Shown here: piece after piece, positions 1 to 64,000 of the stretch
Layout of the letters: every line of letters starts with the position of its first letter
Position numbering within the stretch: the first letter of the stretch is position 1
NCBI GenBank assembly: GCA_004296775.1
Contig: RHGE01000017.1
Span: 1 to 64,000 of the forward strand
Length of the DNA stretch: 64,000 bases
Reading direction: 5' to 3'
Origin: Marinilabiliaceae bacterium JC017
Lineage (GTDB): Bacteria; Bacteroidota; Bacteroidia; Bacteroidales; Marinilabiliaceae
Position numbers and translations under genes: made by a program
Notes under the pieces: model-generated
Seen by the model: the letters and a program-made list of their open reading frames with translations, nothing else
The model's database searches: none
What the model was told of the DNA's origin: nothing

Positions 1-395
1 AAGCGGGGAGCCCGGCATACCGATTAGTAATTAAAATGCCCACTTAATGCGCTTCGCTTTTAATTGGCCTTTAATTATCTATCGGCATTACACCAAGGTT
101 ATTCTTAAATAGGTTTGGTGTAAAATAAGCGGGCCTGCGGTGGCGCGACGAAGATGAATGCGGGAATTCTGGCATGTGGGTTAGCAAAAATTCATCAAGG
201 AGGCGGGTGGAAGCTTTTATTTGACTAGCGTTATTTGCTTCGTTTTTGGGGCAATGCCAAAAATGAAGTAGGATTTGGGACAACGTCCCAATAAAACTAT
301 TCCTAAAGAACTAAAACTTATATATCAATTAACCCTCTTGTTAAGTTGTTATCTTGGCGTCAATATGGCCAATGGCCATCTCTGACTATTATCTA
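1..395 (-). repeat. Dispersed palindrome-rich element, copy A (cut by window start)
   Basis: About 390 bp that matches 40246-40640 on the opposite strand almost end to end, and 25021-25216 and 28585-28690 in part. Read on the minus strand it has a 15-bp odd palindrome (ATGGCCATTGGCCAT, about 365-379), a GGGAC/GTCCC hairpin with a 3-nt variable loop (about 278-290), a second hairpin around the GGCATTGCC core, and an outer end near ATACCGATTAG (17-27). A 70-codon open frame lies inside, but differences from the other full copy fall at all codon positions and the third copy has a stop, so it is probably not coding. No transposase, terminal target duplication or named family was recognised. Confidence 0.8.
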
Positions 396-437
396 ACAAT
401 CAATTGTTGTAATTTCCATCTGATAAAACTATCAATC

Positions 438-1115
438 ATGAAACAGATACTATTCATTGCATTGCTTATTGCGGGGCTATCGGCCTGTAAGAGCACCCAA
501 AAGATCAGCTCAAAGGCTGAAACCACAATCATGTACGTGGCCGGACAACAGGTCGCCTGCATGGGAGTCGCCCCGCAAAGCTGTTACCTTGTAAAAACAG
601 ATGAAAACAATGCCTGGGAATTTTTCTATTCTCCCATTGATGGGTTTGAGTTTGAACAAGGATATAGATACAAGCTGGAGGTAGCCCAATTGAAAATAGA
701 AAATCCACCAGCCGATGCTTCGTCGATAAAATACAAACTGGTAAAGGTACTAACCAAGGAAGAAGATATTATCAATCCCCAGGCGCTATATGATATCTGG
801 GGTGTTGTTTGGATGAACGGCCGCGACATCTCTCCCGCCACCGTATCACAAACAATGGAACTCAATACGGCTAAAATGAGTGTGCTTGGCCAGGCTGGCT
901 GTAATAATTACAGAGGCGGCTTCAAATTCACCGATAAAACCAATGGCATTGAATTCACGCCCCTGGCCTCCACCAAAATGTATTGTCCTAACATGAAATA
1001 TGAAGATGAATTTATGAAAACGATCGCCTCTGTGGATTCGTTTTATCGATACAACCAAACCTTAATCTTCTTTTCTCAAGGCAAAATGGTGCTTCAATTG
1101 CGGCGGATAGATTAA
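438..1115 (+). CDS. META / DUF4377 domain lipoprotein (HslJ-like)
   Basis: A 225-aa predicted lipoprotein. The start is ATG at 438, which begins a signal peptide ending in the lipobox LSAC (MKQILFIALLIAGLSAC); upstream in-frame codons lie in the repeat element. Residues about 25-115 resemble DUF4377 (a stretch like MYVAGQQVACMGVAPQ, followed by W..FY.PI.GF.FE.GY). Residues about 120-225 resemble the META/HslJ domain, with LWxxxW-like ALYDIWGVVW, the CNNYRGGF motif and TKMYCPN. HslJ-type proteins are envelope-associated and linked to heat or drug stress, but the biochemical role is unknown. The gene stands alone and is followed by a 15-bp tandem repeat and a terminator. Confidence 0.85.
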   Translation: MKQILFIALLIAGLSACKSTQKISSKAETTIMYVAGQQVACMGVAPQSCYLVKTDENNAWEFFYSPIDGFEFEQGYRYKLEVAQLKIENPPADASSIKYKLVKVLTKEEDIINPQALYDIWGVVWMNGRDISPATVSQTMELNTAKMSVLGQAGCNNYRGGFKFTDKTNGIEFTPLASTKMYCPNMKYEDEFMKTIASVDSFYRYNQTLIFFSQGKMVLQLRRID

Positions 1116-1120
1116 TATGA

Positions 1121-1225
1121 GAGACTTATAGATAAGAGATTTATAGATAAGAGACGTGTAGATAAGAGATTTATAGATAATAGACGTGTAGACAAGAGAC
1201 TTATAGATGAAGGACTTGTTGATGG
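1121..1225. repeat. 15-bp tandem repeat array (7 units)
   Basis: Seven head-to-tail units close to GAGACTTATAGATAA, exactly 15 bp each, start 5 bp after the stop codon of the META lipoprotein. The same unit type occurs at 19173-19247 and 20494-20568, and as about one unit near 32110. The array is AT-rich and has no hairpin potential that I can see. Confidence 0.85.
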
Positions 1226-1340
1226 AGGATAATGAACTGTGGACATTGAGGCCCAGAGTTTTTTTATCAATTTATCGTTAAGATAACATGAAAAACTTGT
1301 TGAATAATTGGGAAACGAAACCGATAACTATTCTTAAACA

Positions 1341-1378
1341 AAAGAACGCCCGGTGCCAAGATCACCGGGCGTTCTTTT
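1341..1378. terminator. Bidirectional intrinsic terminator
   Basis: A perfect stem (AAGAACGCCCGGTG with its complement) and a 7-nt loop, flanked by A-run and T-run. It sits between two convergent lipoprotein genes and can serve both. Confidence 0.85.
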
Positions 1379-1440
1379 CTACACAATAAAAAAGGTGCCT
1401 ACTACCAAGCAGACACCATAACAAAGGGCTTAATAACCAT

Positions 1441-2172
1441 TTATTGCCAGTCGATATATTGATTATCGGATGTAATACATTGCACGTTATAAAGCGGGTC
1501 ATAAGTTCCCTCTTCAAACAGATACGCTTTGAGTTGCACCTTATAGGTTTCACCCGGTACAGGCACATAGCCCTGCAACCAGCCGGCAGTAAAATTTCCC
1601 AACTCCACAGAGGTAACGTCTTTTTTCAAAAATCCGGAATAAAATTTAGCCACATCCCCTTTCTCATTGAAAATAGTAATGTCATAGGTATCGGCTCCAT
1701 CAATTTCATCCCATTCAATGGCTAATTTTTTATCCTCATTGAATTCCAACTTTTTAGCAACAATAACATCAATTTCCTTGTTACTGATCTCCTCTTTCAA
1801 TGTAACCATCTCACCCGAAGCCATTGTTATCTCAAATACATATTCACCTGCCTGGGGCATGACATCCAGATAGTCTTCAACAGCCGGTTCATAAACAAAA
1901 TAGGTACCGCCAGTACCTTCCTTTACCAAGTCAATAGGCAATGCTTCTTCAACAGGTGTTGTTACTTTGGCCGAGGCTATTACCTGATTGGCAAACACAT
2001 GAAATACAGCTGCATATTTATTGGCCTCCTGAATCATGCTCTTTTCAACCACCGCATCAGCCCTTACATCCAATGTGGGCTCCGCATCATCATCGTCATT
2101 ACATGAGGAGAAAGAAACAGCAACAAGACCAAGCACCCATAGGGAGGAAAAAAAATGTTTAAATATTTTCAT
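1441..2172 (-). CDS. Asp-rich lipoprotein with FN3-like C-terminal region
   Basis: 243 aa. The start at 2172 gives MKIFKHFFSSLWVLGLVAVS followed by FSSC and an Asp-rich run (NDDDDAEP), the usual layout of Bacteroidota surface lipoproteins. An upstream in-frame ATG six codons earlier only lengthens the signal peptide. Residues about 120-240 look like a beta-sandwich of the fibronectin III kind (LAIEWDEIDGADTYDITIFN). No catalytic motif was seen and the function is unknown. It is probably an exported, possibly surface-exposed binding or structural protein. It is monocistronic and converges on the terminator at 1341-1378. Confidence 0.75.
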   Translation of the reverse strand: MKIFKHFFSSLWVLGLVAVSFSSCNDDDDAEPTLDVRADAVVEKSMIQEANKYAAVFHVFANQVIASAKVTTPVEEALPIDLVKEGTGGTYFVYEPAVEDYLDVMPQAGEYVFEITMASGEMVTLKEEISNKEIDVIVAKKLEFNEDKKLAIEWDEIDGADTYDITIFNEKGDVAKFYSGFLKKDVTSVELGNFTAGWLQGYVPVPGETYKVQLKAYLFEEGTYDPLYNVQCITSDNQYIDWQ

Positions 2173-2477
2173 CGATAGAAGTTTTAACAATTCAATAATT
2201 TCAAGTTATTCCCTTACTGGGAAGATTAATTTTCGCCGGCTTGGGATAGATGTAGGAAGGCTAGAATGGTTGCGTTGGAAAAGTAGGAATATTTGCAAAA
2301 AACCACTATCACTCCTTACATCCGGGCAATAACGATCTTAGGCAATGACTTTTATCCACAACTTATTCTTTTTTAAAAAAACAGATAAAAAAGGCATGAC
2401 GCACCAAACAGACTCACGAAAAACGAAATCTTCATGACCTACTCAATTGATACCAATGTCAATCTGTAAAAGATGGG

Positions 2478-3440
2478 TTATTTATCCCCAACCGCAGTGG
2501 TAACAAACTCATCCCGGTCGCCACATTTCATGTCTTCTTCCAGGATGGGCGATGAATGTGAATCGGATTGATCCAGGATTGCATCGGTTCTGATGGAATA
2601 ATAAATCCCGGGTATAGAACTAATCAGTGAAAGAAAATAAAACATCAAGCTGAGCGCAATGGCATATTCTTCATTGATGCCTAAATAGGTAGCTCCGACA
2701 GCAAAAGTCATTTCACGGGCACCAATGCCTCCCAAAGTAATAGGAACGGCTGCGGCTATGGACGACAATAAAAACAAAAACAGGTAATTATCCCACTTTC
2801 CGGCCATACTGGCACCCATTGCCTCCAGGATGCAAATGACAGCGACCATTTGCAATCCCTGAATCACCAACGACCAGACAGAGACTTGCCAGAAAGCCTT
2901 GGTGAGCGATTTATTAAATATCCACAAAAACACAAAGTAGCCGGCGCTTACAACCGGAATAAGTAGGAAAAACCAGCCCTGATAAGGCAGTTCATAATCA
3001 ATGTAATAGACCAATCCCAACAAGTACACCAAAATAATGGAAAGGCCACTGAGCCGGTCGGCCAAAATGGCTGTCAGCAATTTTTTAACCGATACCTTAA
3101 AATGTTTCCGTAACAGATACACCTTATAGCCATCACCCCCTACTCCACCAGGAAGAAAGAAATTATAAAACATGCCCAGCCAGTAGAGCTTAATATTCGC
3201 CCAATGTTCCAGTTTAAGCGGCAATGCACGAAACAGACTATTTAATCGAAACGAACTGACGACCTGAGAAAGAATATAGATAAGAAGTGCCAGTACCAGA
3301 AAAAGGGGATTCACCCCTTTTATTGCATTTAAGATCTCGTTGAAATCGTTCTTATAAATAACGTAGTATAAAGCTGCTGCTGAGAAAAGTATTTTTATCA
3401 GAAGTTTAAGAAGCTTGGAGTATTTTTTTTGTTCCGACAT
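2478..3440 (-). CDS. Flippase-like integral membrane protein (YbhN / LPG-synthase TM family)
   Basis: About 320 aa with eight or so hydrophobic helices. It has the family signatures FRLNSLFRAL, FYNFFLPGGVGGDGYK and the later IPITLGGIGARE-like VPITLGGIGAREM. Start ATG 3440 (MSEQKKYSKLLK) is preferred to the longer frame because it overlaps the upstream glycosyltransferase gene by only 35 bp, typical translational coupling. Members of this family (AglD2/YbhN, the transmembrane half of MprF) are proposed lipid or lipid-linked-sugar flippases. Its partner here makes polyprenyl-phosphate sugars, so export of that lipid is a reasonable inference. Confidence 0.85.
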   Translation of the reverse strand: MSEQKKYSKLLKLLIKILFSAAALYYVIYKNDFNEILNAIKGVNPLFLVLALLIYILSQVVSSFRLNSLFRALPLKLEHWANIKLYWLGMFYNFFLPGGVGGDGYKVYLLRKHFKVSVKKLLTAILADRLSGLSIILVYLLGLVYYIDYELPYQGWFFLLIPVVSAGYFVFLWIFNKSLTKAFWQVSVWSLVIQGLQMVAVICILEAMGASMAGKWDNYLFLFLLSSIAAAVPITLGGIGAREMTFAVGATYLGINEEYAIALSLMFYFLSLISSIPGIYYSIRTDAILDQSDSHSSPILEEDMKCGDRDEFVTTAVGDK

Positions 3441-4371
3441 TGTGTATTTTCTTGATCTTATACGGTTTTTTGCGTTGCGACTCAAAGTAGGTTCGCATAT
3501 TTATCTCGGCTACAAGCCCGATTGTTACCAGTTGAATCCCCGAAATAAGCAAAAGCAGTCCGAGAAGCAATAACGGTTTACCCCAGATATCCTGTCCGAG
3601 AAACTTCAAAAATAATAGATAAAAGTTAATTATCACGCCTAAGATAAAAATTACAACCCCGGTAGTACCAAACAGATGCATGGGTTTCTGCATGTATTTT
3701 TTAAAAAACATCATTAGCATAAGATCACTCACAACTTTAAAGGTACGTCCCAAGCCATATTTGGAACGTCCGAATTCCCGGGCCCGGTGATTGACATTTA
3801 CCTGGGTAATGGAAGCACCTTCCAGGCTTGCCAACACCGGAATAAAACGGTGCAACTCGCCATACAGCCCCAGACTTTTAGCCAATTCCGACTTAAAGAC
3901 TTTTAGAGTACACCCATAATCTTTCATTTTCACTCCCGTTGTTTTTCGGATAAAATAGTTGGCAATTTTGCTTGGTATCTTTCTTAAAAACATTCCATCT
4001 TTCCGTTTGGCCCTGATACCGGCAACCAGATCCCAGTCTTCCTTTATGGCCAACTGTAACATACGGGGAATATCCGCCGGATCATTTTGCAGGTCCCCGT
4101 CAATGGTTGTAATGTAATGCCCACTAGCCTTATCAATACCAGCCGCCAAGGCAGAACTTTGCCCATAATTTTTCTTCAGACGAATAAGCAGGATATTTTC
4201 CCCTTTCAGCTTTAGCACTTCTGATACGGTGTTATCCGAAGAACCATCATCCACAAAAATCACTTCATGGCTTATGCCCACCAAGGCATTACGTATCTGA
4301 TCATATAAGGGACCGATGTTCTGTTCTTCATTGAAAACACATATTACAACCGATAGTTTATTCATAGCCAT
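3406..4371 (-). CDS. Family 2 glycosyltransferase, polyprenyl-phosphate sugar synthase type (DPM1/ArnC/GtrB-like)
   Basis: 321 aa. Residues 5-230 form a GT-A domain with the NTP-sugar motifs VDDGSSDNT (40-48) and DGDLQNDP (91-98), then GRSKYGLGRTF, all typical of enzymes that put a sugar on undecaprenyl or dolichyl phosphate. Two C-terminal membrane helices (about 235-295) anchor it, as in GtrB and ArnC. The start could be either M1 or M3. It is first in a two-gene unit with the flippase-like gene. The sugar cannot be told from the sequence. The divergent PMT-like gene at 4656 is the likely user of the product. Confidence 0.9.
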   Translation of the reverse strand: MAMNKLSVVICVFNEEQNIGPLYDQIRNALVGISHEVIFVDDGSSDNTVSEVLKLKGENILLIRLKKNYGQSSALAAGIDKASGHYITTIDGDLQNDPADIPRMLQLAIKEDWDLVAGIRAKRKDGMFLRKIPSKIANYFIRKTTGVKMKDYGCTLKVFKSELAKSLGLYGELHRFIPVLASLEGASITQVNVNHRAREFGRSKYGLGRTFKVVSDLMLMMFFKKYMQKPMHLFGTTGVVIFILGVIINFYLLFLKFLGQDIWGKPLLLLGLLLLISGIQLVTIGLVAEINMRTYFESQRKKPYKIKKIHNVGTKKILQAS

Positions 4372-4655
4372 GATCTGTTTAGGATTTCCACAAAAGATAA
4401 TTTACCAATTTCCAGAGGGTAATGTCAACTATCCCCCTTTTCCAATCGGCATAATCAAAATTGCTTCTTTAAAGTAACCTGTTCATTTCCCTATCTTTAA
4501 CCAACCATTATTATTCTGGCATTGAAGATCAGTTCCTACCCGCCATTAATGAGTGAACGAATCAATGTTTTATTATTCACTTGGATTGATTAAGTTTATG
4601 TAGAGCCATTTACAACGGATAAGTTGGTATTCATATTTGTCAAAAACCATATCAG

Positions 4656-6254
4656 ATGCAACTTTCAAGATCAAAACAAGGCCTGATGGTATTTATGGCC
4701 GCCTTTTTCCTGATGTCATTTAATATCTGGGGCCCTTCTATTTATATACTGGATGAAAGTAAAAACGCACAGTGTGCCTGGGAAATGATGACCGATGGCA
4801 ACCTGATTACCCCAACTTTCAATGGTGAACTGCGAACGGACAAACCGCCGTTGCACTATTATTTTATGATGATTAGTTACAGCATATTCGGAAAAACAGC
4901 CCTTGGCGCCCGGTTTTTTTCGGCTGTATGGGGCGCTATTCTTATGGTGGTCCTCTTCTTTTTCACGACTCGCTACGCATCCATTAAAACCGCCTGGTGG
5001 ACCATATTGGTGCTTCTTTCAAGCATTCATTTTATCCTGGAGTTTCATTTGGCCGTACCTGATCCATACCTGATTAGTTTTATTGGCTTATCCTTTATGT
5101 CGTTTTTCCACTTTTATTCTACCCACAAACGAACTTTCCTTATCCCCTTTTATCTGTTCATGGGATTGGGTGTCATGACCAAAGGCCCCATCGCAATGGC
5201 ATTACCGGGATTATGTATTTTGCTATTCATCATTTTAAAAAGAAACCTTACCTGGAGTTTTATTAAAAAATTAAACCCGCTGTTGGGACTACTTATTTTG
5301 TCTGTTGTGATTATCCCCTGGTATTACATGGTAAGCCTGAAAACAGATGGCGAATGGCTACATAGTTTCCTGCTGGATCACAACATTAACCGCTTTTCAA
5401 ACCAAATGGAAGGACACGGCGGCATCTTTCTAATTACCCCTGCCTATTTCATTATGGGTTTCCTGCCCTTTGCCTTCTTCCTGCCGCAGGTCATCAAACA
5501 TACCTGGCAAACCAGAAACAACGATCTCACCTTATTTTCAGCTTTAATCGTTTTGGTATTTGTTACTTTTTTTTCAGTCAGCAGCACCAAACTACCTAAT
5601 TATCCCATGCCCTGCTTTGCCTTTGGCGCCATTTTATTTGGTCGCTATTTCGAGGCATTAATGACTCAAAAGATCAAAAAATCCTTCTCTCATTCGCTGT
5701 ATGCCTTATTGGGATTAACACTTCTAATTCCCCTTGTAATTTTAATTGCCTTACCTTTTGAACCACTCTTGCAACACCTCACCTGGTTACCCCTCACTGT
5801 AATTACCATGCCCATAAGCGTAGGTATCGCCATATATCTCCGCAGGCATTCTAACCCACGAAACACTCTTATATCTATCGGCGGCGGGTTTATGCTCACC
5901 AGCATGCTCCTGTTCAGTATTTTCTTTACTGCTATTGACCAACATACGCCTGTTTCATTAACACTTAATGAACTAATATCGGCCCCACATGTGGCTTCTT
6001 ATGGAAGTCTGAATCCGGCCTTTGTATTTAATTATGGCAAAATTCATAAACTAACCGATAGTATTGCTACTGAGGATTTTTTAGCATCACCTGGTAATAT
6101 TTTACTGACCACTCAAAAACATGTAAAGAAAAATCCCCACTGGACATCACACCAAATAATACTTGAATGCAAGGATATTTTTGACAACAGGGAAACAGTG
6201 GTGATAAAAAGTCTCTCAATCAATAAACTCTCTTCTAACAAAGAAACTCATTGA
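4656..6254 (+). CDS. ArnT/PMT-type membrane glycosyltransferase (GT39/GT83-like)
   Basis: 532 aa with about 12 membrane helices. The first periplasmic loop carries the acidic motif LDESKNAQCAWEMM, followed by LRTDKPPLHYYF, which is characteristic of the PMT_2/ArnT superfamily using polyprenyl-phosphate sugars as donors. The acceptor (lipid A, protein or glycan) is not determinable. It is divergent from the DPM1-like/flippase pair, which supports a synthesise-flip-transfer pathway. A CATATTTG box at 4632-4639 is a one-mismatch -7 element close to the start. Its 3' end overlaps the convergent PAP2 gene by 39 bp. Confidence 0.85.
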   Translation: MQLSRSKQGLMVFMAAFFLMSFNIWGPSIYILDESKNAQCAWEMMTDGNLITPTFNGELRTDKPPLHYYFMMISYSIFGKTALGARFFSAVWGAILMVVLFFFTTRYASIKTAWWTILVLLSSIHFILEFHLAVPDPYLISFIGLSFMSFFHFYSTHKRTFLIPFYLFMGLGVMTKGPIAMALPGLCILLFIILKRNLTWSFIKKLNPLLGLLILSVVIIPWYYMVSLKTDGEWLHSFLLDHNINRFSNQMEGHGGIFLITPAYFIMGFLPFAFFLPQVIKHTWQTRNNDLTLFSALIVLVFVTFFSVSSTKLPNYPMPCFAFGAILFGRYFEALMTQKIKKSFSHSLYALLGLTLLIPLVILIALPFEPLLQHLTWLPLTVITMPISVGIAIYLRRHSNPRNTLISIGGGFMLTSMLLFSIFFTAIDQHTPVSLTLNELISAPHVASYGSLNPAFVFNYGKIHKLTDSIATEDFLASPGNILLTTQKHVKKNPHWTSHQIILECKDIFDNRETVVIKSLSINKLSSNKETH

Positions 6255-6965
6255 CCAAAACGAGCCAGTCAACTTTTTCTTTCGTTTTGTAGATATATCC
6301 AACAAGAGATTTCTGTTAAGTTTATCATGTTCTTGCCATTGCAACTTCATTCCCAATAAATAATGAACTCCCAAGGCCAAAATAGTTCCAATGATGGCTC
6401 CAGTATATACATCCATATAAAAATGTTGTAGCAGATAGACTCTGGACACCGCCACAAGCACCGCCAGGAGAAGCATTACCAAACCTATACCCCTGCGCTT
6501 GAAATAAAAACAACAAACAACTGCAGAAGCAAAAGCTGTCATCGTATGCCCTGAAGGAAATGAACCATAGTGATGAAAATCGATTCCCTGAATAACATTT
6601 GGAAGAAGTTCAAAATCTATCTCTGCCGCCGGCCTCACCAAACCGGGAAAAAGCAATTCTTTACAACAAAAGGAAACCACACCACACATGATGAGAATTA
6701 ACATGAACAACACTGAATAATAGTACTTCACAAACAAAAACACGACAGCTAAAATAACCATAACCATTCCATATCCCATGAAGGTATAAATCCTGAAAAA
6801 ACTATCAAGAAAAGGCGTTCCCATTGAATTGAGCTTAAAAAGAATGTCTCCTTTATCGTAATGAAAAAGAAGCGGTAATCCTGCCAATAAAAGTATCAAC
6901 AGGCCGGTGACAAATTCTACTAAAGATTGGTGATGAAACATCGATCCTACAGGCTTTCTACTCAT
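6216..6965 (-). CDS. PAP2-family membrane phosphatase
   Basis: About 249 aa with the start at 6965 (MSRKPVGSMF). A longer frame to 7091 exists but adds an unlikely N-terminus. All three PAP2 signature blocks are present: K102 to R111-P (KELLFPGLVRP), PSGH at 137-140, and SR(174-175) leading to H181 and D185. There are five to six membrane helices. The family removes phosphate from lipid pyrophosphates such as undecaprenyl pyrophosphate, lipid A or phosphatidate derivatives. Beside a polyprenyl-sugar cassette, carrier recycling or lipid A dephosphorylation is plausible. The gene converges on and overlaps the PMT-like gene. Confidence 0.85.
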   Translation of the reverse strand: MSRKPVGSMFHHQSLVEFVTGLLILLLAGLPLLFHYDKGDILFKLNSMGTPFLDSFFRIYTFMGYGMVMVILAVVFLFVKYYYSVLFMLILIMCGVVSFCCKELLFPGLVRPAAEIDFELLPNVIQGIDFHHYGSFPSGHTMTAFASAVVCCFYFKRRGIGLVMLLLAVLVAVSRVYLLQHFYMDVYTGAIIGTILALGVHYLLGMKLQWQEHDKLNRNLLLDISTKRKKKLTGSFWSMSFFVRREFID

Positions 6966-7600
6966 CGTCACAAATTTGAGGATTTGAATACAAATTACGC
7001 TGTCCGTTTTGCCCCTGAATGAATTAAATATAAATAGGTGATTGGGAAAGGTCAATACAAATACCGCTAGATTTAATAGTTTAACTATCATTTAAAAATG
7101 AAGTTATATGAACATGGTTTCTTAAAAAAAACATGATCGAGAAGCTGGTTTATTGAACAGCCCTTAATAAATCTCTAAATGCACCTCATAACTAATAGTA
7201 GATTACTAATATCATGCACACTGCTTCCGGGATAACGTTCTGTAATTTCATAACATTAATGAAATACAATAAAACCAAAGGAATAAACAAGATAATAGTA
7301 GATACAACGGAAATATTCATAACGTCTGTTTTTAGGTTAATCCTGACTTCGAAAGCCAAGTTAACCTCTCACATCCCCGCATAAAATAACGGTAATATTA
7401 CCGTGACTTTTATTCCTTATAAACCATTGATTAAACGCCGAATACAAATTAAAGAAGTAATAATTCAGGTTAGCATATCCATTCAAACGTTAGTGAATAC
7501 ATCATTTTCGTTCAAAAACAGCAGAGAATTATAGATTTTCACTTAAAAAAGGGGTTGTTTGAGTTAAAAATGGGACAAAAAGCCCCCATGATTGCACTTT
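6966..7600. other. Gene-free AT-rich stretch with a 16-bp palindrome
   Basis: No supported gene. A perfect 16-bp palindrome, ACGGTAATATTACCGT, lies at 7389-7404 and could be a dimeric regulator site. Nothing else distinctive was seen. Confidence 0.5.
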
Positions 7601-7601
7601 C

Positions 7602-7666
7602 TTCGGTAATTGTTTGGTACCTGGTTGGTTCTATAGGGACCAATCAAGTACCAAACAATTACCGAA
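7602..7666. repeat. Long hairpin (19-bp perfect inverted repeat)
   Basis: Arms TTCGGTAATTGTTTGGTAC (7602-7620) and its exact complement (7648-7666) enclose 27 nt that themselves pair (TTGGT with ACCAA), so about 27 of 30 positions per arm match. There is no T-run after it, so it does not look like a terminator. It sits about 155 bp before the terminator at 7821. Confidence 0.8.
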
Positions 7667-7820
7667 CAACACCCGATCCAGGTACGAACGAGTCCCTAAC
7701 CTGCCTCAAGTACATTCCAATGGTTACCCATACAGCACCTTGATGGGCACCAATACTAGATGGGCTATCTATTTCAACAGAACAGTTTTTCACCAAAAGA
7801 AACCACCACTCTATTATATA

Positions 7821-7850
7821 AAAAAAGCACACCTATTGGTGTGCTTTTTT
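7821..7850. terminator. Bidirectional intrinsic terminator
   Basis: A perfect stem AAAAAAGCACACC with TATT loop and complementary T-run ends 17 bp downstream of the KamA-family gene (minus strand). Confidence 0.9.
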
Positions 7851-7867
7851 CTATTTAGCTATCGATA

Positions 7868-9172
7868 TTATTTTAACAAGATCTCAGATAAATCTTCCTC
7901 AAAGAAGAAGTTCTCATTACCAAAAGCAGGTTTAAGGTCGGTCATCCATAAAGCCTTATCATCATATTTGGCAAAAAACGGACGAGCTGCCCAATCACTG
8001 TTTCTGCCCTGAATAAATTCCAACACAAAAACTTTTTCTCCCTTTACTTCAGTAAGACCACAAACTCGTACCTTTCCAGGTGTACAAGACATACTTGGCC
8101 CGCGAACCGTACGACAGATTCCACTTACATTGGTATATGCTTTCTGAAAAATATCCCATGCATTAGCCAATGAAACACCAAAATATTCTTGCGCACCAGT
8201 ATCACGAGCAATAAACATATAATAAGGGATAAGCCCTAATTTTACTTGTTTTTGCCACATTGTGCTCCAGATATCAGAACTGGCATTGATATGATTCAGC
8301 AGTGGTGATTGAGTGCGTATCTGCGCGCCAGTGGCTCTGATACGTGCAATTGCATTTTGTACAGCTTCCGTTTCAAGCTCTCGGTAATGATTAAAATGAG
8401 CCATAAATGCCAACGATTTTCCTGCCTTCGTAACTTTCTCAAAGACATTAAGAACTTCATCAGCATCAGAATCTGTCAAATAACGATAAGGCCAAAAGCC
8501 TAATGATTTTGATCCAATTCTAATATTTTGCAGATGCGGTATATCCGCTTCTAGTAATTTTGAAATATAAAAATCAAGAAATTTACCCTTCATTACCATT
8601 GGATCGCCTCCGGTAAACAGGATATCAGTGATTTCAGTATGTATTTTCAGGTATTCAATGATATGCTCAATTTGACTCATGGCAAATTTCATGTCATCCA
8701 TGCCCGAAAACTGAGGCCACCTAAAACAAAAAGTACAAAACGCATGACATGTTTGTCCCTGACTTGGGAAAAACAACATGGTTTCATTGTATTTATGCTG
8801 TACTCCATTCAGTTTCTCCCCATTTAATTCAGGCACATTGTATTCCAACTGACCTGCCGGATGGGGATTTAATTTCTCACGAATTTTATTGGCTTCAGTT
8901 TTGATGGTTGCTTTATCCGCCCCGCTTTTAATCACTTTGGCCATGTGATTAAAATCCTCTTCTTTAAGCATGCCTTTCTGGGGGAAATTTAAGATGAATA
9001 TGGGATCTTTTTTGTAGTTATCCCAATCAATCAACTCATCAACAACGTAATTGTTAGTTTTAAAAGGAAGAACATTTCCAACCACTTCTATCGTAAACTG
9101 ATCTTCTTCCGATAGCCTTGAAATCTGGGGAATTTGTCTGAAATTGTGCAAAGCATAAATTTGATACTTCAT
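7868..9172 (-). CDS. KamA-family radical SAM protein (lysine 2,3-aminomutase-like)
   Basis: 434 aa. The start at 9172 (MKYQIYALHNF) is chosen because a promoter lies at 9324-9353. The radical SAM cluster motif is C142-xxx-C146-xx-C149-F (TCHAFCTFCFRW), followed by TGGDPMVM. Lysine 2,3-aminomutases also need a PLP lysine in a Gly-rich PGGGGK motif. Here the corresponding region reads GPSMSCTPGKVRV, so a PGK lysine may serve, but the canonical form is absent. It may therefore act on another amino acid, or on a protein like EpmB. It is monocistronic between a promoter and a terminator. Confidence 0.8.
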   Translation of the reverse strand: MKYQIYALHNFRQIPQISRLSEEDQFTIEVVGNVLPFKTNNYVVDELIDWDNYKKDPIFILNFPQKGMLKEEDFNHMAKVIKSGADKATIKTEANKIREKLNPHPAGQLEYNVPELNGEKLNGVQHKYNETMLFFPSQGQTCHAFCTFCFRWPQFSGMDDMKFAMSQIEHIIEYLKIHTEITDILFTGGDPMVMKGKFLDFYISKLLEADIPHLQNIRIGSKSLGFWPYRYLTDSDADEVLNVFEKVTKAGKSLAFMAHFNHYRELETEAVQNAIARIRATGAQIRTQSPLLNHINASSDIWSTMWQKQVKLGLIPYYMFIARDTGAQEYFGVSLANAWDIFQKAYTNVSGICRTVRGPSMSCTPGKVRVCGLTEVKGEKVFVLEFIQGRNSDWAARPFFAKYDDKALWMTDLKPAFGNENFFFEEDLSEILLK

Positions 9173-9323
9173 AGGCAATTTTAATTTGTTGATTCGACAA
9201 AAATGCACTGAATGTTGCGAAAAAATTCCGGAAATGGTCAACTTACGTGGGAGGCTAAAAACCGTATTTACAACTAAATGACCGACGATCCCGGAGAATT
9301 ATCCCTTCTTAGGGATGATGGCA

Positions 9324-9353
9324 CAAAAGTACAAAAATCAAACCAAAAATCAA
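9324..9353 (-). promoter_or_regulatory. Bacteroidota-type promoter of the KamA-family gene
   Basis: Read on the minus strand, TTG (9351-9353) is followed by a 19-bp spacer and TACTTTTG (9324-9331), a full match to TTG-N19-TAnnTTTG. Confidence 0.7.
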
Positions 9354-9465
9354 ATTTTCTATGAATTTCAATTTATTAGCTCCCAAAATACTGACCCTCT
9401 GTATATTTTGGCACACAAATCGCCTTTAATAAGGTAAAATATTGAGAATTTTCACACTTTTTAAC

Positions 9466-10887
9466 CTACCGAATTAATTCGTTTCGGTTAGTATCCAATT
9501 TCAGGAACACAAATAACAGAACTGTAAAACCCCATAGAGAGGATCCTCCATAACTAAAAAAAGGCAATGGAATTCCAATAACCGGGGCCAATCCAATGGT
9601 CATTCCCATGTTAATTGCAAAATGAAAAAAGAAAATAACAGCTACACCATAGCCATAAATTCGGCTAAAATCTGAATGCTGTTTTTCAGCGAGATAGATC
9701 AAGCGCATGAAAAGCGCCATAAAAAGAAGCACAACAGCCGTAGATCCCAAGAATCCCCATTCTTCTCCTACAGTACAGAAGATAAAATCAGTACTCTGCT
9801 CAGGTACGAAATCAAACTTGGTTTGGGTTCCCTGAAGAAAACCTTTTCCATCAACTCCACCGGAGCCTATTGCTATCATTGATTGATTCACATTATATCC
9901 GGCGCCCAAGGGATCTTTTTCAATGCCTAACAAAACATTGATCCGGGTGCGTTGATAATCACTTAAAACTTTCTCAAAGAAATAATCCGCGGACAGGGTA
10001 AAAGCCACAGCGCCCCATAAAATCAATAAATAAGTTGTTAATACTCTCAACCTTTTTCCGGTTGCTTTATACAACAAATAGACAGTCGCTGCGAATAATC
10101 CACCCACTAACAGATACTCTGGTTGTAACAAGAATTTTGTTGCCAAAACAACAGTCCATCCAACCAGGCTCACACCCAACAAGACTCCAAGTGCAATTAA
10201 AACCTCCCTTTTTACGCCCTTAAAGTATAGGATAAAGAATGCCAAAGCGGTTAGTATTGCCAGAATGGTGATGTTAGGTACCATCAGAGTAAGAATGGTA
10301 ACCACCGCTCCTATGGCTCCAAAAATCAGCACAAGAACTGACATTCCCTCACGATAGAACATCAAAACAAACACAAAATAAACCAGCGCAGAACCAGTAT
10401 CATTCTGTAGCAAAATAAAGATAACCGGTAAAAAGAGAATCATGCAAAGCTTAAAGACATCACTCTTTTTCTTGAAGGTGAATCCAAACCTGCTCATTGC
10501 CCGGGCAAGGGCCAGATTTGTAGCCACTTTCGTCAATTCAGCCGGTTGAAATCTTACCGGTCCCATTTCAAACCATGACTTGGCGCCATTAATCTCCTTA
10601 CCAAATAACAAGACGGCCAGTAATAGAAACAACGTAAAGCCATAAAAAATATAGGCCACCTCCACATAGAACTTACTGTCAATTAACAATACAATACCAA
10701 TAAGCACTAATGATAGTCCAAACCAAATAATTTGTTTAAAATATTCTTTGCCTGTATCAAAAAATACCGGATTATCAGGATTAAAATTGGCTGCATAAAT
10801 ATTGACCCACCCAAACACAATTAATGTCAGGTACAATAACACCGTCACCCAATCGATCCCTTTGGTATAACTATTTCTCGCTACCAT
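9466..10887 (-). CDS. rodA: Rod shape-determining protein RodA (SEDS peptidoglycan glycosyltransferase)
   Basis: 473 aa with about ten membrane helices. It has the SEDS hallmarks AKSWFEMGPVRFQPAELTK, the DYQRTRI region with LGIEKDPLGAGYNVNQSMIAIGSGG, and the C-terminal PVIGIPLPFFSYGGSSLW. RodA polymerises lipid II into glycan strands in the elongation complex, working with PBP2. It is somewhat longer than proteobacterial RodA because of extra central helices. Its start overlaps the end of mrdA by 17 bp, and it is the last gene of the purH-mre operon. Confidence 0.97.
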   Translation of the reverse strand: MVARNSYTKGIDWVTVLLYLTLIVFGWVNIYAANFNPDNPVFFDTGKEYFKQIIWFGLSLVLIGIVLLIDSKFYVEVAYIFYGFTLFLLLAVLLFGKEINGAKSWFEMGPVRFQPAELTKVATNLALARAMSRFGFTFKKKSDVFKLCMILFLPVIFILLQNDTGSALVYFVFVLMFYREGMSVLVLIFGAIGAVVTILTLMVPNITILAILTALAFFILYFKGVKREVLIALGVLLGVSLVGWTVVLATKFLLQPEYLLVGGLFAATVYLLYKATGKRLRVLTTYLLILWGAVAFTLSADYFFEKVLSDYQRTRINVLLGIEKDPLGAGYNVNQSMIAIGSGGVDGKGFLQGTQTKFDFVPEQSTDFIFCTVGEEWGFLGSTAVVLLFMALFMRLIYLAEKQHSDFSRIYGYGVAVIFFFHFAINMGMTIGLAPVIGIPLPFFSYGGSSLWGFTVLLFVFLKLDTNRNELIR

Positions 10888-12718
10888 GAATAAAATCTTT
10901 TTCCAACATTCGTTTCTCCAACCACTTTCTTGAAGGATTAATTGAATCAGTCAGGTATTTTTCAACCATTAAACTAGCAATCGGGGCGGCCCAGGTGGCT
11001 CCAAATCCGCCATTCTCTACATACACTGCTATGGCTATCTTAGGATTATCCTTTGGTGCAAAAGCTACAAAAATAGAGTGATCTTCCCCATGGGGGTTCT
11101 CAGCAGTACCAGTTTTCCCACAAATGCGAACCCCTGGTATTTTCGCAATGCGTGCGGTACCACCGCTTTGCCCCCATACAGCTAACTCCATACCTTCTTG
11201 CACCGGTTCAAAATGTATGGAGTCAATTCCGGTATCATTCCATTTCACGAATCGTTCATCAAGGGGTTGATCTTCTATATTTTTCACAAGATGAGGCGTA
11301 TGAAAACTTCCCTTATTTGCAATAGCCGCAGTCATATTGGCCATTTGCAACGGAGTAGTAAGCAATTCCCCCTGCCCAATGGAAAGTGAAATAACGGTTA
11401 GAGAATTCCAGCTCTTATTATACACTTTATCGTAGTAATTGGCATTCGGCACAAACCCACGTATTTCATTGGCAACATCACTTCCCAAACGGTATCCAAA
11501 TCCAAATTTAACCAGAAAATTCTTCCAGGCATCCAATCCTTCATTAACCGATTTGTATTTGGGATTATCAAGAATGCTTCGAAACAAATAACAGTAGTAG
11601 GAATTACAAGAACTCTGAATGGACTGAGGCAGGTTCAATGGTGATTTATGCGAATGACATCCCACAGATAATCCCCGTGTGTGATAACCCATGGAACAAG
11701 GATATTTAGTATCGGCTGAGGCAACTCCCTCCTGCAATCCTATAAGTGCATTAACCGGTTTGAATGTAGAACCGGGGGGATACCAGGCCTGCACACTTCG
11801 GTTAAAAAGAGGATTTAAGGAGTCAGTACTCAACTTGGGAAAATTAACCGATCTGGCCCTTCCTACTAAAAGCGAAGGATCGAAACCCGGGCTTGATATC
11901 AACGTCAATATTTCACCGGTAGCTGGCTCAATAGCCACCACACTACCGATCTTATTCTTCATGAGCTGTTCACCGTAAACCTGCAGATCCACATCCAGGG
12001 ACAAGTTAATATTACGCCCGGCTACTGCAGTTGTATCGTAGCGACCATCCCGAAAGGATCCTTTTTCACGTCCGTACACATCAACCAAAAGGTACTTAAC
12101 CCCCTTTTTTCCCCGCAGTTCATTCTCATAGGTATGTTCAATGCCGGAAATACCCACATAGTCCCCTTGTGTGTAATACCGGTCTTTCCCAAGCAGGCCC
12201 TCTCCTACTTCACCTACGTAACCCAAAACGTGAGCCGCATTTGGATACTCGTATTTCCTTAATGTCCGGCGCTGCACAAAAAAACCTTTAAACTTGTATA
12301 GCTTTTCCTGAAAACGCCCATAGCTTTCGGCCGATAACTGTTTATAAAAAACGGATGGTTTATAAGTGGAGATCCTTCTGTTACGAATCTTTTTCCGCAT
12401 ATCGACAAAACGATCACGCAACTCCTCAATGGTCAAACCTAATGAAGTACAAAAATCAGCCGAATCAAATGGTGTTATCTCACGGGGCACCACCATGACA
12501 TCATAGACTGCCTGATTAGAAACCAGGAGTTTTCCATTACGATCATAGACGAGTCCCCGGGAAGGGTATTGCGTTACCTTTCGCCTGGTATTACTCTCTG
12601 CCGAGAATTTATAGGATGGATCATAAACCTGAAGTATGAATAATTTAAAAATAAAGACAATTCCGACACTCAGCATCAGACCGATCACTAATAATGTCCG
12701 ATTATTAATTCCCCCCAC
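10871..12718 (-). CDS. mrdA: Penicillin-binding protein 2, elongasome transpeptidase
   Basis: 615 aa. One N-terminal membrane helix (about 8-30), a dimerisation/pedestal domain (about 50-225) and a transpeptidase domain with S317-T-F-K320 as nucleophile motif, S370-C-N372 and K534-T-G. It crosslinks peptidoglycan in the periplasm for lateral growth, paired with RodA. The gene begins 2 bp after mreD. All catalytic motifs are intact. Confidence 0.97.
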   Translation of the reverse strand: MGGINNRTLLVIGLMLSVGIVFIFKLFILQVYDPSYKFSAESNTRRKVTQYPSRGLVYDRNGKLLVSNQAVYDVMVVPREITPFDSADFCTSLGLTIEELRDRFVDMRKKIRNRRISTYKPSVFYKQLSAESYGRFQEKLYKFKGFFVQRRTLRKYEYPNAAHVLGYVGEVGEGLLGKDRYYTQGDYVGISGIEHTYENELRGKKGVKYLLVDVYGREKGSFRDGRYDTTAVAGRNINLSLDVDLQVYGEQLMKNKIGSVVAIEPATGEILTLISSPGFDPSLLVGRARSVNFPKLSTDSLNPLFNRSVQAWYPPGSTFKPVNALIGLQEGVASADTKYPCSMGYHTRGLSVGCHSHKSPLNLPQSIQSSCNSYYCYLFRSILDNPKYKSVNEGLDAWKNFLVKFGFGYRLGSDVANEIRGFVPNANYYDKVYNKSWNSLTVISLSIGQGELLTTPLQMANMTAAIANKGSFHTPHLVKNIEDQPLDERFVKWNDTGIDSIHFEPVQEGMELAVWGQSGGTARIAKIPGVRICGKTGTAENPHGEDHSIFVAFAPKDNPKIAIAVYVENGGFGATWAAPIASLMVEKYLTDSINPSRKWLEKRMLEKDFIHGSEK

Positions 12719-12720
12719 GT

Positions 12721-13239
12721 CTACCGTTGTTTATTTTTTCCCAAACTAAATAACTGTGCTACAAATATGAACACCAGTGTGAAAAACGTGCTGGATAAAA
12801 TACGCCACGAAGTACTCCAGAAATGACTAAAATCAAATACTTCAATAAAAAACAGGAAGGAATGATGTGCTAATACTAACACGAAAGCATATTTCAAAAA
12901 CCAGAGAAATCCATAGTGATTCATTATTGGCAAGGTCGCTGGCTGGTAGTCATCCCGAGGTGCAATAGCCCGTAACAGATAGGGCCTTAAGAAAGCCATA
13001 AAGACGGTTGCTGCAGAGTGCATCCCAGGGGTATTGCTAAATAAGTCAATAGTCATTCCCAATACAAAAGCCAGCCCTAGTAGCAACCAACCGGGAATAT
13101 CAAACGGCAAGGTTAATATAAAAAGTATATAAAGATAGGGATTAACAAAACCGCTGAACTGGATATTATTCAGCACAAACACCTGCACCAGCACCAGGAA
13201 AATAAAATTGAAGATATACCTTGGCAAATAACTAATCAT
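12721..13239 (-). CDS. mreD: Rod shape-determining protein MreD
   Basis: 172 aa of mostly hydrophobic sequence with about five to six membrane helices. Sequence signal is weak, as usual for MreD, but the position between mreC (8-bp overlap) and mrdA, the length and the topology make the call secure. It is an inner-membrane partner of MreC in the elongation complex. Confidence 0.9.
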   Translation of the reverse strand: MISYLPRYIFNFIFLVLVQVFVLNNIQFSGFVNPYLYILFILTLPFDIPGWLLLGLAFVLGMTIDLFSNTPGMHSAATVFMAFLRPYLLRAIAPRDDYQPATLPIMNHYGFLWFLKYAFVLVLAHHSFLFFIEVFDFSHFWSTSWRILSSTFFTLVFIFVAQLFSLGKNKQR

Positions 13240-14062
13240 TCTTTGTGATGTTTTCCAATTCTACTTGCTCTTCTTTCATATTGTTTCCGATAACCTCAAC
13301 AAAAGCCAATCGTTTAAAATCAACTGATAATTTGACTCGAATATCATAGAAACTTTCGCCTTTTCCTTTTTCCACCGTCTCCACCGTCCCAATCAATATC
13401 CCTTCAGGGAAAATAGCAGAATAACCACTTGTAACCACCAAATCACCAACACTTACTGTGGCATGCCTCGGTATCCCGCTCAAGTTGGCGTATTCATAAG
13501 TTTGTCCATCCCATTCAAGCGATCCAAAGAAATTCGTTTCCTTAAGTTTTGAAGAGATCTTCAGGCGAGTATTCAACAAGGAGATAACAGTTGAGTAGCG
13601 CTTTGACACATTGGTTACAATACCAACAACCCCCCTGGCAGAGATAACCCCCATTCCCGGCTCAATCCCATTATCGGTTCCCTTATCCAGTGTTATATAA
13701 TTAAAATGTCTGTTGACAGAGTTGTTAATCACCTTGGCTGCCCGATACACATATTGCTGTTGACTTAAACTATCAAAGACAACACTGAAATAATCCTTGG
13801 ATATGCGGAACGATTCATCCATCTGACCGCGCAGGTAAGCATTCTCACGTGCCAACTCTTCATTGATCTCACGTAACATGAAGTATTGACTCGCGTTGTT
13901 TGATTTATTAAGAATAAATCCGGCGAATCTATTGGAGGAGGAAAACCAACTGGACCGTTGATAATCATTATAATTCACCACCAATGCAAAGGAAAACAAC
14001 TCAATTAACAGGAATAAAAGAACAAAATGATGTCTTAATATAAAACGAATAAAATTTCTCAT
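13232..14062 (-). CDS. mreC: Rod shape-determining protein MreC
   Basis: 276 aa. A short cytoplasmic tail, one membrane helix (about 10-28), a coiled-coil stretch (about 60-95) and a beta-rich periplasmic core with the conserved ITLDKGTDNGIEPGMGV and VVTSGYSAIFPEGILIG segments. It links cytoplasmic MreB filaments to PBP2/RodA. It lies 67 bp after mreB, with a hairpin in the gap, and overlaps mreD by 8 bp. Confidence 0.95.
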   Translation of the reverse strand: MRNFIRFILRHHFVLLFLLIELFSFALVVNYNDYQRSSWFSSSNRFAGFILNKSNNASQYFMLREINEELARENAYLRGQMDESFRISKDYFSVVFDSLSQQQYVYRAAKVINNSVNRHFNYITLDKGTDNGIEPGMGVISARGVVGIVTNVSKRYSTVISLLNTRLKISSKLKETNFFGSLEWDGQTYEYANLSGIPRHATVSVGDLVVTSGYSAIFPEGILIGTVETVEKGKGESFYDIRVKLSVDFKRLAFVEVIGNNMKEEQVELENITKND

Positions 14063-14092
14063 CTCAAGATCCGCGTTTCCCTTTGTTAATTA

Positions 14093-14119
14093 CAAAGCCA
14101 CCGTTGAACAGTGGCTTTG
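14093..14119 (-). other. Intra-operon hairpin between mreB and mreC
   Basis: A perfect 9-bp stem (CAAAGCCAC with GTGGCTTTG) and 9-nt loop, without a following U-run. It could be an mRNA processing or stability element that separates MreB level from the rest of the operon. Confidence 0.5.
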
Positions 14120-14129
14120 CAATAATGCA

Positions 14130-15155
14130 TTATCGAATAAGAAATGGCAACCCTCTGTGTCGATTTTTGAGAGCAATGCCTGTTCCACGAGCCACAGCCC
14201 GAAGCGGATCCTCGGCAATATGGAACGGTATATTAATCTTATCTGTTAATCTTTTATCCAGTCCTCGCAGCATGGCACCACCACCGGCCAGGTATATTCC
14301 GTTATTAACGATATCAGAATACAACTCGGGAGGGGTTTGTTCCAGGGCTGACAAGATGGCTGATTCAATTTTAGAGATTGATTTCTCCAGACAGTGAGAA
14401 ATCTCCTGGTATGAAACAGGCACCTCAATTGGCAAGGCTGTCATCTGGTTTGGCCCCTGCACGATAAAATCAGCAGGTGGATTCTCCAGTTCAGGCAAAG
14501 CTGACCCCACATGAATCTTAATGGACTCTGCGGTGCGCTCACCCACCTTGATATTATGCTGACGACGCATATACTCCATGATATCAGCAGTCAGGTCATC
14601 ACCGGCAATACGAATGGATTTATTGGTTACGATACCACCCAGTGAAATCACTGCAATCTCGGTAGTACCTCCACCTATATCCACAATCATGTTTCCTTCC
14701 GGTGCTTCCACATCTAAGCCGATACCCAGGGCCGCTGCCATGGGTTCGTAGATCATGTGCACTTCCCGGCCACCGGCATGCTCTGAAGAGTCACGTACCG
14801 CCCGTATTTCTACTTCCGTGCTACCGGAAGGAATACAAATCACAATGGTTAGTGACGGCGTAAACAGGCGTGATTTATTACTGATCATCTTGATCATACC
14901 ACGGATCATCTGTTCTGCCGCATTAAAATCGGCAATCACACCGTCCCTGAGCGGACGGATGGTATATATGTTATCGTGCGTTTTACCATGCATCTGACGG
15001 GCTTTCTCACCGATGGCTTCAAGCTTATCAGAACGTCGGTTAAGGGCCACAATCGACGGCTCATCTACCACAATTTTATCATTGTGGATAATGATGGTAT
15101 TGGCCGTTCCCAGGTCAATGGCTATTTCTTGTGACAAAAAAGAAAACAATCCCAT
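14130..15155 (-). CDS. mreB: Cell shape-determining actin homologue MreB
   Basis: 341 aa. Actin-fold ATPase with the phosphate 1 motif IAIDLGTANTIIIH (about 11-24), phosphate 2 MIVDIGGGTTEIAVISLGG and adenosine motif IYLAGGGAMLRGLD. The N-terminal MGLFSFLSQ is the membrane-binding amphipathic stretch. It guides elongasome movement. Second gene of the operon, 12 bp after purH. Confidence 0.97.
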   Translation of the reverse strand: MGLFSFLSQEIAIDLGTANTIIIHNDKIVVDEPSIVALNRRSDKLEAIGEKARQMHGKTHDNIYTIRPLRDGVIADFNAAEQMIRGMIKMISNKSRLFTPSLTIVICIPSGSTEVEIRAVRDSSEHAGGREVHMIYEPMAAALGIGLDVEAPEGNMIVDIGGGTTEIAVISLGGIVTNKSIRIAGDDLTADIMEYMRRQHNIKVGERTAESIKIHVGSALPELENPPADFIVQGPNQMTALPIEVPVSYQEISHCLEKSISKIESAILSALEQTPPELYSDIVNNGIYLAGGGAMLRGLDKRLTDKINIPFHIAEDPLRAVARGTGIALKNRHRGLPFLIR

Positions 15156-15167
15156 CCCAGTTGCTTT

Positions 15168-16691
15168 TTAATGTTTAAAATGACGATTACCGGTAAGTAC
15201 CATAGCCATGTTGTGTTCATTGCAATACTCTACCGAAAGATTATCTCTTACAGATCCACCCGGTTGAATCACAGCGTTCACTCCAGCTTCATGAGCAATT
15301 TCCACACAATCAGGGAACGGGAAGAAGGCATCACTTGCCATCACCGCACCTGCCAGGTCAAATTCAAATACACCGGCTTTAACAATAGCTTGTTTCAAGG
15401 CATCCACACGTGATGTTTGCCCAACTCCACTTGCCACTAGCTGCTTGTTTTTAGCTAAAACAATGGCATTGGATTTTGTGTGCTTAACTAATTTATTGGC
15501 AAAAATAAGATCTTCTACCTCTGCAGTCGTAGGTGCTGTTGCAGTGGCTACTTTTAACGATTCAGGTGTCTCAACAGCCGTATCTCTCTCCTGAGCCAAT
15601 ACCCCATTAAGCAAAGTACGGTTAAGCATTGCCGGCAATACGGTTTCTTTCTGAACAAGAATGATACGGTTCTTTTTTTGTTTCAGAATCTCTAATGCTT
15701 CAGCATTATAAGAAGGAGCAATGATCACCTCAAAGAAAATCTTATTAATCTCCTCAGCAGTTGCTTTGTCTATTTCCACATTGGTGATTAAGATTCCACC
15801 ATAGGCAGAAACCGGGTCACCGGCCAAGGCATCCTTCCAGGCGTCAATGAGCTGCGGACGTGAGGCCAGGCCACAAGCATTGTTATGCTTCATAACCGCA
15901 AACGTTGTTTCCTGAAAATCGGAAATCAAGCCTACTGCGGCATCGATATCAAGTAAGTTGTTATATGAAATCTCTTTTCCATGTAGCTGATCAAACATGT
16001 CATCCAGCTTACCATAGAAAATACCTTTTTGATGAGGGTTCTCTCCATAGCGTAACACCTTGGCATCGTCGTAACTTTGGCGCAGACACTCGCCAGAATC
16101 CTTATCGAAATAGTTGAAGATGGCCGCATCATAATGCGATGAAACTGCAAAGGCAGCACGAGCAAATTGCTCACGATCTTCAAGGGTTGACTCACCGTTT
16201 TTCTCCTTCAACAATGCCAGCAAATCAGCATATTGGCCTTTAGAAGGCACGATGATTACATCTTTATAGTTTTTAGCAGCACCACGAATCAACGAGATAC
16301 CCCCGATATCAATCTTTTCAATAATGGCCTGATGTTCGGCACCGGAAGCAACAGTTGCTTCAAAAGGATATAGATCAACAATTACCAAATCAATTTCAGG
16401 AATTTCATACTCTGACAATTGATCCAGGTCACCGGCATTTTCTCTGCGGGCCAAAATTCCCCCAAATACTTTTGGATGAAGTGTTTTTACCCTTCCTCCT
16501 AAAATAGAAGGATACCCCGTTACATCTTCCACTGCGGTTACCGGAACATTTAAACTTTCTACAAAAGTTTTGGTTCCACCGGTGGAATAAATTTTTACTC
16601 CTTGTTCATGTAAAGTTGTGATGATTTCATCCAATCCATCTTTGTGATAGACGGATATGAGTGCCGATTTAACCTTTTTTAACGTATTCAT
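15168..16691 (-). CDS. purH: Bifunctional AICAR transformylase / IMP cyclohydrolase
   Basis: 507 aa, the normal length. The N-terminal IMP cyclohydrolase domain (about 1-145) has IYSTGGTKTFVE and VTGYPSILGGRVKTLHPK. The C-terminal AICAR formyltransferase has LRYGENPHQKG, MKHNNACG and the terminal SDAFFPFPDCVE and QPGGSVRD motifs. It catalyses the last two steps of de novo purine synthesis. First gene of the purH-mreBCD-mrdA-rodA unit, with its promoter 25 bp upstream. Confidence 0.97.
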   Translation of the reverse strand: MNTLKKVKSALISVYHKDGLDEIITTLHEQGVKIYSTGGTKTFVESLNVPVTAVEDVTGYPSILGGRVKTLHPKVFGGILARRENAGDLDQLSEYEIPEIDLVIVDLYPFEATVASGAEHQAIIEKIDIGGISLIRGAAKNYKDVIIVPSKGQYADLLALLKEKNGESTLEDREQFARAAFAVSSHYDAAIFNYFDKDSGECLRQSYDDAKVLRYGENPHQKGIFYGKLDDMFDQLHGKEISYNNLLDIDAAVGLISDFQETTFAVMKHNNACGLASRPQLIDAWKDALAGDPVSAYGGILITNVEIDKATAEEINKIFFEVIIAPSYNAEALEILKQKKNRIILVQKETVLPAMLNRTLLNGVLAQERDTAVETPESLKVATATAPTTAEVEDLIFANKLVKHTKSNAIVLAKNKQLVASGVGQTSRVDALKQAIVKAGVFEFDLAGAVMASDAFFPFPDCVEIAHEAGVNAVIQPGGSVRDNLSVEYCNEHNMAMVLTGNRHFKH

Positions 16692-16715
16692 TTATATCCT
16701 TTTAATTCTTTCACG

Positions 16716-16745
16716 CAAAAATAAGAAAATAAGGACAGTTAACAA
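16716..16745 (-). promoter_or_regulatory. Promoter of the purH-mre-rodA operon
   Basis: On the minus strand TTG (16743-16745), a 19-bp spacer and TATTTTTG (16716-16723) match the Bacteroidota housekeeping consensus exactly. The rest of the 385-bp gap up to the permease gene at 17078 shows nothing else I can name. Confidence 0.7.
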
Positions 16746-17077
16746 TGTGATGAATTCATTTTATTTGGACTAATTATACATCAAATTGAATGTTGTCACA
16801 TCCCTCGAATTAATAGCCAGAGAATTGGTTAGGTCACCTGAATCAATTTCACAAAACAGCTATAATGTCCCATGAGCCATACCGCATCAAATGATTTTCC
16901 CATCTAAAAACTACAGATCAAACCATGCAAAACCAGATATTTCAGATTACATTTACTACCAGACACTATCGATTGTTTAGCTTTAGATGCCAGACCGAAG
17001 ACCAAGGTTCTTTTAAAACATGTTTGGTATTAGATAAAAACCAGCACTAATGAACGCCCTAATCAAATTCTGTCACC

Positions 17078-18334
17078 ATGATTCTCGTCTATAAATTTTT
17101 CAAAGAGAGTTTTCTGTTTGCCCTATCGGCACTCCACTCCAATAAGTTGCGCACCTTATTAACCTTGTCGGGTGTTACCATTGGCATTTTCTCCATCATT
17201 TCGGTGTTTACCCTCATTGATTACCTGGAGAAACAAGTTCAGGAGAGCATTCAATCGCTGGGCGACAATGTTATTTACATACAGAAATGGCCCTGGACGC
17301 CACCAGAGGGGGAAAGTGAATATCCCTGGTGGCGTTACCTTAACCGGCCTGTTCCCAACCTGGATGAATATGAAACCGTGCAGCGACGTTCCCAAATTGC
17401 TGCGTCCACGGCGTTTATGATGGCGGCCGAACGCCCGGTGATTTATGCCGACAATTCGTACGATAATGTGGCGGTGATGGGGGTTTCCCATGACTTTGAG
17501 CGCATCTGGTCGTTCAACATCCGGAATGGCCGTTACTTTTCGTGGTTTGAATCGCACAAAGGGGCTAATGTGGCACTACTAGGGGCCGACGTGGCGGGAG
17601 AACTTTTCCAGGGGGCCGACCCGGTAGGTAAACGCATAAAACTGATGGGACGCAAGCTGGAGGTGATTGGCGTTTTTGAACGGGAAGGCGAAGACATGTT
17701 TGGCAATAGCCTGGATAAAAACATGGTGATACCGGTTAACTACGCCAAGAGCTTGTTCAACTTGCGCAGTGAAACGGTTCAGCCACTGGTGATGGTGAAA
17801 GCGAAAAACGGTTTTAGTGTTGACGACCTGGTGGATGAACTCACCGGCATCATGCGCACAACCCGACGACTGAAGCCCCTTGAAGACAACAATTTTGCCC
17901 TGAACCGCATTAGCCTGGTGCAACGCAATTTTGACAGCCTCTTTTCGGCCATTGATTTTGCAGGTTGGTTCATTGGTGGTTTCTCCATCCTGGTGGGTGG
18001 TTTTGGCATCGCCAACATCATGTTTGTATCGGTGCGAGAGCGCACCCGCATCATAGGAATCCAGAAAGCCCTGGGTGCCAAGCGAAGGTTTGTACTCTGG
18101 CAATTTTTGATTGAAAGCACCTTTTTATCGCTCCTGGGAGGCATCGCCGGCCTGGGCCTTATTTTGCTCATCTCCCTGGGGGTAAACCAGGCCATGGACC
18201 TGGCCATTCACTTATCGCTGGTGAACATCCTGAAAGGGATTGGCATCTCGGTGGTCATTGGCATTTTATCGGGTTACATCCCTGCCTGGTTTGCCTCGCG
18301 CCTGGATCCGGTGAATGCCATTAATGCGGTTTGA
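17078..18334 (+). CDS. MacB/FtsX-type ABC transporter permease (orphan)
   Basis: 418 aa. One N-terminal helix after LRTLLTLSGVTIGIFSIISV, a MacB periplasmic core domain (about 45-260) with VIYIQKWPW and VALLGADVAGELFQGADPVGK, then three C-terminal helices of the FtsX domain with VSVRERTRIIGIQKALGAK. Such permeases work with a separate ATPase, and none is adjacent here. Known roles are lipoprotein or peptide export and mechanotransmission, and the substrate is unknown. GC and codon use look richer than in neighbours. It is followed by a large palindromic minisatellite. Confidence 0.9.
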   Translation: MILVYKFFKESFLFALSALHSNKLRTLLTLSGVTIGIFSIISVFTLIDYLEKQVQESIQSLGDNVIYIQKWPWTPPEGESEYPWWRYLNRPVPNLDEYETVQRRSQIAASTAFMMAAERPVIYADNSYDNVAVMGVSHDFERIWSFNIRNGRYFSWFESHKGANVALLGADVAGELFQGADPVGKRIKLMGRKLEVIGVFEREGEDMFGNSLDKNMVIPVNYAKSLFNLRSETVQPLVMVKAKNGFSVDDLVDELTGIMRTTRRLKPLEDNNFALNRISLVQRNFDSLFSAIDFAGWFIGGFSILVGGFGIANIMFVSVRERTRIIGIQKALGAKRRFVLWQFLIESTFLSLLGGIAGLGLILLISLGVNQAMDLAIHLSLVNILKGIGISVVIGILSGYIPAWFASRLDPVNAINAV

Positions 18335-18370
18335 TAGGTTGAGAACCGGATTTGTTATTTGCTGGTTACT

Positions 18371-18440
18371 ACCTGGACAAGCCAGAAAAGTATTTTGATA
18401 CAAGTATCAAGACTCGAGTATCAAGAAACAAGTATCAGGA
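18371..18440 (+). repeat. Dispersed CCTGGACAARCCAGAAAAGTA-type element, copy 1
   Basis: Starts with CCTGGACAAGCCAGAAAAG, followed by short repeats of AAGTATCAAG. Related copies lie at 37306-37350 (+), 48911-48955 (-) and 57773-57830 (-). Confidence 0.7.
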
Positions 18441-18508
18441 TGCTAGTGAAGGGAATGATGTTTTATTGGAAAGTCCGTTACTCTTCAGCGGGAATGTTTT
18501 TCATACTG

Positions 18509-19012
18509 GAAAATGCTTCCCGCAACTTTGAAGAAACAATTTTCACACCGGAAAAAGCTTCTCACAACCTTGCAGGAACGTTTTTCACACCGGAAAAAGC
18601 TTCTCGCAACCTTGCGGGAACGTTTTTCATACCGGAAAAAGCTTCTCGCAACCTTGCAGGAACGTTTTTCATACCGGAAAAAGCTTCTCGCAACCTTGCG
18701 GGAACGTTTTTCACACCGGAAAAAGCTTCTCGCAACCTTGCGGGAACGTTTTTCATACCGGAAAAAGCTTCTCGCAACCTTGCGGAAACGTTTTTCATAC
18801 CGGAAAAAGCTTCTCGCAACCTTGCAGGAACGTTTTTCATACCGGAAAAAGCTTCTCGCAACCTTGCAGGAACGTTTTTCATACCGGAAAAAGCTTCTCG
18901 CAACCTTGCGGGAATGTTTTTCACACCGGGAGAAGCTTCTCGCAGCACTGTAAGGAATTTTCTCACACCGAGAGAAGGCTTTTGCACCACTGAAGAGGAC
19001 ATTTTTTGCACC
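18509..19012. repeat. 42-bp quasi-palindromic minisatellite (12 units)
   Basis: Twelve head-to-tail units of exactly 42 bp, the central eight nearly identical. A further half unit precedes it (18488-18508). Each unit is a 36-nt quasi-palindrome plus a 6-nt spacer (AYACCG). The half-arms are GAAAAAGCTTCTCGCAA and TTGCGGGAACGTTTTTC; 14 of 17 positions pair, with one further T-G wobble. Because 42 is a multiple of 3 and units lack stops, three frames stay open through the array (14-residue repeats such as EKASRNLAGTFFIP on plus). I judge these frames non-coding: no ATG/RBS, no signal and similar openness on both strands. Confidence 0.9.
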
Positions 19013-19019
19013 GGCTGAT

Positions 19020-19170
19020 GCTGCGGCAGGGGGCGCAGTGGCAGCCGACGGCCCTGGGGGCTAATGTGGAGTGCCGGGCGGAGGCGACGAAGGAGCCCAC
19101 GTACCGGTTTACGGAACATAGCCCCCAGGGCTGGCGCTATAACGGAGCACCCGCCCGGCCGCCATGATAA
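19020..19170. other. GC-rich patch with inverted repeats
   Basis: About 150 bp much richer in G+C than its surroundings, directly after the minisatellite. It holds a perfect 13-bp inverted repeat (GCCCTGGGGGCTA at 19051-19063, complement at 19119-19131) and a 9-bp one (GCCGGGCGG at 19073-19081, complement at 19151-19159), with overlapping loops. A plus frame reads ...YRFTEHSPQGWRYNGAPARPP then stop, protein-like but without a start. It may be a gene remnant or a structured element. Confidence 0.5.
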
Positions 19171-19172
19171 TT

Positions 19173-19247
19173 ATAGACTTTTAGATAAGAGACTATTAGA
19201 TAATAGACTTTTAGATGTGAGATTTAGAGATGATAGACAGAGAGATT
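19173..19247. repeat. 15-bp tandem repeat array (5 units)
   Basis: Five units like TAGACTTTTAGATAA, the same family as 1121-1225. Confidence 0.7.
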
Positions 19248-19343
19248 CAACCGGGATTACCATATCTTTCTTGTTTTAACAAGATTCATGATACACCTCG
19301 AAGGCGCTGAGACGCAAAGATTTTTCTTTGGTAAGTACCGGTT

Positions 19344-19413
19344 GTTTCAAAGTATTTCTACCTGTTTCAAGGTATCTCCATTTATCTCTAAATGTTTCCA
19401 TCTATTCACTCCC
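19344..19413. repeat. 10-bp periodic array (about 7 units)
   Basis: Degenerate 10-bp units alternating GTTTCAAAGT- and ATTTCTACCT-like sequence. A 28-bp part resembles 48850-48885 in inverse orientation. Same style as 45181-45300. Confidence 0.6.
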
Positions 19414-19457
19414 TTCTCTCTAACTTCTGACCTTTATCCTCTCTATATATTAACTTC

Positions 19458-20483
19458 CTAGTTAGGTTCGATGAGATAGGGATTGGCTTTAAGGGTTTGG
19501 ATGATTTGGGTGATGGCTTTGGCGCCTTTGACGCTGTTGCCTTGGGCGTCGAGTGGCGGTGCGAAGACGGCGATGCCGAATTTTCCGGGTACCACGGCGA
19601 TAATACCACCTCCGACACCGCTCTTGGCGGGCAGACCGACGTGGTAGAGCCATTTACCAGCGTCATCATAGAGACCGGCGATGGCCATCACGGACAGTAC
19701 GTGGGCATTGGTTTGTGGGGACACAACCGTGCTGCCGGAGAGTGGATTGGTGCCGCCATTGGCAAGAGTGGCTGCCATCACGGCCAGGTCGCGGGCATTG
19801 ACGTTGATGGCGCACTGGCGGGTGTAGATATCGGTGGATTGGGCGGGATCGAAATAGATGCGGCCATAGCTATTGAGCAGCATGGCGATGGATTGATTGC
19901 GCTGGTTGGTTTCGGCTTCGCTGACGTAAACAGGTTGGTTGACTTCCAGAGTGCGGTTGGCGAAGGCGTTGTGTGTTTCAAGGATGTGGTTCCATTTGGC
20001 CTCGTAGGTGTTGCCTTTTACCAGGCTGGTGGTGGCAATGGCACCGGGGTTGACAAAGGGATTGATCTCTTTTCCTTTTCGTAATTCAACGGCAACAATG
20101 GAGTTGAATTTAAGTCCGGTGGGATCGACACCTACTTTTTCTTCGATGGTGGTGGCGCCGGAATCTTCAATGACACGGGCCAGGGTGAAGACTTTGGAGA
20201 TGGATTGAATGGAAAACAGCTCGTCGATATCGCCTTTGGTGAAGACTTGTCCGTCGACCGTCACGACAGCGATTCCGAAGAAATCGGAGTTTACCTGGGC
20301 CAGGGCGGGGATGTAATCGGCATTTTTTCCTTCCTGCAGGTCTTTTAATTGATCGTAGGCCTGGTTGATGGCGCTTTGGATGCGGGCTTGTTGTTTCTTT
20401 CTTTGTTTTTGGGCAATGGTGTTTGGTTGCTGGCAGATACTTATTACCAGGATGAGGGATAAGGTGTGGATTAGGTGTTTCAT
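19458..20483 (-). CDS. glsA: Exported glutaminase (serine-dependent)
   Basis: About 341 aa from ATG 20483 (MKHLIHTLSLILVISIC), which begins a signal peptide; six codons of a longer frame precede it. The mature part is a serine-dependent glutaminase with S94-I-S-K97 (SIQSISKVF), the NPFVNPGAIAT motif, a YVSEAETNQRNQSIA segment and the C-terminal GVGGGIIAVVPGK. It hydrolyses glutamine to glutamate and ammonia. Most bacterial members are cytosolic, so the signal peptide, implying periplasmic glutamine use, is unusual. It stands alone between repeat arrays, and a 15-bp array begins 11 bp upstream of the start codon. Confidence 0.9.
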   Translation of the reverse strand: MKHLIHTLSLILVISICQQPNTIAQKQRKKQQARIQSAINQAYDQLKDLQEGKNADYIPALAQVNSDFFGIAVVTVDGQVFTKGDIDELFSIQSISKVFTLARVIEDSGATTIEEKVGVDPTGLKFNSIVAVELRKGKEINPFVNPGAIATTSLVKGNTYEAKWNHILETHNAFANRTLEVNQPVYVSEAETNQRNQSIAMLLNSYGRIYFDPAQSTDIYTRQCAINVNARDLAVMAATLANGGTNPLSGSTVVSPQTNAHVLSVMAIAGLYDDAGKWLYHVGLPAKSGVGGGIIAVVPGKFGIAVFAPPLDAQGNSVKGAKAITQIIQTLKANPYLIEPN

Positions 20484-20493
20484 GGGATTGAAT

Positions 20494-20568
20494 TTAGACA
20501 AGAGATTTATAGATAAGAGACTTTGAGATGATAAATGATAGATGTTAGACTTTTAGATAATAGACTAC
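20494..20568. repeat. 15-bp tandem repeat array (about 5 units)
   Basis: Units such as GAGATTTATAGATAA and TAGACTTTTAGATAA, one of them 14 bp. It occupies the region where the glutaminase promoter and leader should be. Confidence 0.7.
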
Positions 20569-20669
20569 GAACACTGAGGCACTGAGGCACAGAGTTTTTT
20601 ATTTTAATCATCTTCCTACTGTGTGAAAATTAGCTAATCAAATTTACATGTTCGCTTCATGGGATGTTA

Positions 20670-20767
20670 CAGTTAGCAGTGAACAGTGAACAGTTAACAG
20701 TGATCAGTTAACAGTGATCAGTTAACAGTTAACAGTGATCAGTTAACAGTTAGCAGTGATCAGTTAG
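20670..20767. repeat. 7-bp tandem array, 14 units of CAGTTAA/CAGTGAT
   Basis: Fourteen exact 7-bp units: CAGTTAG, CAGTGAA twice, then mixtures of CAGTTAA and CAGTGAT, ending CAGTTAG and followed by TAGTTT. The CAGTTAA-CAGTGAT pairs give a 14-bp superunit. The same units and the same ending occur at 49093-49134. The array lies 12 bp beyond the pfkA terminator. Confidence 0.9.
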
Positions 20768-20779
20768 TAGTTTAAAAGA

Positions 20780-20809
20780 CAACGGCCCGATCGATGGGAC
20801 GGGCCGTTG
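20780..20809 (-). terminator. Intrinsic terminator of the ispH-pfkA unit
   Basis: A perfect 10-bp stem CAACGGCCCG and complement with a 10-nt loop. On the minus strand it is followed by TCTTTT. Confidence 0.8.
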
Positions 20810-20825
20810 GTTTAATGTTGGCTTA

Positions 20826-21809
20826 TTAGATGGATAAAATTCCGGATATTTTGAGTAGTCCGGGATTCAGTTCCTTTTTGTTTTTCAGTGTTTGATTGAA
20901 GGGGACCTGGGTAATTTCTCTATTCATGATCCCTACCATGATGCTTTTTTGATCGTCGAGCAGAGCCTCTACTGCGGCAACGCCCAGCTGACTGGCCAAC
21001 ACGCGATCATAGACCGTGGGTGATCCGCCTCGCTGTGTATGTCCCAGGATGGTCACCCGCACGTCAAACTCGGGATGATCTTTGGCCACTTTTTCGGCGA
21101 TGCTCATGGTGCTGCCCATCTTCTCGCCTTCGGCTACCAACACGATACTGCTTGTTTTTTTCTTCTTCTTATATTGATTCTGCAGGAAGACCTGTAGGTT
21201 GGAGAAGTCGGTTTCCACCTCTGGTAACAGGATGGCTTCGGCCCCTGAGGCGATGCCACTGCGCAAAGCCAGAAAACCGGCATCACGTCCCATCACTTCA
21301 ATGAAAAACAGGCGGCTGTGCGCTGAGGCCGTATCTCTGATTTTATCGACTGATTCAATCACCGTATTCAGTGCGGTGTCGTACCCAATGGTTGAATCGG
21401 TTCCATAGAGGTCGTTATCAATGGTTCCGGGAATACCCACGACAGGTATGTCATGCTCCTGGCTAAAGATGCGCGCTCCGGTAAAAGTACCGTCACCACC
21501 AATCACCACGAGGCCGTCAATCTTATGCTTCTTCAGGTTATCAAAGGCTTTTTGCCGTCCTTCCGGCTTAAGAAATTCCTTACTGCGGGCCGATTTAAGG
21601 ATGGTTCCCCCCAGTTGGATAATATTACTCACCGAATGGGATTCCATTTTAATAAAATTCTCTTCGATCATGCCCTGGTATCCTTTAATGATACCCATAA
21701 CCTCCACATTATTAAAAATTGCTCCCCGCACCACTGCTCTGATAGCAGCATTCATTCCTGGTGCATCCCCTCCGGATGTTAGAACACCAATTCGTTTTAT
21801 TTTTGTCAT
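20826..21809 (-). CDS. pfkA: ATP-dependent 6-phosphofructokinase
   Basis: 327 aa from ATG 21809 (MTKIKRIGVLTSGGD). It has the glycine-rich ATP site TSGGDAPGMNAAIR, the VVIGGDGTFTGA motif, the catalytic TIDND loop, an FIEVMGRDAGFLA segment and the effector-region TILGHTQRGGSPT. It phosphorylates fructose 6-phosphate in glycolysis. The GGDG after VVI suggests ATP rather than PPi as donor. It lies 21 bp after ispH, probably cotranscribed. Confidence 0.97.
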   Translation of the reverse strand: MTKIKRIGVLTSGGDAPGMNAAIRAVVRGAIFNNVEVMGIIKGYQGMIEENFIKMESHSVSNIIQLGGTILKSARSKEFLKPEGRQKAFDNLKKHKIDGLVVIGGDGTFTGARIFSQEHDIPVVGIPGTIDNDLYGTDSTIGYDTALNTVIESVDKIRDTASAHSRLFFIEVMGRDAGFLALRSGIASGAEAILLPEVETDFSNLQVFLQNQYKKKKKTSSIVLVAEGEKMGSTMSIAEKVAKDHPEFDVRVTILGHTQRGGSPTVYDRVLASQLGVAAVEALLDDQKSIMVGIMNREITQVPFNQTLKNKKELNPGLLKISGILSI

Positions 21810-21830
21810 AACCAACGCGTTTTGTCTGGT

Positions 21831-22700
21831 TTACATTTTTTCAATCTCTTGGGCTACTTGTTTCATTAGCCAGGCGGGTGTTGAAGTACCGCCACACACG
21901 CCCACTTTAGCGGGTCTCTTTTGAAACCACTCTGCCTGCACTCCTTCAGGTCCTGTGACAAAGTGGCTATTCCTATTTACTTCCTGGCAAGCCTGAAACA
22001 ACATTTGTGCATTGCTGCTTTTCAGCCCGCCAACCATTATGATGATGTCGTGTTTCCGGGCAAATTCCTGTATGCGGGTCACCCTATTGGCGACCTGCCG
22101 ACAAATGGTATCGTGAACAATCACCTCTACCCCATTTTTTGTTGCAGCCTGGATTTTATCCGTTATATTTTGAAAGCCCTTTACACTTTTAGTGGTTTGT
22201 GAAAAGATCTCGGTGGGACGGCTAAAGTCAATTTGTGCCAGATCGGCTTCTTTTTCAACCAATATGGCCTCCCCGTTTGTTTGCCCCAGAAGCCCGATGA
22301 CCTCGGCATGACCTTTCTTACCATAGATGACCACTTGTCCGTTATTCTTCGTCTGATTCAACCAGGCTTGTTTTACCCGTTGCTGTAGTTTTAATACCAC
22401 CGGACAGGTGGCATCGGCCAGCTTATGCTCTTTTTCTTTTATGATGTTATAAGATGTTGGCGGCTCTCCATGCGCCCTGAACAGGATAATTCCATCATTA
22501 ATATCTTCCAGATCCTGATGCGAGATGGTTTTCATCCCCAACTTCTCCAACCTATCCACCTCCTCGCCATTATGCACAATTTCCCCCAAACAGTATACGG
22601 TTTGCTTTTTAGCCAGGGCTGATTCAGCCATTTCAACAGCTTTCACTACCCCAAAGCAGAAACCGGAACCGGGGTCAATCTCAACGGTCAAAGATGCCAT
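21831..22700 (-). CDS. ispH: 4-hydroxy-3-methylbut-2-enyl diphosphate reductase
   Basis: 289 aa. The three cluster cysteines are present at C15 (GFCFGV), C99 (DATCPVV) and C200 (DTICRQV), together with H43, H77, H131 and the E133 acid. It catalyses the last step of the MEP isoprenoid route with a 4Fe-4S cluster, producing IPP and DMAPP. It lies 29 bp after cmk and before pfkA. Confidence 0.97.
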   Translation of the reverse strand: MASLTVEIDPGSGFCFGVVKAVEMAESALAKKQTVYCLGEIVHNGEEVDRLEKLGMKTISHQDLEDINDGIILFRAHGEPPTSYNIIKEKEHKLADATCPVVLKLQQRVKQAWLNQTKNNGQVVIYGKKGHAEVIGLLGQTNGEAILVEKEADLAQIDFSRPTEIFSQTTKSVKGFQNITDKIQAATKNGVEVIVHDTICRQVANRVTRIQEFARKHDIIIMVGGLKSSNAQMLFQACQEVNRNSHFVTGPEGVQAEWFQKRPAKVGVCGGTSTPAWLMKQVAQEIEKM

Positions 22701-22729
22701 TCCTTTTCGTTTTACAGATTAATATATTC

Positions 22730-23431
22730 TTAAATAAGTGTTTTCTCTTTTAACCGTTCCACGATCCAATCGAGTTGTTCGTCGGGCGTCAGGTGGCTAT
22801 TATCTAATACAATGGCATCGTCGGCCTGTCGCAAGGGACTCTCTTTCCGGGTGGAATCCATGTGATCGCGGTCCACCACGTTCTTCAGGATTTCCTCAAA
22901 GGATACTTCCTGCCCTTTGCCCACCAATTCGTCATAGCGCCGCTGTGCCCTTATCTCGGGTGAAGCAGTCATAAATACTTTCAGGTCGGCCTCGGGAAAG
23001 ACTACGGTGCCGATGTCGCGGCCATCCATAACGATGCCGCCTTCACGTCCCATGTCCTGTTGCAGTTCTACCATTCGTTCCCTGACAAATCGCAGGGTGC
23101 TAATGGCACTCACATTATTACTGACCTCCAGCCCGCGAATCTCCTGCTCCACGCTTTGCCCGTTGAGGAAGGTTTCATTCTTCTTCTGTTCCACGTCGTA
23201 TTTGAAAGAGATTTTGATCTCGTGCAACTGCTCCTGAAGATTCTCTTCATCAATTCCGTCGGCACTCAAAAGCCCCTGGCGTAAGGCAAACAAAGTAACC
23301 GCCCGATACATGGCACCGGTGTCGATATAGGCATACGTTAAACGTTTGGCTAAGTCTTTGGCCACGGTACTTTTCCCACATGAGGAGAAGCCATCAATGG
23401 CTATTATGAGTTTGTCTTTTCCTTTCTGCAT
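22730..23431 (-). CDS. cmk: Cytidylate kinase
   Basis: 233 aa. P-loop DGFSSCGKSTVAK (13-25), the YIDTGAMYRAVT motif and the VMDGRDIGTVVFPEADLKVF segment are diagnostic. It converts CMP/dCMP to the diphosphates. A -7-like box TAAATTTG (minus strand, 23451-23458) lies 20 bp upstream, though no good -33 was found. Head of a cmk-ispH-pfkA run. Confidence 0.97.
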   Translation of the reverse strand: MQKGKDKLIIAIDGFSSCGKSTVAKDLAKRLTYAYIDTGAMYRAVTLFALRQGLLSADGIDEENLQEQLHEIKISFKYDVEQKKNETFLNGQSVEQEIRGLEVSNNVSAISTLRFVRERMVELQQDMGREGGIVMDGRDIGTVVFPEADLKVFMTASPEIRAQRRYDELVGKGQEVSFEEILKNVVDRDHMDSTRKESPLRQADDAIVLDNSHLTPDEQLDWIVERLKEKTLI

Positions 23432-23716
23432 AATCGGTTTTATGAGGTCACAAATTTAGAAAAATAACGCAAACCATTGGATGGCGGCTCGGGAGTCTTA
23501 TCAGGGAGTAAGAGAAATGGAGAGAGTAGAATTGTTGATTCATAGTACGGCCCCTTATCTCAACACATAGATATAAAGACAGACTATTTATACGAATTAA
23601 AATGATGAACCCATGGTGTATATCTGAAGAGGTGCTTTACCTTACTTCACGTTTTATCTAACATCATAACCCTGGTTTATAAATGGAAAATGAAGCTTTA
23701 ATTCAACACCGTTTTT

Positions 23717-24748
23717 TTAAAACGCAGAAAGATTAGTAGAAATGGAGAAATGGTTGGATGAACCGGCCAGGTGGTAACGTGCCGAACCGTAGGCGAAATG
23801 AAATTTATAGATGCGGAAACCAAAGCCCCAGGAGAAACCGACCGTGGAAGCCTTCTCTTCAATTTTCAACTCCTGCCGACGCCGGTGGTTATAACCTGCT
23901 GCCACATAAAAATTCTTTGCGGGCATAAATTCCACGCCGAAGACCATGTGCCGGGCCATGTTATCAACAAATCCAATGGACCCATCGTCTTCAGTGGTAT
24001 TATTAGCTGAGCCGTTCTCTGCCTCCGGAATCTTATAGGACAAATCCCATTTTAATAAATGCTGGGCAGTAACAGAAAAACGAAAAGGCGCATGCGCCAG
24101 CTTATAAGCCATACCCATTTGCAAATCGGTAGGTAGTGGCTCGTAGGTTTCATTATACGTTGAAAGCTGGCTACCGAAATTCTTAAGCGTCATACCGGCG
24201 GAGAACAACCTGGAGGGAGTACTATACATCAATCCAATATCGGCGGCCAACCCAAAAGAGTTATAGCTTTCAAAATTGGAAATAACGGGCTTAACGGCTA
24301 TTCCGGCGGTCCATCGTGGCGTTAATGGTCTGGAATAGGTGAAGTTTATAGCATACTCTGCGGCAGAAAAAGTGCCTGTTATCACACCCGATTCATCGGC
24401 CCGGTCAAATGTTCCGTAATTAATTGAGTGTATTCCCGCACTGAATGTGCCGACCCCTTTAAAATGACGGGCATAACCTGCGTAGCCATATTTCACATCC
24501 ACCATATAAGGCACGAAGTTTAAGGTTAACTGGTTATCCAGGGTATCATTCAGGGCTGCCGGATTATGAAAAACCAAATTCAGATCACCGTCTCTTAGTC
24601 CCACCTGATTTCCTCCCAAAGCAGCCACTCTTGCTGAATTGGTCAGGTTCAGGAAGTCATAGGTACTCTCCCCTCCCAACTGCGCCAGCGTGGAGAAGGA
24701 ATTACAAATGCAAATCAGAATGATGACAAGCCGTAATTTCTCTTTCAT
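23717..24748 (-). CDS. porQ: Type IX secretion system protein PorQ
   Basis: 343 aa. The start at 24748 (MKEKLRLVIILICICNSFSTLAQ) gives a signal peptide; two upstream codons use GTG. The mature N-terminus LGGESTYDFLNLTNSARVAALGGNQVG and NPAALNDTLDNQL are typical of the PorV/PorQ family of outer-membrane barrels of FadL-like shape; PorQ with PorZ and PorV makes the attachment complex that fixes T9SS cargo to lipopolysaccharide. PorQ lying beside cmk is, as I recall, seen in other Bacteroidota. A TATTTTTG -7 box lies at 24766-24773 on the minus strand. Confidence 0.85.
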   Translation of the reverse strand: MKEKLRLVIILICICNSFSTLAQLGGESTYDFLNLTNSARVAALGGNQVGLRDGDLNLVFHNPAALNDTLDNQLTLNFVPYMVDVKYGYAGYARHFKGVGTFSAGIHSINYGTFDRADESGVITGTFSAAEYAINFTYSRPLTPRWTAGIAVKPVISNFESYNSFGLAADIGLMYSTPSRLFSAGMTLKNFGSQLSTYNETYEPLPTDLQMGMAYKLAHAPFRFSVTAQHLLKWDLSYKIPEAENGSANNTTEDDGSIGFVDNMARHMVFGVEFMPAKNFYVAAGYNHRRRQELKIEEKASTVGFSWGFGFRIYKFHFAYGSARYHLAGSSNHFSISTNLSAF

Positions 24749-25020
24749 AATCACTCTTTAAACGGCAAAAATACCATTTTAGTGTATACTACCCTACATC
24801 ATTATTATTTATGAGAATCAAGAATTGAAAGATGTTGATTCTCAAATAGTGTATTTTTTGACAAGATTAATAAGAATTACATGATAGAGAACAGTTGACG
24901 TATTACTACCAATTGAGAAGTGTCATCCTGAATTCTTTCTTTATAATCAGGTCTGCCGTATTTTCTTAGGTGTCAATAACCGAAGTTCGATTTTAAACTA
25001 TTTGATGACATGTTTTTTAA

Positions 25021-25216
25021 TGGGACTTTGTCCCAAACCCTACTTCATTTTTGGCATTGCCCCAAAAAGGAAGCAAAAAACTCTAGTCAAATAAAAGCTT
25101 CCTCCCACCTCCTCGATGAATTTTTTCCAACCCACTAGCCAGAATTCCCGCATTCATTTTCGTCGCGCCTACGCCGGCCCGCTTATTTGACCTGCTCGCG
25201 CGCTTCGGATCATCAT
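25021..25216 (+). repeat. Dispersed palindrome-rich element, copy B (internally deleted)
   Basis: Matches copy C from its GGGAC-GTCCC hairpin to the GGCCCGCTTATTT segment, then jumps to the far end (CGCGCTTC..ATCATGG), having lost about 100 bp. The rest of the 590-bp gap between porQ and the YkgJ-like gene holds no gene that I can see. Confidence 0.8.
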
Positions 25217-25339
25217 GGCCAATATCATAAATAAGCATGGCATAATAGTCGAATTGAAGTTATTAACACTATCCTGCACTTCGTACACATATATCCTTCG
25301 GACAGTCCTTTTCCGAAGGGATGCAACTCCTGATTCACA

Positions 25340-25831
25340 TTATTTGTAAATCACTTTGAGTTTCTCTACTACTTCAAATACAGCCGGGCAAACAAACGTA
25401 TTTTTGTATGTCAACTGGCTGATCTGATGAAACCGCTTCCGGTCAGTATGCGGGTATTCCCGACAAGCACGGGGCCTTACCTCATAAATCATGCAATAGT
25501 TATCCGGCATCAGGAAAGGGCATGGTGCTGATCGATACACGTAATCACCATCATTGTCGAGTTCCAGGTATTGTTCGATGAACTCCGAAGGCTTCATGCG
25601 CAAATGTTTAGCTATCCGATCAATGTCACGATCAATAATAATGGGGCTAATAGATTTACAACAATTGGCGCACGAAAGACAGTCCATTTCATCAAACACC
25701 TCGTAATGGGCTTCATGGGTATGATCATCCAGATCTTTTGGTTTTTTCTTTTTCAACCTGGCTAAAAAGGTTTTATTCTCATTGCTCTTATTCTGCGCAT
25801 CCGCTTTCAACTTCTCCGGATCAAATTTCAT
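25340..25831 (-). CDS. YkgJ-family cysteine cluster protein
   Basis: 163 aa. The core has C-LSC-ANCC, then PCPFL, NYC and CREYP, and a late C-P pair, the metal-binding pattern of the YkgJ/UPF0153 (CxxCxxCC) family; zinc or an iron-sulfur cluster has been proposed and the role is unknown. A basic N-terminal 40 residues (LKKKKPKDLDD) precede the domain. It overlaps the upstream EamA gene by 4 bp (ATGA), so the two are cotranslated. Confidence 0.85.
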   Translation of the reverse strand: MKFDPEKLKADAQNKSNENKTFLARLKKKKPKDLDDHTHEAHYEVFDEMDCLSCANCCKSISPIIIDRDIDRIAKHLRMKPSEFIEQYLELDNDGDYVYRSAPCPFLMPDNYCMIYEVRPRACREYPHTDRKRFHQISQLTYKNTFVCPAVFEVVEKLKVIYK

Positions 25832-26712
25832 ATACGTCTCATTTTTATCTGGGATACAAACAATCCACCTATAACAACAGCAATACCAATAACTTTCCGC
25901 ACCGTTAACGGATCACCCAGAATCATCCAGGCAAACACAGCGGTAAACACAGGGATTAGATTCACAAATACATTCGCTTTGGTAATCCCCACTTTTCTCA
26001 TCCCATAAGTAAAAAAGATAAATGCCAACGAAGAGGCAAATATGGAGAGTTGCACCATCGCCAATACTGCATTAGTTGTAATAACCGTATGCGTCAGATG
26101 GTGCCAGTCATAGAAAACAAACAACGGGAAAAAGTAAAATATCCCTATTATATTTTGAAAGGTAATAATCGATACAGCATTGTAACGGGCCGGCACCTTC
26201 TTCAACACTACCGAATAGCCCATTGCTGCAAAAACAGCCATAAAAACCAATAAGATTCCGTGAATAGGTGCTTTCAAACTAAAGTCATCTTCCAGAATAA
26301 TGAGTAACACTCCAATAAATGAAAAGGAGATACCTGCCAGGTTAATCCAGGTTAAGCGCGCTTTGAAGAAGATACGATCCGCAATAGGTGCAAACAACGG
26401 AATGGTAGACACAATAACGGCACCCATGGTGGAAGGCACATACTTCAGGCCAAAACTCTCTCCCATAAAATAGAGGAACGGTTCAAAAAATGCCAGGAGT
26501 AAAAACCACTTAATATCTGCCCGGTGTATACGGACCAACCGTTTCATCAAGCTCAAAACAGTAAACATCATGATTGAACTCACCACTAATCTCAGCCAGA
26601 TAACTGACAGCGGATTGAATGATTCAAAGGCCTGTTTGATCCAAACAAAAGAGAAGGCCCAGAATACCATGGAAACAACCAGGCTGGCTATTACTTTAAC
26701 GTTGAACGGCAT
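25828..26712 (-). CDS. EamA/DMT-superfamily transporter
   Basis: 294 aa with ten membrane helices in two EamA repeats (about 8-140 and 150-290); PLSVIWLRLVVSS and the AITKANVFVNLIPVF-like segment ITKANVFVNLIPVFTAV are family signatures. The family exports amino acids or metabolites, and the substrate is not predictable. A CAAAGGTA box (TAnnTTTG on minus) lies at 26732-26739. Confidence 0.9.
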   Translation of the reverse strand: MPFNVKVIASLVVSMVFWAFSFVWIKQAFESFNPLSVIWLRLVVSSIMMFTVLSLMKRLVRIHRADIKWFLLLAFFEPFLYFMGESFGLKYVPSTMGAVIVSTIPLFAPIADRIFFKARLTWINLAGISFSFIGVLLIILEDDFSLKAPIHGILLVFMAVFAAMGYSVVLKKVPARYNAVSIITFQNIIGIFYFFPLFVFYDWHHLTHTVITTNAVLAMVQLSIFASSLAFIFFTYGMRKVGITKANVFVNLIPVFTAVFAWMILGDPLTVRKVIGIAVVIGGLFVSQIKMRRI

Positions 26713-26775
26713 GATCTACAAATTTGAATGGCAAAGGTAACTTTTTTTAACATTTGCCATTCACCAGGTAAAATA

Positions 26776-27555
26776 TTAAACAGCCTCTCTCCCTTTTCCT
26801 TTGTACCTATTGGTCACAGGCAAATAGGCTGCATCAATATTTCCCATCGCATTAAACAGATTGATTCTGGCTTTTTTGTTTAGCAACTCAAATTGATCGA
26901 GAAGCTCACGAGAACGCTGCCGCATAGTAGTATCCTCATAGGGACAAGGTTTCTTGAGAGAAGGGAATCCAAGAAGGTTAGCATACCGTTTCATCTCCTC
27001 GTTTGTTAGGAGGATCAGTGGCCGGATAACCTGTAGTTTTCCATCAAACATCTCCAAACTGGCAGGTATAGAGGAAATATTAGCATGTTGAGCCATGTTA
27101 ATCAGGAGTGTCTCCACGGCATCGTCCAGATGATGTCCAAAAGCCAGTTTCTGAATTCCCAGCTCATGGGTTAACTTAAATAGCTCCTTTCGCCTGTTCC
27201 AGGAACACACAAAGCATGGCTTTTTTTTACCACTACGCTCCAGGTTGGCTTTAGTATGTATCAGATGCAGGGTTACATCCAGATCCTTACAAAAACCTTT
27301 AAGAAAATCCAGGTCAATTTGATAAGGAACATCTTCAGTAATCACGTGTGCCGCATGAAGATGATATTTAATGGGTAAGTATTTCCGCCTTACGGATAAT
27401 ATTTCCAATAAAGACAAAGAGTCTTTTCCGCCGGATACTGCCACCATAACCGTGTCATCCTGGCCGATCATTCCATGTTGATTAATGGCTTTCCCTGCCG
27501 TGTGACGTATTTTCTCAATAAATAGCGTCTCTTGTTTTCCCCACTTTTTCTCCAT
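26776..27555 (-). CDS. ttcA: TtcA-like tRNA thiolation ATPase
   Basis: 259 aa from ATG 27555 (MEKKWGKQETL). The PP-loop SGGKDS is at 41-46. C114-F-V-C117 and a third cysteine in KPCPYED match the three cluster ligands of TtcA, which makes 2-thiocytidine 32 in tRNA with a 4Fe-4S cluster. Close relatives are sometimes annotated only as ATP-binding or TtcA/TtuA family, so the exact position modified is inferred. A full promoter lies directly upstream. Confidence 0.85.
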   Translation of the reverse strand: MEKKWGKQETLFIEKIRHTAGKAINQHGMIGQDDTVMVAVSGGKDSLSLLEILSVRRKYLPIKYHLHAAHVITEDVPYQIDLDFLKGFCKDLDVTLHLIHTKANLERSGKKKPCFVCSWNRRKELFKLTHELGIQKLAFGHHLDDAVETLLINMAQHANISSIPASLEMFDGKLQVIRPLILLTNEEMKRYANLLGFPSLKKPCPYEDTTMRQRSRELLDQFELLNKKARINLFNAMGNIDAAYLPVTNRYKGKGREAV

Positions 27556-27563
27556 AACGGCCA

Positions 27564-27593
27564 CAAAAGTAGTGGAAGCAACTATTTTATCAA
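27564..27593 (-). promoter_or_regulatory. Bacteroidota-type promoter of ttcA
   Basis: On the minus strand TTG (27591-27593), 19-bp spacer, TACTTTTG (27564-27571). The -7 box ends 8 bp before the start codon, so the leader would be very short or absent. Confidence 0.65.
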
Positions 27594-27609
27594 ACAGAAA
27601 ATGATGGTA

Positions 27610-27879
27610 TTAAAACTTAATACGAAAGCCTTCAAATCCATATTCAGGTACTTCGCTGATCAGAAAGGCATCAACTCTTGAAAGAGCAGGACCAGTACGG
27701 CAATCTGTTAAAAAATGATGAACATTGTCACATTCCCCTTCGGCATCAATCTCCACTTTTCCATCAGCCAGGTTACGGACAAACCCTTTAATGGCATATC
27801 GTTTAGCGGTATTATTCACAAAATATCTAAATCCAACTCCCTGAACCCGTCCGTCCACAATAACTCTAACCCTTTTCAT
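27610..27879 (-). CDS. acyP: Acylphosphatase
   Basis: 89 aa, a full-length acylphosphatase: VDGRVQGVGFRYF with catalytic R18, and GFVRNLADGKVEI with N36. It hydrolyses carboxyl-phosphate bonds in small metabolites. It precedes ttcA by 55 bp on the same strand, but the promoter between them suggests partly separate expression. Confidence 0.95.
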   Translation of the reverse strand: MKRVRVIVDGRVQGVGFRYFVNNTAKRYAIKGFVRNLADGKVEIDAEGECDNVHHFLTDCRTGPALSRVDAFLISEVPEYGFEGFRIKF

Positions 27880-28068
27880 GTGTTTTTAAATTGCTTTACG
27901 ATAGTCACCTGGAACTCACTACGCATAATCATTCTCCAGTGCAAGACTACATCTTTATGACTCACCTCTTATTCGTTACTATTCATCCATAAAAACCTAC
28001 GCGTTAGTAAAATTAATACGCAACCAACAAGAAAAAAAGGACACATCCTTAAAAATTCACCCATTTTA

Positions 28069-28464
28069 TCATCTTTTAACTAATGCCAGATATTCGTTTA
28101 ACACCGGTATGTCCGCTCCAGACCATTCTAATTTTGTTAATTCGTCACCAGCAGCCCATTTTATACCATCATGCTCATGCGCATAAGGTTCCCCCTCAAC
28201 AATTTCGCATATAAACGGAATTAACCGGATCGCTTTTCCCGGATAATGATATTCAACTGGAGTAAGCTTTGAATCTATCGCTACAATAACACCTAGTTCC
28301 TCCTTTAATTCACGAATCAAACAGGCTTCATCACTCTCTCCTGCCTTTACCTTACCTCCTGGAAATTCCCATTTCCCAGCCTGATCCATTTGAAACCCGC
28401 GACGGGCTACCAATAATTCACCATCCTTTCGAATTAAAGCACATGTCACATTAATAAATTCCAT
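28069..28464 (-). CDS. Nudix hydrolase, MutT/8-oxo-dGTPase-like
   Basis: 131 aa from ATG 28464 (MEFINVTCALIRKDGE). The longer frame is rejected because a TACTTTTG -7 box (28485-28492) lies within it. The Nudix box runs from G37 (GGKVKAGESDEACLIRELKE then ELG), and WEFPGG just before it is typical of MutT-type oxidised-nucleotide pyrophosphatases that also match A/G-specific repair partners. Substrate is inferred only. Confidence 0.9.
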   Translation of the reverse strand: MEFINVTCALIRKDGELLVARRGFQMDQAGKWEFPGGKVKAGESDEACLIRELKEELGVIVAIDSKLTPVEYHYPGKAIRLIPFICEIVEGEPYAHEHDGIKWAAGDELTKLEWSGADIPVLNEYLALVKR

Positions 28465-28550
28465 CTCATTCAGATTTTTTCGAACAAAAGTAGAAATAAT
28501 GCCATGTTTCTTTACATCTGCTACTAGACTCACTCCTTAACAATCCACAA

Positions 28551-28579
28551 AAAACCCCTTGAAGACTCAAGGGGAAAAA
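28551..28579 (-). terminator. Intrinsic terminator downstream of the 236-aa gene
   Basis: A perfect CCCCTTGA / TCAAGGGG stem with AGAC loop, flanked by A and T runs. It serves the minus-strand gene at 28714-29424. Confidence 0.8.
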
Positions 28580-28584
28580 CACTT

Positions 28585-28690
28585 ATACCGATTAGTGATT
28601 AAACTGACCATTTAATGCACGACATTTTTACTGGTCTTTAATCATCTATCAACATTAGATCAAGGTCATTTTAAAATAGGTTTAGTTTTA
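28585..28690 (-). repeat. Dispersed element fragment, copy D
   Basis: A degraded copy of the ATACCGATTAG end of copy A (17-120), same orientation, including CATCTATCAACATTA and AAATAGGTTT. Confidence 0.7.
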
Positions 28691-28713
28691 ACATATGACA
28701 CAATTCGTATTTA

Positions 28714-29424
28714 TTATACCTCAACAGACTTAAACTCTCCCTGCCAGTTAATAATGGCACTGAATGTGAATTGGTCTTTTTTAAATGGTTCAAACTGATA
28801 ATAGACAGATACTATTTCACAAACTGACAATATCTTTTCGTAAATAGCGTTTAATGCTTCCACTCCAGCCTCACTAATAGTATTCTCATTGTAATCTAAA
28901 GCGGCACCAATGGTATTTACTTGTCGCATTCGTTCTACATAAGCGGCTATTCGCTCTATTAAGATAGGACTGGTTCCCCTGGATGTAATTTCTTCTTTTA
29001 ATTGCGGCGTCATCCCTTCATCAAACGACAATAGCAACTGCATCAAGGCATCCTGATTATTATTGAGGGCATCATTTATGTAACTGTTGTACCCCAATAC
29101 TTCGTGAACTTCTTCCACTTTTTGTCTTTCAGAGGCAAAATCTGATTCCAATTGCTTTTTCAAAAACATCAAATCGCGAAAAGCCGGTCCCTGAATAGCC
29201 GCAAATCTGGATGTGGCATCACGAAAATGATAGTCTGGATCTAATTGCAGGTAATTATCAAAAGCTTCATTGATCTGCTTCATCAAGCCGTCAACATACC
29301 GGGCGGTCCATTGACTACGAATAGCCGAAAGATCTCCCAGGTTGCTTTTCAAACGCTCTACGATGGTTTTAGCAGCCACCAACATTTGAATGTCTTCATA
29401 CTGATAATTGCGATGTTTATTCAT
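28714..29424 (-). CDS. Uncharacterised alpha-helical protein
   Basis: 236 aa, almost wholly helical, with no signal peptide or membrane segment. It begins MNKHRNYQYEDIQML and has three or four long amphipathic helices (for example LMFLKKQLESDFASERQKVE). I do not recognise a function; it may belong to a Bacteroidota-specific DUF. Coding is supported by length, a terminator just downstream and clean codon structure. A short ORF on the same strand lies 213 bp upstream. Confidence 0.75.
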   Translation of the reverse strand: MNKHRNYQYEDIQMLVAAKTIVERLKSNLGDLSAIRSQWTARYVDGLMKQINEAFDNYLQLDPDYHFRDATSRFAAIQGPAFRDLMFLKKQLESDFASERQKVEEVHEVLGYNSYINDALNNNQDALMQLLLSFDEGMTPQLKEEITSRGTSPILIERIAAYVERMRQVNTIGAALDYNENTISEAGVEALNAIYEKILSVCEIVSVYYQFEPFKKDQFTFSAIINWQGEFKSVEV

Positions 29425-29636
29425 AGATAAATAGGTTTAAAACTCTAAATTAAGATAGAAATAACTTTCCCTTTTTTTCCTGTCATATGTCAGTAAATGA
29501 GCATACTTTGACAAAAATCAGTAGATTCTTGCTGTTTTTTTTACTTTTCTTCTCCAAAAAAAGACACACCTGGATATTTATTTCCAATGGTCACATGGAA
29601 CTCTCAAATAAATCTGATCATCTTCCTGTGTGAAAA

Positions 29637-29801
29637 TTAAATACTCAAATTCACATGATCGTTTATTCTAACGGTAATGTGTTCCATCTCCAATTCAGGA
29701 GCAATATCAGTGACCTTAACAGGCCGACCTTTCAGCATTATTTCATGGGATTTTAAATCAACCGTTTTAGGCAAAACCATGGGACGAAAATAGAGAGACA
29801 T
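29637..29801 (-). CDS. Possible 54-aa small protein
   Basis: An ATG-to-stop frame encoding a soluble-looking peptide that begins MSLYFRPMVLPKTVDLKSHE and ends RINDHVNLSI. Composition is protein-like, with charged and hydrophobic alternation suggestive of beta-strands. Its last codons and following 30 bp resemble 20607-20660, where the frame is broken. It could be a real small gene, a remnant C-terminus or part of a dispersed repeat. The rest of the 490-bp gap between the 236-aa gene and tRNA-Arg shows no other gene. Confidence 0.4.
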   Translation of the reverse strand: MSLYFRPMVLPKTVDLKSHEIMLKGRPVKVTDIAPELEMEHITVRINDHVNLSI

Positions 29802-29881
29802 AGGATGAAAGCTTCATTATGAATTAGATTTTTAACCACCTGTCTCTTTGACAGCCAACCTAAATAAGAAGTTACAACAAT

Positions 29882-29913
29882 AAAAAAACCACCCTGATAA
29901 ATCAGGATGGTTT
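29882..29913 (-). terminator. Terminator of tRNA-Arg
   Basis: On the minus strand AACCATCCTGAT and its near complement fold around a short AT loop, followed by a run of seven T. It begins 4 bp after the tRNA. Confidence 0.85.
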
Positions 29914-29916
29914 CTG

Positions 29917-29988
29917 TAGCCCCAACAGGACTCGAACCTGTATCTAGAGTTTAGGAAACTCTTGTTCTATCCCTTGAACTATGGGGCC
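29917..29988 (-). tRNA. tRNA-Arg (anticodon CCU)
   Basis: 72 nt, no encoded CCA. Acceptor GGCCCCA with TGGGGCT (one G-U end pair), D stem GTTC/GAAC, anticodon stem AGAGT/ACTCT with loop TTCCTAA, T stem ACAGG/CCTGT with loop TTCGAGT. A -7-like TACTTTTG lies at 30006-30013. Confidence 0.95.
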
Positions 29989-30038
29989 TTGTTTCTTTGG
30001 GAGGGCAAAAGTAACGATTTCAAATAAAATATGAAACT

Positions 30039-31181
30039 TTAAAGCTTACAAAGTCGATCAGCGACCTTTCTTAACAACTCATCAGGCTTGGCAAAGTTGA
30101 AACGCAACAAGTGCTTTTTTGATTTCTCATGAAAAAAAACACTAACAGGTGTGGCAGCCACTCCTTGTTCCTCAAGTAATTTAACAGCAAACTCCCGATC
30201 ATTCTGGTCAGAAATAGCATCGTAACAGAAAATCTCAAAAAAGGTACCCTTGGTCAAAATCGGCTTAAAACGGGAAGGCTCCATCAATTCGTTGAACAGA
30301 TCTCTTTTTTGCTGATAGAACTGCCGTAATCCCATATACTCTTCAGGTTTATGAAGAAATTCAGCTAACGCCAGCTGAAACGGAGAGTTCACACTTTGAA
30401 TCGCTACCTCCTGGACGGTTCTTATCTCTTTGGTAATTTGAGCAGGTGCCAGACAGTAACCAATCTGCCAACCGGTAACATGGAAAGTTTCTCCAAAAGA
30501 CGATACAATCACACTCCTTTCGGCCAGCTTGGGATAAAGTGCCATACTTTGATGCGATTCAGCATCAAAAATAATGTGCTCAAATGTTTCATCGCTCAAA
30601 ACTATAATTTTAGTGCCATTGATTATTTTCTGGAGCCTCAACATATCCAGCTCATTAAATGTGGCACCGGTAGGATTATGCGGAGAATTAACAATGATCA
30701 TTCGTGTGCGGTTGGAAATCACCTTTTGCACTTCCTCCCAATCAACATGAAAGTCAGGTGATTTTAACGGAACAAACACCGGCTGACCACCATTCATTTG
30801 GATAGCCGGCACATAATTAAGACAAGCTGGTTCAAACACAATAACTTCATCCCCTTCCTTTATAAGGGCGGATAATACCGTAAACACTCCCTGGGCAGAA
30901 CCTGCAGTCACTGTTACCTCATCGTTTTCATCATATTCATGCCCATACAGATGTTTGACCTTTTCGGCAATCATGTGCCTTAAAAGAGGCTCACCACTAA
31001 CTGGTGCAAATTGATTGAGACTTTCAGAGAGATACTTCTGAACCAATTTAATTAGTTCAGAGGAACAGTGAAATCCTGAATAACCTTCAGCCATATTAAG
31101 CGCGTTATGCTGCGCAATCAACTTACGAACTTTGGCAAAATAGCTAAGTTCCAGGTTTAGGTACTTTGAACTTATCTTCAT
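30039..31181 (-). CDS. Aminotransferase-fold protein lacking the PLP lysine
   Basis: 380 aa, clearly homologous to fold-type I aminotransferases of the methionine/kynurenine type (YbdL-like): VNSPHNPTGA with N165, VLSDETFEHIIFD with D197, and a C-terminal LLRFNFAK with R360. The family normally has SSFGKT-x-H-x-TGWK-x-GYC; here it reads SSFGET and TGWQIGYC, so the Schiff-base lysine is E231 (codon GAA), the phosphate-binding K/R is Q239, and the DEVYEH tyrosine is F200. The frame is intact and full length. Transamination looks impossible, so a non-catalytic or altered role is inferred. It is monocistronic, and tRNA-Arg lies 50 bp downstream. Confidence 0.85.
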   Translation of the reverse strand: MKISSKYLNLELSYFAKVRKLIAQHNALNMAEGYSGFHCSSELIKLVQKYLSESLNQFAPVSGEPLLRHMIAEKVKHLYGHEYDENDEVTVTAGSAQGVFTVLSALIKEGDEVIVFEPACLNYVPAIQMNGGQPVFVPLKSPDFHVDWEEVQKVISNRTRMIIVNSPHNPTGATFNELDMLRLQKIINGTKIIVLSDETFEHIIFDAESHQSMALYPKLAERSVIVSSFGETFHVTGWQIGYCLAPAQITKEIRTVQEVAIQSVNSPFQLALAEFLHKPEEYMGLRQFYQQKRDLFNELMEPSRFKPILTKGTFFEIFCYDAISDQNDREFAVKLLEEQGVAATPVSVFFHEKSKKHLLRFNFAKPDELLRKVADRLCKL

Positions 31182-31338
31182 AACATCTGATTAAGATTCT
31201 CACCCTGGTAAAAGTCAACTAAAAATAAGCATTATGCCTTTAAAAAACCTATTGAGATAAATCAGGTCTCTCTTTTTTTAACTAAAAATTGTTAATTATT
31301 TGATTAATCCCTCTAATTATACAGTCAATGAGGTTGAA

Positions 31339-32067
31339 TTAGTCGGAATGGAATAACTGATGTAAAATTTCTAATGACTTTATTTTCCCAAAATCTTCGA
31401 TATGGAGTGCATAATAATCCAGTAAGGAATTAAGCAATTCATTCCTATCATGGCTATTTAACTTTAATGAAGTAAGTGCTTCAACTTTTAGATTCAGGAG
31501 CCTTCTCCATTTATCTGACTGACTAGCATTCAAATAATATGGATGAAGTGGCTCTGTTTCTTTAAATATTCCGCTCTTCAAATCAAAAAACTTACATTGA
31601 TCATTGGATGGAAGAGCCGGTGAAAAACCAAGGAACCTGGATAATTGTACCAGAAAAAAGAGATGAAAATTTGATAATCCCTCAATCCCTTCATCCAGAA
31701 CCTCAATAGCACCATAGACAAACTCAAACAATCCAGGATTAGCCTCTTCTTCACGCAATACCTTCGATAATACTTCAGTTAAAAAGAAGGCAATACTCCG
31801 TTTTGTCTGGTCAAATGGCAACGACGAAAAAGGGTACTCTGTTCTAAAATCCCTTATTCGATGCACCTCTTTTCGTTCGTGATGAGACACCTCCAACCTC
31901 AAAAGCGCCAGAGGCTGAAGAAACACGGCTTTGCCTTTACTCTTTGCTTTACGTACCCCATTCACCATATATGATTGCCGCCCGAATAATTCTGTATAAA
32001 TATGGACAATGATACTCGTCTCGGAATACCTCACATGATCCAGCACTATTCCTCTGGTTGAAAACAT
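31339..32067 (-). CDS. recO: DNA repair protein RecO
   Basis: 242 aa, the usual length. N-terminal OB fold (TRGIVLDHVRYSETSIIVHIYTE), then FGRQSYMVNGVRKAKS and a helical C-terminal half. It loads RecA onto SSB-coated gaps with RecR. The zinc-finger cysteines found in some RecO are reduced to one here (C at NDQCKFFDL), as in other Bacteroidota. Monocistronic, with a 156-bp gap on the aminotransferase side. Confidence 0.92.
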   Translation of the reverse strand: MFSTRGIVLDHVRYSETSIIVHIYTELFGRQSYMVNGVRKAKSKGKAVFLQPLALLRLEVSHHERKEVHRIRDFRTEYPFSSLPFDQTKRSIAFFLTEVLSKVLREEEANPGLFEFVYGAIEVLDEGIEGLSNFHLFFLVQLSRFLGFSPALPSNDQCKFFDLKSGIFKETEPLHPYYLNASQSDKWRRLLNLKVEALTSLKLNSHDRNELLNSLLDYYALHIEDFGKIKSLEILHQLFHSD

Positions 32068-32437
32068 CTCTCCGTCTTTATTAATTCGTTAATAACAACA
32101 ATAGGCCGTTAGATTTTAGATAATAGACCTGCGATCCGTATACGTTTCTTTTATAACTAACTCAATTTCTATAAGCACTTTAATATGAACGATCTTTCTG
32201 ACACATCAAAGAATTAAAACAACTATTCCAAGCTTTCTTCACCTAAAATCATATTCAAAGATAAAGCTTCTGGCATTGGTTCTCCCTCTACTATTTTAGA
32301 TGGTGTGAATAAGTTCAAAATTGTTGAAATATCTTCAATCCTTTACATACCCAATCGATTTTGCAGTAAAACAGATATTTGCAGTTTTTAAATTATATAC
32401 AGATGCATATATTTGTCCGTCACTAAAAATAACTATC

Positions 32438-33817
32438 ATGCATCTTTTTAAAAAATTCTCTTCCGCTTTCTGGGTAGCCAATTTCGTGGAGTTGATGGAG
32501 CGGGCAGCTTATTATGGGGTATTCATTGTTATTACCTTATATTTATCCCGAATACTTGCTTTCTCAGATTTAGAAGCAGCACTAATTTCAGGTACCTTCA
32601 GTGCCCTGCTTTACCTGCTCCCAACCTTCACCGGAGCCTACGCCGACAAAATAGGCTTCAAGAAATCATTGATCGTAGCCTTTTCCCTGTTAACGCTGGG
32701 ATATGCCGGTTTAGCTATTTTTCCCAACATATTGGAAGGAGCAGATCTTGTTGAATATGGCCGCGAAACGGTCTTTAAAGGATTGGTTGAAAGCAATCAA
32801 AAATACATCATCGTCCCCATCATGGCTTTGATCATCTTAGGTGGGAGTTTCATTAAATCGGTTATTACCGGTACGGTAGCTAAAGAAACTTCTATCGACA
32901 ACCGGGCCACAGGTTTTTCAGTTTTCTATACCATCGTAAACATTGGTGCCTTCTCTGGGAAAACAATTGTTAAACCATTACGTGAGGCCATGGGAAACGT
33001 TGGCCTTATCAACATCAGCTATTTCTCGGCCGGAATGACATTACTGGCGCTACTGGCGGTTATTCTATTTTTCCGTCCTTCAATAAAACATGGAGAAGGA
33101 AAATCATTGAGTGAAATAATTTATGCCTTAGGTAAAGTACTAACCAATGGTCGATTGATCACGCTTATTATCATCATCACCGGTTTCTGGATGGTGCAGC
33201 ACCAACTTTACGCCACCATGCCAAAGTATGTATTAAGAATGGCTGGCGAAAGTGCCTCCCCCTCCTGGTATGCCAACGTAAACCCATTGGTGGTGTTCTC
33301 AACAGTGGGGCTTATCACTGCGATAATGAGGAAACGCTCAGCTTTGCTATCAATGACTGTCGGAATGTTTATCATGCCCGTATCAGCCTTCTGCATGGCC
33401 GCAGGTAATATCATTGGCGGAGATACCATGGGCTTCATCAATATGCACCCGGTTGCATTTATGATGATCGTCGGAATTGCCTTCCAGGGATTAGCCGAAG
33501 CATTCATCTCCCCCCGCTTTCTTGAATACTTTTCCCTGCAAGCGCCCAAAGGAGAAGAAGGCCTTTACCTTGGTTTCAGTCACCTGCACTCCTTCCTCTC
33601 CTCCCTGTTAGGATTTGGCCTTTCCGGTTATTTGCTGGATCAATATTGTCCGGATCCTAAACTATTAAGCGAGGCCGAACGACTCACTGCATATGATCAT
33701 GCTCATTATATCTGGTTTGTATTTATGGGAATCGCTTCTGTTTCGGCAATTGCTTTAATTATTTACGGAAAGGTAACTACCAGATTAGACGCTAAAAAGA
33801 CTGGCAAGTCTGTATAA
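32438..33817 (+). CDS. POT/PTR-like major facilitator transporter
   Basis: 459 aa from ATG 32438 (MHLFKKFSSAFW). The longer frame is doubtful because a TATATTTG -7 box lies at 32408-32415. There are 12 or more helices, and NFVELMERAAYYGVF is the first-helix ExxERxxYY signature of proton-coupled oligopeptide transporters. A soluble insertion follows helix 4 (ILEGADLVEYGRETV). The substrate (di/tripeptide or other) is uncertain. The 370-bp upstream gap holds a single 15-bp-family unit near 32110 and nothing else clear. Confidence 0.85.
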   Translation: MHLFKKFSSAFWVANFVELMERAAYYGVFIVITLYLSRILAFSDLEAALISGTFSALLYLLPTFTGAYADKIGFKKSLIVAFSLLTLGYAGLAIFPNILEGADLVEYGRETVFKGLVESNQKYIIVPIMALIILGGSFIKSVITGTVAKETSIDNRATGFSVFYTIVNIGAFSGKTIVKPLREAMGNVGLINISYFSAGMTLLALLAVILFFRPSIKHGEGKSLSEIIYALGKVLTNGRLITLIIIITGFWMVQHQLYATMPKYVLRMAGESASPSWYANVNPLVVFSTVGLITAIMRKRSALLSMTVGMFIMPVSAFCMAAGNIIGGDTMGFINMHPVAFMMIVGIAFQGLAEAFISPRFLEYFSLQAPKGEEGLYLGFSHLHSFLSSLLGFGLSGYLLDQYCPDPKLLSEAERLTAYDHAHYIWFVFMGIASVSAIALIIYGKVTTRLDAKKTGKSV

Positions 33818-33854
33818 TCAACCAATATTTTAAAAACATTTTAAGGAAAATGTT

Positions 33855-33884
33855 TTGCAGGAATAAACAAATCACATATATTTG
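33855..33884 (+). promoter_or_regulatory. Promoter of tRNA-Leu
   Basis: TTG (33855-33857), 19-bp spacer and TATATTTG (33877-33884), an ideal match. The tRNA starts 27 bp downstream. Confidence 0.8.
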
Positions 33885-33910
33885 CACCCGCAAAACGATC
33901 TTAAAGTGTT

Positions 33911-33994
33911 GCCCAGGTGGCGGAATTGGTAGACGCGCTGGTCTCAAACACCAGTGATAGCAATATCGTGCCGGTTCGATCCCGGCCCTGGGTA
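33911..33994 (+). tRNA. tRNA-Leu (anticodon CAA)
   Basis: 84 nt class II tRNA with a long variable arm. Acceptor GCCCAGG with CCTGGGT, anticodon stem CTGGT/ACCAG and loop CTCAAAC, T stem GCCGG/CCGGC with loop TTCGATC. CCA is not encoded. Confidence 0.97.
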
Positions 33995-33995
33995 C

Positions 33996-34024
33996 AAAGC
34001 CTCACTAAACAGTGAGGCTTTTTT
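33996..34024 (+). terminator. Terminator of tRNA-Leu
   Basis: A perfect AAAGCCTCACT / AGTGAGGCTTT stem with AAAC loop, followed by a T-run. Confidence 0.9.
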
Positions 34025-34185
34025 ATTTTCTAATTCCCCCTCCCCTATCCCTGCAAATTCCCAAGTTTTCATTTCCTAAAATCAGACGCTTGTTAATTTT
34101 GTTATTTTTGTGAAAGAAACCTATTCTTTACGCCCATTTCAGCAATTGAAATAAAAGGGCGATCAATTATCAGAAAACAACGTAT

Positions 34186-34635
34186 ATGCAAAAAACCGCC
34201 ATAGAACCTGCTAAAAAGCAACATTTGCTAGATCAACGGTATTTAGCGATGGCCCGTATTTGGGCCCAAAATTCTTATTGCAAGCGACGTCAGGTAGGGG
34301 CTATTCTTGTTAAAGAAAAAATGATTATCAGTGATGGCTACAACGGAACACCATCGGGATTTGAAAACGAATGTGAAGATACGGGCAATAAAACCAAGCC
34401 CTACGTTTTACATGCGGAGGCCAATGCCATTACTAAGGTGGCCCGCTCAAATAACAGTTCAGACGGAGCCACCCTTTACGTGACAGCTTCTCCATGCATC
34501 GAATGTTCCAAACTGATTATCCAGGCAGGAATAAAACGTGTTGTTTTCTCAGAAAATTACACCACAGATGATGGCATTAACCTGTTAAAAAGGGCAAAAA
34601 TAGAAGTAGTACATATTGAAGAAGATATTTTATAA
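34186..34635 (+). CDS. dCMP deaminase family protein
   Basis: 149 aa. Zinc site H76-A-E78 (HAEAN) and P-C104-IE-C107 (SPCIEC), with the ComEB-like GYNGTPSGFENECE loop that precedes it in dCMP deaminases. It turns dCMP into dUMP, feeding dTMP synthesis. It is followed 12 bp later by the S41 protease gene, so probably one operon. Confidence 0.93.
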   Translation: MQKTAIEPAKKQHLLDQRYLAMARIWAQNSYCKRRQVGAILVKEKMIISDGYNGTPSGFENECEDTGNKTKPYVLHAEANAITKVARSNNSSDGATLYVTASPCIECSKLIIQAGIKRVVFSENYTTDDGINLLKRAKIEVVHIEEDIL

Positions 34636-34647
34636 AAACTGAGAACG

Positions 34648-36261
34648 ATGACTGCGAATAAAAGTAGAAGGATTTATTTACCCGTTGTTTTTGCCTTGCT
34701 ATTAGTTTTTGGCATCTATATCGGAAGAACATTTTTCACTCCCGGATCTGTCTCTAAGCACAACCCGCTATTAATATATCCTCAAACCAATAAGATTGAA
34801 GCCTTACTTAACCTCATCGAGGAAGAGTATGTTGATACCATCAACAAAACAGAGCTGGAGGAAAAAGTTATCCCGGAGATCTTAAAGAACCTTGATCCGC
34901 ATACCGTGTACATTCCTGCCAAAAACCTGGCTGAAGTAAACGAAGAACTGGAGGGTAATTTTGGCGGAATAGGTGTACAATTCAGCCTTCAGGATGATAC
35001 CGTTATGGTAGTGGCTGTTGTATCGGGCGGCCCCTCAGAGAAAGTAGGTATACTACCGGGCGACCGCATTATTGCTGTTGATGACTCAATAATCGCTGGT
35101 GTAAAAATCTCCACCACTAATGTCATGAAGAAACTACGGGGTGAGATTGGCACTAAAGTAAAGGTAGGCGTTCATCGCAGAGATGCCGGTAAGCAACTGG
35201 ATTTCGAAATTGTGCGTGGTCCCATCCCGATCCACAGTGTGGATGTGGCTTATATGATTGATGAAAAAACGGGATACATTAAGATTGACCGTTTTGCCCA
35301 AAATACCTACCAGGAATTCCTTACCTCCCTGGCCAAGCTAAAAGCTAATAACTGTCAACAAGTGGTAATCGACTTGCGGGGCAACTCAGGTGGTTTACTT
35401 GACGTAGCTTTTCGATTGACCAATGAATTCCTGAAGAAGAATGAGATGATCTTTTACACCCAGGGTAAATCGCAACCACGCCAGGATGTCTATGCCAACG
35501 GCGCAGGAACCTGCCAGGATAACAAAGTGGTGGTATTGATTGATGAGTTCTCTGCCTCGGCCAGTGAAATTTTCTCCGGCGCCATTCAGGATAACGACAG
35601 AGGTATCATCGTTGGCCGTCGTTCCTTTGGAAAAGGATTGGTGCAGAGTCAAATCCCACTTCCCGACGGATCGGCTATCAGGCTAACTGTTGCGCGTTAC
35701 TACACCCCTAGTGGACGTTCCATTCAAAAGCCGTATGAAAATGGCAATACCTCTGAGTACTACCAGGATATTTACAATCGCTTCGAACACGGTGAGTTCT
35801 TTGAGAAGGACAGCATAAAGTTTGACGATGAGCTACAATACAAAACCAAGTCGGGACGCGTTGTATACGGCGGGGGCGGCATCATGCCCGATGTATTTGT
35901 ACCACGCGACACAACCTTATTCTCTGATTATTACTGGACATTGCAATCAAAAGGAACAACCTATCGTTTCGCCTTACAATATGCCGATAACAACCGGGAA
36001 GCGATTCAAGGGTTTAACGATGTAAAATCATTGAAAGCCTACCTGGACAAACAGCCTATTTTAAGAGAATTCCTTGCTTTTGCTAAGAAAGAGGGTATTA
36101 AATACAAGGCAAAACAATTTAAACAATCACGCAAAATAATTGATATCCAATTGAAAGCTTATATTGCCCGTAACATTATGGATAACGATGGCTTCTATCC
36201 TATTTTCCATGAGATGGACCAAGTATTAAAAAGAGCTGTAGAAGAGCTAAACAAACAATAA
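34648..36261 (+). CDS. S41-family C-terminal processing peptidase
   Basis: 537 aa. An N-terminal membrane anchor (about 8-28), a PDZ domain (about 95-175, GGIGVQFSLQDD and GILPGDRIIAVDD), and an S41 protease core with the Ser in DEFSASASEIFSGAI and the general-base Lys in GRRSFGKGLVQ. A roughly 190-residue C-terminal extension follows, as in Bacteroidota CtpA-like proteins. It acts in the periplasm on protein C-termini; substrates are unknown. A strong terminator follows. Confidence 0.95.
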   Translation: MTANKSRRIYLPVVFALLLVFGIYIGRTFFTPGSVSKHNPLLIYPQTNKIEALLNLIEEEYVDTINKTELEEKVIPEILKNLDPHTVYIPAKNLAEVNEELEGNFGGIGVQFSLQDDTVMVVAVVSGGPSEKVGILPGDRIIAVDDSIIAGVKISTTNVMKKLRGEIGTKVKVGVHRRDAGKQLDFEIVRGPIPIHSVDVAYMIDEKTGYIKIDRFAQNTYQEFLTSLAKLKANNCQQVVIDLRGNSGGLLDVAFRLTNEFLKKNEMIFYTQGKSQPRQDVYANGAGTCQDNKVVVLIDEFSASASEIFSGAIQDNDRGIIVGRRSFGKGLVQSQIPLPDGSAIRLTVARYYTPSGRSIQKPYENGNTSEYYQDIYNRFEHGEFFEKDSIKFDDELQYKTKSGRVVYGGGGIMPDVFVPRDTTLFSDYYWTLQSKGTTYRFALQYADNNREAIQGFNDVKSLKAYLDKQPILREFLAFAKKEGIKYKAKQFKQSRKIIDIQLKAYIARNIMDNDGFYPIFHEMDQVLKRAVEELNKQ

Positions 36262-36285
36262 ATATTCTCTCATTAATACTATTCA

Positions 36286-36315
36286 AAGGCCTGAAAATAC
36301 ATTCAGGCCTTTTTT
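36286..36315 (+). terminator. Terminator after the S41 peptidase gene
   Basis: Stem AAAGGCCTGAA with its complement, loop AATACA, then a T-run. Confidence 0.9.
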
Positions 36316-36470
36316 ATTTGGCGAGAAGTGTGCTGTCTTTTTTCCAACAGAGAGCTATAAATACCAATTTTCAATACACGCAACCAAAATTTTAAAGCAT
36401 CGAAGCCGTTCAAACCATGTTTGACGTTTAATTACATTCAGGTTTAAGAATCGTTAACCGTGAAAACAAC

Positions 36471-36478
36471 TATATTTG
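36471..36478 (+). promoter_or_regulatory. -7 box of the DUF4834 gene
   Basis: TATATTTG, a perfect -7 element 18 bp upstream of the start codon. No clear TTG was found at the expected spacing. Confidence 0.5.
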
Positions 36479-36496
36479 CAAAAACTTTTTAATGAA

Positions 36497-36769
36497 ATGC
36501 TTGTAGGATTATTTCGCACAATACTATTTCTGGTAATCTTTTATTACCTGTTTAAAATTCTGGGACGGCTGGCACTCCCCTTTCTTGTGAAAAAAGGTGC
36601 ACAGAGAATGCAGAACCAACAGCAGCAGGCGTACCAACAGTACCGTCAGCAGCAAAAACAACAGGAAGGAAAAGTTACCATTCAGCAAGAACCAAAGAAT
36701 TCATCCACTCAATCAGCCAAGGCTAAAAATAGTGAAGGTGAATATGTAGACTTCGAAGAAGTGAATTAG
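36497..36769 (+). CDS. DUF4834-like small membrane protein
   Basis: 90 aa from ATG 36497 (MLVGLFRTILFLVIFYYLF); a longer TTG-start frame runs into the promoter. One membrane helix (about 5-28), then a Gln-rich, probably disordered segment, and the conserved C-terminal EGEYVDFEEV motif seen in this Bacteroidota-specific family. The function is unknown; the invariant tail suggests a binding peptide. Monocistronic. Confidence 0.85.
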   Translation: MLVGLFRTILFLVIFYYLFKILGRLALPFLVKKGAQRMQNQQQQAYQQYRQQQKQQEGKVTIQQEPKNSSTQSAKAKNSEGEYVDFEEVN

Positions 36770-36786
36770 GGAACCACCACAAGATG

Positions 36787-36820
36787 AAAGACGCAAGGCT
36801 AAAATGGTAGCGTCTTTTAA
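36787..36820 (+). terminator. Probable terminator after the DUF4834 gene
   Basis: AAAGACGC and GCGTCTTT arms around a 15-nt loop, followed by TAA. The large loop makes it weaker than the others. The rest of 36821-37050 holds no gene. Confidence 0.5.
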
Positions 36821-37050
36821 TATCTAATTCCCAATGATTGCTCCTGCCGTTTATCACTTTGACGTTAGCATCAGGTAAAAGATGCAGAGCAAAGGAGATA
36901 ACGTGCAAGACGAAAGATGCCCCCACAAAATCTCAAGGTTAGAGTGGCGGCAAGAAGACTACTTTTGAATTTCCCCTATACATTCTTACAGATAAGCACA
37001 GATAGCCTTTCAAATAATTACAAAAGATTAACGAGCTCTAATTTATACCA

Positions 37051-37289
37051 AGCGGCTGATTATTCACAGGTAGCGGCAGTTGTGAATACAGCAGCGGGAA
37101 TGGAGAACTTGTCAGCGGAAGTTAAGAACCTATCAGCAGGGATAGTAAACTCACCAGCGGAAGTTAGAAATATGTCAGCGGACAATTATTTTCACTGACA
37201 ATAGCCCGCTATCGATTGCACATCCTCCGCTATCAGCTGCAGATTGCCCGCTATCGCTTTCACACTAACCGCTACTCTTACTAAATAAA
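37051..37289. repeat. Mirror-phased 21-bp arrays (7 AGCGG units, then 4 CCGCT units)
   Basis: AGCGG (once AGCAG) recurs every 21 bp from 37051 to 37177, seven times. The complement CCGCT then recurs every 21 bp at 37206, 37227, 37248 and 37269. Each AGCGG/CCGCT pair is symmetric about 37193.5, so the two arrays form a phased inverted repeat. The 16 bp between the cores vary strongly. One plus frame is open through the first array (7-residue repeats like LSAEVKN), but I regard it as non-coding. Confidence 0.85.
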
Positions 37290-37305
37290 CATTGGTTCAC
37301 ATCCC

Positions 37306-37350
37306 AACCTGGACAAACCAGAAAAATACACAGATATAAGTATTGAGATT
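37306..37350 (+). repeat. Dispersed CCTGGACAAACCAG-type element, copy 2
   Basis: AACCTGGACAAACCAGAAAA followed by a CACAGATATAAGTATTGAGA segment, closely matching 57773-57830 reversed. Confidence 0.7.
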
Positions 37351-37570
37351 TCGCATGAACGGGATTTCAATATCTTTCCATGACCGGTTTTCCTCAACTC
37401 AACGACGAAGGATTGAATTAATTGAGCGATTACATTTTAAATATTGATTTCTGAAATAATTACCATGGGAAGGAAAATACACTATTGAAATCAATCACCT
37501 TAAGTACAACCTTTATATCACCTATTCCTTATAAAATTTATAATTTAGGGGCGTAAAATTTCTACCTCTC

Positions 37571-39139
37571 ATGAGAAGAGAATATGATTTCCTTGTAATT
37601 GGTTCCGGTATCGCCGGACTAAGTTACGCCCTAAAAGTCGCTGATGCAGGAACAGTCGCATTGGTAAGTAAGTCGACGCTGGATGAAACCAACACCGCAT
37701 ATGCCCAGGGCGGCATCTCGTCGGTCATGTATGAACCTGACAATTTTGAGAAACATTTCCAGGACACAATGGTTGCCGGCGACCAGATCTGTAATCCCGA
37801 AACAGTAAAAAAGGTGGTTACAGAGGCTCCCCGGCAGATCAAGCAACTATTGGAGTGGGGAACGCAATTTGACAAGTCGGAAGATGGTAAGTTTGACCTG
37901 CACCGGGAAGGCGGCCACTCCGAATACCGCATTCTGCACCACAAAGACAATACCGGGGAAGAGATACAGCGGGCTCTGATTCAACAAGTACGCACCCACA
38001 AGAACATACACGTATTTGAATCTCATTTTGCCGTTGATATCATCACCCAACACCACCTGGGACACATTACAGAACGCTGGATGACCGACATAGAATGTTA
38101 TGGCGCCTATGTTTTTAACCCCAAAACCAACAGTGTAGAAACCTTTCTGGCCAAATCAACCTTAATGGCTTCAGGAGGTATCGGCAATATCTACCAAACC
38201 ACCACCAACCCGGTTATTGCTACCGGCGATGGGATTGCCATGGTATACCGGGCAAAAGGGATCATTGAAAACATGGAGTTTGTACAATTTCACCCTACCT
38301 CACTATACAATCCGGGCGAAAGACCTTCCTTTTTGATTACCGAGGCTATGCGCGGTTATGGCGCCATTTTACGCCGGCGTGACGGAAAGAAATTCATGCA
38401 CAAATACGATGAACGGGAGTGCTTAGCCCCCCGCGATATAGTGGCCCGGGCCATTGACAACGAAATGAAAAACACCGGGGATGATTTTGTTTACCTGGAT
38501 GTGACGCATAAAGACCCCGAAGAAACCAAGAAACACTTCCCCAACATCTATAAAAAATGCCTTGGGCTGGGGATCGATATCACCAAAGAATACATTCCGG
38601 TGGTACCGGCAGCTCACTATGTGTGTGGCGGCATCAAGGTAGATACCAACGCCCATAGCTCCATTAAACACCTTTATGCCTGTGGCGAATGTAGTTCTAC
38701 TGGCCTGCACGGCGCCAACCGATTAGCTTCCAATTCGCTCATTGAAGCAATTGTTTATGCCGATGCCGCTGCCACAGATGCCATAAAGCACAAAGAAGAG
38801 ATTGAAATTAACCACGCCATCCCTGAGTGGAATGATGAAGGCACTTCACTGCCCGAAGAGATGGTACTGATCACGCAAACCAGTAAAGAGGTGGAGCAGA
38901 TCATGAGTAATTATGTGGGAATTGTTCGGTCCAACCTGCGATTGAAAAGGGCATTGGACCGATTGGAACTGATCTACCGTGAAACCGAATCATTATTTGA
39001 TAAATCAACTGTTTCGCAACGCCTTTGTGAACTAAGAAATAAAATAAATGTGGGCTACCTGGTCATTAAGATGGCTCAGAAGCGCAAAGAGAGCCGCGGC
39101 CTGCACTACAATATTGATTATCCGGAGAAGGTGGATTAA
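37571..39139 (+). CDS. nadB: L-aspartate oxidase
   Basis: 522 aa. FAD-binding GSGIAGLSYAL near residue 11, AYAQGGISSVM, the HREGGHSEYRILH segment, FHPTSLY, and the C-terminal LHGANRLASNSLIEA motif. It oxidises aspartate to iminoaspartate, the first step of de novo NAD synthesis. nadA and nadC are not adjacent. A strong terminator follows. Confidence 0.96.
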   Translation: MRREYDFLVIGSGIAGLSYALKVADAGTVALVSKSTLDETNTAYAQGGISSVMYEPDNFEKHFQDTMVAGDQICNPETVKKVVTEAPRQIKQLLEWGTQFDKSEDGKFDLHREGGHSEYRILHHKDNTGEEIQRALIQQVRTHKNIHVFESHFAVDIITQHHLGHITERWMTDIECYGAYVFNPKTNSVETFLAKSTLMASGGIGNIYQTTTNPVIATGDGIAMVYRAKGIIENMEFVQFHPTSLYNPGERPSFLITEAMRGYGAILRRRDGKKFMHKYDERECLAPRDIVARAIDNEMKNTGDDFVYLDVTHKDPEETKKHFPNIYKKCLGLGIDITKEYIPVVPAAHYVCGGIKVDTNAHSSIKHLYACGECSSTGLHGANRLASNSLIEAIVYADAAATDAIKHKEEIEINHAIPEWNDEGTSLPEEMVLITQTSKEVEQIMSNYVGIVRSNLRLKRALDRLELIYRETESLFDKSTVSQRLCELRNKINVGYLVIKMAQKRKESRGLHYNIDYPEKVD

Positions 39140-39174
39140 CCCGATTTTCACCTTCTTGCTATTAATAATACCTG

Positions 39175-39213
39175 AAAAGGTTCTGAGGCCAACGGGCTTC
39201 AGAACCTTTTTTA
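39175..39213 (+). terminator. Terminator after nadB
   Basis: AAAAGGTTCTGAGGCC pairs with a near-perfect complement around AACG. It lies between nadB and the convergent gene at 39252 and can act in both directions. Confidence 0.85.
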
Positions 39214-39251
39214 TTAATTCATGGCATCTACTCTCAGAGTAAAACTTTCCC

Positions 39252-39998
39252 CTATTGCACCCGCTTCACAAAGCAGTCGCCTTTGCCGTGTTCATTCGTT
39301 TCTTCAGAGTGGATAACAACCGTGATTTGATCGTAATCACTCACCGGCTTTTTTTCCACATGAGGCTTCTTTATCTGAACCAGGTAACCGTAATAATAGG
39401 CGCCTTTGCCATACTCCACTGTTTTAGTCACATTCAACACCTCGGCCGGCACATGATTCACGCTGATCTCCAGTTCCTGTTTCGACAGCCTTGAGGGAGC
39501 CATATCAATGGTATCTTTATTGGCCACAGACTTTTTCTCAAACTCCGACCGGTTTTTCAGGTCGCTAAGCTTTAAAACCTTGGCTAAACTCATGGGACGG
39601 AAATAAACCATATAGGTCTCATAGGGCCTAACCTGCGGCTCAAAAGCATTGACACTATACACCTCCATGCGCTCGTATTGGGGATTGATCTCCAAATCGC
39701 GAAAAGCAGGTACATTCCAGGTCCAATATTCCAGTTTAGTCTTGAAATAGTCACTTGGTTTCACCGCATACAAACACAAGTACTGCCCTTTGGAAACTTC
39801 CATGGAATAATAACCGTTTGCATCGGTCGTGACAGAATAGACATTATCAAAGTTTCTGTTTTTCAACGACACCAACACACTATCCAGTGGCTGGTCATTA
39901 AAATCAGTGACGCAGCCATGAATGCGCACCGTCTCCTTGGCGAAAAGAACACCCGCACTCCAGATAAAGAGTGCCATCACAACTAATATGTGCTTCAT
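39252..39998 (-). CDS. Exported CarboxypepD_reg-like protein
   Basis: 248 aa from ATG 39998 (MKHILVVMALFIWSAGVLFA), a signal peptide. Residues about 22-95 form a carboxypeptidase regulatory-like beta sandwich (VRIHGCVTDFNDQPLDSVLV, DANGYYSMEVSKG). The remaining 150 residues are unassigned and beta-rich. Such domains often occur in outer-membrane or surface proteins. No catalytic residues were seen. Confidence 0.75.
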   Translation of the reverse strand: MKHILVVMALFIWSAGVLFAKETVRIHGCVTDFNDQPLDSVLVSLKNRNFDNVYSVTTDANGYYSMEVSKGQYLCLYAVKPSDYFKTKLEYWTWNVPAFRDLEINPQYERMEVYSVNAFEPQVRPYETYMVYFRPMSLAKVLKLSDLKNRSEFEKKSVANKDTIDMAPSRLSKQELEISVNHVPAEVLNVTKTVEYGKGAYYYGYLVQIKKPHVEKKPVSDYDQITVVIHSEETNEHGKGDCFVKRVQ

Positions 39999-40245
39999 AA
40001 TATATGGTATAAAAAATACGTATTGCACTAAATAAAGTGACTATCTCCCGTGCGCTAAAGCTGCTACTCCCAACAAATTGATATTACTTTTATGCTTCAG
40101 GCAAATACTGACAACAGAAACGCTTTCAAGGCATATTTACACCCTCTTGGGCAATCTATCCCCGGCAAATATATCTTAATAATTCTATGAAGTTACTACG
40201 GCATCTTTTTTTACTAATGGTTTGTCGGGTTTGGGGTCGAGGTGC

Positions 40246-40640
40246 GGGTTTAGATAGTAGTAAGAGATGGCCATTGGCCATTACGCTAATAACTTTACAA
40301 GTGTGTTAGATGACATATAGGTTTTTAATTCTTCAGTAATATTTTTATTGGGACGTTGTCCCAAACCCTACTTACTTTTTTGCATTGCCAAAAAAAGCAA
40401 AAAACGCTAGTCAAATAAACGCTTCTGCCCACCTCCTTGATGAATTTTTGCAAACCCACATGCCAGAATCCCCGCATTCATCTTCGTCGCGCCTACGCCG
40501 GCCCGCTTATTTTACCCCGCCTTATAATAATATCCTTGGGGTAATGCCGATAGATGATTATAGGCCAACTAAAAGCGAAGCGCATTAAGTGGTCATTTTA
40601 ATCACTAATCGGTATGACCGGCTCCCGCGCTTCCCTACAT
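40246..40640 (+). repeat. Dispersed palindrome-rich element, copy C (full length)
   Basis: The complete copy: ATGGCCATTGGCCAT palindrome at its left side, GGGACGTTGTCCC hairpin (40350-40362), the conserved 150-bp middle, and the CACTAATCGGTATGACCGGC right end. An open frame of 67 codons (40385-40588) is shared with copy A but interrupted in copy B. The 1.4-kb gap from 40029 to 41461 otherwise holds only repeats. Confidence 0.85.
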
Positions 40641-41025
40641 CATGGTCTTTTTCGTATTTGTTGAGTAAATGCAAGCTTGTTATATGATAGATTCTAGGTT
40701 TAAGAAGTCTCTGTGATTCTTTGTGTTTCCTCTGCAAAGTTATGTGCTACTGGTTTCGCATCCTGAGCTATGCATCAAAGAATCTTTGTGAATGCTGGTA
40801 TCTCCTCCTATTGATCCTGGATAATGGTAAGGATGTGCCTATATATTAAACTCAACTTCTAGTTATTGCAAAGACATTCTAAAGACAACCTAAAGTCATT
40901 ATTTATTGAGTTTAAGTTTAATTTAGGTTGAATTTGAGTTGAATTTACATTGAGTTTACTCTAGTACCACTCTATTACCATTCCCTTATCATGGATAGGG
41001 CAGGATGTTCATGCTTCCTCTATAT

Positions 41026-41277
41026 TCTGAGTTACAGACCGGTAAAATCTTTAGGATTCTTTGCAGCATATACAGCCTGGCAAGAGGCTGAAAGGTTCTG
41101 GTTTTTTTAGGTTATGAGTACGAAGTTCAAGGTAGCTCTGCGAATCTTTGCGTTTCCTCTGTGGTTCTCTGCGTTACAATTTACAAGTTCTGGGTTCTGT
41201 GTTGCGGGTTAGGCCGTTAGAAATTTTGGAATTCTTGGCAGCTTATGCGGCTTTGCGAAAATAGGTTTGAGTTAAAA
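41026..41277. repeat. TCTGCG/TTTGCG-phrase dispersed repeat
   Basis: Degenerate copies of a phrase containing CTCTGCGAATCTTTGCG, GTTGCGGGTTAGGCCGTTAG and CTTATGCGGCTTTGCGA (two overlapping copies here, two more at 44881-45121). Many bacterial genomes carry such phrases. Confidence 0.65.
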
Positions 41278-41302
41278 TGAACTTACGGAATTTTGGATTA
41301 TT

Positions 41303-41420
41303 CCGGCGCAGGGACCGATGTGCGGCTAACAACCTACTGCTTGCGCCGGATTGCGCGGTTACTCTACCCAGGGCGGCTCTACGTTTGCCCTGGGCTTTAA
41401 TAGGATGCCCCTTCAGGGCA
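41303..41420. repeat. Cluster of three GC-rich hairpins
   Basis: CCGGCGCA (41303-41310) pairs with TGCGCCGG (41342-41349), CCCAGGGC (41367-41374) with GCCCTGGG (41387-41394), and TGCCC with GGGCA (41406-41420). It is an intergenic palindromic unit, possibly a 3'-end element for the DUF255 gene on the minus strand. Confidence 0.6.
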
Positions 41421-41461
41421 AGGGATTCTTGGCAACTTATGCGATTTGGCAAAAGCATAAT

Positions 41462-43438
41462 TCATACAATCAGATTAAGCGCTTCTTCAGTAGTTTCAAC
41501 CGGCAACTGACAAGTTTTATTGTGACAAATGTAGATGCGGGTTCGTCCGGCCTTGAAACGATTCTTTAACAGTGGCAGACTATTGCTGGTATCGATGGCC
41601 CCGGCAAATAAGACGCCCGGCAGAAATTTCTGTTGCAGATGGAAAGCCAGCGCGGGTGCCTTCTCTCCCATCACAACTACTTCGCGATTATGGCCCTGCT
41701 GCAAAAGGGCCAATAAAGCCCAGTGGGCATGGTGCGGACCATATTTTTCAGCCAGGGGCGAAATGGTGCACAGGAGTGTATCGGCCACCTGGTCATATTC
41801 CGGCAGGTAGAATAAACGGGAAAGCTTCAAGAGGTTATGCACCATCACCCCTACTGATGAAGGGATCACATTATCCTGGAGTTCAGTTTTCCTGGCAATC
41901 AGCTGTTCGCCATTGGATGGCATGTAATAGAACATGCCGTTGGCGGGGTTGTAAAAATAACGCAGGCAGTAATCGGCCAGGGCTTTTGCTTCCTGCAGGT
42001 AACCTTCATCAAAGGTAATTTCATATAATGCAATGAGTGCCTCAACCATAAAGGCATAATCGTCGAGAAAACCTTTCACCTTGGCGATCCCGTTTTTATA
42101 GCTTCGAAACAGACCTCCATCTGCAGCCTTCAGCTTATCCAACAGAAAAGTCATGCTTTTAATGGCCTGACGCCGGTAGATCTCCTCCCCCAAGGTGGTG
42201 TAAGCAACGGCAAGCGACTTAATCATCAATCCATTCCAGGCGGTGAGTATCTTATCGTCTAGTCCCGGAGCAGTGCGCTCCTGCCGCTTTGCAAACAGTT
42301 TTTGGTTGGACGCATGAATAGCCCCCTGAAATTCCTCTGAGCTATTAGAGGCTCCTTTGATGGAGAGGATATTCCGACCATCTGCCCAATTTCCCGCCGG
42401 CTGAATGCCATAGTATTCAAAGTAACGTTGATCCGGTCCCATCAATGCTTTGACCTCTTCATAGGTCCAGGTATAATATTTTCCCTCCTGCCCTTCACTA
42501 TCGGCATCAAGGGCGGAATAAAAGCCCTCTTGTTCAGACCGCAGTTCCCGCATCACAAAGGCAATGCTTTGCCGGATCACCTGCTCATATCGTTTATCCC
42601 CGGTAATCTTGAAAGCATTGCTATAGACTTCAATTAACTGGGCATTATCGTAAAGCATCTTCTCAAAGTGGGGTGCAAACCATTTCTCATCCACGGCATA
42701 ACGGGCAAAGCCGCCTCCCAGGTGATCATAGATACCCCCTTCATACATCTTGTCGAGTGTGAAACAGACCTGACGTTGCGTGTCGGTATCCTTTCGAAGA
42801 TGTGACCAGGTCAAAAGGAAATTCAACACCACCGGCATGGGAAATTTAGGTGCCTTGGTGAAACCACCGTGATAGGCATCAAAGTCTCTCGTAATCTGAG
42901 ATACTATTGTCTCAACATCCATTAATTCCTGATCTGCCTTGCTCGAAACAAAAGGTTCCTGCCGGATGCCATTGGTCAGATATTGAGCCTGAGCCACCAG
43001 TTTTTCCGGCTCTTCTTCATGCAACTTGATAATGGTATGCAAAACCTCCACCCATGTCTCTTTAGGAAAATAGGTGCCGCCCCAGATGGGCTGACCATTG
43101 GGCAGAGCCACACAATTAAGCGGCCATCCGCCTTGCCCGGACAACAACTGAACCGCTTCCATGTATATCTTATCCACATCGGGCCGCTCCTCCCGGTCGA
43201 CCTTGATGCATACAAAATGATTATTCATAACCTCGGCCACTTGTTCGTCTTCAAAGGACTCATGCGCCATCACATGACACCAATGACACGCTGAATATCC
43301 GATACTGATGATCACCAGCTTATTTTCCTTCTCAGCTTTTGAGAATGCTTCCTCCCCCCAGGGAAACCAATCTACCGGGTTGTGCGCATGCTGCAGCAGA
43401 TAGGGACTGGTTTCGTTATTTAATCGATTACCATCCAT
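41462..43438 (-). CDS. DUF255 thioredoxin-domain protein (YyaL/SSP411 family)
   Basis: 658 aa. An N-terminal thioredoxin-like DUF255 domain (about 1-170) with [18 protein letters not shown] and C51-HW-C54, [15 protein letters not shown], then an (alpha/alpha)6-barrel region resembling N-acylglucosamine 2-epimerases (about 190-640, with [20 protein letters not shown] and EGKYYTW). The family is very widespread but has no proven enzyme activity. Monocistronic. Confidence 0.93.
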
Positions 43439-44012
43439 TACACCTGTTGTTGTCCTAAACTAAAACAACGAATTGGGGTTAGGGTTCGGAGGAAAAAGAT
43501 GAAAGGTAAACGGAGAAAGGCAAAAGGTGAAAGGTAAACGGTGTGAGGTTGGTGATTTAGGGTTGAAGGTACATGAACAGGATTATCCATTTAAGTTGAA
43601 GTGGCAGGTATGAATGAACGGGCAATCCTTCCGGCTTTTAGAAAACAGTAAAAACTTGATGATTTTAAAATATTCAATAATTATTAAACACAATCCTCTT
43701 TCCTTAAGCGCAGATGATGATAAAACTTCCTTTCTGAATTAGTTAAAAACAGAACTCTACAATCATTCACACAAAGCATTACAAAATAACAAAGGGGGAC
43801 ATGCCCCCTTTTCTAACTTTTAATTATAAATAACTTGGCTGTTCTCTAACCTAAAGGTTTAAGCCATGAATATCAAGCGATACTTTTTACTATTTCATTG
43901 AAAACAAAATAATTCAATACAAAAAACATAATGGCAATTGGCCATAACAACAGATCATTGGATTTTAAATTATCTCAAAAATGAACGAACTATTGTATCA
44001 ACCTACAAAGGA
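43439..44012. other. Gene-free gap with purine-rich repeats and one hairpin
   Basis: 43485-43550 is built of AAAGGTGAAAGGTAAACGG-like phrases (related pyrimidine-rich DNA at 49320-49390). A terminator-like hairpin AAAGGGGG/CCCCCTTT lies at 43791-43811 without an obvious gene to serve. ATGGCAATTGGCCAT at 43931-43945 resembles the palindrome of the dispersed element. No gene is supported. Confidence 0.5.
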
Positions 44013-44228
44013 TTAAGAGAAAGGTGTGGTTTTCCAATGTATGATTACATCAGCCGGACATCCGGAACTTTCTGCATCCACAATACATTCTTTTTTCTTT
44101 TTAAAGGCTTTTTTTGAAGAAAGAAGGACTTCACCGTTTTCATTGGATGATTTATGCCAATGAAACTCATTTGATTTGTCTTGATACAATTCCCAACCGA
44201 ATCCATCAAAACTTCTTTTTAGTGACAT
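44013..44228 (-). CDS. YegP/DUF1508-like small protein
   Basis: 71 aa from ATG 44228 (MSLKRSFDGFGWELYQDKSN). The segment GWELYQDKSNEFHWHKSSNE then NGEVLLSSKKAFKKKKECI follows the DUF1508 pattern (FE.Y.DK.GE..W.L...NGE.IA.SE.Y..K..C). Family members are small proteins of unknown role, usually as one or two copies of this 50-residue unit. Moderately sure it is a real gene. Confidence 0.6.
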   Translation of the reverse strand: MSLKRSFDGFGWELYQDKSNEFHWHKSSNENGEVLLSSKKAFKKKKECIVDAESSGCPADVIIHWKTTPFS

Positions 44229-45180
44229 GATTAAAAATTTGACAATGAATTCAAACATAGGTGTGAATTCTTCACCTCATTATTTATATCCTGACACAAA
44301 GGATAATTTCAAAATATGATAGAAATATAGAAAATACAGAAACTTATTACGTTTCTTTTATGTTGTTTATAAACTCAATCTATTACACTTCCTAACCCTT
44401 TATTTTTAGGAATACTTTATAGCACAAGCCATTCCTTTATTTTACATCCTGTGTATTTTTTAAAATTACATTTTAAAAACATAAACATGAAATAAAAGCC
44501 TGCCTTTAACATTAAATAACAAAGGAAGGCGGAATGGTTTTGGGGTTCACGGTTCTGGGTGTTATGGTTACTAATTCTGAGTTATGGGTTCTGAGTTGCG
44601 GGTTTACAGTGCCTACTATATAACTCTTTTAATCATTGGTTGATATTACAATCAAACCACCCCGATTTTCATTGCATAACCAATGAAAATCACCCCTCCT
44701 AATTCTTTCAGGAGGGGAAAAGAGTGACCGGCCGAAAAGAAAATGAATTACGAGTATTTAGTAGATGTGTAGAACAATCCTCGCTGCATCCCTTTGGACC
44801 TACGGGAATCTGCGTAAGACCAAAGATACTGGTAGCCCCAATTTAGAATAATCTCCCCTTTTGTTAGTATATCAAGACTTGAAGACTCTGTGTTACATGT
44901 TCCGGGTTGCAGGTTAGGCCATTAGACATTTTGAAATTCTTTGCGGCTTATGCGGCCTTGCGAGAGGCTGAAAGGTCCTGGGGTTATAGGTTCTGAGTTC
45001 AAGGTATCTCTGCGAATCTTTGCGTTTCCTCCGTGAATCTCTGCGTAACAAATTCTGAGTTGCGGGTTAGGCCGTTAGAAATTTTGGGATTCTCTGCGCC
45101 TTATGCGCCTTAGCGAGAGACTAAAATATTCAAGACGTAAGGTTAACAGTGTATCTACAATTCTATGTGTTACAGTTTAC
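44229..45180. other. Gene-free stretch with hairpins and dispersed phrases
   Basis: A perfect 11-bp inverted repeat GATTTTCATTG/CAATGAAAATC (44664-44691) is followed directly by CCCCTCCT/AGGAGGGG (44693-44717). 44881-44981 and 45003-45121 are two copies of the TCTGCG/TTTGCG repeat phrase. No gene was found. Confidence 0.55.
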
Positions 45181-45300
45181 AATCCATTTCCACCTATCTC
45201 AATTTATTTCAATCTGTTCCCACCTATTTCCATTTATTTCAATCTATTTCCACCTATTTCAATCTATTTCCAACTATCTCTACCCTCTTCAACCCCTTTC
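45181..45300. repeat. 10-bp pyrimidine-rich array (12 units)
   Basis: Twelve consecutive 10-bp units such as AATCTATTTC and CACCTATTTC, ending on the stop codon of the deacetylase gene (45299). All pyrimidine-rich on plus, so GA-rich in the gene's 3' end transcript. Confidence 0.85.
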
Positions 45301-46282
45301 ACTGAACCAGCTCCCTGCTATTCACCTTTATACCCGACAGCTCTTCAATAAACGGATCTACTTTAGGCACCGGCTTGAGTGGAATGCTGTCGGCCAAAGC
45401 CCACCGTTGCAACCAGGCAACTGACATGTCACCTACATAGGGATTTCCGCGTTCATAGGCTTCATCGGTCATTGCTTCCTCCAGGGAAATGAATTGATAA
45501 CCTCTCTTCTGCATCTGAATCAACACCTCTTCCAGGTGATCGGCATTGAGCCGGTTCACATGAAACATGAGAATTTGCTTTACCTCATACCCCAACACCT
45601 CTTTGGAAAATTCCTCGTTATAAGCCATGTCTTTCTCCATATACTGTAAATATGAATCAGCTACTTGTTGTTTGAGAAGGGAATCAGTTCCCGCATTGCG
45701 ATAGGCAGCATTGAAAAGCCAGTCGAAATAACCGGCCGTAACCGGTGCCGGTAGATAACCCCTCTCCTCAAGGAATTTCTCAAAGCCTGCTTTCTTAACA
45801 CTGTCCGCCCCTGTCTGCAAATAAGGATGCCGAAAATAGCGAAGCGGTCGGCCCTTTTGCTGCATGATGTTTTTGATAAGGCGCTCCCCCATGATCACTT
45901 CTGTTTTTAACGAATCCAGCGACACCCGATCCATGTGACAATGCGAATAGGTGTGGTTACCCAGTTCACAGCCTTTTTCCACCCATCGCTTTAACAAGTC
46001 AGCATACCCCTTTGGATCATCCATCTGATCCACTTTGCCCTGGTTTACGAATCCAACGGCAGGCACCTCATATTTTTCAAGAACAGCCAACAATTTATTG
46101 GTGATTGCTGCAGCCGAATCAAGCGTTGTAGGAAACACAACAGGTAAATCATCAAACGTAATAACCGCATACCTCACCGATCCATCACCCATCATACCCT
46201 TGTGGTTCATGATATCTTTTCCAACAAAAAAACCTATGAGTATAAAAAGAGCTAACAGGAGTAACAGCTTAATTGTTTTCAT
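45299..46282 (-). CDS. Polysaccharide deacetylase family protein (NodB domain)
   Basis: 327 aa. An N-terminal signal anchor (about 5-22) and a NodB fold: TFDD with D44/D45, the zinc motif H110-TYS-H114, and R151-HPYL. A C-terminal MFHVNRL corresponds to motif 5. Such enzymes remove N- or O-acetyl groups from chitin, peptidoglycan or other glycans with a divalent metal. It ends against a 10-bp repeat array. Substrate unknown. Confidence 0.9.
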   Translation of the reverse strand: MKTIKLLLLLALFILIGFFVGKDIMNHKGMMGDGSVRYAVITFDDLPVVFPTTLDSAAAITNKLLAVLEKYEVPAVGFVNQGKVDQMDDPKGYADLLKRWVEKGCELGNHTYSHCHMDRVSLDSLKTEVIMGERLIKNIMQQKGRPLRYFRHPYLQTGADSVKKAGFEKFLEERGYLPAPVTAGYFDWLFNAAYRNAGTDSLLKQQVADSYLQYMEKDMAYNEEFSKEVLGYEVKQILMFHVNRLNADHLEEVLIQMQKRGYQFISLEEAMTDEAYERGNPYVGDMSVAWLQRWALADSIPLKPVPKVDPFIEELSGIKVNSRELVQ

Positions 46283-46700
46283 GATTTAAGATTTACAGAA
46301 GTGAAAAATCAACGTAAGATACAATCTTAAAGGAAATTAATGCAAAACTGTAATAAAAGAACCACCAATGTCCAGTTGTTTGAGGAATATAACTATTCCC
46401 CAACACCCATCATCCTTGACAATTTTTCTGTTCCCGCAACGTTAATCCTCAATAGGGCATCAAGCTTCTTTTGAAAAACAGATTTTCAAACCATCATAAA
46501 TAGCATGGTTATTTATTCTGACAAATTATATTTTTGCATTCCCTTAATATAATAGATAGTTAGTTTTTAAATAATAGTATTAAGACCGATTTACATCTCA
46601 TTTATTTGTAATGAAAAGTTTCATCTGTTATTTATCCATAAACTATCTATCAGGCGTTTACAAAAAACCAAAGAACTGTTGTTAATAAATAACATAATCT
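46283..46700. other. Intergenic region with a possible promoter for the 46.7-48.8 kb pair
   Basis: TATTTTTG at 46529-46536 is a good -7 box on the plus strand, but it lies about 165 bp from the next start codon and has no clear -33 TTG. Nothing else was recognised in this gap. Confidence 0.35.
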
Positions 46701-47324
46701 ATGAAACCATTGAAATTACCCATCATATTGTGCCTGATCATACTTGCGGCAACTGCCTGTATCGATTGGGATCTGGATAAGATTTCCGACAAACTGGACT
46801 GGGAGCCTAATGTATCCTTCCCGGTTGGGGAACTCATCTTCAAAGCCAAAGACGATGTGGTGACCGATCTACCTAAGGATAGTGAATCCACCCTTGACGA
46901 GATGGAAATCAGAGATACCCTTTCCTTTGATTTTGATGATCTTTTTGATGTTCGTGAGAATGTTGAAAACATCTTGTTCCGACTCAATATTGAAAACCAT
47001 TATCCCGGTGGCGGTAAAGTCGAGATATTGTACTTATCAGAATCGAAAGAGATTATCGGGTCTCTTACCAAAGAGAATCCCATCATATTAGATCCGGCCG
47101 AAATGAATGAGGATGGTACGGTAAAGGCACCCTATAAAACCCGGGAAGATATTGATCTTTCAGATGATGAGATTGATGAACTCATCGCCACCAAAGAACT
47201 ACTGGTACTGGCCACATTATACGACGTAACCCTTACCCCGGCGATGTTAAATCATTTCAAAGACTACAAACTATTGACACAAATAGGCGTTCAAGCCCAG
47301 TTATCTATTTCTACCAACAACTAA
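46701..47324 (+). CDS. Lipoprotein of unknown function, partner of a DUF5723 barrel
   Basis: 207 aa. Signal peptide MKPLKLPIILCLIILAATAC with a lipobox cysteine at 20. The mature part is acidic, with LDWEPNVSFPVGELIFKAKD and strand-rich sequence, and resembles the N-terminal part of Bacteroidota surface lipoproteins but without a catalytic motif. It ends 7 bp before the DUF5723 gene, so the two are one unit and probably work together at the outer membrane. Confidence 0.75.
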   Translation: MKPLKLPIILCLIILAATACIDWDLDKISDKLDWEPNVSFPVGELIFKAKDDVVTDLPKDSESTLDEMEIRDTLSFDFDDLFDVRENVENILFRLNIENHYPGGGKVEILYLSESKEIIGSLTKENPIILDPAEMNEDGTVKAPYKTREDIDLSDDEIDELIATKELLVLATLYDVTLTPAMLNHFKDYKLLTQIGVQAQLSISTNN

Positions 47325-47331
47325 TCTGTAT

Positions 47332-48807
47332 ATGTTTTTTCCCTGTCTCCGCCAGACCTTGACTATAGGTCTGTTTTTTTTACTTTCTGTCTCCATTAAT
47401 GCTCAACAGGACAATACCCTGTTTTTCATGCACGACCTGCCACAATCAAACTTTGTGAATCCGGCAGTGCCCGCCAAATGTAAATTTATCATCGGGTTTC
47501 CGGCCCTCGCCTCCGTGCATGGCAACTATAGCAATACCGCCCTTACCTTCAAAGAGGCCTTTGATAAGGATCCGATAACCGATTCACTCTATCTCAATCC
47601 TTCAAATGTTATTTCCGGTTTAAACAAACGGGAATTGATTGCCTCGGAATTTCACCTCACCTGGTTTAACCTGGGCTTCTACATCAATGATTATTACCTG
47701 ACCTTTGCCATCAATGAAAAGGTTTCAACCTATAATATTTTCCCGAAAGAAATTATGGAACTGGGCTGGAAAGGCAACTCCGCTTTCCTTGGTCGTCAGG
47801 CCGCATTCGACGGCTTAAGAGTAAATGCCAACCACTACCGGGAATTTGCATTTGGTCTGTCGAAAGAGACCAGCAGTGGCTGGCGCTGGGGGGCCAGGGC
47901 TAAACTACTTTTTGGGATGGCCAACGTTTACACCCCAAAAACAAATGGCTACCTGCACACCGATCGCAACACGTTTAACCTGGATACCTATCTGAATAGC
48001 AAGGTACATGCCTCCTTCCCCATGGAAGTAACCACCGACGACGAAGGATATATCTCCGACATTGAGATAAAAGAAGATTTCAGCGCCTCCAATTACTTGC
48101 TGAATACAAAAAACATGGGGCTTGGCTTGGATTTAGGTTTCATCTATGACCTGAATGACCGCCTCACATTATCCGGAAGCCTCATTGATCTGGGATACAT
48201 CAACTGGAAAGACGAAACCAACACCTTCACCTCCAGCGGCCACTTCTCCTATGCCGGAACAGGCACTGACTCCGATTTTAATACAATGGACGACCTCTCT
48301 CACCTGGGCGATTCCCTGAAAAATGTTTTTAGCCCGGATCCTACCACCGGCCCCTATACCTCTCCCCTGACACCTCAGGTCTACCTGGGCGCCACAGCCG
48401 ACCTGACTTCATTCCTGAATGCAGGCTTACTGTTTCGCTCTGAATTCTTTCGCAGCAAATATCACCCCTCGGTCACCATCTCAGCGAACACCTACGGCTT
48501 CAAACGATTAAATGTCAGCCTCTCCAACACCATTGAAAACGGCACCATCTTTAACCCGGGAGCGGGCATTGGAGTACAACTGGGCATCTTCCAGCTCCAT
48601 GCCCTGTGCGATAATTTTGCAGCATTCTTTGATCCGCTGGATACCCGTAATGTTAATTTCCGCTTCGGCTTAAGTTTCGTCCCCGGATGCAATGAGAAAA
48701 ACATGAAGAAGAAAACAGCGTCCAACGGCATCCAGGCATTACCCTGTTACTACAATTACTATCCGGATCAAAAAACAAGAAAAAAGAACAGACGCAAGTA
48801 TAAATAG
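47332..48807 (+). CDS. DUF5723-family outer-membrane barrel protein
   Basis: 491 aa. A signal peptide (LFFLLSVSINAQQ) is followed by LFFMHDLPQSNFVNPAVPAK and PALASVHGNYSNTALTF, the conserved start of DUF5723. The rest is a long beta-barrel with repeated amphipathic strands and a basic C-terminal tail (KKNRRKYK), odd for a barrel end. The family is related in shape to PorV/FadL proteins. Role unknown. Confidence 0.85.
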   Translation: MFFPCLRQTLTIGLFFLLSVSINAQQDNTLFFMHDLPQSNFVNPAVPAKCKFIIGFPALASVHGNYSNTALTFKEAFDKDPITDSLYLNPSNVISGLNKRELIASEFHLTWFNLGFYINDYYLTFAINEKVSTYNIFPKEIMELGWKGNSAFLGRQAAFDGLRVNANHYREFAFGLSKETSSGWRWGARAKLLFGMANVYTPKTNGYLHTDRNTFNLDTYLNSKVHASFPMEVTTDDEGYISDIEIKEDFSASNYLLNTKNMGLGLDLGFIYDLNDRLTLSGSLIDLGYINWKDETNTFTSSGHFSYAGTGTDSDFNTMDDLSHLGDSLKNVFSPDPTTGPYTSPLTPQVYLGATADLTSFLNAGLLFRSEFFRSKYHPSVTISANTYGFKRLNVSLSNTIENGTIFNPGAGIGVQLGIFQLHALCDNFAAFFDPLDTRNVNFRFGLSFVPGCNEKNMKKKTASNGIQALPCYYNYYPDQKTRKKNRRKYK

Positions 48808-48839
48808 GCGAGGTAGGCTGAGAGGACACTGGCCGCCTA

Positions 48840-48909
48840 GAAATAGATAGAGAGGTTAGAGGGGGAAATAGATGGAAACACTTAGAGATATATTGAAACA
48901 GTAAGAAAT
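48840..48909. repeat. 10-bp periodic array (inverse orientation)
   Basis: Seven degenerate 10-bp units like AGATGGAAAC and ATATTGAAAC. The reverse complement of its centre matches 19380-19408. Confidence 0.6.
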
Positions 48910-48910
48910 A

Positions 48911-48955
48911 CTTGACACTTTGTACTTGATACTTTTCCGACTTATCTAGGTTAGG
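48911..48955 (-). repeat. Dispersed CCTGGACAARCCAG-type element, copy 3 (degenerate)
   Basis: On the minus strand it reads CCTAACCTAGATAAGTCGGA then AAAGTATCAAGTAC, a weak relative of 18371-18440. Confidence 0.45.
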
Positions 48956-49092
48956 ATTGTTATTTCTTGGCGTCCTGCCTCGCTTCGGGCTCGCCACCGC
49001 GCTTTCCGTTTCTACTCCTCGCTATCCCTTCCCGCCCATGCCAACGCCTCGCTGTGGGGTATCCACTGCAATCGCTGGCCGGAAACAATCTA

Positions 49093-49134
49093 CAGTTAAC
49101 AATTAACAGTCATCAGTCAACAATCAACAGTTAG
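49093..49134. repeat. 7-bp tandem array (6 units)
   Basis: CAGTTAA, CAATTAA, CAGTCAT, CAGTCAA, CAATCAA, CAGTTAG, followed by TAGTT, the same ending as the 14-unit array at 20670-20767. 48976-49080 just before it is GC-richer and shows no gene. Confidence 0.8.
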
Positions 49135-49394
49135 TAGTTACCATCTGTCTAAAATCCCACAACCTATTGTCTTATTCCAACAAACAACTAAAAACAACCT
49201 TCCACTTAAAAGCTTTCTTCAGGCTGCTGCTGAAAAAACACAGATGCAATATCCATGTTCCCTTTGGCCAAATATTCCAACCAAGCAGTAATTCATCTTG
49301 ACACTTCGTACTTCTCCCTTTATCCTTTTCCCTTTGCACTTTATACTTTTTACTTTGTCCATTTTACTTTCCCCTTTCCCCTTTCCCTTCAAGC

Positions 49395-49739
49395 TTAAGA
49401 TGCGATCATGAGAGTCTGAGATGAAAACATGGCAATCGAAGATACGGTTTAGGCATCCTGAGAAGGGATCTAGGCACCCTGACTTTCAATCATGACAATC
49501 TGAGAAGCGATCATGAGACCCTGAGATGAAAACATGGCAGTCAAAGATGTAAAAATAACAGTCAAAGAAGCAGTCTAGGCATCCTGAGAAGGGATCCAGG
49601 CACCCTGACATTCGATCATGACACCCTGAGAAGCGATCATGAGACCCTGAGATGAAAACATGGCAGTCAAAGATGCAATTATGGCAGTCAAAGATGCGGT
49701 TTAGGTATCCTGAGATGTGGTCATGGCAACCTGACATCT
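49395..49739. repeat. 21-bp minisatellite with 126-bp higher-order repeat (16 units)
   Basis: Sixteen full 21-bp units plus a part, of types CTGAGAAGCGATCATGAGAC.., CTGAGATGAAAACATGGCAG.. and CAAAGATG... Blocks of six units repeat at 126 bp (49500-49625 against 49626-49739), and an earlier block has five. A minus-strand frame is open throughout as 7-residue repeats (for example FSGCHDR), but I consider it non-coding. Confidence 0.9.
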
Positions 49740-49836
49740 ACCCTCCCGATGTATCAACCCGTATTAATTGAGTAAAGTATAGGTAGTGATGCGATAACTA
49801 AAAAACATGATCAATAATATTCTCTTAATCTTGGAC

Positions 49837-49867
49837 TTGAATTACACCCTGTCTTGTTTTATATTTG
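49837..49867 (+). promoter_or_regulatory. Promoter of the DUF4136 lipoprotein operon
   Basis: TTG (49837-49839), 20-bp spacer, TATATTTG (49860-49867). The first gene starts about 73 bp downstream. Confidence 0.7.
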
Positions 49868-49940
49868 ACAACTGTACAAACAGAACAAAACTTTTAACTA
49901 TTCAATATTGTTTCATTTCAAATCAATAAAACACTAAACA

Positions 49941-50579
49941 ATGAGAAACCTAACTTATGCAACGCTGGTTGCACTGTTGATTCTCGCCGGATGTTATCCG
50001 GGAGGACCCGAATTTGTGGATGAGCTGGACATTGCCATCTCCCATTATGACCCCGACTATTTTGATGACGATCTGACCGGCACCACCTTTGAGATGCCAG
50101 ACTCGGTGGTCTACCTGAAAGATGGAAAAGAGAATGAAGATGCCGACCACTCCAAGGACGGCCAACTACTGGACCAAATCAGAGACCATATGCTGGCAAA
50201 TGGTTTTAATGAGTTTGTGGAAGCAGAAGGCCAGGAACCTAATTTAATTGTGGCAGTTATATCGATCACCTCTACCCAGGGTGGATACATTTGGAATCCT
50301 TATCCTCCGGGATACTGGGACTGGTGGTATTGGGGACCTGGCTATCCGGGTTGGGGCTGGGGTCCCGGCTGGGGTTATCCTTACTACTACAGCTATAAAA
50401 CCGGTACCATTGTAACGGAACTGGGCAATTGGGATGAACGCGACGAGGAAAAGGAAACCGTACCATCTATTTATCACGGAGCTTTAAACGGCCTGCTCCA
50501 GGGCTCAAGTAGTTACATTGACGCCCGCGTAAAACAGGGCCTTGACGACCTTTTCAATCAGGCTCCTTTTGACAAATAA
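49941..50579 (+). CDS. DUF4136-family lipoprotein
   Basis: 212 aa. Signal peptide with lipobox LAGC (cysteine at 18), then YPGGPEFVDELDIAISHYDP and the LLDQIRDHMLANGF helix typical of DUF4136. An unusual aromatic, Gly/Pro/Trp-rich loop (WNPYPPGYWDWWYWGPGYPG and beyond) is inserted at about 110-150. The family's function is unknown. It is followed 20 bp later by a barrel protein, so both likely act at the outer membrane. Confidence 0.85.
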   Translation: MRNLTYATLVALLILAGCYPGGPEFVDELDIAISHYDPDYFDDDLTGTTFEMPDSVVYLKDGKENEDADHSKDGQLLDQIRDHMLANGFNEFVEAEGQEPNLIVAVISITSTQGGYIWNPYPPGYWDWWYWGPGYPGWGWGPGWGYPYYYSYKTGTIVTELGNWDERDEEKETVPSIYHGALNGLLQGSSSYIDARVKQGLDDLFNQAPFDK

Positions 50580-50599
50580 AACTTAACCTCATCTCAAAA

Positions 50600-51220
50600 A
50601 TGAAGAAAATGAAAACTTATAAAGCCATTTTTATACTTGTATTATTCGCATTGGGATTGGGTGTTAACGCTCAAAACAAAACCAATGCCTATTACACCAT
50701 GGGCATCCCCATGTCCGACACCAAAGACTATATCAGTAAAACCAGTTTCCGGGGAGCCGCCCTGGAGTTTGAACATTTGGTGAAAGACAATGTGGGTGTG
50801 GGCATTCTGGTGGGTTGGAACACCTTTTACGAATCCCTATCCAAAGACACCTACCCGTTATCTAATATAAACGAAACAGTTAACGGGGCCATCACCGGTA
50901 AACAATACCGCTACCTGAACATGGTTCCCATGCTGGCCACGGGTAAATACTATTTCACCGATGAAGACCAACCCATACGTCCCTTTGCCGGCCTGGGAGT
51001 GGGAACTTATTACATCGAACAGAAAACCGACATGGGACTCTACTCCGACAGGGAGAAATCATGGCATTTCGGGTTAGCACCCAAGGCAGGCGTACTTATT
51101 CCCCTTAATTACGCGGTGAGCGTCTCCGTTGCCATTGATTACAACATTGCTTTCAAAACCTCGAAAATTGATCAGCAAAACTGGCTGGGAATCAATGTGG
51201 GATTTAGCTGGGATTATTAA
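50600..51220 (+). CDS. Outer-membrane beta-barrel protein
   Basis: 206 aa (start could also be the Met at codon 4). Signal peptide ending GLGVNAQ, then eight or so amphipathic strands like GVGILVGWNTFYESLS and PFAGLGVGTYYIEQKTDMG, ending in an aromatic residue (SWDY), as in OmpW/OprF-type small barrels. Cotranscribed with the DUF4136 lipoprotein, and terminated at 51337-51364. Confidence 0.85.
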   Translation: MKKMKTYKAIFILVLFALGLGVNAQNKTNAYYTMGIPMSDTKDYISKTSFRGAALEFEHLVKDNVGVGILVGWNTFYESLSKDTYPLSNINETVNGAITGKQYRYLNMVPMLATGKYYFTDEDQPIRPFAGLGVGTYYIEQKTDMGLYSDREKSWHFGLAPKAGVLIPLNYAVSVSVAIDYNIAFKTSKIDQQNWLGINVGFSWDY

Positions 51221-51336
51221 TATTTCATTCAACAACAATCCTGAAAATGACTTCCGGCTATAGTAGCTATTGCTGACCTTAGCATGACCAATCAAGTAAT
51301 TACAATCATAAAGGATTATTAATTTTAGAAACCATC

Positions 51337-51364
51337 AACCACCGCTCATAAGCGGTGGTTTTTT
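51337..51364 (+). terminator. Terminator after the DUF4136-barrel operon
   Basis: AACCACCGCT with its complement, CATA loop and T-run. The remaining 200 bp up to the next gene show nothing else. Confidence 0.9.
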
Positions 51365-51566
51365 ATGCAAAAATCCAAATAAAACTATTGCTATTATTCA
51401 CATGACATAAATCATCCTATTATATTCTACTGGTCTATTTGCCCTTCGTATTATTTTCAACCAACACACCACACAATCAGACTCTGCAAAGCCTGTATTC
51501 ATTAATTTTACACTGCGATACAAACCTTACAACAGGCTTATATTTATTTTTTAAATACTAATTTCA

Positions 51567-52463
51567 ATGAAAACACTTAAACTTGCCTTATGGGCATTAT
51601 TCACTTCAGCACTGGTATTTACCGGCTGTAGTGAGGATGATGATGCAGATACTACCCCACCATCCAATGTCACTGATCTATCTGTTGAATCAGGAGACAT
51701 GTTCCTGAAAATAACCTGGACACAACCAGAAGAAGATGATTTTGATAAAGTTAAAATCACACTAAACCATGCGGAAACAACAGTAGATAAAGGAACAAAT
51801 CAGCTGATTGTTGAAAAATTAGAGAATGGAAGAGAGTACACCTTTCAGGTGACAACCATGGACCTTGCCGGTAACCAATCAGAAAAGCAAACCATTAAAG
51901 GAATCCCACGGTTATTGGTAAAAACCTTTGAAGGAACTTATCCTGAAAAAGGGACCTATATCAATAATGATGATTTTAAGATGGCACTGCAATTAGGAGA
52001 CAATAATTCTTATAAAATGGCGATGCTTGATTTCAGATGGTACGGTACTTTAACCAAAACCACAGTTGGCACCTTTGTTTGCTCCACAGAGGAGAAAAGC
52101 ATCCTCAATCCGGAAATGGTTACTACCAGCACCGATTCAATGAATATTGCCTTAACATTTACTAATGAAAATGGCACATTCTATGCCCAAAGGCTTCTTG
52201 AAAAGGTTGAAGGAGATGTCACACTACTTCCTGGTAAATACACAAGCTTTAACTATTCAAAAGAAATAGGATCTGAATATTGCATAAAGAAAGAATTGAC
52301 CGTAAAAGAAGATGGCACCTATGTAATGACCGTTACAGATCAAGAGGACAAAACAGGCAATTGGTCAACCGAAGACATTCGTAAAGGCACAATCAGTTTC
52401 ATTAAAGTTAACTACCGTACTTTTCTACTAACCGAAAACGATAGGTTATATACTAAGCTATAA
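51567..52463 (+). CDS. FN3-domain lipoprotein (DUF4959-like N-terminus)
   Basis: 298 aa. Signal peptide with TGC lipobox and Asp-rich SEDDDADTTPPSNV linker, then a fibronectin III-like domain (about 30-115, VTDLSVESGDMFLKITWTQP, REYTFQVTTMDLAGNQS). Residues about 120-298 form a beta-rich region with lipocalin-like strands (AMLDFRWYGTLTKTTVG, TGNWSTEDI). Probably surface exposed; ligand unknown. No partner gene is adjacent. Confidence 0.8.
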   Translation: MKTLKLALWALFTSALVFTGCSEDDDADTTPPSNVTDLSVESGDMFLKITWTQPEEDDFDKVKITLNHAETTVDKGTNQLIVEKLENGREYTFQVTTMDLAGNQSEKQTIKGIPRLLVKTFEGTYPEKGTYINNDDFKMALQLGDNNSYKMAMLDFRWYGTLTKTTVGTFVCSTEEKSILNPEMVTTSTDSMNIALTFTNENGTFYAQRLLEKVEGDVTLLPGKYTSFNYSKEIGSEYCIKKELTVKEDGTYVMTVTDQEDKTGNWSTEDIRKGTISFIKVNYRTFLLTENDRLYTKL

Positions 52464-52533
52464 AATTAGGAGGGGCTCAGATTTATCCTGACTACCCCTT
52501 CTTTTTCCGTCTATTTGCTCCTCCCCCTCTCTC

Positions 52534-53190
52534 TTATTCACAATACTTTTCAATGTATTCCCCGGCCAATTCTATGCCTAATTCCCTGGCTTTGGTCCAA
52601 TCGGCCTTTGCCTGTTTCTTATCTTTGAGCATGAGGTAAGCCATCCCCCGGTTAAAATAGATATTGGCTCCATTGGGATTAAAATGAAGCGCAATCCCAT
52701 AGACTTCAATGGCCTCGGAATACTTTTTTAATTTCATCAGGCAATTCGCCTTATTGAGATAATAGGCATAGACCAATTCGAAATCCTCACCGTTGATTTT
52801 GCTAAAGTGGATGGCTTTTTCGTAGGCTTCCAGCGCTTTGGAAATCATCTCCTGCCGGGTATAAGCATTGCCCAGGTAATACCACAACTCATCGTCACTG
52901 GAAAAAATGGCGGTTGCTTTCTTTAAATAATCCGTTGCCAACGGATATTTTTTTTGCCTCGACAAGGCATAATTCAAATTCACATAACTGGTACGAATGG
53001 TGGAATCTAATACTATGGCTTTTATCAATAGATTTTCAGCCACTAGATAGTTTTCAGCTTCAATCAATACCGAAGCTTGATTATTCAACTCCAAGGCCTT
53101 TTGATGATCCTCAAAGGAAATTTGACCTAGCACAAGTGATTGTCCTAAAAGCCAAAATGAAAGTATTATTTGGAAACCTCTGCCCCACAT
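52534..53190 (-). CDS. Exported TPR-repeat protein
   Basis: 218 aa. Signal peptide MWGRGFQIILSFWLLGQSLV. About four to five tetratricopeptide repeats with NLNYALSRQKKYPLATDYLK, YYLGNAYTRQEMISKALEAY, NKANCLMKLKKYSEAIEVYG and FNRGMAYLMLKDKKQAKADW. A periplasmic protein-protein scaffold; partner unknown. Confidence 0.85.
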   Translation of the reverse strand: MWGRGFQIILSFWLLGQSLVLGQISFEDHQKALELNNQASVLIEAENYLVAENLLIKAIVLDSTIRTSYVNLNYALSRQKKYPLATDYLKKATAIFSSDDELWYYLGNAYTRQEMISKALEAYEKAIHFSKINGEDFELVYAYYLNKANCLMKLKKYSEAIEVYGIALHFNPNGANIYFNRGMAYLMLKDKKQAKADWTKARELGIELAGEYIEKYCE

Positions 53191-53718
53191 GACTAACTTA
53201 TTCCATTGACAACCTGCACAAAACTCATCACGAATTATTTTCTGACGGGTTTCCGAAATATACTCCCCTATTAAAAAAAAGAAAAGGTATAATTGAGCAT
53301 GATTGCATTAATACCTGATCCCGGCTAACAAGAGAGCTGCTTTGATGGTTTTTTCTTCAAAATTAAAATCCCGTCGTTCTTTAAAAAGCTCTATACTGCG
53401 GGCAATAATGGCCTGAATGTTATAACAATTAGCACCTTCATTGAAAAATAAGATAATAAGGTTGGATCCCGGGATATTTATCCTGCTGCTAAGGTTAACG
53501 TCCTTCTATTGGTAGGATACCATACTATTGTGCCAACAGCACTTAATCAGGATCATCCGAAGGGATGGTTGGGAGAAAAAATCAATTGGTTGCTTTTGCT
53601 GTTAAATGATGGGGCACGAATTGTAAATTCCCGCCAGCCAGGGTATCACCTCTATACATTAGAGTGTATCAAGAATAGGCATGATAATATACTAGCCTTG
53701 TACTTTCTTCATCCAAAA
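53191..53718. other. Gap with protein-like remnants
   Basis: A minus-strand open stretch (53308-53505) without a start codon reads protein-like: ...GSNLIILFFNEGANCYNIQA then AIIARSIELF and ending ALLLAGIRY, so it may be the end of a decayed gene. A plus-strand TTG-start frame (53509-53721) of 70 codons runs to the terminator below and may be a short gene or chance. I recognise neither. Confidence 0.35.
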
Positions 53719-53752
53719 TAAAAGGGTGTCCCATCCGATGAGACACCCTTTT
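53719..53752. terminator. Intrinsic terminator downstream of the GH125 gene
   Basis: AAAAGGGTGTC pairs with its complement; CATC/GATG continue the stem. T-runs on both sides. Confidence 0.85.
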
Positions 53753-53775
53753 ACTTTTTATTATTGAATCAAATT

Positions 53776-55203
53776 CTAAAGCGCTTTTTTCAGCAGATGA
53801 GGCCGTTCGGTATGGATCTTCACAATCAGTTCCCCAAAGAGGGTGTTGGCCCAGGCAAACCAATCACGTGTGTATTTATTGGCATCATTTTGATGAAAGC
53901 TTTCATGCATAAAGCCGGTCCCGGCATGGGTGGCTTTCAACATCTTCAAACAATGCACTATCTCAGCATCTTCAGTACTGGTCATAGCCCGCAGCACAAT
54001 GCCCATTGGCCAGATGTTATCTTGTCCTGTATGCGGACTGCCTTGTCCCTCGGCAGCTTTACCCCTTAGAAAATAAGGGTTGGCATCACTCAACAAAAAC
54101 TTACGGGTATTGGCATAGATCTCATCCGTTGGTTGATGAGCTCCCAGATAAGCCAGAGACATCAAGGATGGCACATTGGCATCATCCATAAACACCTTAT
54201 TGCCGAAACCGTCTACTTCATACGCATAGATCTTACCATAGTCCATATGTTCCGCAACCGCATAAGTCTTAACCGCCATCTCCACCTCATCGGCAAACGC
54301 ATAACATTTACGGGCAAAGGTCATATCCGATAATTCCTTCACATGAATATCCCCCAACTGGCGCAAGGCTAAAACAGCAAAAATATTGGATGGTATCAGG
54401 AACGGATACATGGTGGCATCGTCCGATGGCCGGAACATGGAACAGATGAGTCCGACCGGTTTTATTGGCCGTCCCTTTCCCCAATGTACCGGACTGTCAA
54501 ACATCTGACCGGTCACCCGGTTGAAGGTGTAAGGGGTAGTGCCATCTTTACGTTGCTCGGTACGGAAAGTCGCTTCAATATATCGGGCGGCCTTTTTCCA
54601 GTCTTCATCAAAGATGGAGATATCGCCGGTGATCTTGTAATATTCATGCGCCAGCCGCACAGCATAGCAAAGAGAATCAATCTCCCATTTGCGTTCATGA
54701 ACACCAGGCAACATTTGGGTACGGTCGCTTTGCCATTTGGATATCTTGGTCATGTCCTTAAAGAAGGCATTGGCATAAGGATCCAATAAGATACACTTTG
54801 TCTGGCGATTAATCAGCCCTTTGATCATTTCCCGCAGCTCTTTATCTTTCTTGATGAGCGGCATGTAAGGCCAGACCTGGGCGGTGGAATCGCGCAACCA
54901 CATGGCATCAATGTCACCGGTAATCACAAACGTATCGGGTTTGCCATCGATGTATTCGAAATCAACGGTGGTATCCAAGGTGTTGGGGAAACAGTTTTCA
55001 AACATCCAGGCCAGCTCCTGGTCAGCCATATCGCCTTTAACCTTTTTAATAAGCTTCTCTACCTCCTTGCTGGTAAAGCAACGTTTCTCTTTCACCGGCC
55101 GTTTCGATTCAAAACCAGTTTTAGTGGCAAAGGCAAAGGAGGGCATAACAGCGGCAGCACCTACTGCCAACCCGGTTCTTTTTATGAATGTTCTTCGTTT
55201 CAT
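53776..55203 (-). CDS. GH125 exo-alpha-1,6-mannosidase
   Basis: 475 aa. A twin-arginine-type signal (MKRRTFIKRTGLAVGAAAVM). The catalytic domain shows the GH125 landmarks: FVITGDIDAMWLRDSTAQVW (about 92-111), YANAFFKD, KWEIDSLCYAVRLAHEYYK, PVGLICSMFRPSDDAT, FLIPSNIFA and the terminal TGFMHESFHQND. GH125 enzymes trim alpha-1,6-mannose from N-glycan or yeast mannan cores. It precedes GH92 on the same strand, and the two activities act in sequence on high-mannose glycans. Confidence 0.93.
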   Translation of the reverse strand: MKRRTFIKRTGLAVGAAAVMPSFAFATKTGFESKRPVKEKRCFTSKEVEKLIKKVKGDMADQELAWMFENCFPNTLDTTVDFEYIDGKPDTFVITGDIDAMWLRDSTAQVWPYMPLIKKDKELREMIKGLINRQTKCILLDPYANAFFKDMTKISKWQSDRTQMLPGVHERKWEIDSLCYAVRLAHEYYKITGDISIFDEDWKKAARYIEATFRTEQRKDGTTPYTFNRVTGQMFDSPVHWGKGRPIKPVGLICSMFRPSDDATMYPFLIPSNIFAVLALRQLGDIHVKELSDMTFARKCYAFADEVEMAVKTYAVAEHMDYGKIYAYEVDGFGNKVFMDDANVPSLMSLAYLGAHQPTDEIYANTRKFLLSDANPYFLRGKAAEGQGSPHTGQDNIWPMGIVLRAMTSTEDAEIVHCLKMLKATHAGTGFMHESFHQNDANKYTRDWFAWANTLFGELIVKIHTERPHLLKKAL

Positions 55204-55307
55204 ATTCTAATTTTTTTTCTCGCTAAATACTCGATGTTCAACGCCCCTCTAATCAGACGCTTTCAGGACCTCCTGCGTCGGACGCTGACAGGTCAGCCAG
55301 TCAAAAC

Positions 55308-55333
55308 CCGTCAGCATACGTAGCTGCTGACGG
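55308..55333. other. Hairpin in the GH125-GH92 gap
   Basis: A perfect 9-bp inverted repeat CCGTCAGCA/TGCTGACGG inside a GC-richer 100-bp patch. It may be an mRNA stability element between the two mannosidase genes. Confidence 0.5.
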
Positions 55334-55407
55334 CAAGTCGCACCAACCCTCCTTCTATCCTATCCTCTGCATCTCAGCGCCTTTACTATTCTATCTTCTT
55401 TGTTTTT

Positions 55408-57654
55408 CTATCTAGCATCCGACATAAAAAATTCCAGTTTTCCCCCCTTCATGATGTCGTCATGGGTGAAGAACGGCTTGTCCAGCTTTTTACCATTCAA
55501 TCGCAACTCTTTCACATATTTGTTTTCCGGAGAGTTGTTATGGGCTACAATTTCAAACTTACCCCCGGGAACAGTAATCACCGCCTTGTCCACCAACGGA
55601 CGTCCGGTGGTATAGGTAGGATCGCCCGGACACACCTGGTAGAACCCCATGGCACTCATCACATACCAGGCCGACATCTGGCCACAATCTTCATTCCCGA
55701 TAATGCCGCCCGGTTCGGGCAGATAAAACTCACGCATGATTTGATCCAGCCGCTCTTGTGCTTTATATGGAGATGCGGTATAGTTATACAGGTATGCCAT
55801 GTGGTGGCTGGGTTCATTTCCATGTGCATACTGACCCACCAGGCCGGTGATATCACCCGATGCCTTCTCCCCTTCGATACTTGAATCAGTGGTAAAAAGG
55901 GTGTCCAACATCGCTTCAAACTGCTCTGGATTATCGTAAAGACCAATCATTCCTTCGGGTGCATGGGGCACAAAGAAACTCCATTGCCAGGCATTTCCTT
56001 CCACATAATCACTCTCTTCGTGACTGGAATAACGCGGGCGGAAAGGCGTACGCCAGGAACCATCTTCATTCTTACCTCGCATCAAACCACTTTCTTTATC
56101 AAAATAGGTTTTGTAATACTCGCTCTTCTTCATGAACGCAGCAGCAGTCTTTTTGTCACCGGCAGCTTCAGCAATCTTCGCCACACACCAGTCATAATAA
56201 GCCATCTCCAATCCATAAGAGACCGATTCGGGCAATTTATCGCAGGGTACCCATCCCAACGTCTCTTTATAGAAGATATGCTTTGGCATGACAGCTGCTT
56301 CACGCGTGCCTTTGAATTTCTCTACAATCCCGGGCTGATAGGTAGCTGAAGTCACTGCTGCTTCCAACCAATCGTCCAGGTCACCGGTATATAATCCTTT
56401 TGCCACGACATCGGCCATCACTGATACCGCAGGATAACCCACCATGGTACCGGTGTAGTTAGAAGCCAGCGGCCATTTGGGCAACACCCCGCCTTCACTG
56501 TATTTCTGTACCAAAGCTTCAGACCACTCTGTGGCTTTATCGGGATTCAAGATCGTCATCAGCGGATGCAATGCACGGAAAGTATCCCACAAAGAAAACA
56601 CCGTGTAATTGGTGAATCCCTCTGGTGCCTGCATAATTTCTTTGTTCATGCCGCGGTAACGACCATCCACGTCCTGCCAGGTAACAGGAGCCATCATGCA
56701 ATGGTACAATCCTGTATAAAAATTAGTTTTTACAACCTTATCCTTTGTCTTGATTTTAATCCCTTTCAAGGCATCGCGCCACTCCGCTTTAGCCAGCTTC
56801 ATGGTACGGTTGAAATCCCATCCGGGCAGTTCCTCCTTCATGTTAAGAGCCGCTCCCCTGGTATCCACCGGCGAAATAGCCACTTTTATTATCAAAGGCT
56901 TATCCGAGGCATCAAACTGAAAATGTACGATGGCCTCTTCAGCGGTAAACTCTTTCTGCTTCGACTCCTTGCCATTCATGATCACTTTCCAGTCTTTAAA
57001 CGGTTCCGAGAATTCGGCCCGGTAAGCTACCAAATGATCCTGTGCCCAGCCCGAGGTGCGTTGTACCCCTTCAATGGTTTGAGCATCTACCATCTTAAAC
57101 CGGTTTTCCACCATGCGATGCCCCCAGTTGGCTTGCAAGATATGCGACAGATCCAACATCAGGTTACGGTCTTCTTTATCTTCGAATCCATAACGGTGCA
57201 AACCCACACGTTTGGTGGCAGTCAGCTCTGCAGTAACACCAAAATTATCCAGTTTCACTTTATAGTAACCCGGAGAGGCAGCCTCCTCTTCTTTCTTGAA
57301 AGTCGCCACAGGCTTCTTTTCTTTAGTTCGTGAGTAAGGCAGGAAAAGTACATCCCCCAAGTCACCAATACCCGTTCCACTCAGGTGGGTATGACTGAAT
57401 CCATAGATGACCGAATCCTCATAATGGTAGCCGCTACAAGCATCCCAACCTTCTAAATGGGTATCGGGACTAAGCTGTACCATCCCATAAGGAACTGTTG
57501 CTCCCGGAAAGGTATGCCCGTGAAAACCGGTTCCAATAAAAGGGTCAACATATTGAAGCGGGTCATCAGCACCAACTCCTTTTTTCCCTTCCTGGCAGCC
57601 GGAAAGCATGAACAACCATGCAACCGACAGAAATAAAATAACTTGTTTGTTCAT
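55408..57654 (-). CDS. GH92 alpha-mannosidase (lipoprotein)
   Basis: 748 aa from ATG 57654 (MNKQVILFLSVAW), giving a lipobox LSGC signal. GH92 signatures: YVDPFIGTGFHGHTFPGATV then PYGMVQLSPDT, GYHYEDSVIYGFSHTHLSGTG, FRALHPLMTI, GNAWQWSFFVPHA, and NEDCGQMSAWYVMSAMGFY near the end. GH92 enzymes are Ca-dependent exo-mannosidases, mostly alpha-1,2, common in Bacteroidota high-mannose N-glycan loci. Linkage specificity is not determinable. Confidence 0.95.
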   Translation of the reverse strand: MNKQVILFLSVAWLFMLSGCQEGKKGVGADDPLQYVDPFIGTGFHGHTFPGATVPYGMVQLSPDTHLEGWDACSGYHYEDSVIYGFSHTHLSGTGIGDLGDVLFLPYSRTKEKKPVATFKKEEEAASPGYYKVKLDNFGVTAELTATKRVGLHRYGFEDKEDRNLMLDLSHILQANWGHRMVENRFKMVDAQTIEGVQRTSGWAQDHLVAYRAEFSEPFKDWKVIMNGKESKQKEFTAEEAIVHFQFDASDKPLIIKVAISPVDTRGAALNMKEELPGWDFNRTMKLAKAEWRDALKGIKIKTKDKVVKTNFYTGLYHCMMAPVTWQDVDGRYRGMNKEIMQAPEGFTNYTVFSLWDTFRALHPLMTILNPDKATEWSEALVQKYSEGGVLPKWPLASNYTGTMVGYPAVSVMADVVAKGLYTGDLDDWLEAAVTSATYQPGIVEKFKGTREAAVMPKHIFYKETLGWVPCDKLPESVSYGLEMAYYDWCVAKIAEAAGDKKTAAAFMKKSEYYKTYFDKESGLMRGKNEDGSWRTPFRPRYSSHEESDYVEGNAWQWSFFVPHAPEGMIGLYDNPEQFEAMLDTLFTTDSSIEGEKASGDITGLVGQYAHGNEPSHHMAYLYNYTASPYKAQERLDQIMREFYLPEPGGIIGNEDCGQMSAWYVMSAMGFYQVCPGDPTYTTGRPLVDKAVITVPGGKFEIVAHNNSPENKYVKELRLNGKKLDKPFFTHDDIMKGGKLEFFMSDAR

Positions 57655-57772
57655 ATGTTTTACTATTAAAATATTTGACATTAGATTATTAAGTCTTTAG
57701 GCCATTAGATCGTTAGGATCTTTTAGTAATGTTTGTGTATTTTTTGGCAGGGTATTACAATGCCGGTCATGT

Positions 57773-57830
57773 AAAAATCTTGATACTTGATACTCATATC
57801 TGTGTACTTTTCTGGTTTTTCCAGATTAGG
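57773..57830 (-). repeat. Dispersed CCTGGACAARCCAG-type element, copy 4
   Basis: On the minus strand ATCTGGAAAAACCAGAAAAG then TACACAGATATGAGTATCAA, matching 37306-37350 and 18371-18440. Confidence 0.65.
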
Positions 57831-57927
57831 TCTTTAGTTATTTTGTTTTAAAAAGCATATTAAATGAGAAACGTGGAAGGAATTAATCCCTTCCTATTTA
57901 TAATCCATTTTGCCAATTCATCAACGG

Positions 57928-60342
57928 TTATTCACTTATTTCAAATTCTCCCTTCAGCCGGATGTCCTTGGATGAAGCCCCTATGTTGATCTTGAAAAGA
58001 CCGGGCTCAACCGCCTCTTCCATGTCACGGTTAAAGAGAGTCAGCTGAGAAGGAGTTAGTTCGAAAGAGACGGTTTTCGTTTCACCGGGATTTAACATCA
58101 ACCGGTCAAAGCCTCTTAACTGCCAATCGTAATTAGTAACCGAGGTATAAACATCTTGTATGTAAAGTTGTGGTACCTCCTCTCCTGCCACTTCTCCAAC
58201 ATTTGTGATATCAAAACTTACCTGTAATGTTCCGGTTGTGCAGGTCATTTCATTTTTTACTGTCAGGTTACTGTATTCAAAAGCGCTATATGACAATCCA
58301 TACCCAAAAGGGAAAAGCGGTTCCACCATGCGACTTTCCCCTGTTCCATTGGGACCTGTTTTCGCTTGTCCCGCTTGTGACCATGGCTTATAAGGAAAAT
58401 TCAACGGAATTTGTCCCACTGCCATGGGCCAGGTAGTGGAAAGACGACCGGCAGGATTATATTGCCCAAACAATACATCGGCAATGGCTTCTCCCCCGAA
58501 TTCACCGGGAAACCAGGCTGTCAAAACAGCATCTATATTGGCCTGTGAATAATTAATGGACAATGGCCTCCCATGTACCAACACAACCACCACCGGCTTA
58601 CCTGTTGCTTTTAAAGCTTTAAGCAAATCTTTCTGCCTGCCAGGCAGCTGCAAGCTGGTACGCGACAAATTCTCACCCACCATGGTTTCATCTTCCCCCA
58701 TCACCGCAATGACTACATCCGATTGTTTGGCTTTCGCCACCGCTTCATCAATCAATACCTGCTCTTCTTTGGATATTTCTTGTGGTATAATCTCCGAATA
58801 AGGCCAGTTGACATCGTGCAATTCACACCCCAAGGCATAGTCAACTGTTACTTTCCCATTCAGATGCCCCTTTACACCTTCAAAAGGTGAAATGACATCC
58901 ACTCCCAAAGCCCCGTAACGGCTGACGGAACTTGTTTCTGCTTTGGCATTGGGACCGCATACCAGCACCTTGCTCATCGTTGAAGGATCCAGGGGCAAGG
59001 TATTATTATCATTCTTCAGCAATACAATGGATTCCCGCGAGGCTCTTTTGGCCAGTGTCAGGTGGGCTTCATTCCGCACAATATCATTCACTGCTTTTTC
59101 GTCGCGAAAAGGTTTATCGAACAGCCCCTCCCTGAATTTCACATAGAGGATATTCCGTACCCGTTCATTGATGATCTCTTCTGACAGTTCCCCTGCAACA
59201 ACCAGTTCACGCAAAGGCTTCACAAAATTCTCCGGATGGTTAAAGGTGGTACGTACATTCAACCCCGCCTCCACAGATTGCCGGATCGCCTCTTTATAGG
59301 ATTCGGCCACACGGTGCTTAGAATATATCCAGATGACAGCATCACTGTCGGAAACCACATAGCCCTTAAAACCATATTTCTTGCGCAACAGATGGGTCAG
59401 GAAGTAATAACTCCCGGTTACCGGCACCCCGTCATAATCGTTATAAGAACTCATAACGCCGAGTGCTCCCCCATCCATGATAGCGCGTTTGAAAGGATAA
59501 AGATAGATGTGGTGCATCTCACGCGGTGCGATGTGGGGATCGAGCCGTACATGCCCGTCCCGACCGCCTTTGGGGGCAGAATAGACAGCAAAATGTTTCA
59601 GCGTGGAGGTCACCCCTTGCTCCTGCAGGCCTCGTACCAGGTTAACACCATACTCTCCCAAAAGGAAAGGATCTTCACCAAAGCTCTCGACCATACGGCC
59701 CCAACGTTGGTCGCGCGCCACATCCAACACGGGTGAATAGATATTGTGGTACCCCAGGGCATAACCCTCTTGCCCGATACATTGACCGGTCTTGTAAAGC
59801 AAATCCCTGTCCCAGGTACATCCCATACCAATCTGAGCCGGGAAGGAGGTAGATTTGTAATGATTCAATCCCCGAATCCCCTCATTGGTGAATTCCACCG
59901 GTATACCCAAACGGGTCTCTTCCACAAAAAAGCGCTGAATCTCATTCAGGGCCCACACATGCTTATCGTAGGGATACTTGTATTTTGCCTCCTTGTACAC
60001 ACCATTGGAGGCCTCATCAATATTACCCAACCCGTCCTTCCAAAGTTCATTCTTCCATTGGGGTGTGGGTAGTTCATCCTTTGCTACCCGTCCGTAGCCA
60101 TATAGCGTAACCATTTGGCACGTTTTCTCTTCCATAGTCATCTGCGCAAGCAGATCATCCACCCTTGCGTCCACCGGCTGCGTTGGATCTTCGAAAATAT
60201 CCTTCCGACCGTTTTTATTGAAATCGATCCATCCCTTCCGGTATATTTTTTTTCTGGTGCGCTTTCCGTTTTCACCGGTTGGCGTAACGGACAACATCAT
60301 ACCAGCCAGCAACAGCAAAACAATGGGTTTAAAATGATTCAT
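57928..60342 (-). CDS. GH3 beta-glucosidase-like glycosidase
   Basis: 804 aa. Signal peptide (MNHFKPIVLLLLAGMMLS), a short EF-hand-like segment WIDFNKNGRKDIFEDP, the GH3 TIM barrel with MVESFGEDPFLLGEYG and TLKHFAVYSAP, the nucleophile region GYVVSDSDAV, an alpha/beta sandwich domain with KVLVCGPNA and VIAVMGEDETMVGE, and a C-terminal FN3-like domain (about 690-800). GH3 covers beta-glucosidase, xylosidase and hexosaminidase; substrate is not clear. Placed with mannosidases, it may remove beta-linked caps or act on plant/fungal glycans. Confidence 0.93.
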   Translation of the reverse strand: MNHFKPIVLLLLAGMMLSVTPTGENGKRTRKKIYRKGWIDFNKNGRKDIFEDPTQPVDARVDDLLAQMTMEEKTCQMVTLYGYGRVAKDELPTPQWKNELWKDGLGNIDEASNGVYKEAKYKYPYDKHVWALNEIQRFFVEETRLGIPVEFTNEGIRGLNHYKSTSFPAQIGMGCTWDRDLLYKTGQCIGQEGYALGYHNIYSPVLDVARDQRWGRMVESFGEDPFLLGEYGVNLVRGLQEQGVTSTLKHFAVYSAPKGGRDGHVRLDPHIAPREMHHIYLYPFKRAIMDGGALGVMSSYNDYDGVPVTGSYYFLTHLLRKKYGFKGYVVSDSDAVIWIYSKHRVAESYKEAIRQSVEAGLNVRTTFNHPENFVKPLRELVVAGELSEEIINERVRNILYVKFREGLFDKPFRDEKAVNDIVRNEAHLTLAKRASRESIVLLKNDNNTLPLDPSTMSKVLVCGPNAKAETSSVSRYGALGVDVISPFEGVKGHLNGKVTVDYALGCELHDVNWPYSEIIPQEISKEEQVLIDEAVAKAKQSDVVIAVMGEDETMVGENLSRTSLQLPGRQKDLLKALKATGKPVVVVLVHGRPLSINYSQANIDAVLTAWFPGEFGGEAIADVLFGQYNPAGRLSTTWPMAVGQIPLNFPYKPWSQAGQAKTGPNGTGESRMVEPLFPFGYGLSYSAFEYSNLTVKNEMTCTTGTLQVSFDITNVGEVAGEEVPQLYIQDVYTSVTNYDWQLRGFDRLMLNPGETKTVSFELTPSQLTLFNRDMEEAVEPGLFKINIGASSKDIRLKGEFEISE

Positions 60343-61013
60343 TTATTTAGGTTTTAGCGAAAAATGAGACTGGTTTTCAGGACTCCAAAGGAACTCGTTT
60401 TCATTCACTGGTGAATCCATCTCCTTTTTCATGTTAATTTTCGGTTTGATTGATTTTCATCCGAACTGCCAGAACCATTGAATGCAAAGTCCTTAACATG
60501 AATCTGCCTGCTTCTCAATTTCTCTGTTATTTTCTTTTGATAAAGCAGTAAAGAAAAGCGATCAGTAAGGAATTATCAACCCGCTTCACAACAAGCCATT
60601 ACACACATAAATCATTGTAATTGAACATGGTTGGGGGGTCATCTCCTTTCCTATTATCAGCCTGGCGACAGAACCGGCATAAAACACCAGTCGTAATCCA
60701 TTGATAGAAGTACCTTTAACATTAATGCAACTAACCAGGAAGCCATAGTGATGGCACAAACAGGTAGACAAATGGTTAACAAGTAACAGAGAGGAGCATT
60801 GATAATGCTGAACAATCAGGAATAAAATTGCACATTGTTCAACCTTTTTATGGACAGGGCAGGGAAGAGAGAAATAAGGAAACAGGGAAACCTGTTTTCT
60901 CATTCAAAAATGATTCTATCAGGTATCGTTCCAAAAAAATCCCTAACATTTAATTAAAAGAAAGCCGAATCAATTAATTCATTATACTTGCAAACGGGAA
61001 CCAGAACGAGGTA
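60343..61013. promoter_or_regulatory. Divergent control region between GH3 and the sigma factor gene
   Basis: 670 bp without a supported gene. A near-consensus -7 box TATACTTG (60983-60990) precedes the sigma gene by 24 bp. Other motifs were not recognised. Confidence 0.4.
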
Positions 61014-61532
61014 ATGACATTATCAGTGAGATTTCTTAAAAGGGATAAAAGATGGTTTGAGAAAGTTTTTGACCTTCATTATGAGAAGATCAGAAACTTC
61101 TTATACTACCGCACCAGCGATATTGAAAAAGCAGAAGACTTAACCCAGGATGTATATCTTAAATTATGGGAGAATCGAAAGAAAATTGAGGACAAACAGG
61201 TACTCTCTTATCTATATAAGATTGCTAACAACCTCTTTATAAATCAGTATAACAGAGAAAAATTACACTTTAAATTTACCGCTGATAACAATAAGAGGGT
61301 ATCATCCGACACGCCGGAATTCATCCTGGAAATGAAAGAGTTTGATTTAGAATTACAAAATACGATTGCGGATTTGCCCGAAAAATGTCGTACAATCTTT
61401 TTAATGAACCGGATTGACAAACAAACCTATAACCAAATTGCGAACAACCTCTCGGTCAGTGTAAAAGCGGTTGAAAAGCAAATGCATAAAGCATTATCAC
61501 TCTTACGGGAAAAACTTAGCGTCAAAATATAA
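61014..61532 (+). CDS. FecI-like ECF sigma factor
   Basis: 172 aa. Region 2 (about 15-80: YEKIRNFLYYRTSDIEKAED then LTQDVYLKLWE) and region 4 (about 110-165: LPEKCRTIFLMNRIDKQTYN, VKAVEKQMHKALSLLREKL) with the connecting linker typical of the Bacteroidota FecI-type sigma factors. It is followed by a FecR anti-sigma factor 24 bp downstream and a TonB receptor gene. Confidence 0.95.
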   Translation: MTLSVRFLKRDKRWFEKVFDLHYEKIRNFLYYRTSDIEKAEDLTQDVYLKLWENRKKIEDKQVLSYLYKIANNLFINQYNREKLHFKFTADNNKRVSSDTPEFILEMKEFDLELQNTIADLPEKCRTIFLMNRIDKQTYNQIANNLSVSVKAVEKQMHKALSLLREKLSVKI

Positions 61533-61556
61533 ACCCAAAACCTATCTGCAACGATT

Positions 61557-62384
61557 ATGGACAAAGATAACATCTTGAAAAGAGCTTCCGGATTTAAGGT
61601 TGAAGGGAAAAAAACAAAACCTCAGGCCTGGCAGGAACTGGAAAAAAAAATGAATAAAATGCCAACTGCCGTAACGAACAATTACCAAAAGCTATTTATT
61701 GGCTCTGCAGCTGCTGCGATTGCTGCTATCCTGTTAGTTTTCACTTTTGTTAATCGTACAACAACCTACAAGACCCTTGCCGGCGATACGCAAATGATTA
61801 CATTACCGGATAACAGTCTGGCCTATTTAAATGCCGGTACAACCTTGAAAGTTACCACCGGCAAATGGCCTTCTAAAAGAGAGGTAATTCTGGATGGCGA
61901 AGCCTTTTTTGAAGTAATACCGGGTTCTTCCTTTACCGTCAGATCAGCAAATGGAACGGTAAAAGTACTAGGTACAAAATTCAATGTTTATTCGCGAAAC
62001 AGCTTTTTTATGGTTGATTGTTATTCAGGCAAGGTAAATGTCACAAACGCACATCAGGATCAATCGGTTAACTTATTGCCCAATACTGGCATTCGATTGA
62101 AGGAAGATAACCGGTTTTCAGAGAAATACACTATTAAACCGCAACGTGCTAAAAGCTGGTTAACTGGTGTTTTTCACTTTAAGGCCACACCCCTGATACT
62201 GGTAATTGAAGAAATTGAACGCCAGTTTGGATATACCGTGGAAATCAAAACAGATATCTCCAACCGCTCCTATACCGGAAGCTTTACCAACAAAGATCTG
62301 GCAGTCACCTTAGACCTTGTATGTGTTCCCATGGGGTTGAAATACAACATTGTTGAGGCAGAAAAACGAGTCACCATCCAGTAA
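61557..62384 (+). CDS. FecR-type anti-sigma factor
   Basis: 275 aa. A cytosolic N-terminal part (about 1-45), one membrane helix (LFIGSAAAAIAAILLVF, about 42-62), the FecR beta domain (about 80-185, ITLPDNSLAYLNAGTTLKV and GEAFFEV) and a C-terminal DUF4974 domain (about 200-275, LVIEEIERQFGYTVEI) that contacts the receptor STN domain in related systems. It holds the sigma factor until the receptor signals. Confidence 0.95.
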   Translation: MDKDNILKRASGFKVEGKKTKPQAWQELEKKMNKMPTAVTNNYQKLFIGSAAAAIAAILLVFTFVNRTTTYKTLAGDTQMITLPDNSLAYLNAGTTLKVTTGKWPSKREVILDGEAFFEVIPGSSFTVRSANGTVKVLGTKFNVYSRNSFFMVDCYSGKVNVTNAHQDQSVNLLPNTGIRLKEDNRFSEKYTIKPQRAKSWLTGVFHFKATPLILVIEEIERQFGYTVEIKTDISNRSYTGSFTNKDLAVTLDLVCVPMGLKYNIVEAEKRVTIQ

Positions 62385-62440
62385 AAAACCTCTACCCCTG
62401 TTACTATCAATATAATAATAGCTCGCTTGCTCATCCTCCA

Positions 62441-64000
62441 ATGAAATTAAAGGTAGTCATCCTCCTGCTTTTTGCGCTTTTAGCTCTGAACATACGAGCC
62501 CAAAACCAAAACTGCTTCATCACTTATAATGCTCAATCAGAAAGCCTAGCAAATGTATTAACGCACATAGCGAATGAATACCACCTGAAATTTGCCTATG
62601 ACGCTGCGCTGCTAAGCCAATCCACCGTGAATATAAATGTAAAGAAGGTTTCCGTTCCTTTATTTCTTAATACTATCCTTGAAGGTAATAATCTCTGTTA
62701 CCGCTTAATAGCCGGAACATATACCATTCTGCCATGCGATACACAGGAAGAGAATAAAATTAAAACCATTAAAGGTGTAATCATGGATAAAGAAACCGGA
62801 GAAACATTGCCTTATACCAACATACAAATAAACGATGATACCTGGAACACTTCTAATCACCTGGGAATATTCACCAATAAAATCAACACCAAGGATTCCG
62901 TTCGAATAAGGCTGTCTTACCTGGGATATACACCCATGGATACCTCTTTTTACTTGCCGCCATCATCCGACATTATTACGTTTGCTCTTTCTCGTACTTC
63001 AGAGATTATTCAACCGGTTGCCATCCTCGCCAGCAAAATAGCGATTGTTGAAAAAGGAAGTTCAGGGGATCAACTGGTTTTCAATCCCCATCAAGCCACT
63101 TATCTCCCAAATATTGGGGAACAAGATATTTTAGGAGCTATCAGTATCTTACCAGGCATCAACAACATAAAGGAGTCTTCCCGCAGTCTTTCTATCAGGG
63201 GAAGCTCCCCCTACTCCAACCTAATCCTACTGGATGGATTTCCGGTTTTCAACCTCGATCATTTCTTTGGAAATTTCAGTGCCATTAATCCCAAATACAT
63301 TAAAAACGTAAAAATATCAAGGGGTGGTTTTGGTGCCAACTACGGCGGTAGCATTGCCGGCATAATCGATATCACTGGAAAAACAGGCAACCGCCATAAA
63401 ACGACCGTTGACATCACAGCCAACCTACTAAGCCTAAATGCCCTGATAGGGGCTCCCATCTCCCCCAAATTCACCTGGATAATTTCGGCCAGAAGGTCCT
63501 ATACCGATGTTGCCGAAACCTATCTATACAAGAACCTTTTCGATAGAAACGGCAAAGGATTCATTAACGAATCCTTGGGAACTAGTCCTGACGATTACTA
63601 CGACATCATCCCCCATTTCAATTTTTGCGATTACCACTCCAAGCTAACCTACCATCCTTCGGTAAATGAAACCATGTCTTTAAACTTTTACCATAGTAAC
63701 GACCACCTCAAATACAATATCCGGGAAGATAACCAGGACTATCTATACCGCATTAACAACCAGGATCAATGGCACAACAATGGCCTCAGCTATGAATGGA
63801 CAAAGCACTATTCCTCCCGCTTCGATTCACGTTTAAACGTGGGTCTTTCCAGGTATACTAATGAAAGTAACTTTTCAAACTACTGGGAAAACATAAATGA
63901 ACTGACAGATCTCATTTCCAATATCCAAATTAACATCACCAATCGTGTCGAAGGTCTCTATATAAATCAGGAAAGCAACTATTTCATTTCAGAGAAAAGC
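62441..64000 (+). CDS. TonB-dependent receptor with STN domain (partial, runs off window)
   Basis: The first 520 codons, from ATG 62441, open to the window end. Signal peptide (MKLKVVILLLFALLALNIRAQ), STN domain (about 25-105, SLANVLTHIANEYHLKFAYD), a CarboxypepD_reg-like domain (about 110-195, KGVIMDKETGETLPYTNIQI), a plug domain (about 215-320, LPGINNIKESSRSLSIRGSS, LDGFPVFN, GFGANYGGSIAGIIDI) and the start of the barrel. STN is the signalling module that faces FecR, so this is a signalling transporter of the FecA type, probably for a glycan or siderophore. The rest of the gene and any SusD are outside the window. Confidence 0.93.
   Translation, partial: MKLKVVILLLFALLALNIRAQNQNCFITYNAQSESLANVLTHIANEYHLKFAYDAALLSQSTVNINVKKVSVPLFLNTILEGNNLCYRLIAGTYTILPCDTQEENKIKTIKGVIMDKETGETLPYTNIQINDDTWNTSNHLGIFTNKINTKDSVRIRLSYLGYTPMDTSFYLPPSSDIITFALSRTSEIIQPVAILASKIAIVEKGSSGDQLVFNPHQATYLPNIGEQDILGAISILPGINNIKESSRSLSIRGSSPYSNLILLDGFPVFNLDHFFGNFSAINPKYIKNVKISRGGFGANYGGSIAGIIDITGKTGNRHKTTVDITANLLSLNALIGAPISPKFTWIISARRSYTDVAETYLYKNLFDRNGKGFINESLGTSPDDYYDIIPHFNFCDYHSKLTYHPSVNETMSLNFYHSNDHLKYNIREDNQDYLYRINNQDQWHNNGLSYEWTKHYSSRFDSRLNVGLSRYTNESNFSNYWENINELTDLISNIQINITNRVEGLYINQESNYFISEKS

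Follow-up and report, generated by a model that had tools for sequence, protein, structure and literature searches.

The stretch examined here, referred to as the window, is the 64,000 nt at positions 1 to 64,000 of contig RHGE01000017.1 of Marinilabiliaceae bacterium JC017, from an assembly of 6.65 Mb in 500 contigs. The gene of interest occupies positions 30039–31181 and encodes an aminotransferase homologue of 380 amino acids. The initial annotation had reported this reading frame, which is intact, without stating its orientation; it lies on the minus strand. Directly upstream, in the same direction and separated by 157 bp (31182–31338), is recO (31339–32067, minus strand), recognised by Pfam RecO_N and RecO_C and by TIGR00613. 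A 236-aa open reading frame, for which Pfam gave no match (E≤0.001), is found on the same strand at 28714–29424. The description of the gene as full length with normal codon use was correct, as its mean log synonymous score of –1.115 falls within the range of nine neighbouring genes (–1.029 to –1.211). Rfam at the gathering threshold returned two tRNAs and no riboswitch in the window. The Bacteroidetes promoter consensus TAnnTTTG occurs in 14 of the 43 recO-to-gene intervals (6.0 would be expected) and on the reverse strand in 13 of the 43, and the motif including its –33 part was found in one (0.9 expected). Neither is present in the window.

By homology the gene product belongs to the fold-type I aminotransferases and, within them, to the YbdL (methionine aminotransferase) subfamily. 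It matches Pfam Aminotran_1_2 (E=2.7e-49) and NCBIfam NF006569, 'methionine aminotransferase', with a score of 456 bits (cut-off 420). The same model matched all 15 members of set A1 at E≤1e-60, with the comparison to the cut-off made for the window protein only. The nearest solved structure is Escherichia coli YbdL (PDB 1u08). An AlphaFold2 model built from a 46-sequence alignment (mean pLDDT 93.6, pTM 0.92) also returned 1u08 as its top Foldseek match, with a TM score of 0.97–0.98.

Homology and fold thus place the protein with YbdL, and its cofactor site does not resemble that of an aminotransferase. The open reading frame contains SSFGETFHVTGWQ, and codon 231 (30489–30491), at the position of the Schiff-base lysine, is GAA, which places Glu231 opposite K236 of YbdL. 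Codon 239 (30465–30467) is CAG (Gln), at a position that, by human KAT-I, we take to be the lysine that binds the PLP phosphate, and codon 200 (30582–30584), within SDETFEH, is TTT (Phe). In alignments to YbdL and human KAT-I, E231, Q239 and F200 stand opposite Lys, Lys and Tyr, respectively. The SSFGET, TGWQ and DETFEH motifs of the initial annotation are therefore real, as is the retention of N165, D197 and R360 (30102–30104), the last of which is presumably the substrate-carboxylate position. The annotation had counted three PLP contacts as changed together. Those three are changed, and the count was too low: Tyr58 is replaced by Phe, Thr96 by Ala and Tyr/Phe120, which by human KAT-I we take to be the ring-stacking aromatic, by Cys (30822–30824). 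None of Lys239, Tyr/Phe120, Tyr200, Thr96 and Tyr58 (0/5) is kept, so that, with the contacts listed as in human KAT-I, the window protein lacks both the phosphate and the ring contacts expected of a YbdL-type enzyme, along with the Schiff-base lysine.

In 71 Marinilabiliaceae genomes, which include Anaerophaga thermohalophila (L038) and Alkalitalea saponilacus (L069), both Marinilabiliaceae at NCBI, an orthologue (40% identity or more) is present in 47 and missing from 24, the latter including all genomes listed for genus g6. Lys231 is missing in all 47 gene-bearing genomes, the window's own included, and a single-codon error is thereby excluded. The 45 full-length copies carry Glu (40), Gln (2), His (1), Thr (1) or Ile (1) at this position. 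Of the other two, L169, which has Glu, is cut by a contig end, and L168 (G072:C204), which has Gln, is split between two frames by either decay or an assembly error. Of the three changes that the initial annotation proposed to look for in homologues, Glu231 is present in 41/47 family genomes, Lys239 is lost in 45/45 rows and Tyr200 is kept in 5/45. By comparison, Lys239 is present in 99% and Tyr200 in 100% of 88 rows with Lys231 (the latter in 11% of family rows), and Tyr/Phe120 in 90/90 K-type rows. Tyr/Phe120, Tyr58 and Thr96 are likewise mostly lost (kept in 6, 11 and 13 of the 45 family rows), as are Q32, F34 and P35 of the N-terminal substrate loop, and those mostly kept are Ser228 (44), Arg360 (44), Asn165 (41) and Asp197 (30, with Glu in 14 more). 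As mean pairwise identity is lower among the 45 family rows (51%) than among the 88 Lys231 rows (56%), the shared change is not due to the sampling of near copies.

The loss is concentrated in the cofactor site to some degree. With a conservation threshold of 95% in the 88 Lys231 rows, 6/9 PLP-contact columns and 19/75 others fall below half of the 45 family rows (Fisher P=0.018; Mann-Whitney P=0.007). The contacts were taken from human KAT-I rather than computed, and of ten columns number 95 was dropped as less than 95% conserved, leaving nine. When columns kept at 90% or more were counted instead, the two sets did not differ (2/9 versus 27/75, P=0.34). The presence of an active paralogue in the window genome, raised in the initial annotation, was rejected: there is no close second copy, and the next match over most of the length is 30% identical. 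Across the 71 family genomes no Lys-bearing YbdL-type gene was found, the next matches being approximately 30% identical.

In close pairs, purifying selection acts on the gene as strongly as it does on its catalytic relatives. Values of dN/dS were obtained for 6 of 15 pairs without the lysine and 6 of 9 pairs with it. The close lysine-less pairs gave 0.052 (L119/L120), 0.016 (L121/L123), 0.033 (L133/L135), 0.063 (L141/L142) and 0.030 (L081/L082), and the six close pairs with the lysine gave 0.023–0.063. The sixth lysine-less value, 0.096, is for the window gene and L125, at a dS of 3.2. A second round yielded values for three of six further pairs: lysine-less L190/L196 (0.161/2.11, approximately 0.08) and L078/L185 (0.261/2.12, approximately 0.12), both with dS above 2, and Lys-type L173/L174 (0.042/1.07, 0.04). 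Loss of the lysine, an intact gene and purifying selection are thus found together, as expected of a pseudoenzyme. Sequencing error and a pseudogene were rejected for the family.

The gene's position next to recO is shared by 42 of the 44 other family loci; the exceptions are L142, at a contig end, and L133, with no recO match. Outside the family, among the matches listed, 14/140 loci are linked to recO, nine with the lysine and five without. Three of the Lys-bearing ones (L241, L246 and L273) have a complete site, so the recO link either preceded loss of the lysine or arose separately. A different arrangement is frequent, not universal, among Lys-bearing relatives in the order: in 67/131 Lys loci, among the matches listed (four end too early), the gene directly downstream encodes a carbon-nitrogen hydrolase (NCBIfam PRK10438) that we take to be the omega-amidase YafV. 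This amidase is downstream in none of the nine lysine-less loci, the 14 recO-linked loci or the 44 family loci (5/140 order loci end too early). The possibility that the family lost the omega-amidase along with the transaminase was rejected, as 61/71 family genomes have a YafV-like match stronger than 1e-40 (e.g. G000:C298:21540–22304). By eye, no aminotransferase was recognised within approximately 1.5 kb of the family amidase in ten loci. As the amidase is kept and a Lys-bearing YbdL-type gene was not found in the family, a different enzyme must serve as the amidase's partner in amino transfer.

Downstream of the family copies no shared gene was seen throughout the loci viewed. In 11 loci (L077, L173, L174, L176, L177, L180, L181, L190, L196, L299 and L312), which include both Lys-bearing and lysine-less genes, a GH3-family gene is directly downstream (Pfam was used for three of them). 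The linkages described track the phylogeny and represent few independent events.

When the order was surveyed, 145/393 genomes had a match at E≤1e-60. Among the matches listed, 140 loci are outside the family; 131 have Lys231 and nine do not: L146 (Ile), L172 (Arg), L177 (Arg), L185 (Pro), L186 (Pro), L188 (Glu), L189 (Pro), L190 (Val) and L196 (Ile). Five more distant matches (L315–L319) have the lysine. A scan of named genomes added lysine-less L077 (Ile), L078 (Pro; titled Prolixibacteraceae), L081 and L082 (Pro) and L083 (His). One genome, G159, carries a complete Lys-type copy (L208) and a divergent Glu231 copy (L188), which might be compared as a pair. The 14 lysine-less rows outside the family keep Tyr58 in 11, Tyr/Phe120 in nine, Thr96 in six and Lys239 in five, and because their sites are less eroded than those of the family, these proteins may still bind PLP.

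The final tree was built from a chosen subset of 88 rows after removal of the active-site columns. It requires six changes between presence and absence of the lysine (6–7 over bootstraps), all six forced by well-supported branches. If the lysine cannot be regained, these are six losses: one in the family together with a Pro/His group (37 rows, joined within forks of 80/84 support), one in L077/L190/L196, and one each in L146, L172, L177 and L188. The last four rest on single genomes, where a single-codon error is possible. A first tree (35 lysine-less of 85 rows) had pointed to a single loss (one origin, support 80/88), which wider sampling overturned; intermediate trees, one on a chosen 85-row subset, had eight changes with four forced. 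All trees leave out L048 (its frame was taken as 1411 aa long), the distant L092–L117 and the partial L168, L169, L170 and L175; these four partial copies were also left out of the conservation tables. Also dropped were L154 and L163, which are identical copies of L039 and L040, and the shorter duplicates L009–L037, L038 and L069. Sister pairs that differ at this position include L146 (Ile) and L191 (Lys), L172 (Arg) and L184 (Lys), and L177 (Arg) and L173/L174 (Lys). The lysine seems, from the sequences, to have been lost several times in one subclade. In the f97-type group (L077, L190, L196, L299 and L312), Arg360 is replaced by Gly and Tyr200 by Phe in 5/5; L299 and L312 still have Lys231, and L077, L190 and L196 do not. 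In this group, judged by its present members, the substrate arginine was lost first and the lysine later.

As the cofactor contacts have been lost while the gene has been kept intact across the family, the window protein probably does something other than transaminate. Repeated loss of the lysine from a gene that selection continued to maintain suggests that a non-catalytic function was in place before the losses. The reading we favour, with moderate confidence, is that the window protein is a PLP-free pseudo-aminotransferase, kept for a ligand- or partner-binding role that is older than loss of the lysine. The initial annotation had also proposed a pseudo-aminotransferase, whose role might be regulatory, ligand-binding or a new catalysis. 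Its retention by selection is upheld by the absence of the lysine in 47/47 genomes, the low dN/dS, the loss of PLP contacts, the parallel losses and the lack of a close paralogue; as for cofactor and activity, we infer from the residues that the protein would neither hold PLP nor transaminate. In the sequence of events we envisage, a lineage outside the transaminase/omega-amidase gene pair would have had a second, non-catalytic job, and this would have made the catalytic residues dispensable. The likeliest such job would be binding, in the aminotransferase pocket without its cofactor, with Arg360 kept as a carboxylate anchor and Glu231 placed where the amino group of a substrate would sit.

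Helix 177–187 (30621–30653, minus strand) would be part of the partner surface by which binding might be read out. Five positions, E177, R182, Q184, G189 and Q211, are constant in the family and variable in Lys231 rows, and four of them (177, 182, 184 and 189) are in a 13-residue stretch comprising this helix and the residues just past it (P=0.0005 for random placement, calculated post hoc). The kept Arg360, the acid at 231 and the helix positions would together make the protein a candidate binding protein with a new partner surface. Several observations temper this. The 24/71 family genomes without the gene indicate that the job is dispensable, the loss of Q32, F34 and P35 in most family rows weakens the case for continued binding of the old substrate, and Glu231 is not strictly kept. 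As the f97-type group lacks Arg360, a ligand anchored by this residue cannot be common to all lysine-less lineages. A more specific version, which we regard as unlikely in its entirety, is that the recO-side copy of a methionine aminotransferase in Bacteroidales gained a non-catalytic signalling role responsive to amino or keto acids, acting with RecO or, in certain lineages, with the GH3-family neighbour; this role would have driven repeated, independent conversion to a pseudoenzyme. In Marinilabiliaceae, the removal of two charges (Lys231 to Glu and Lys239 to Gln) would then have made the cofactor site a direct receptor pocket in which a free amino acid is held between Arg360 and Glu231.

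Other explanations fare less well. Sugar 3-dehydratase ColD has His at the lysine position and carries out Lys-independent chemistry, and the window protein could similarly still bind PLP or PMP non-covalently and catalyse a reaction without the lysine. The fold is intact in the AlphaFold2 model, and Ser228, Asn165 and Asp/Glu197 are present in 44, 41 and 44 of the 45 family rows. However, the same rows lack Lys239 (45/45), the stacking aromatic (39), Tyr58 (34) and Thr96 (32), the window protein has Glu at position 231, and His there is confined to L083 and, within the family, to L134 (=L026), one of 47 genomes. We consider this explanation quite improbable.

We give still less credence to a new PLP-independent enzyme with Glu231 as its acid/base. 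Glu is the commonest replacement, and Gln239 is constant in the 32 rows with Gly230-Glu231, where Glu231 is constant by choice of rows, but other lysine-less lineages have Pro, Ile, Val, Arg or His at 231, the family itself also has Gln, His, Thr or Ile, and the neighbours of the family copies included no recognised pathway gene. Proteins of this fold class work as dimers with shared active sites, and the window protein could instead pair with an active aminotransferase as the non-catalytic half of a heterodimer. The relation of hLCB1 to hLCB2 in serine palmitoyltransferase offers a precedent (PMC3794620), against which stands the lack of an active close homologue: the best other long match is 30% identical in the window genome and approximately 30% across the 71 family genomes, and we hold such a heterodimer to be very unlikely. 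Finally, the absence of the gene from 24/71 family genomes and the split L168 copy would suit a decaying gene or sequencing error, an explanation refuted in the main, and left with almost no chance, by 47/47 copies without the lysine (45 of them full length), low dN/dS and ordinary codon use.

The naming of the window protein by NF006569 is likely a misannotation, and metabolic reconstructions that rely on it would credit the genome with a reaction that is probably beyond this protein. The subclade combines seemingly repeated loss of the lysine with living intermediates, in which Arg360 has gone and the lysine is kept, which makes it testable in what order an enzyme turns, step by step, into a pseudoenzyme.

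The window protein shares with YbdL its fold, length, approximately 40% identity and the substrate arginine, and differs from it in that the Schiff-base lysine, the phosphate lysine, the stacking aromatic and the conserved tyrosine have all been replaced. Ornithine decarboxylase antizyme inhibitors belong to a different fold class from the window protein, for which we know of no counterpart to antizyme. These inhibitors are described as PLP-enzyme homologues with a regulatory job (PMC2748086). Rv3778c of Mycobacterium tuberculosis, a lysine-less relative of PLP enzymes, has been called noncatalytic; it is related to cysteine desulfurases, and section 10 of the paper concerned describes no family-wide or repeated loss (PMC12910592). 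hLCB1 (SPTLC1), described as a PLP-enzyme relative without the PLP-binding lysine, forms a heterodimer with an active homologue (PMC3794620), whereas no close active homologue was found in the window genome. No lysine-less YbdL clade was recognised in the open-licence literature, among the matches listed. Lysine-less relatives of PLP enzymes are thus a known kind, represented by single proteins, and in the YbdL group one such relative spans a whole bacterial family.
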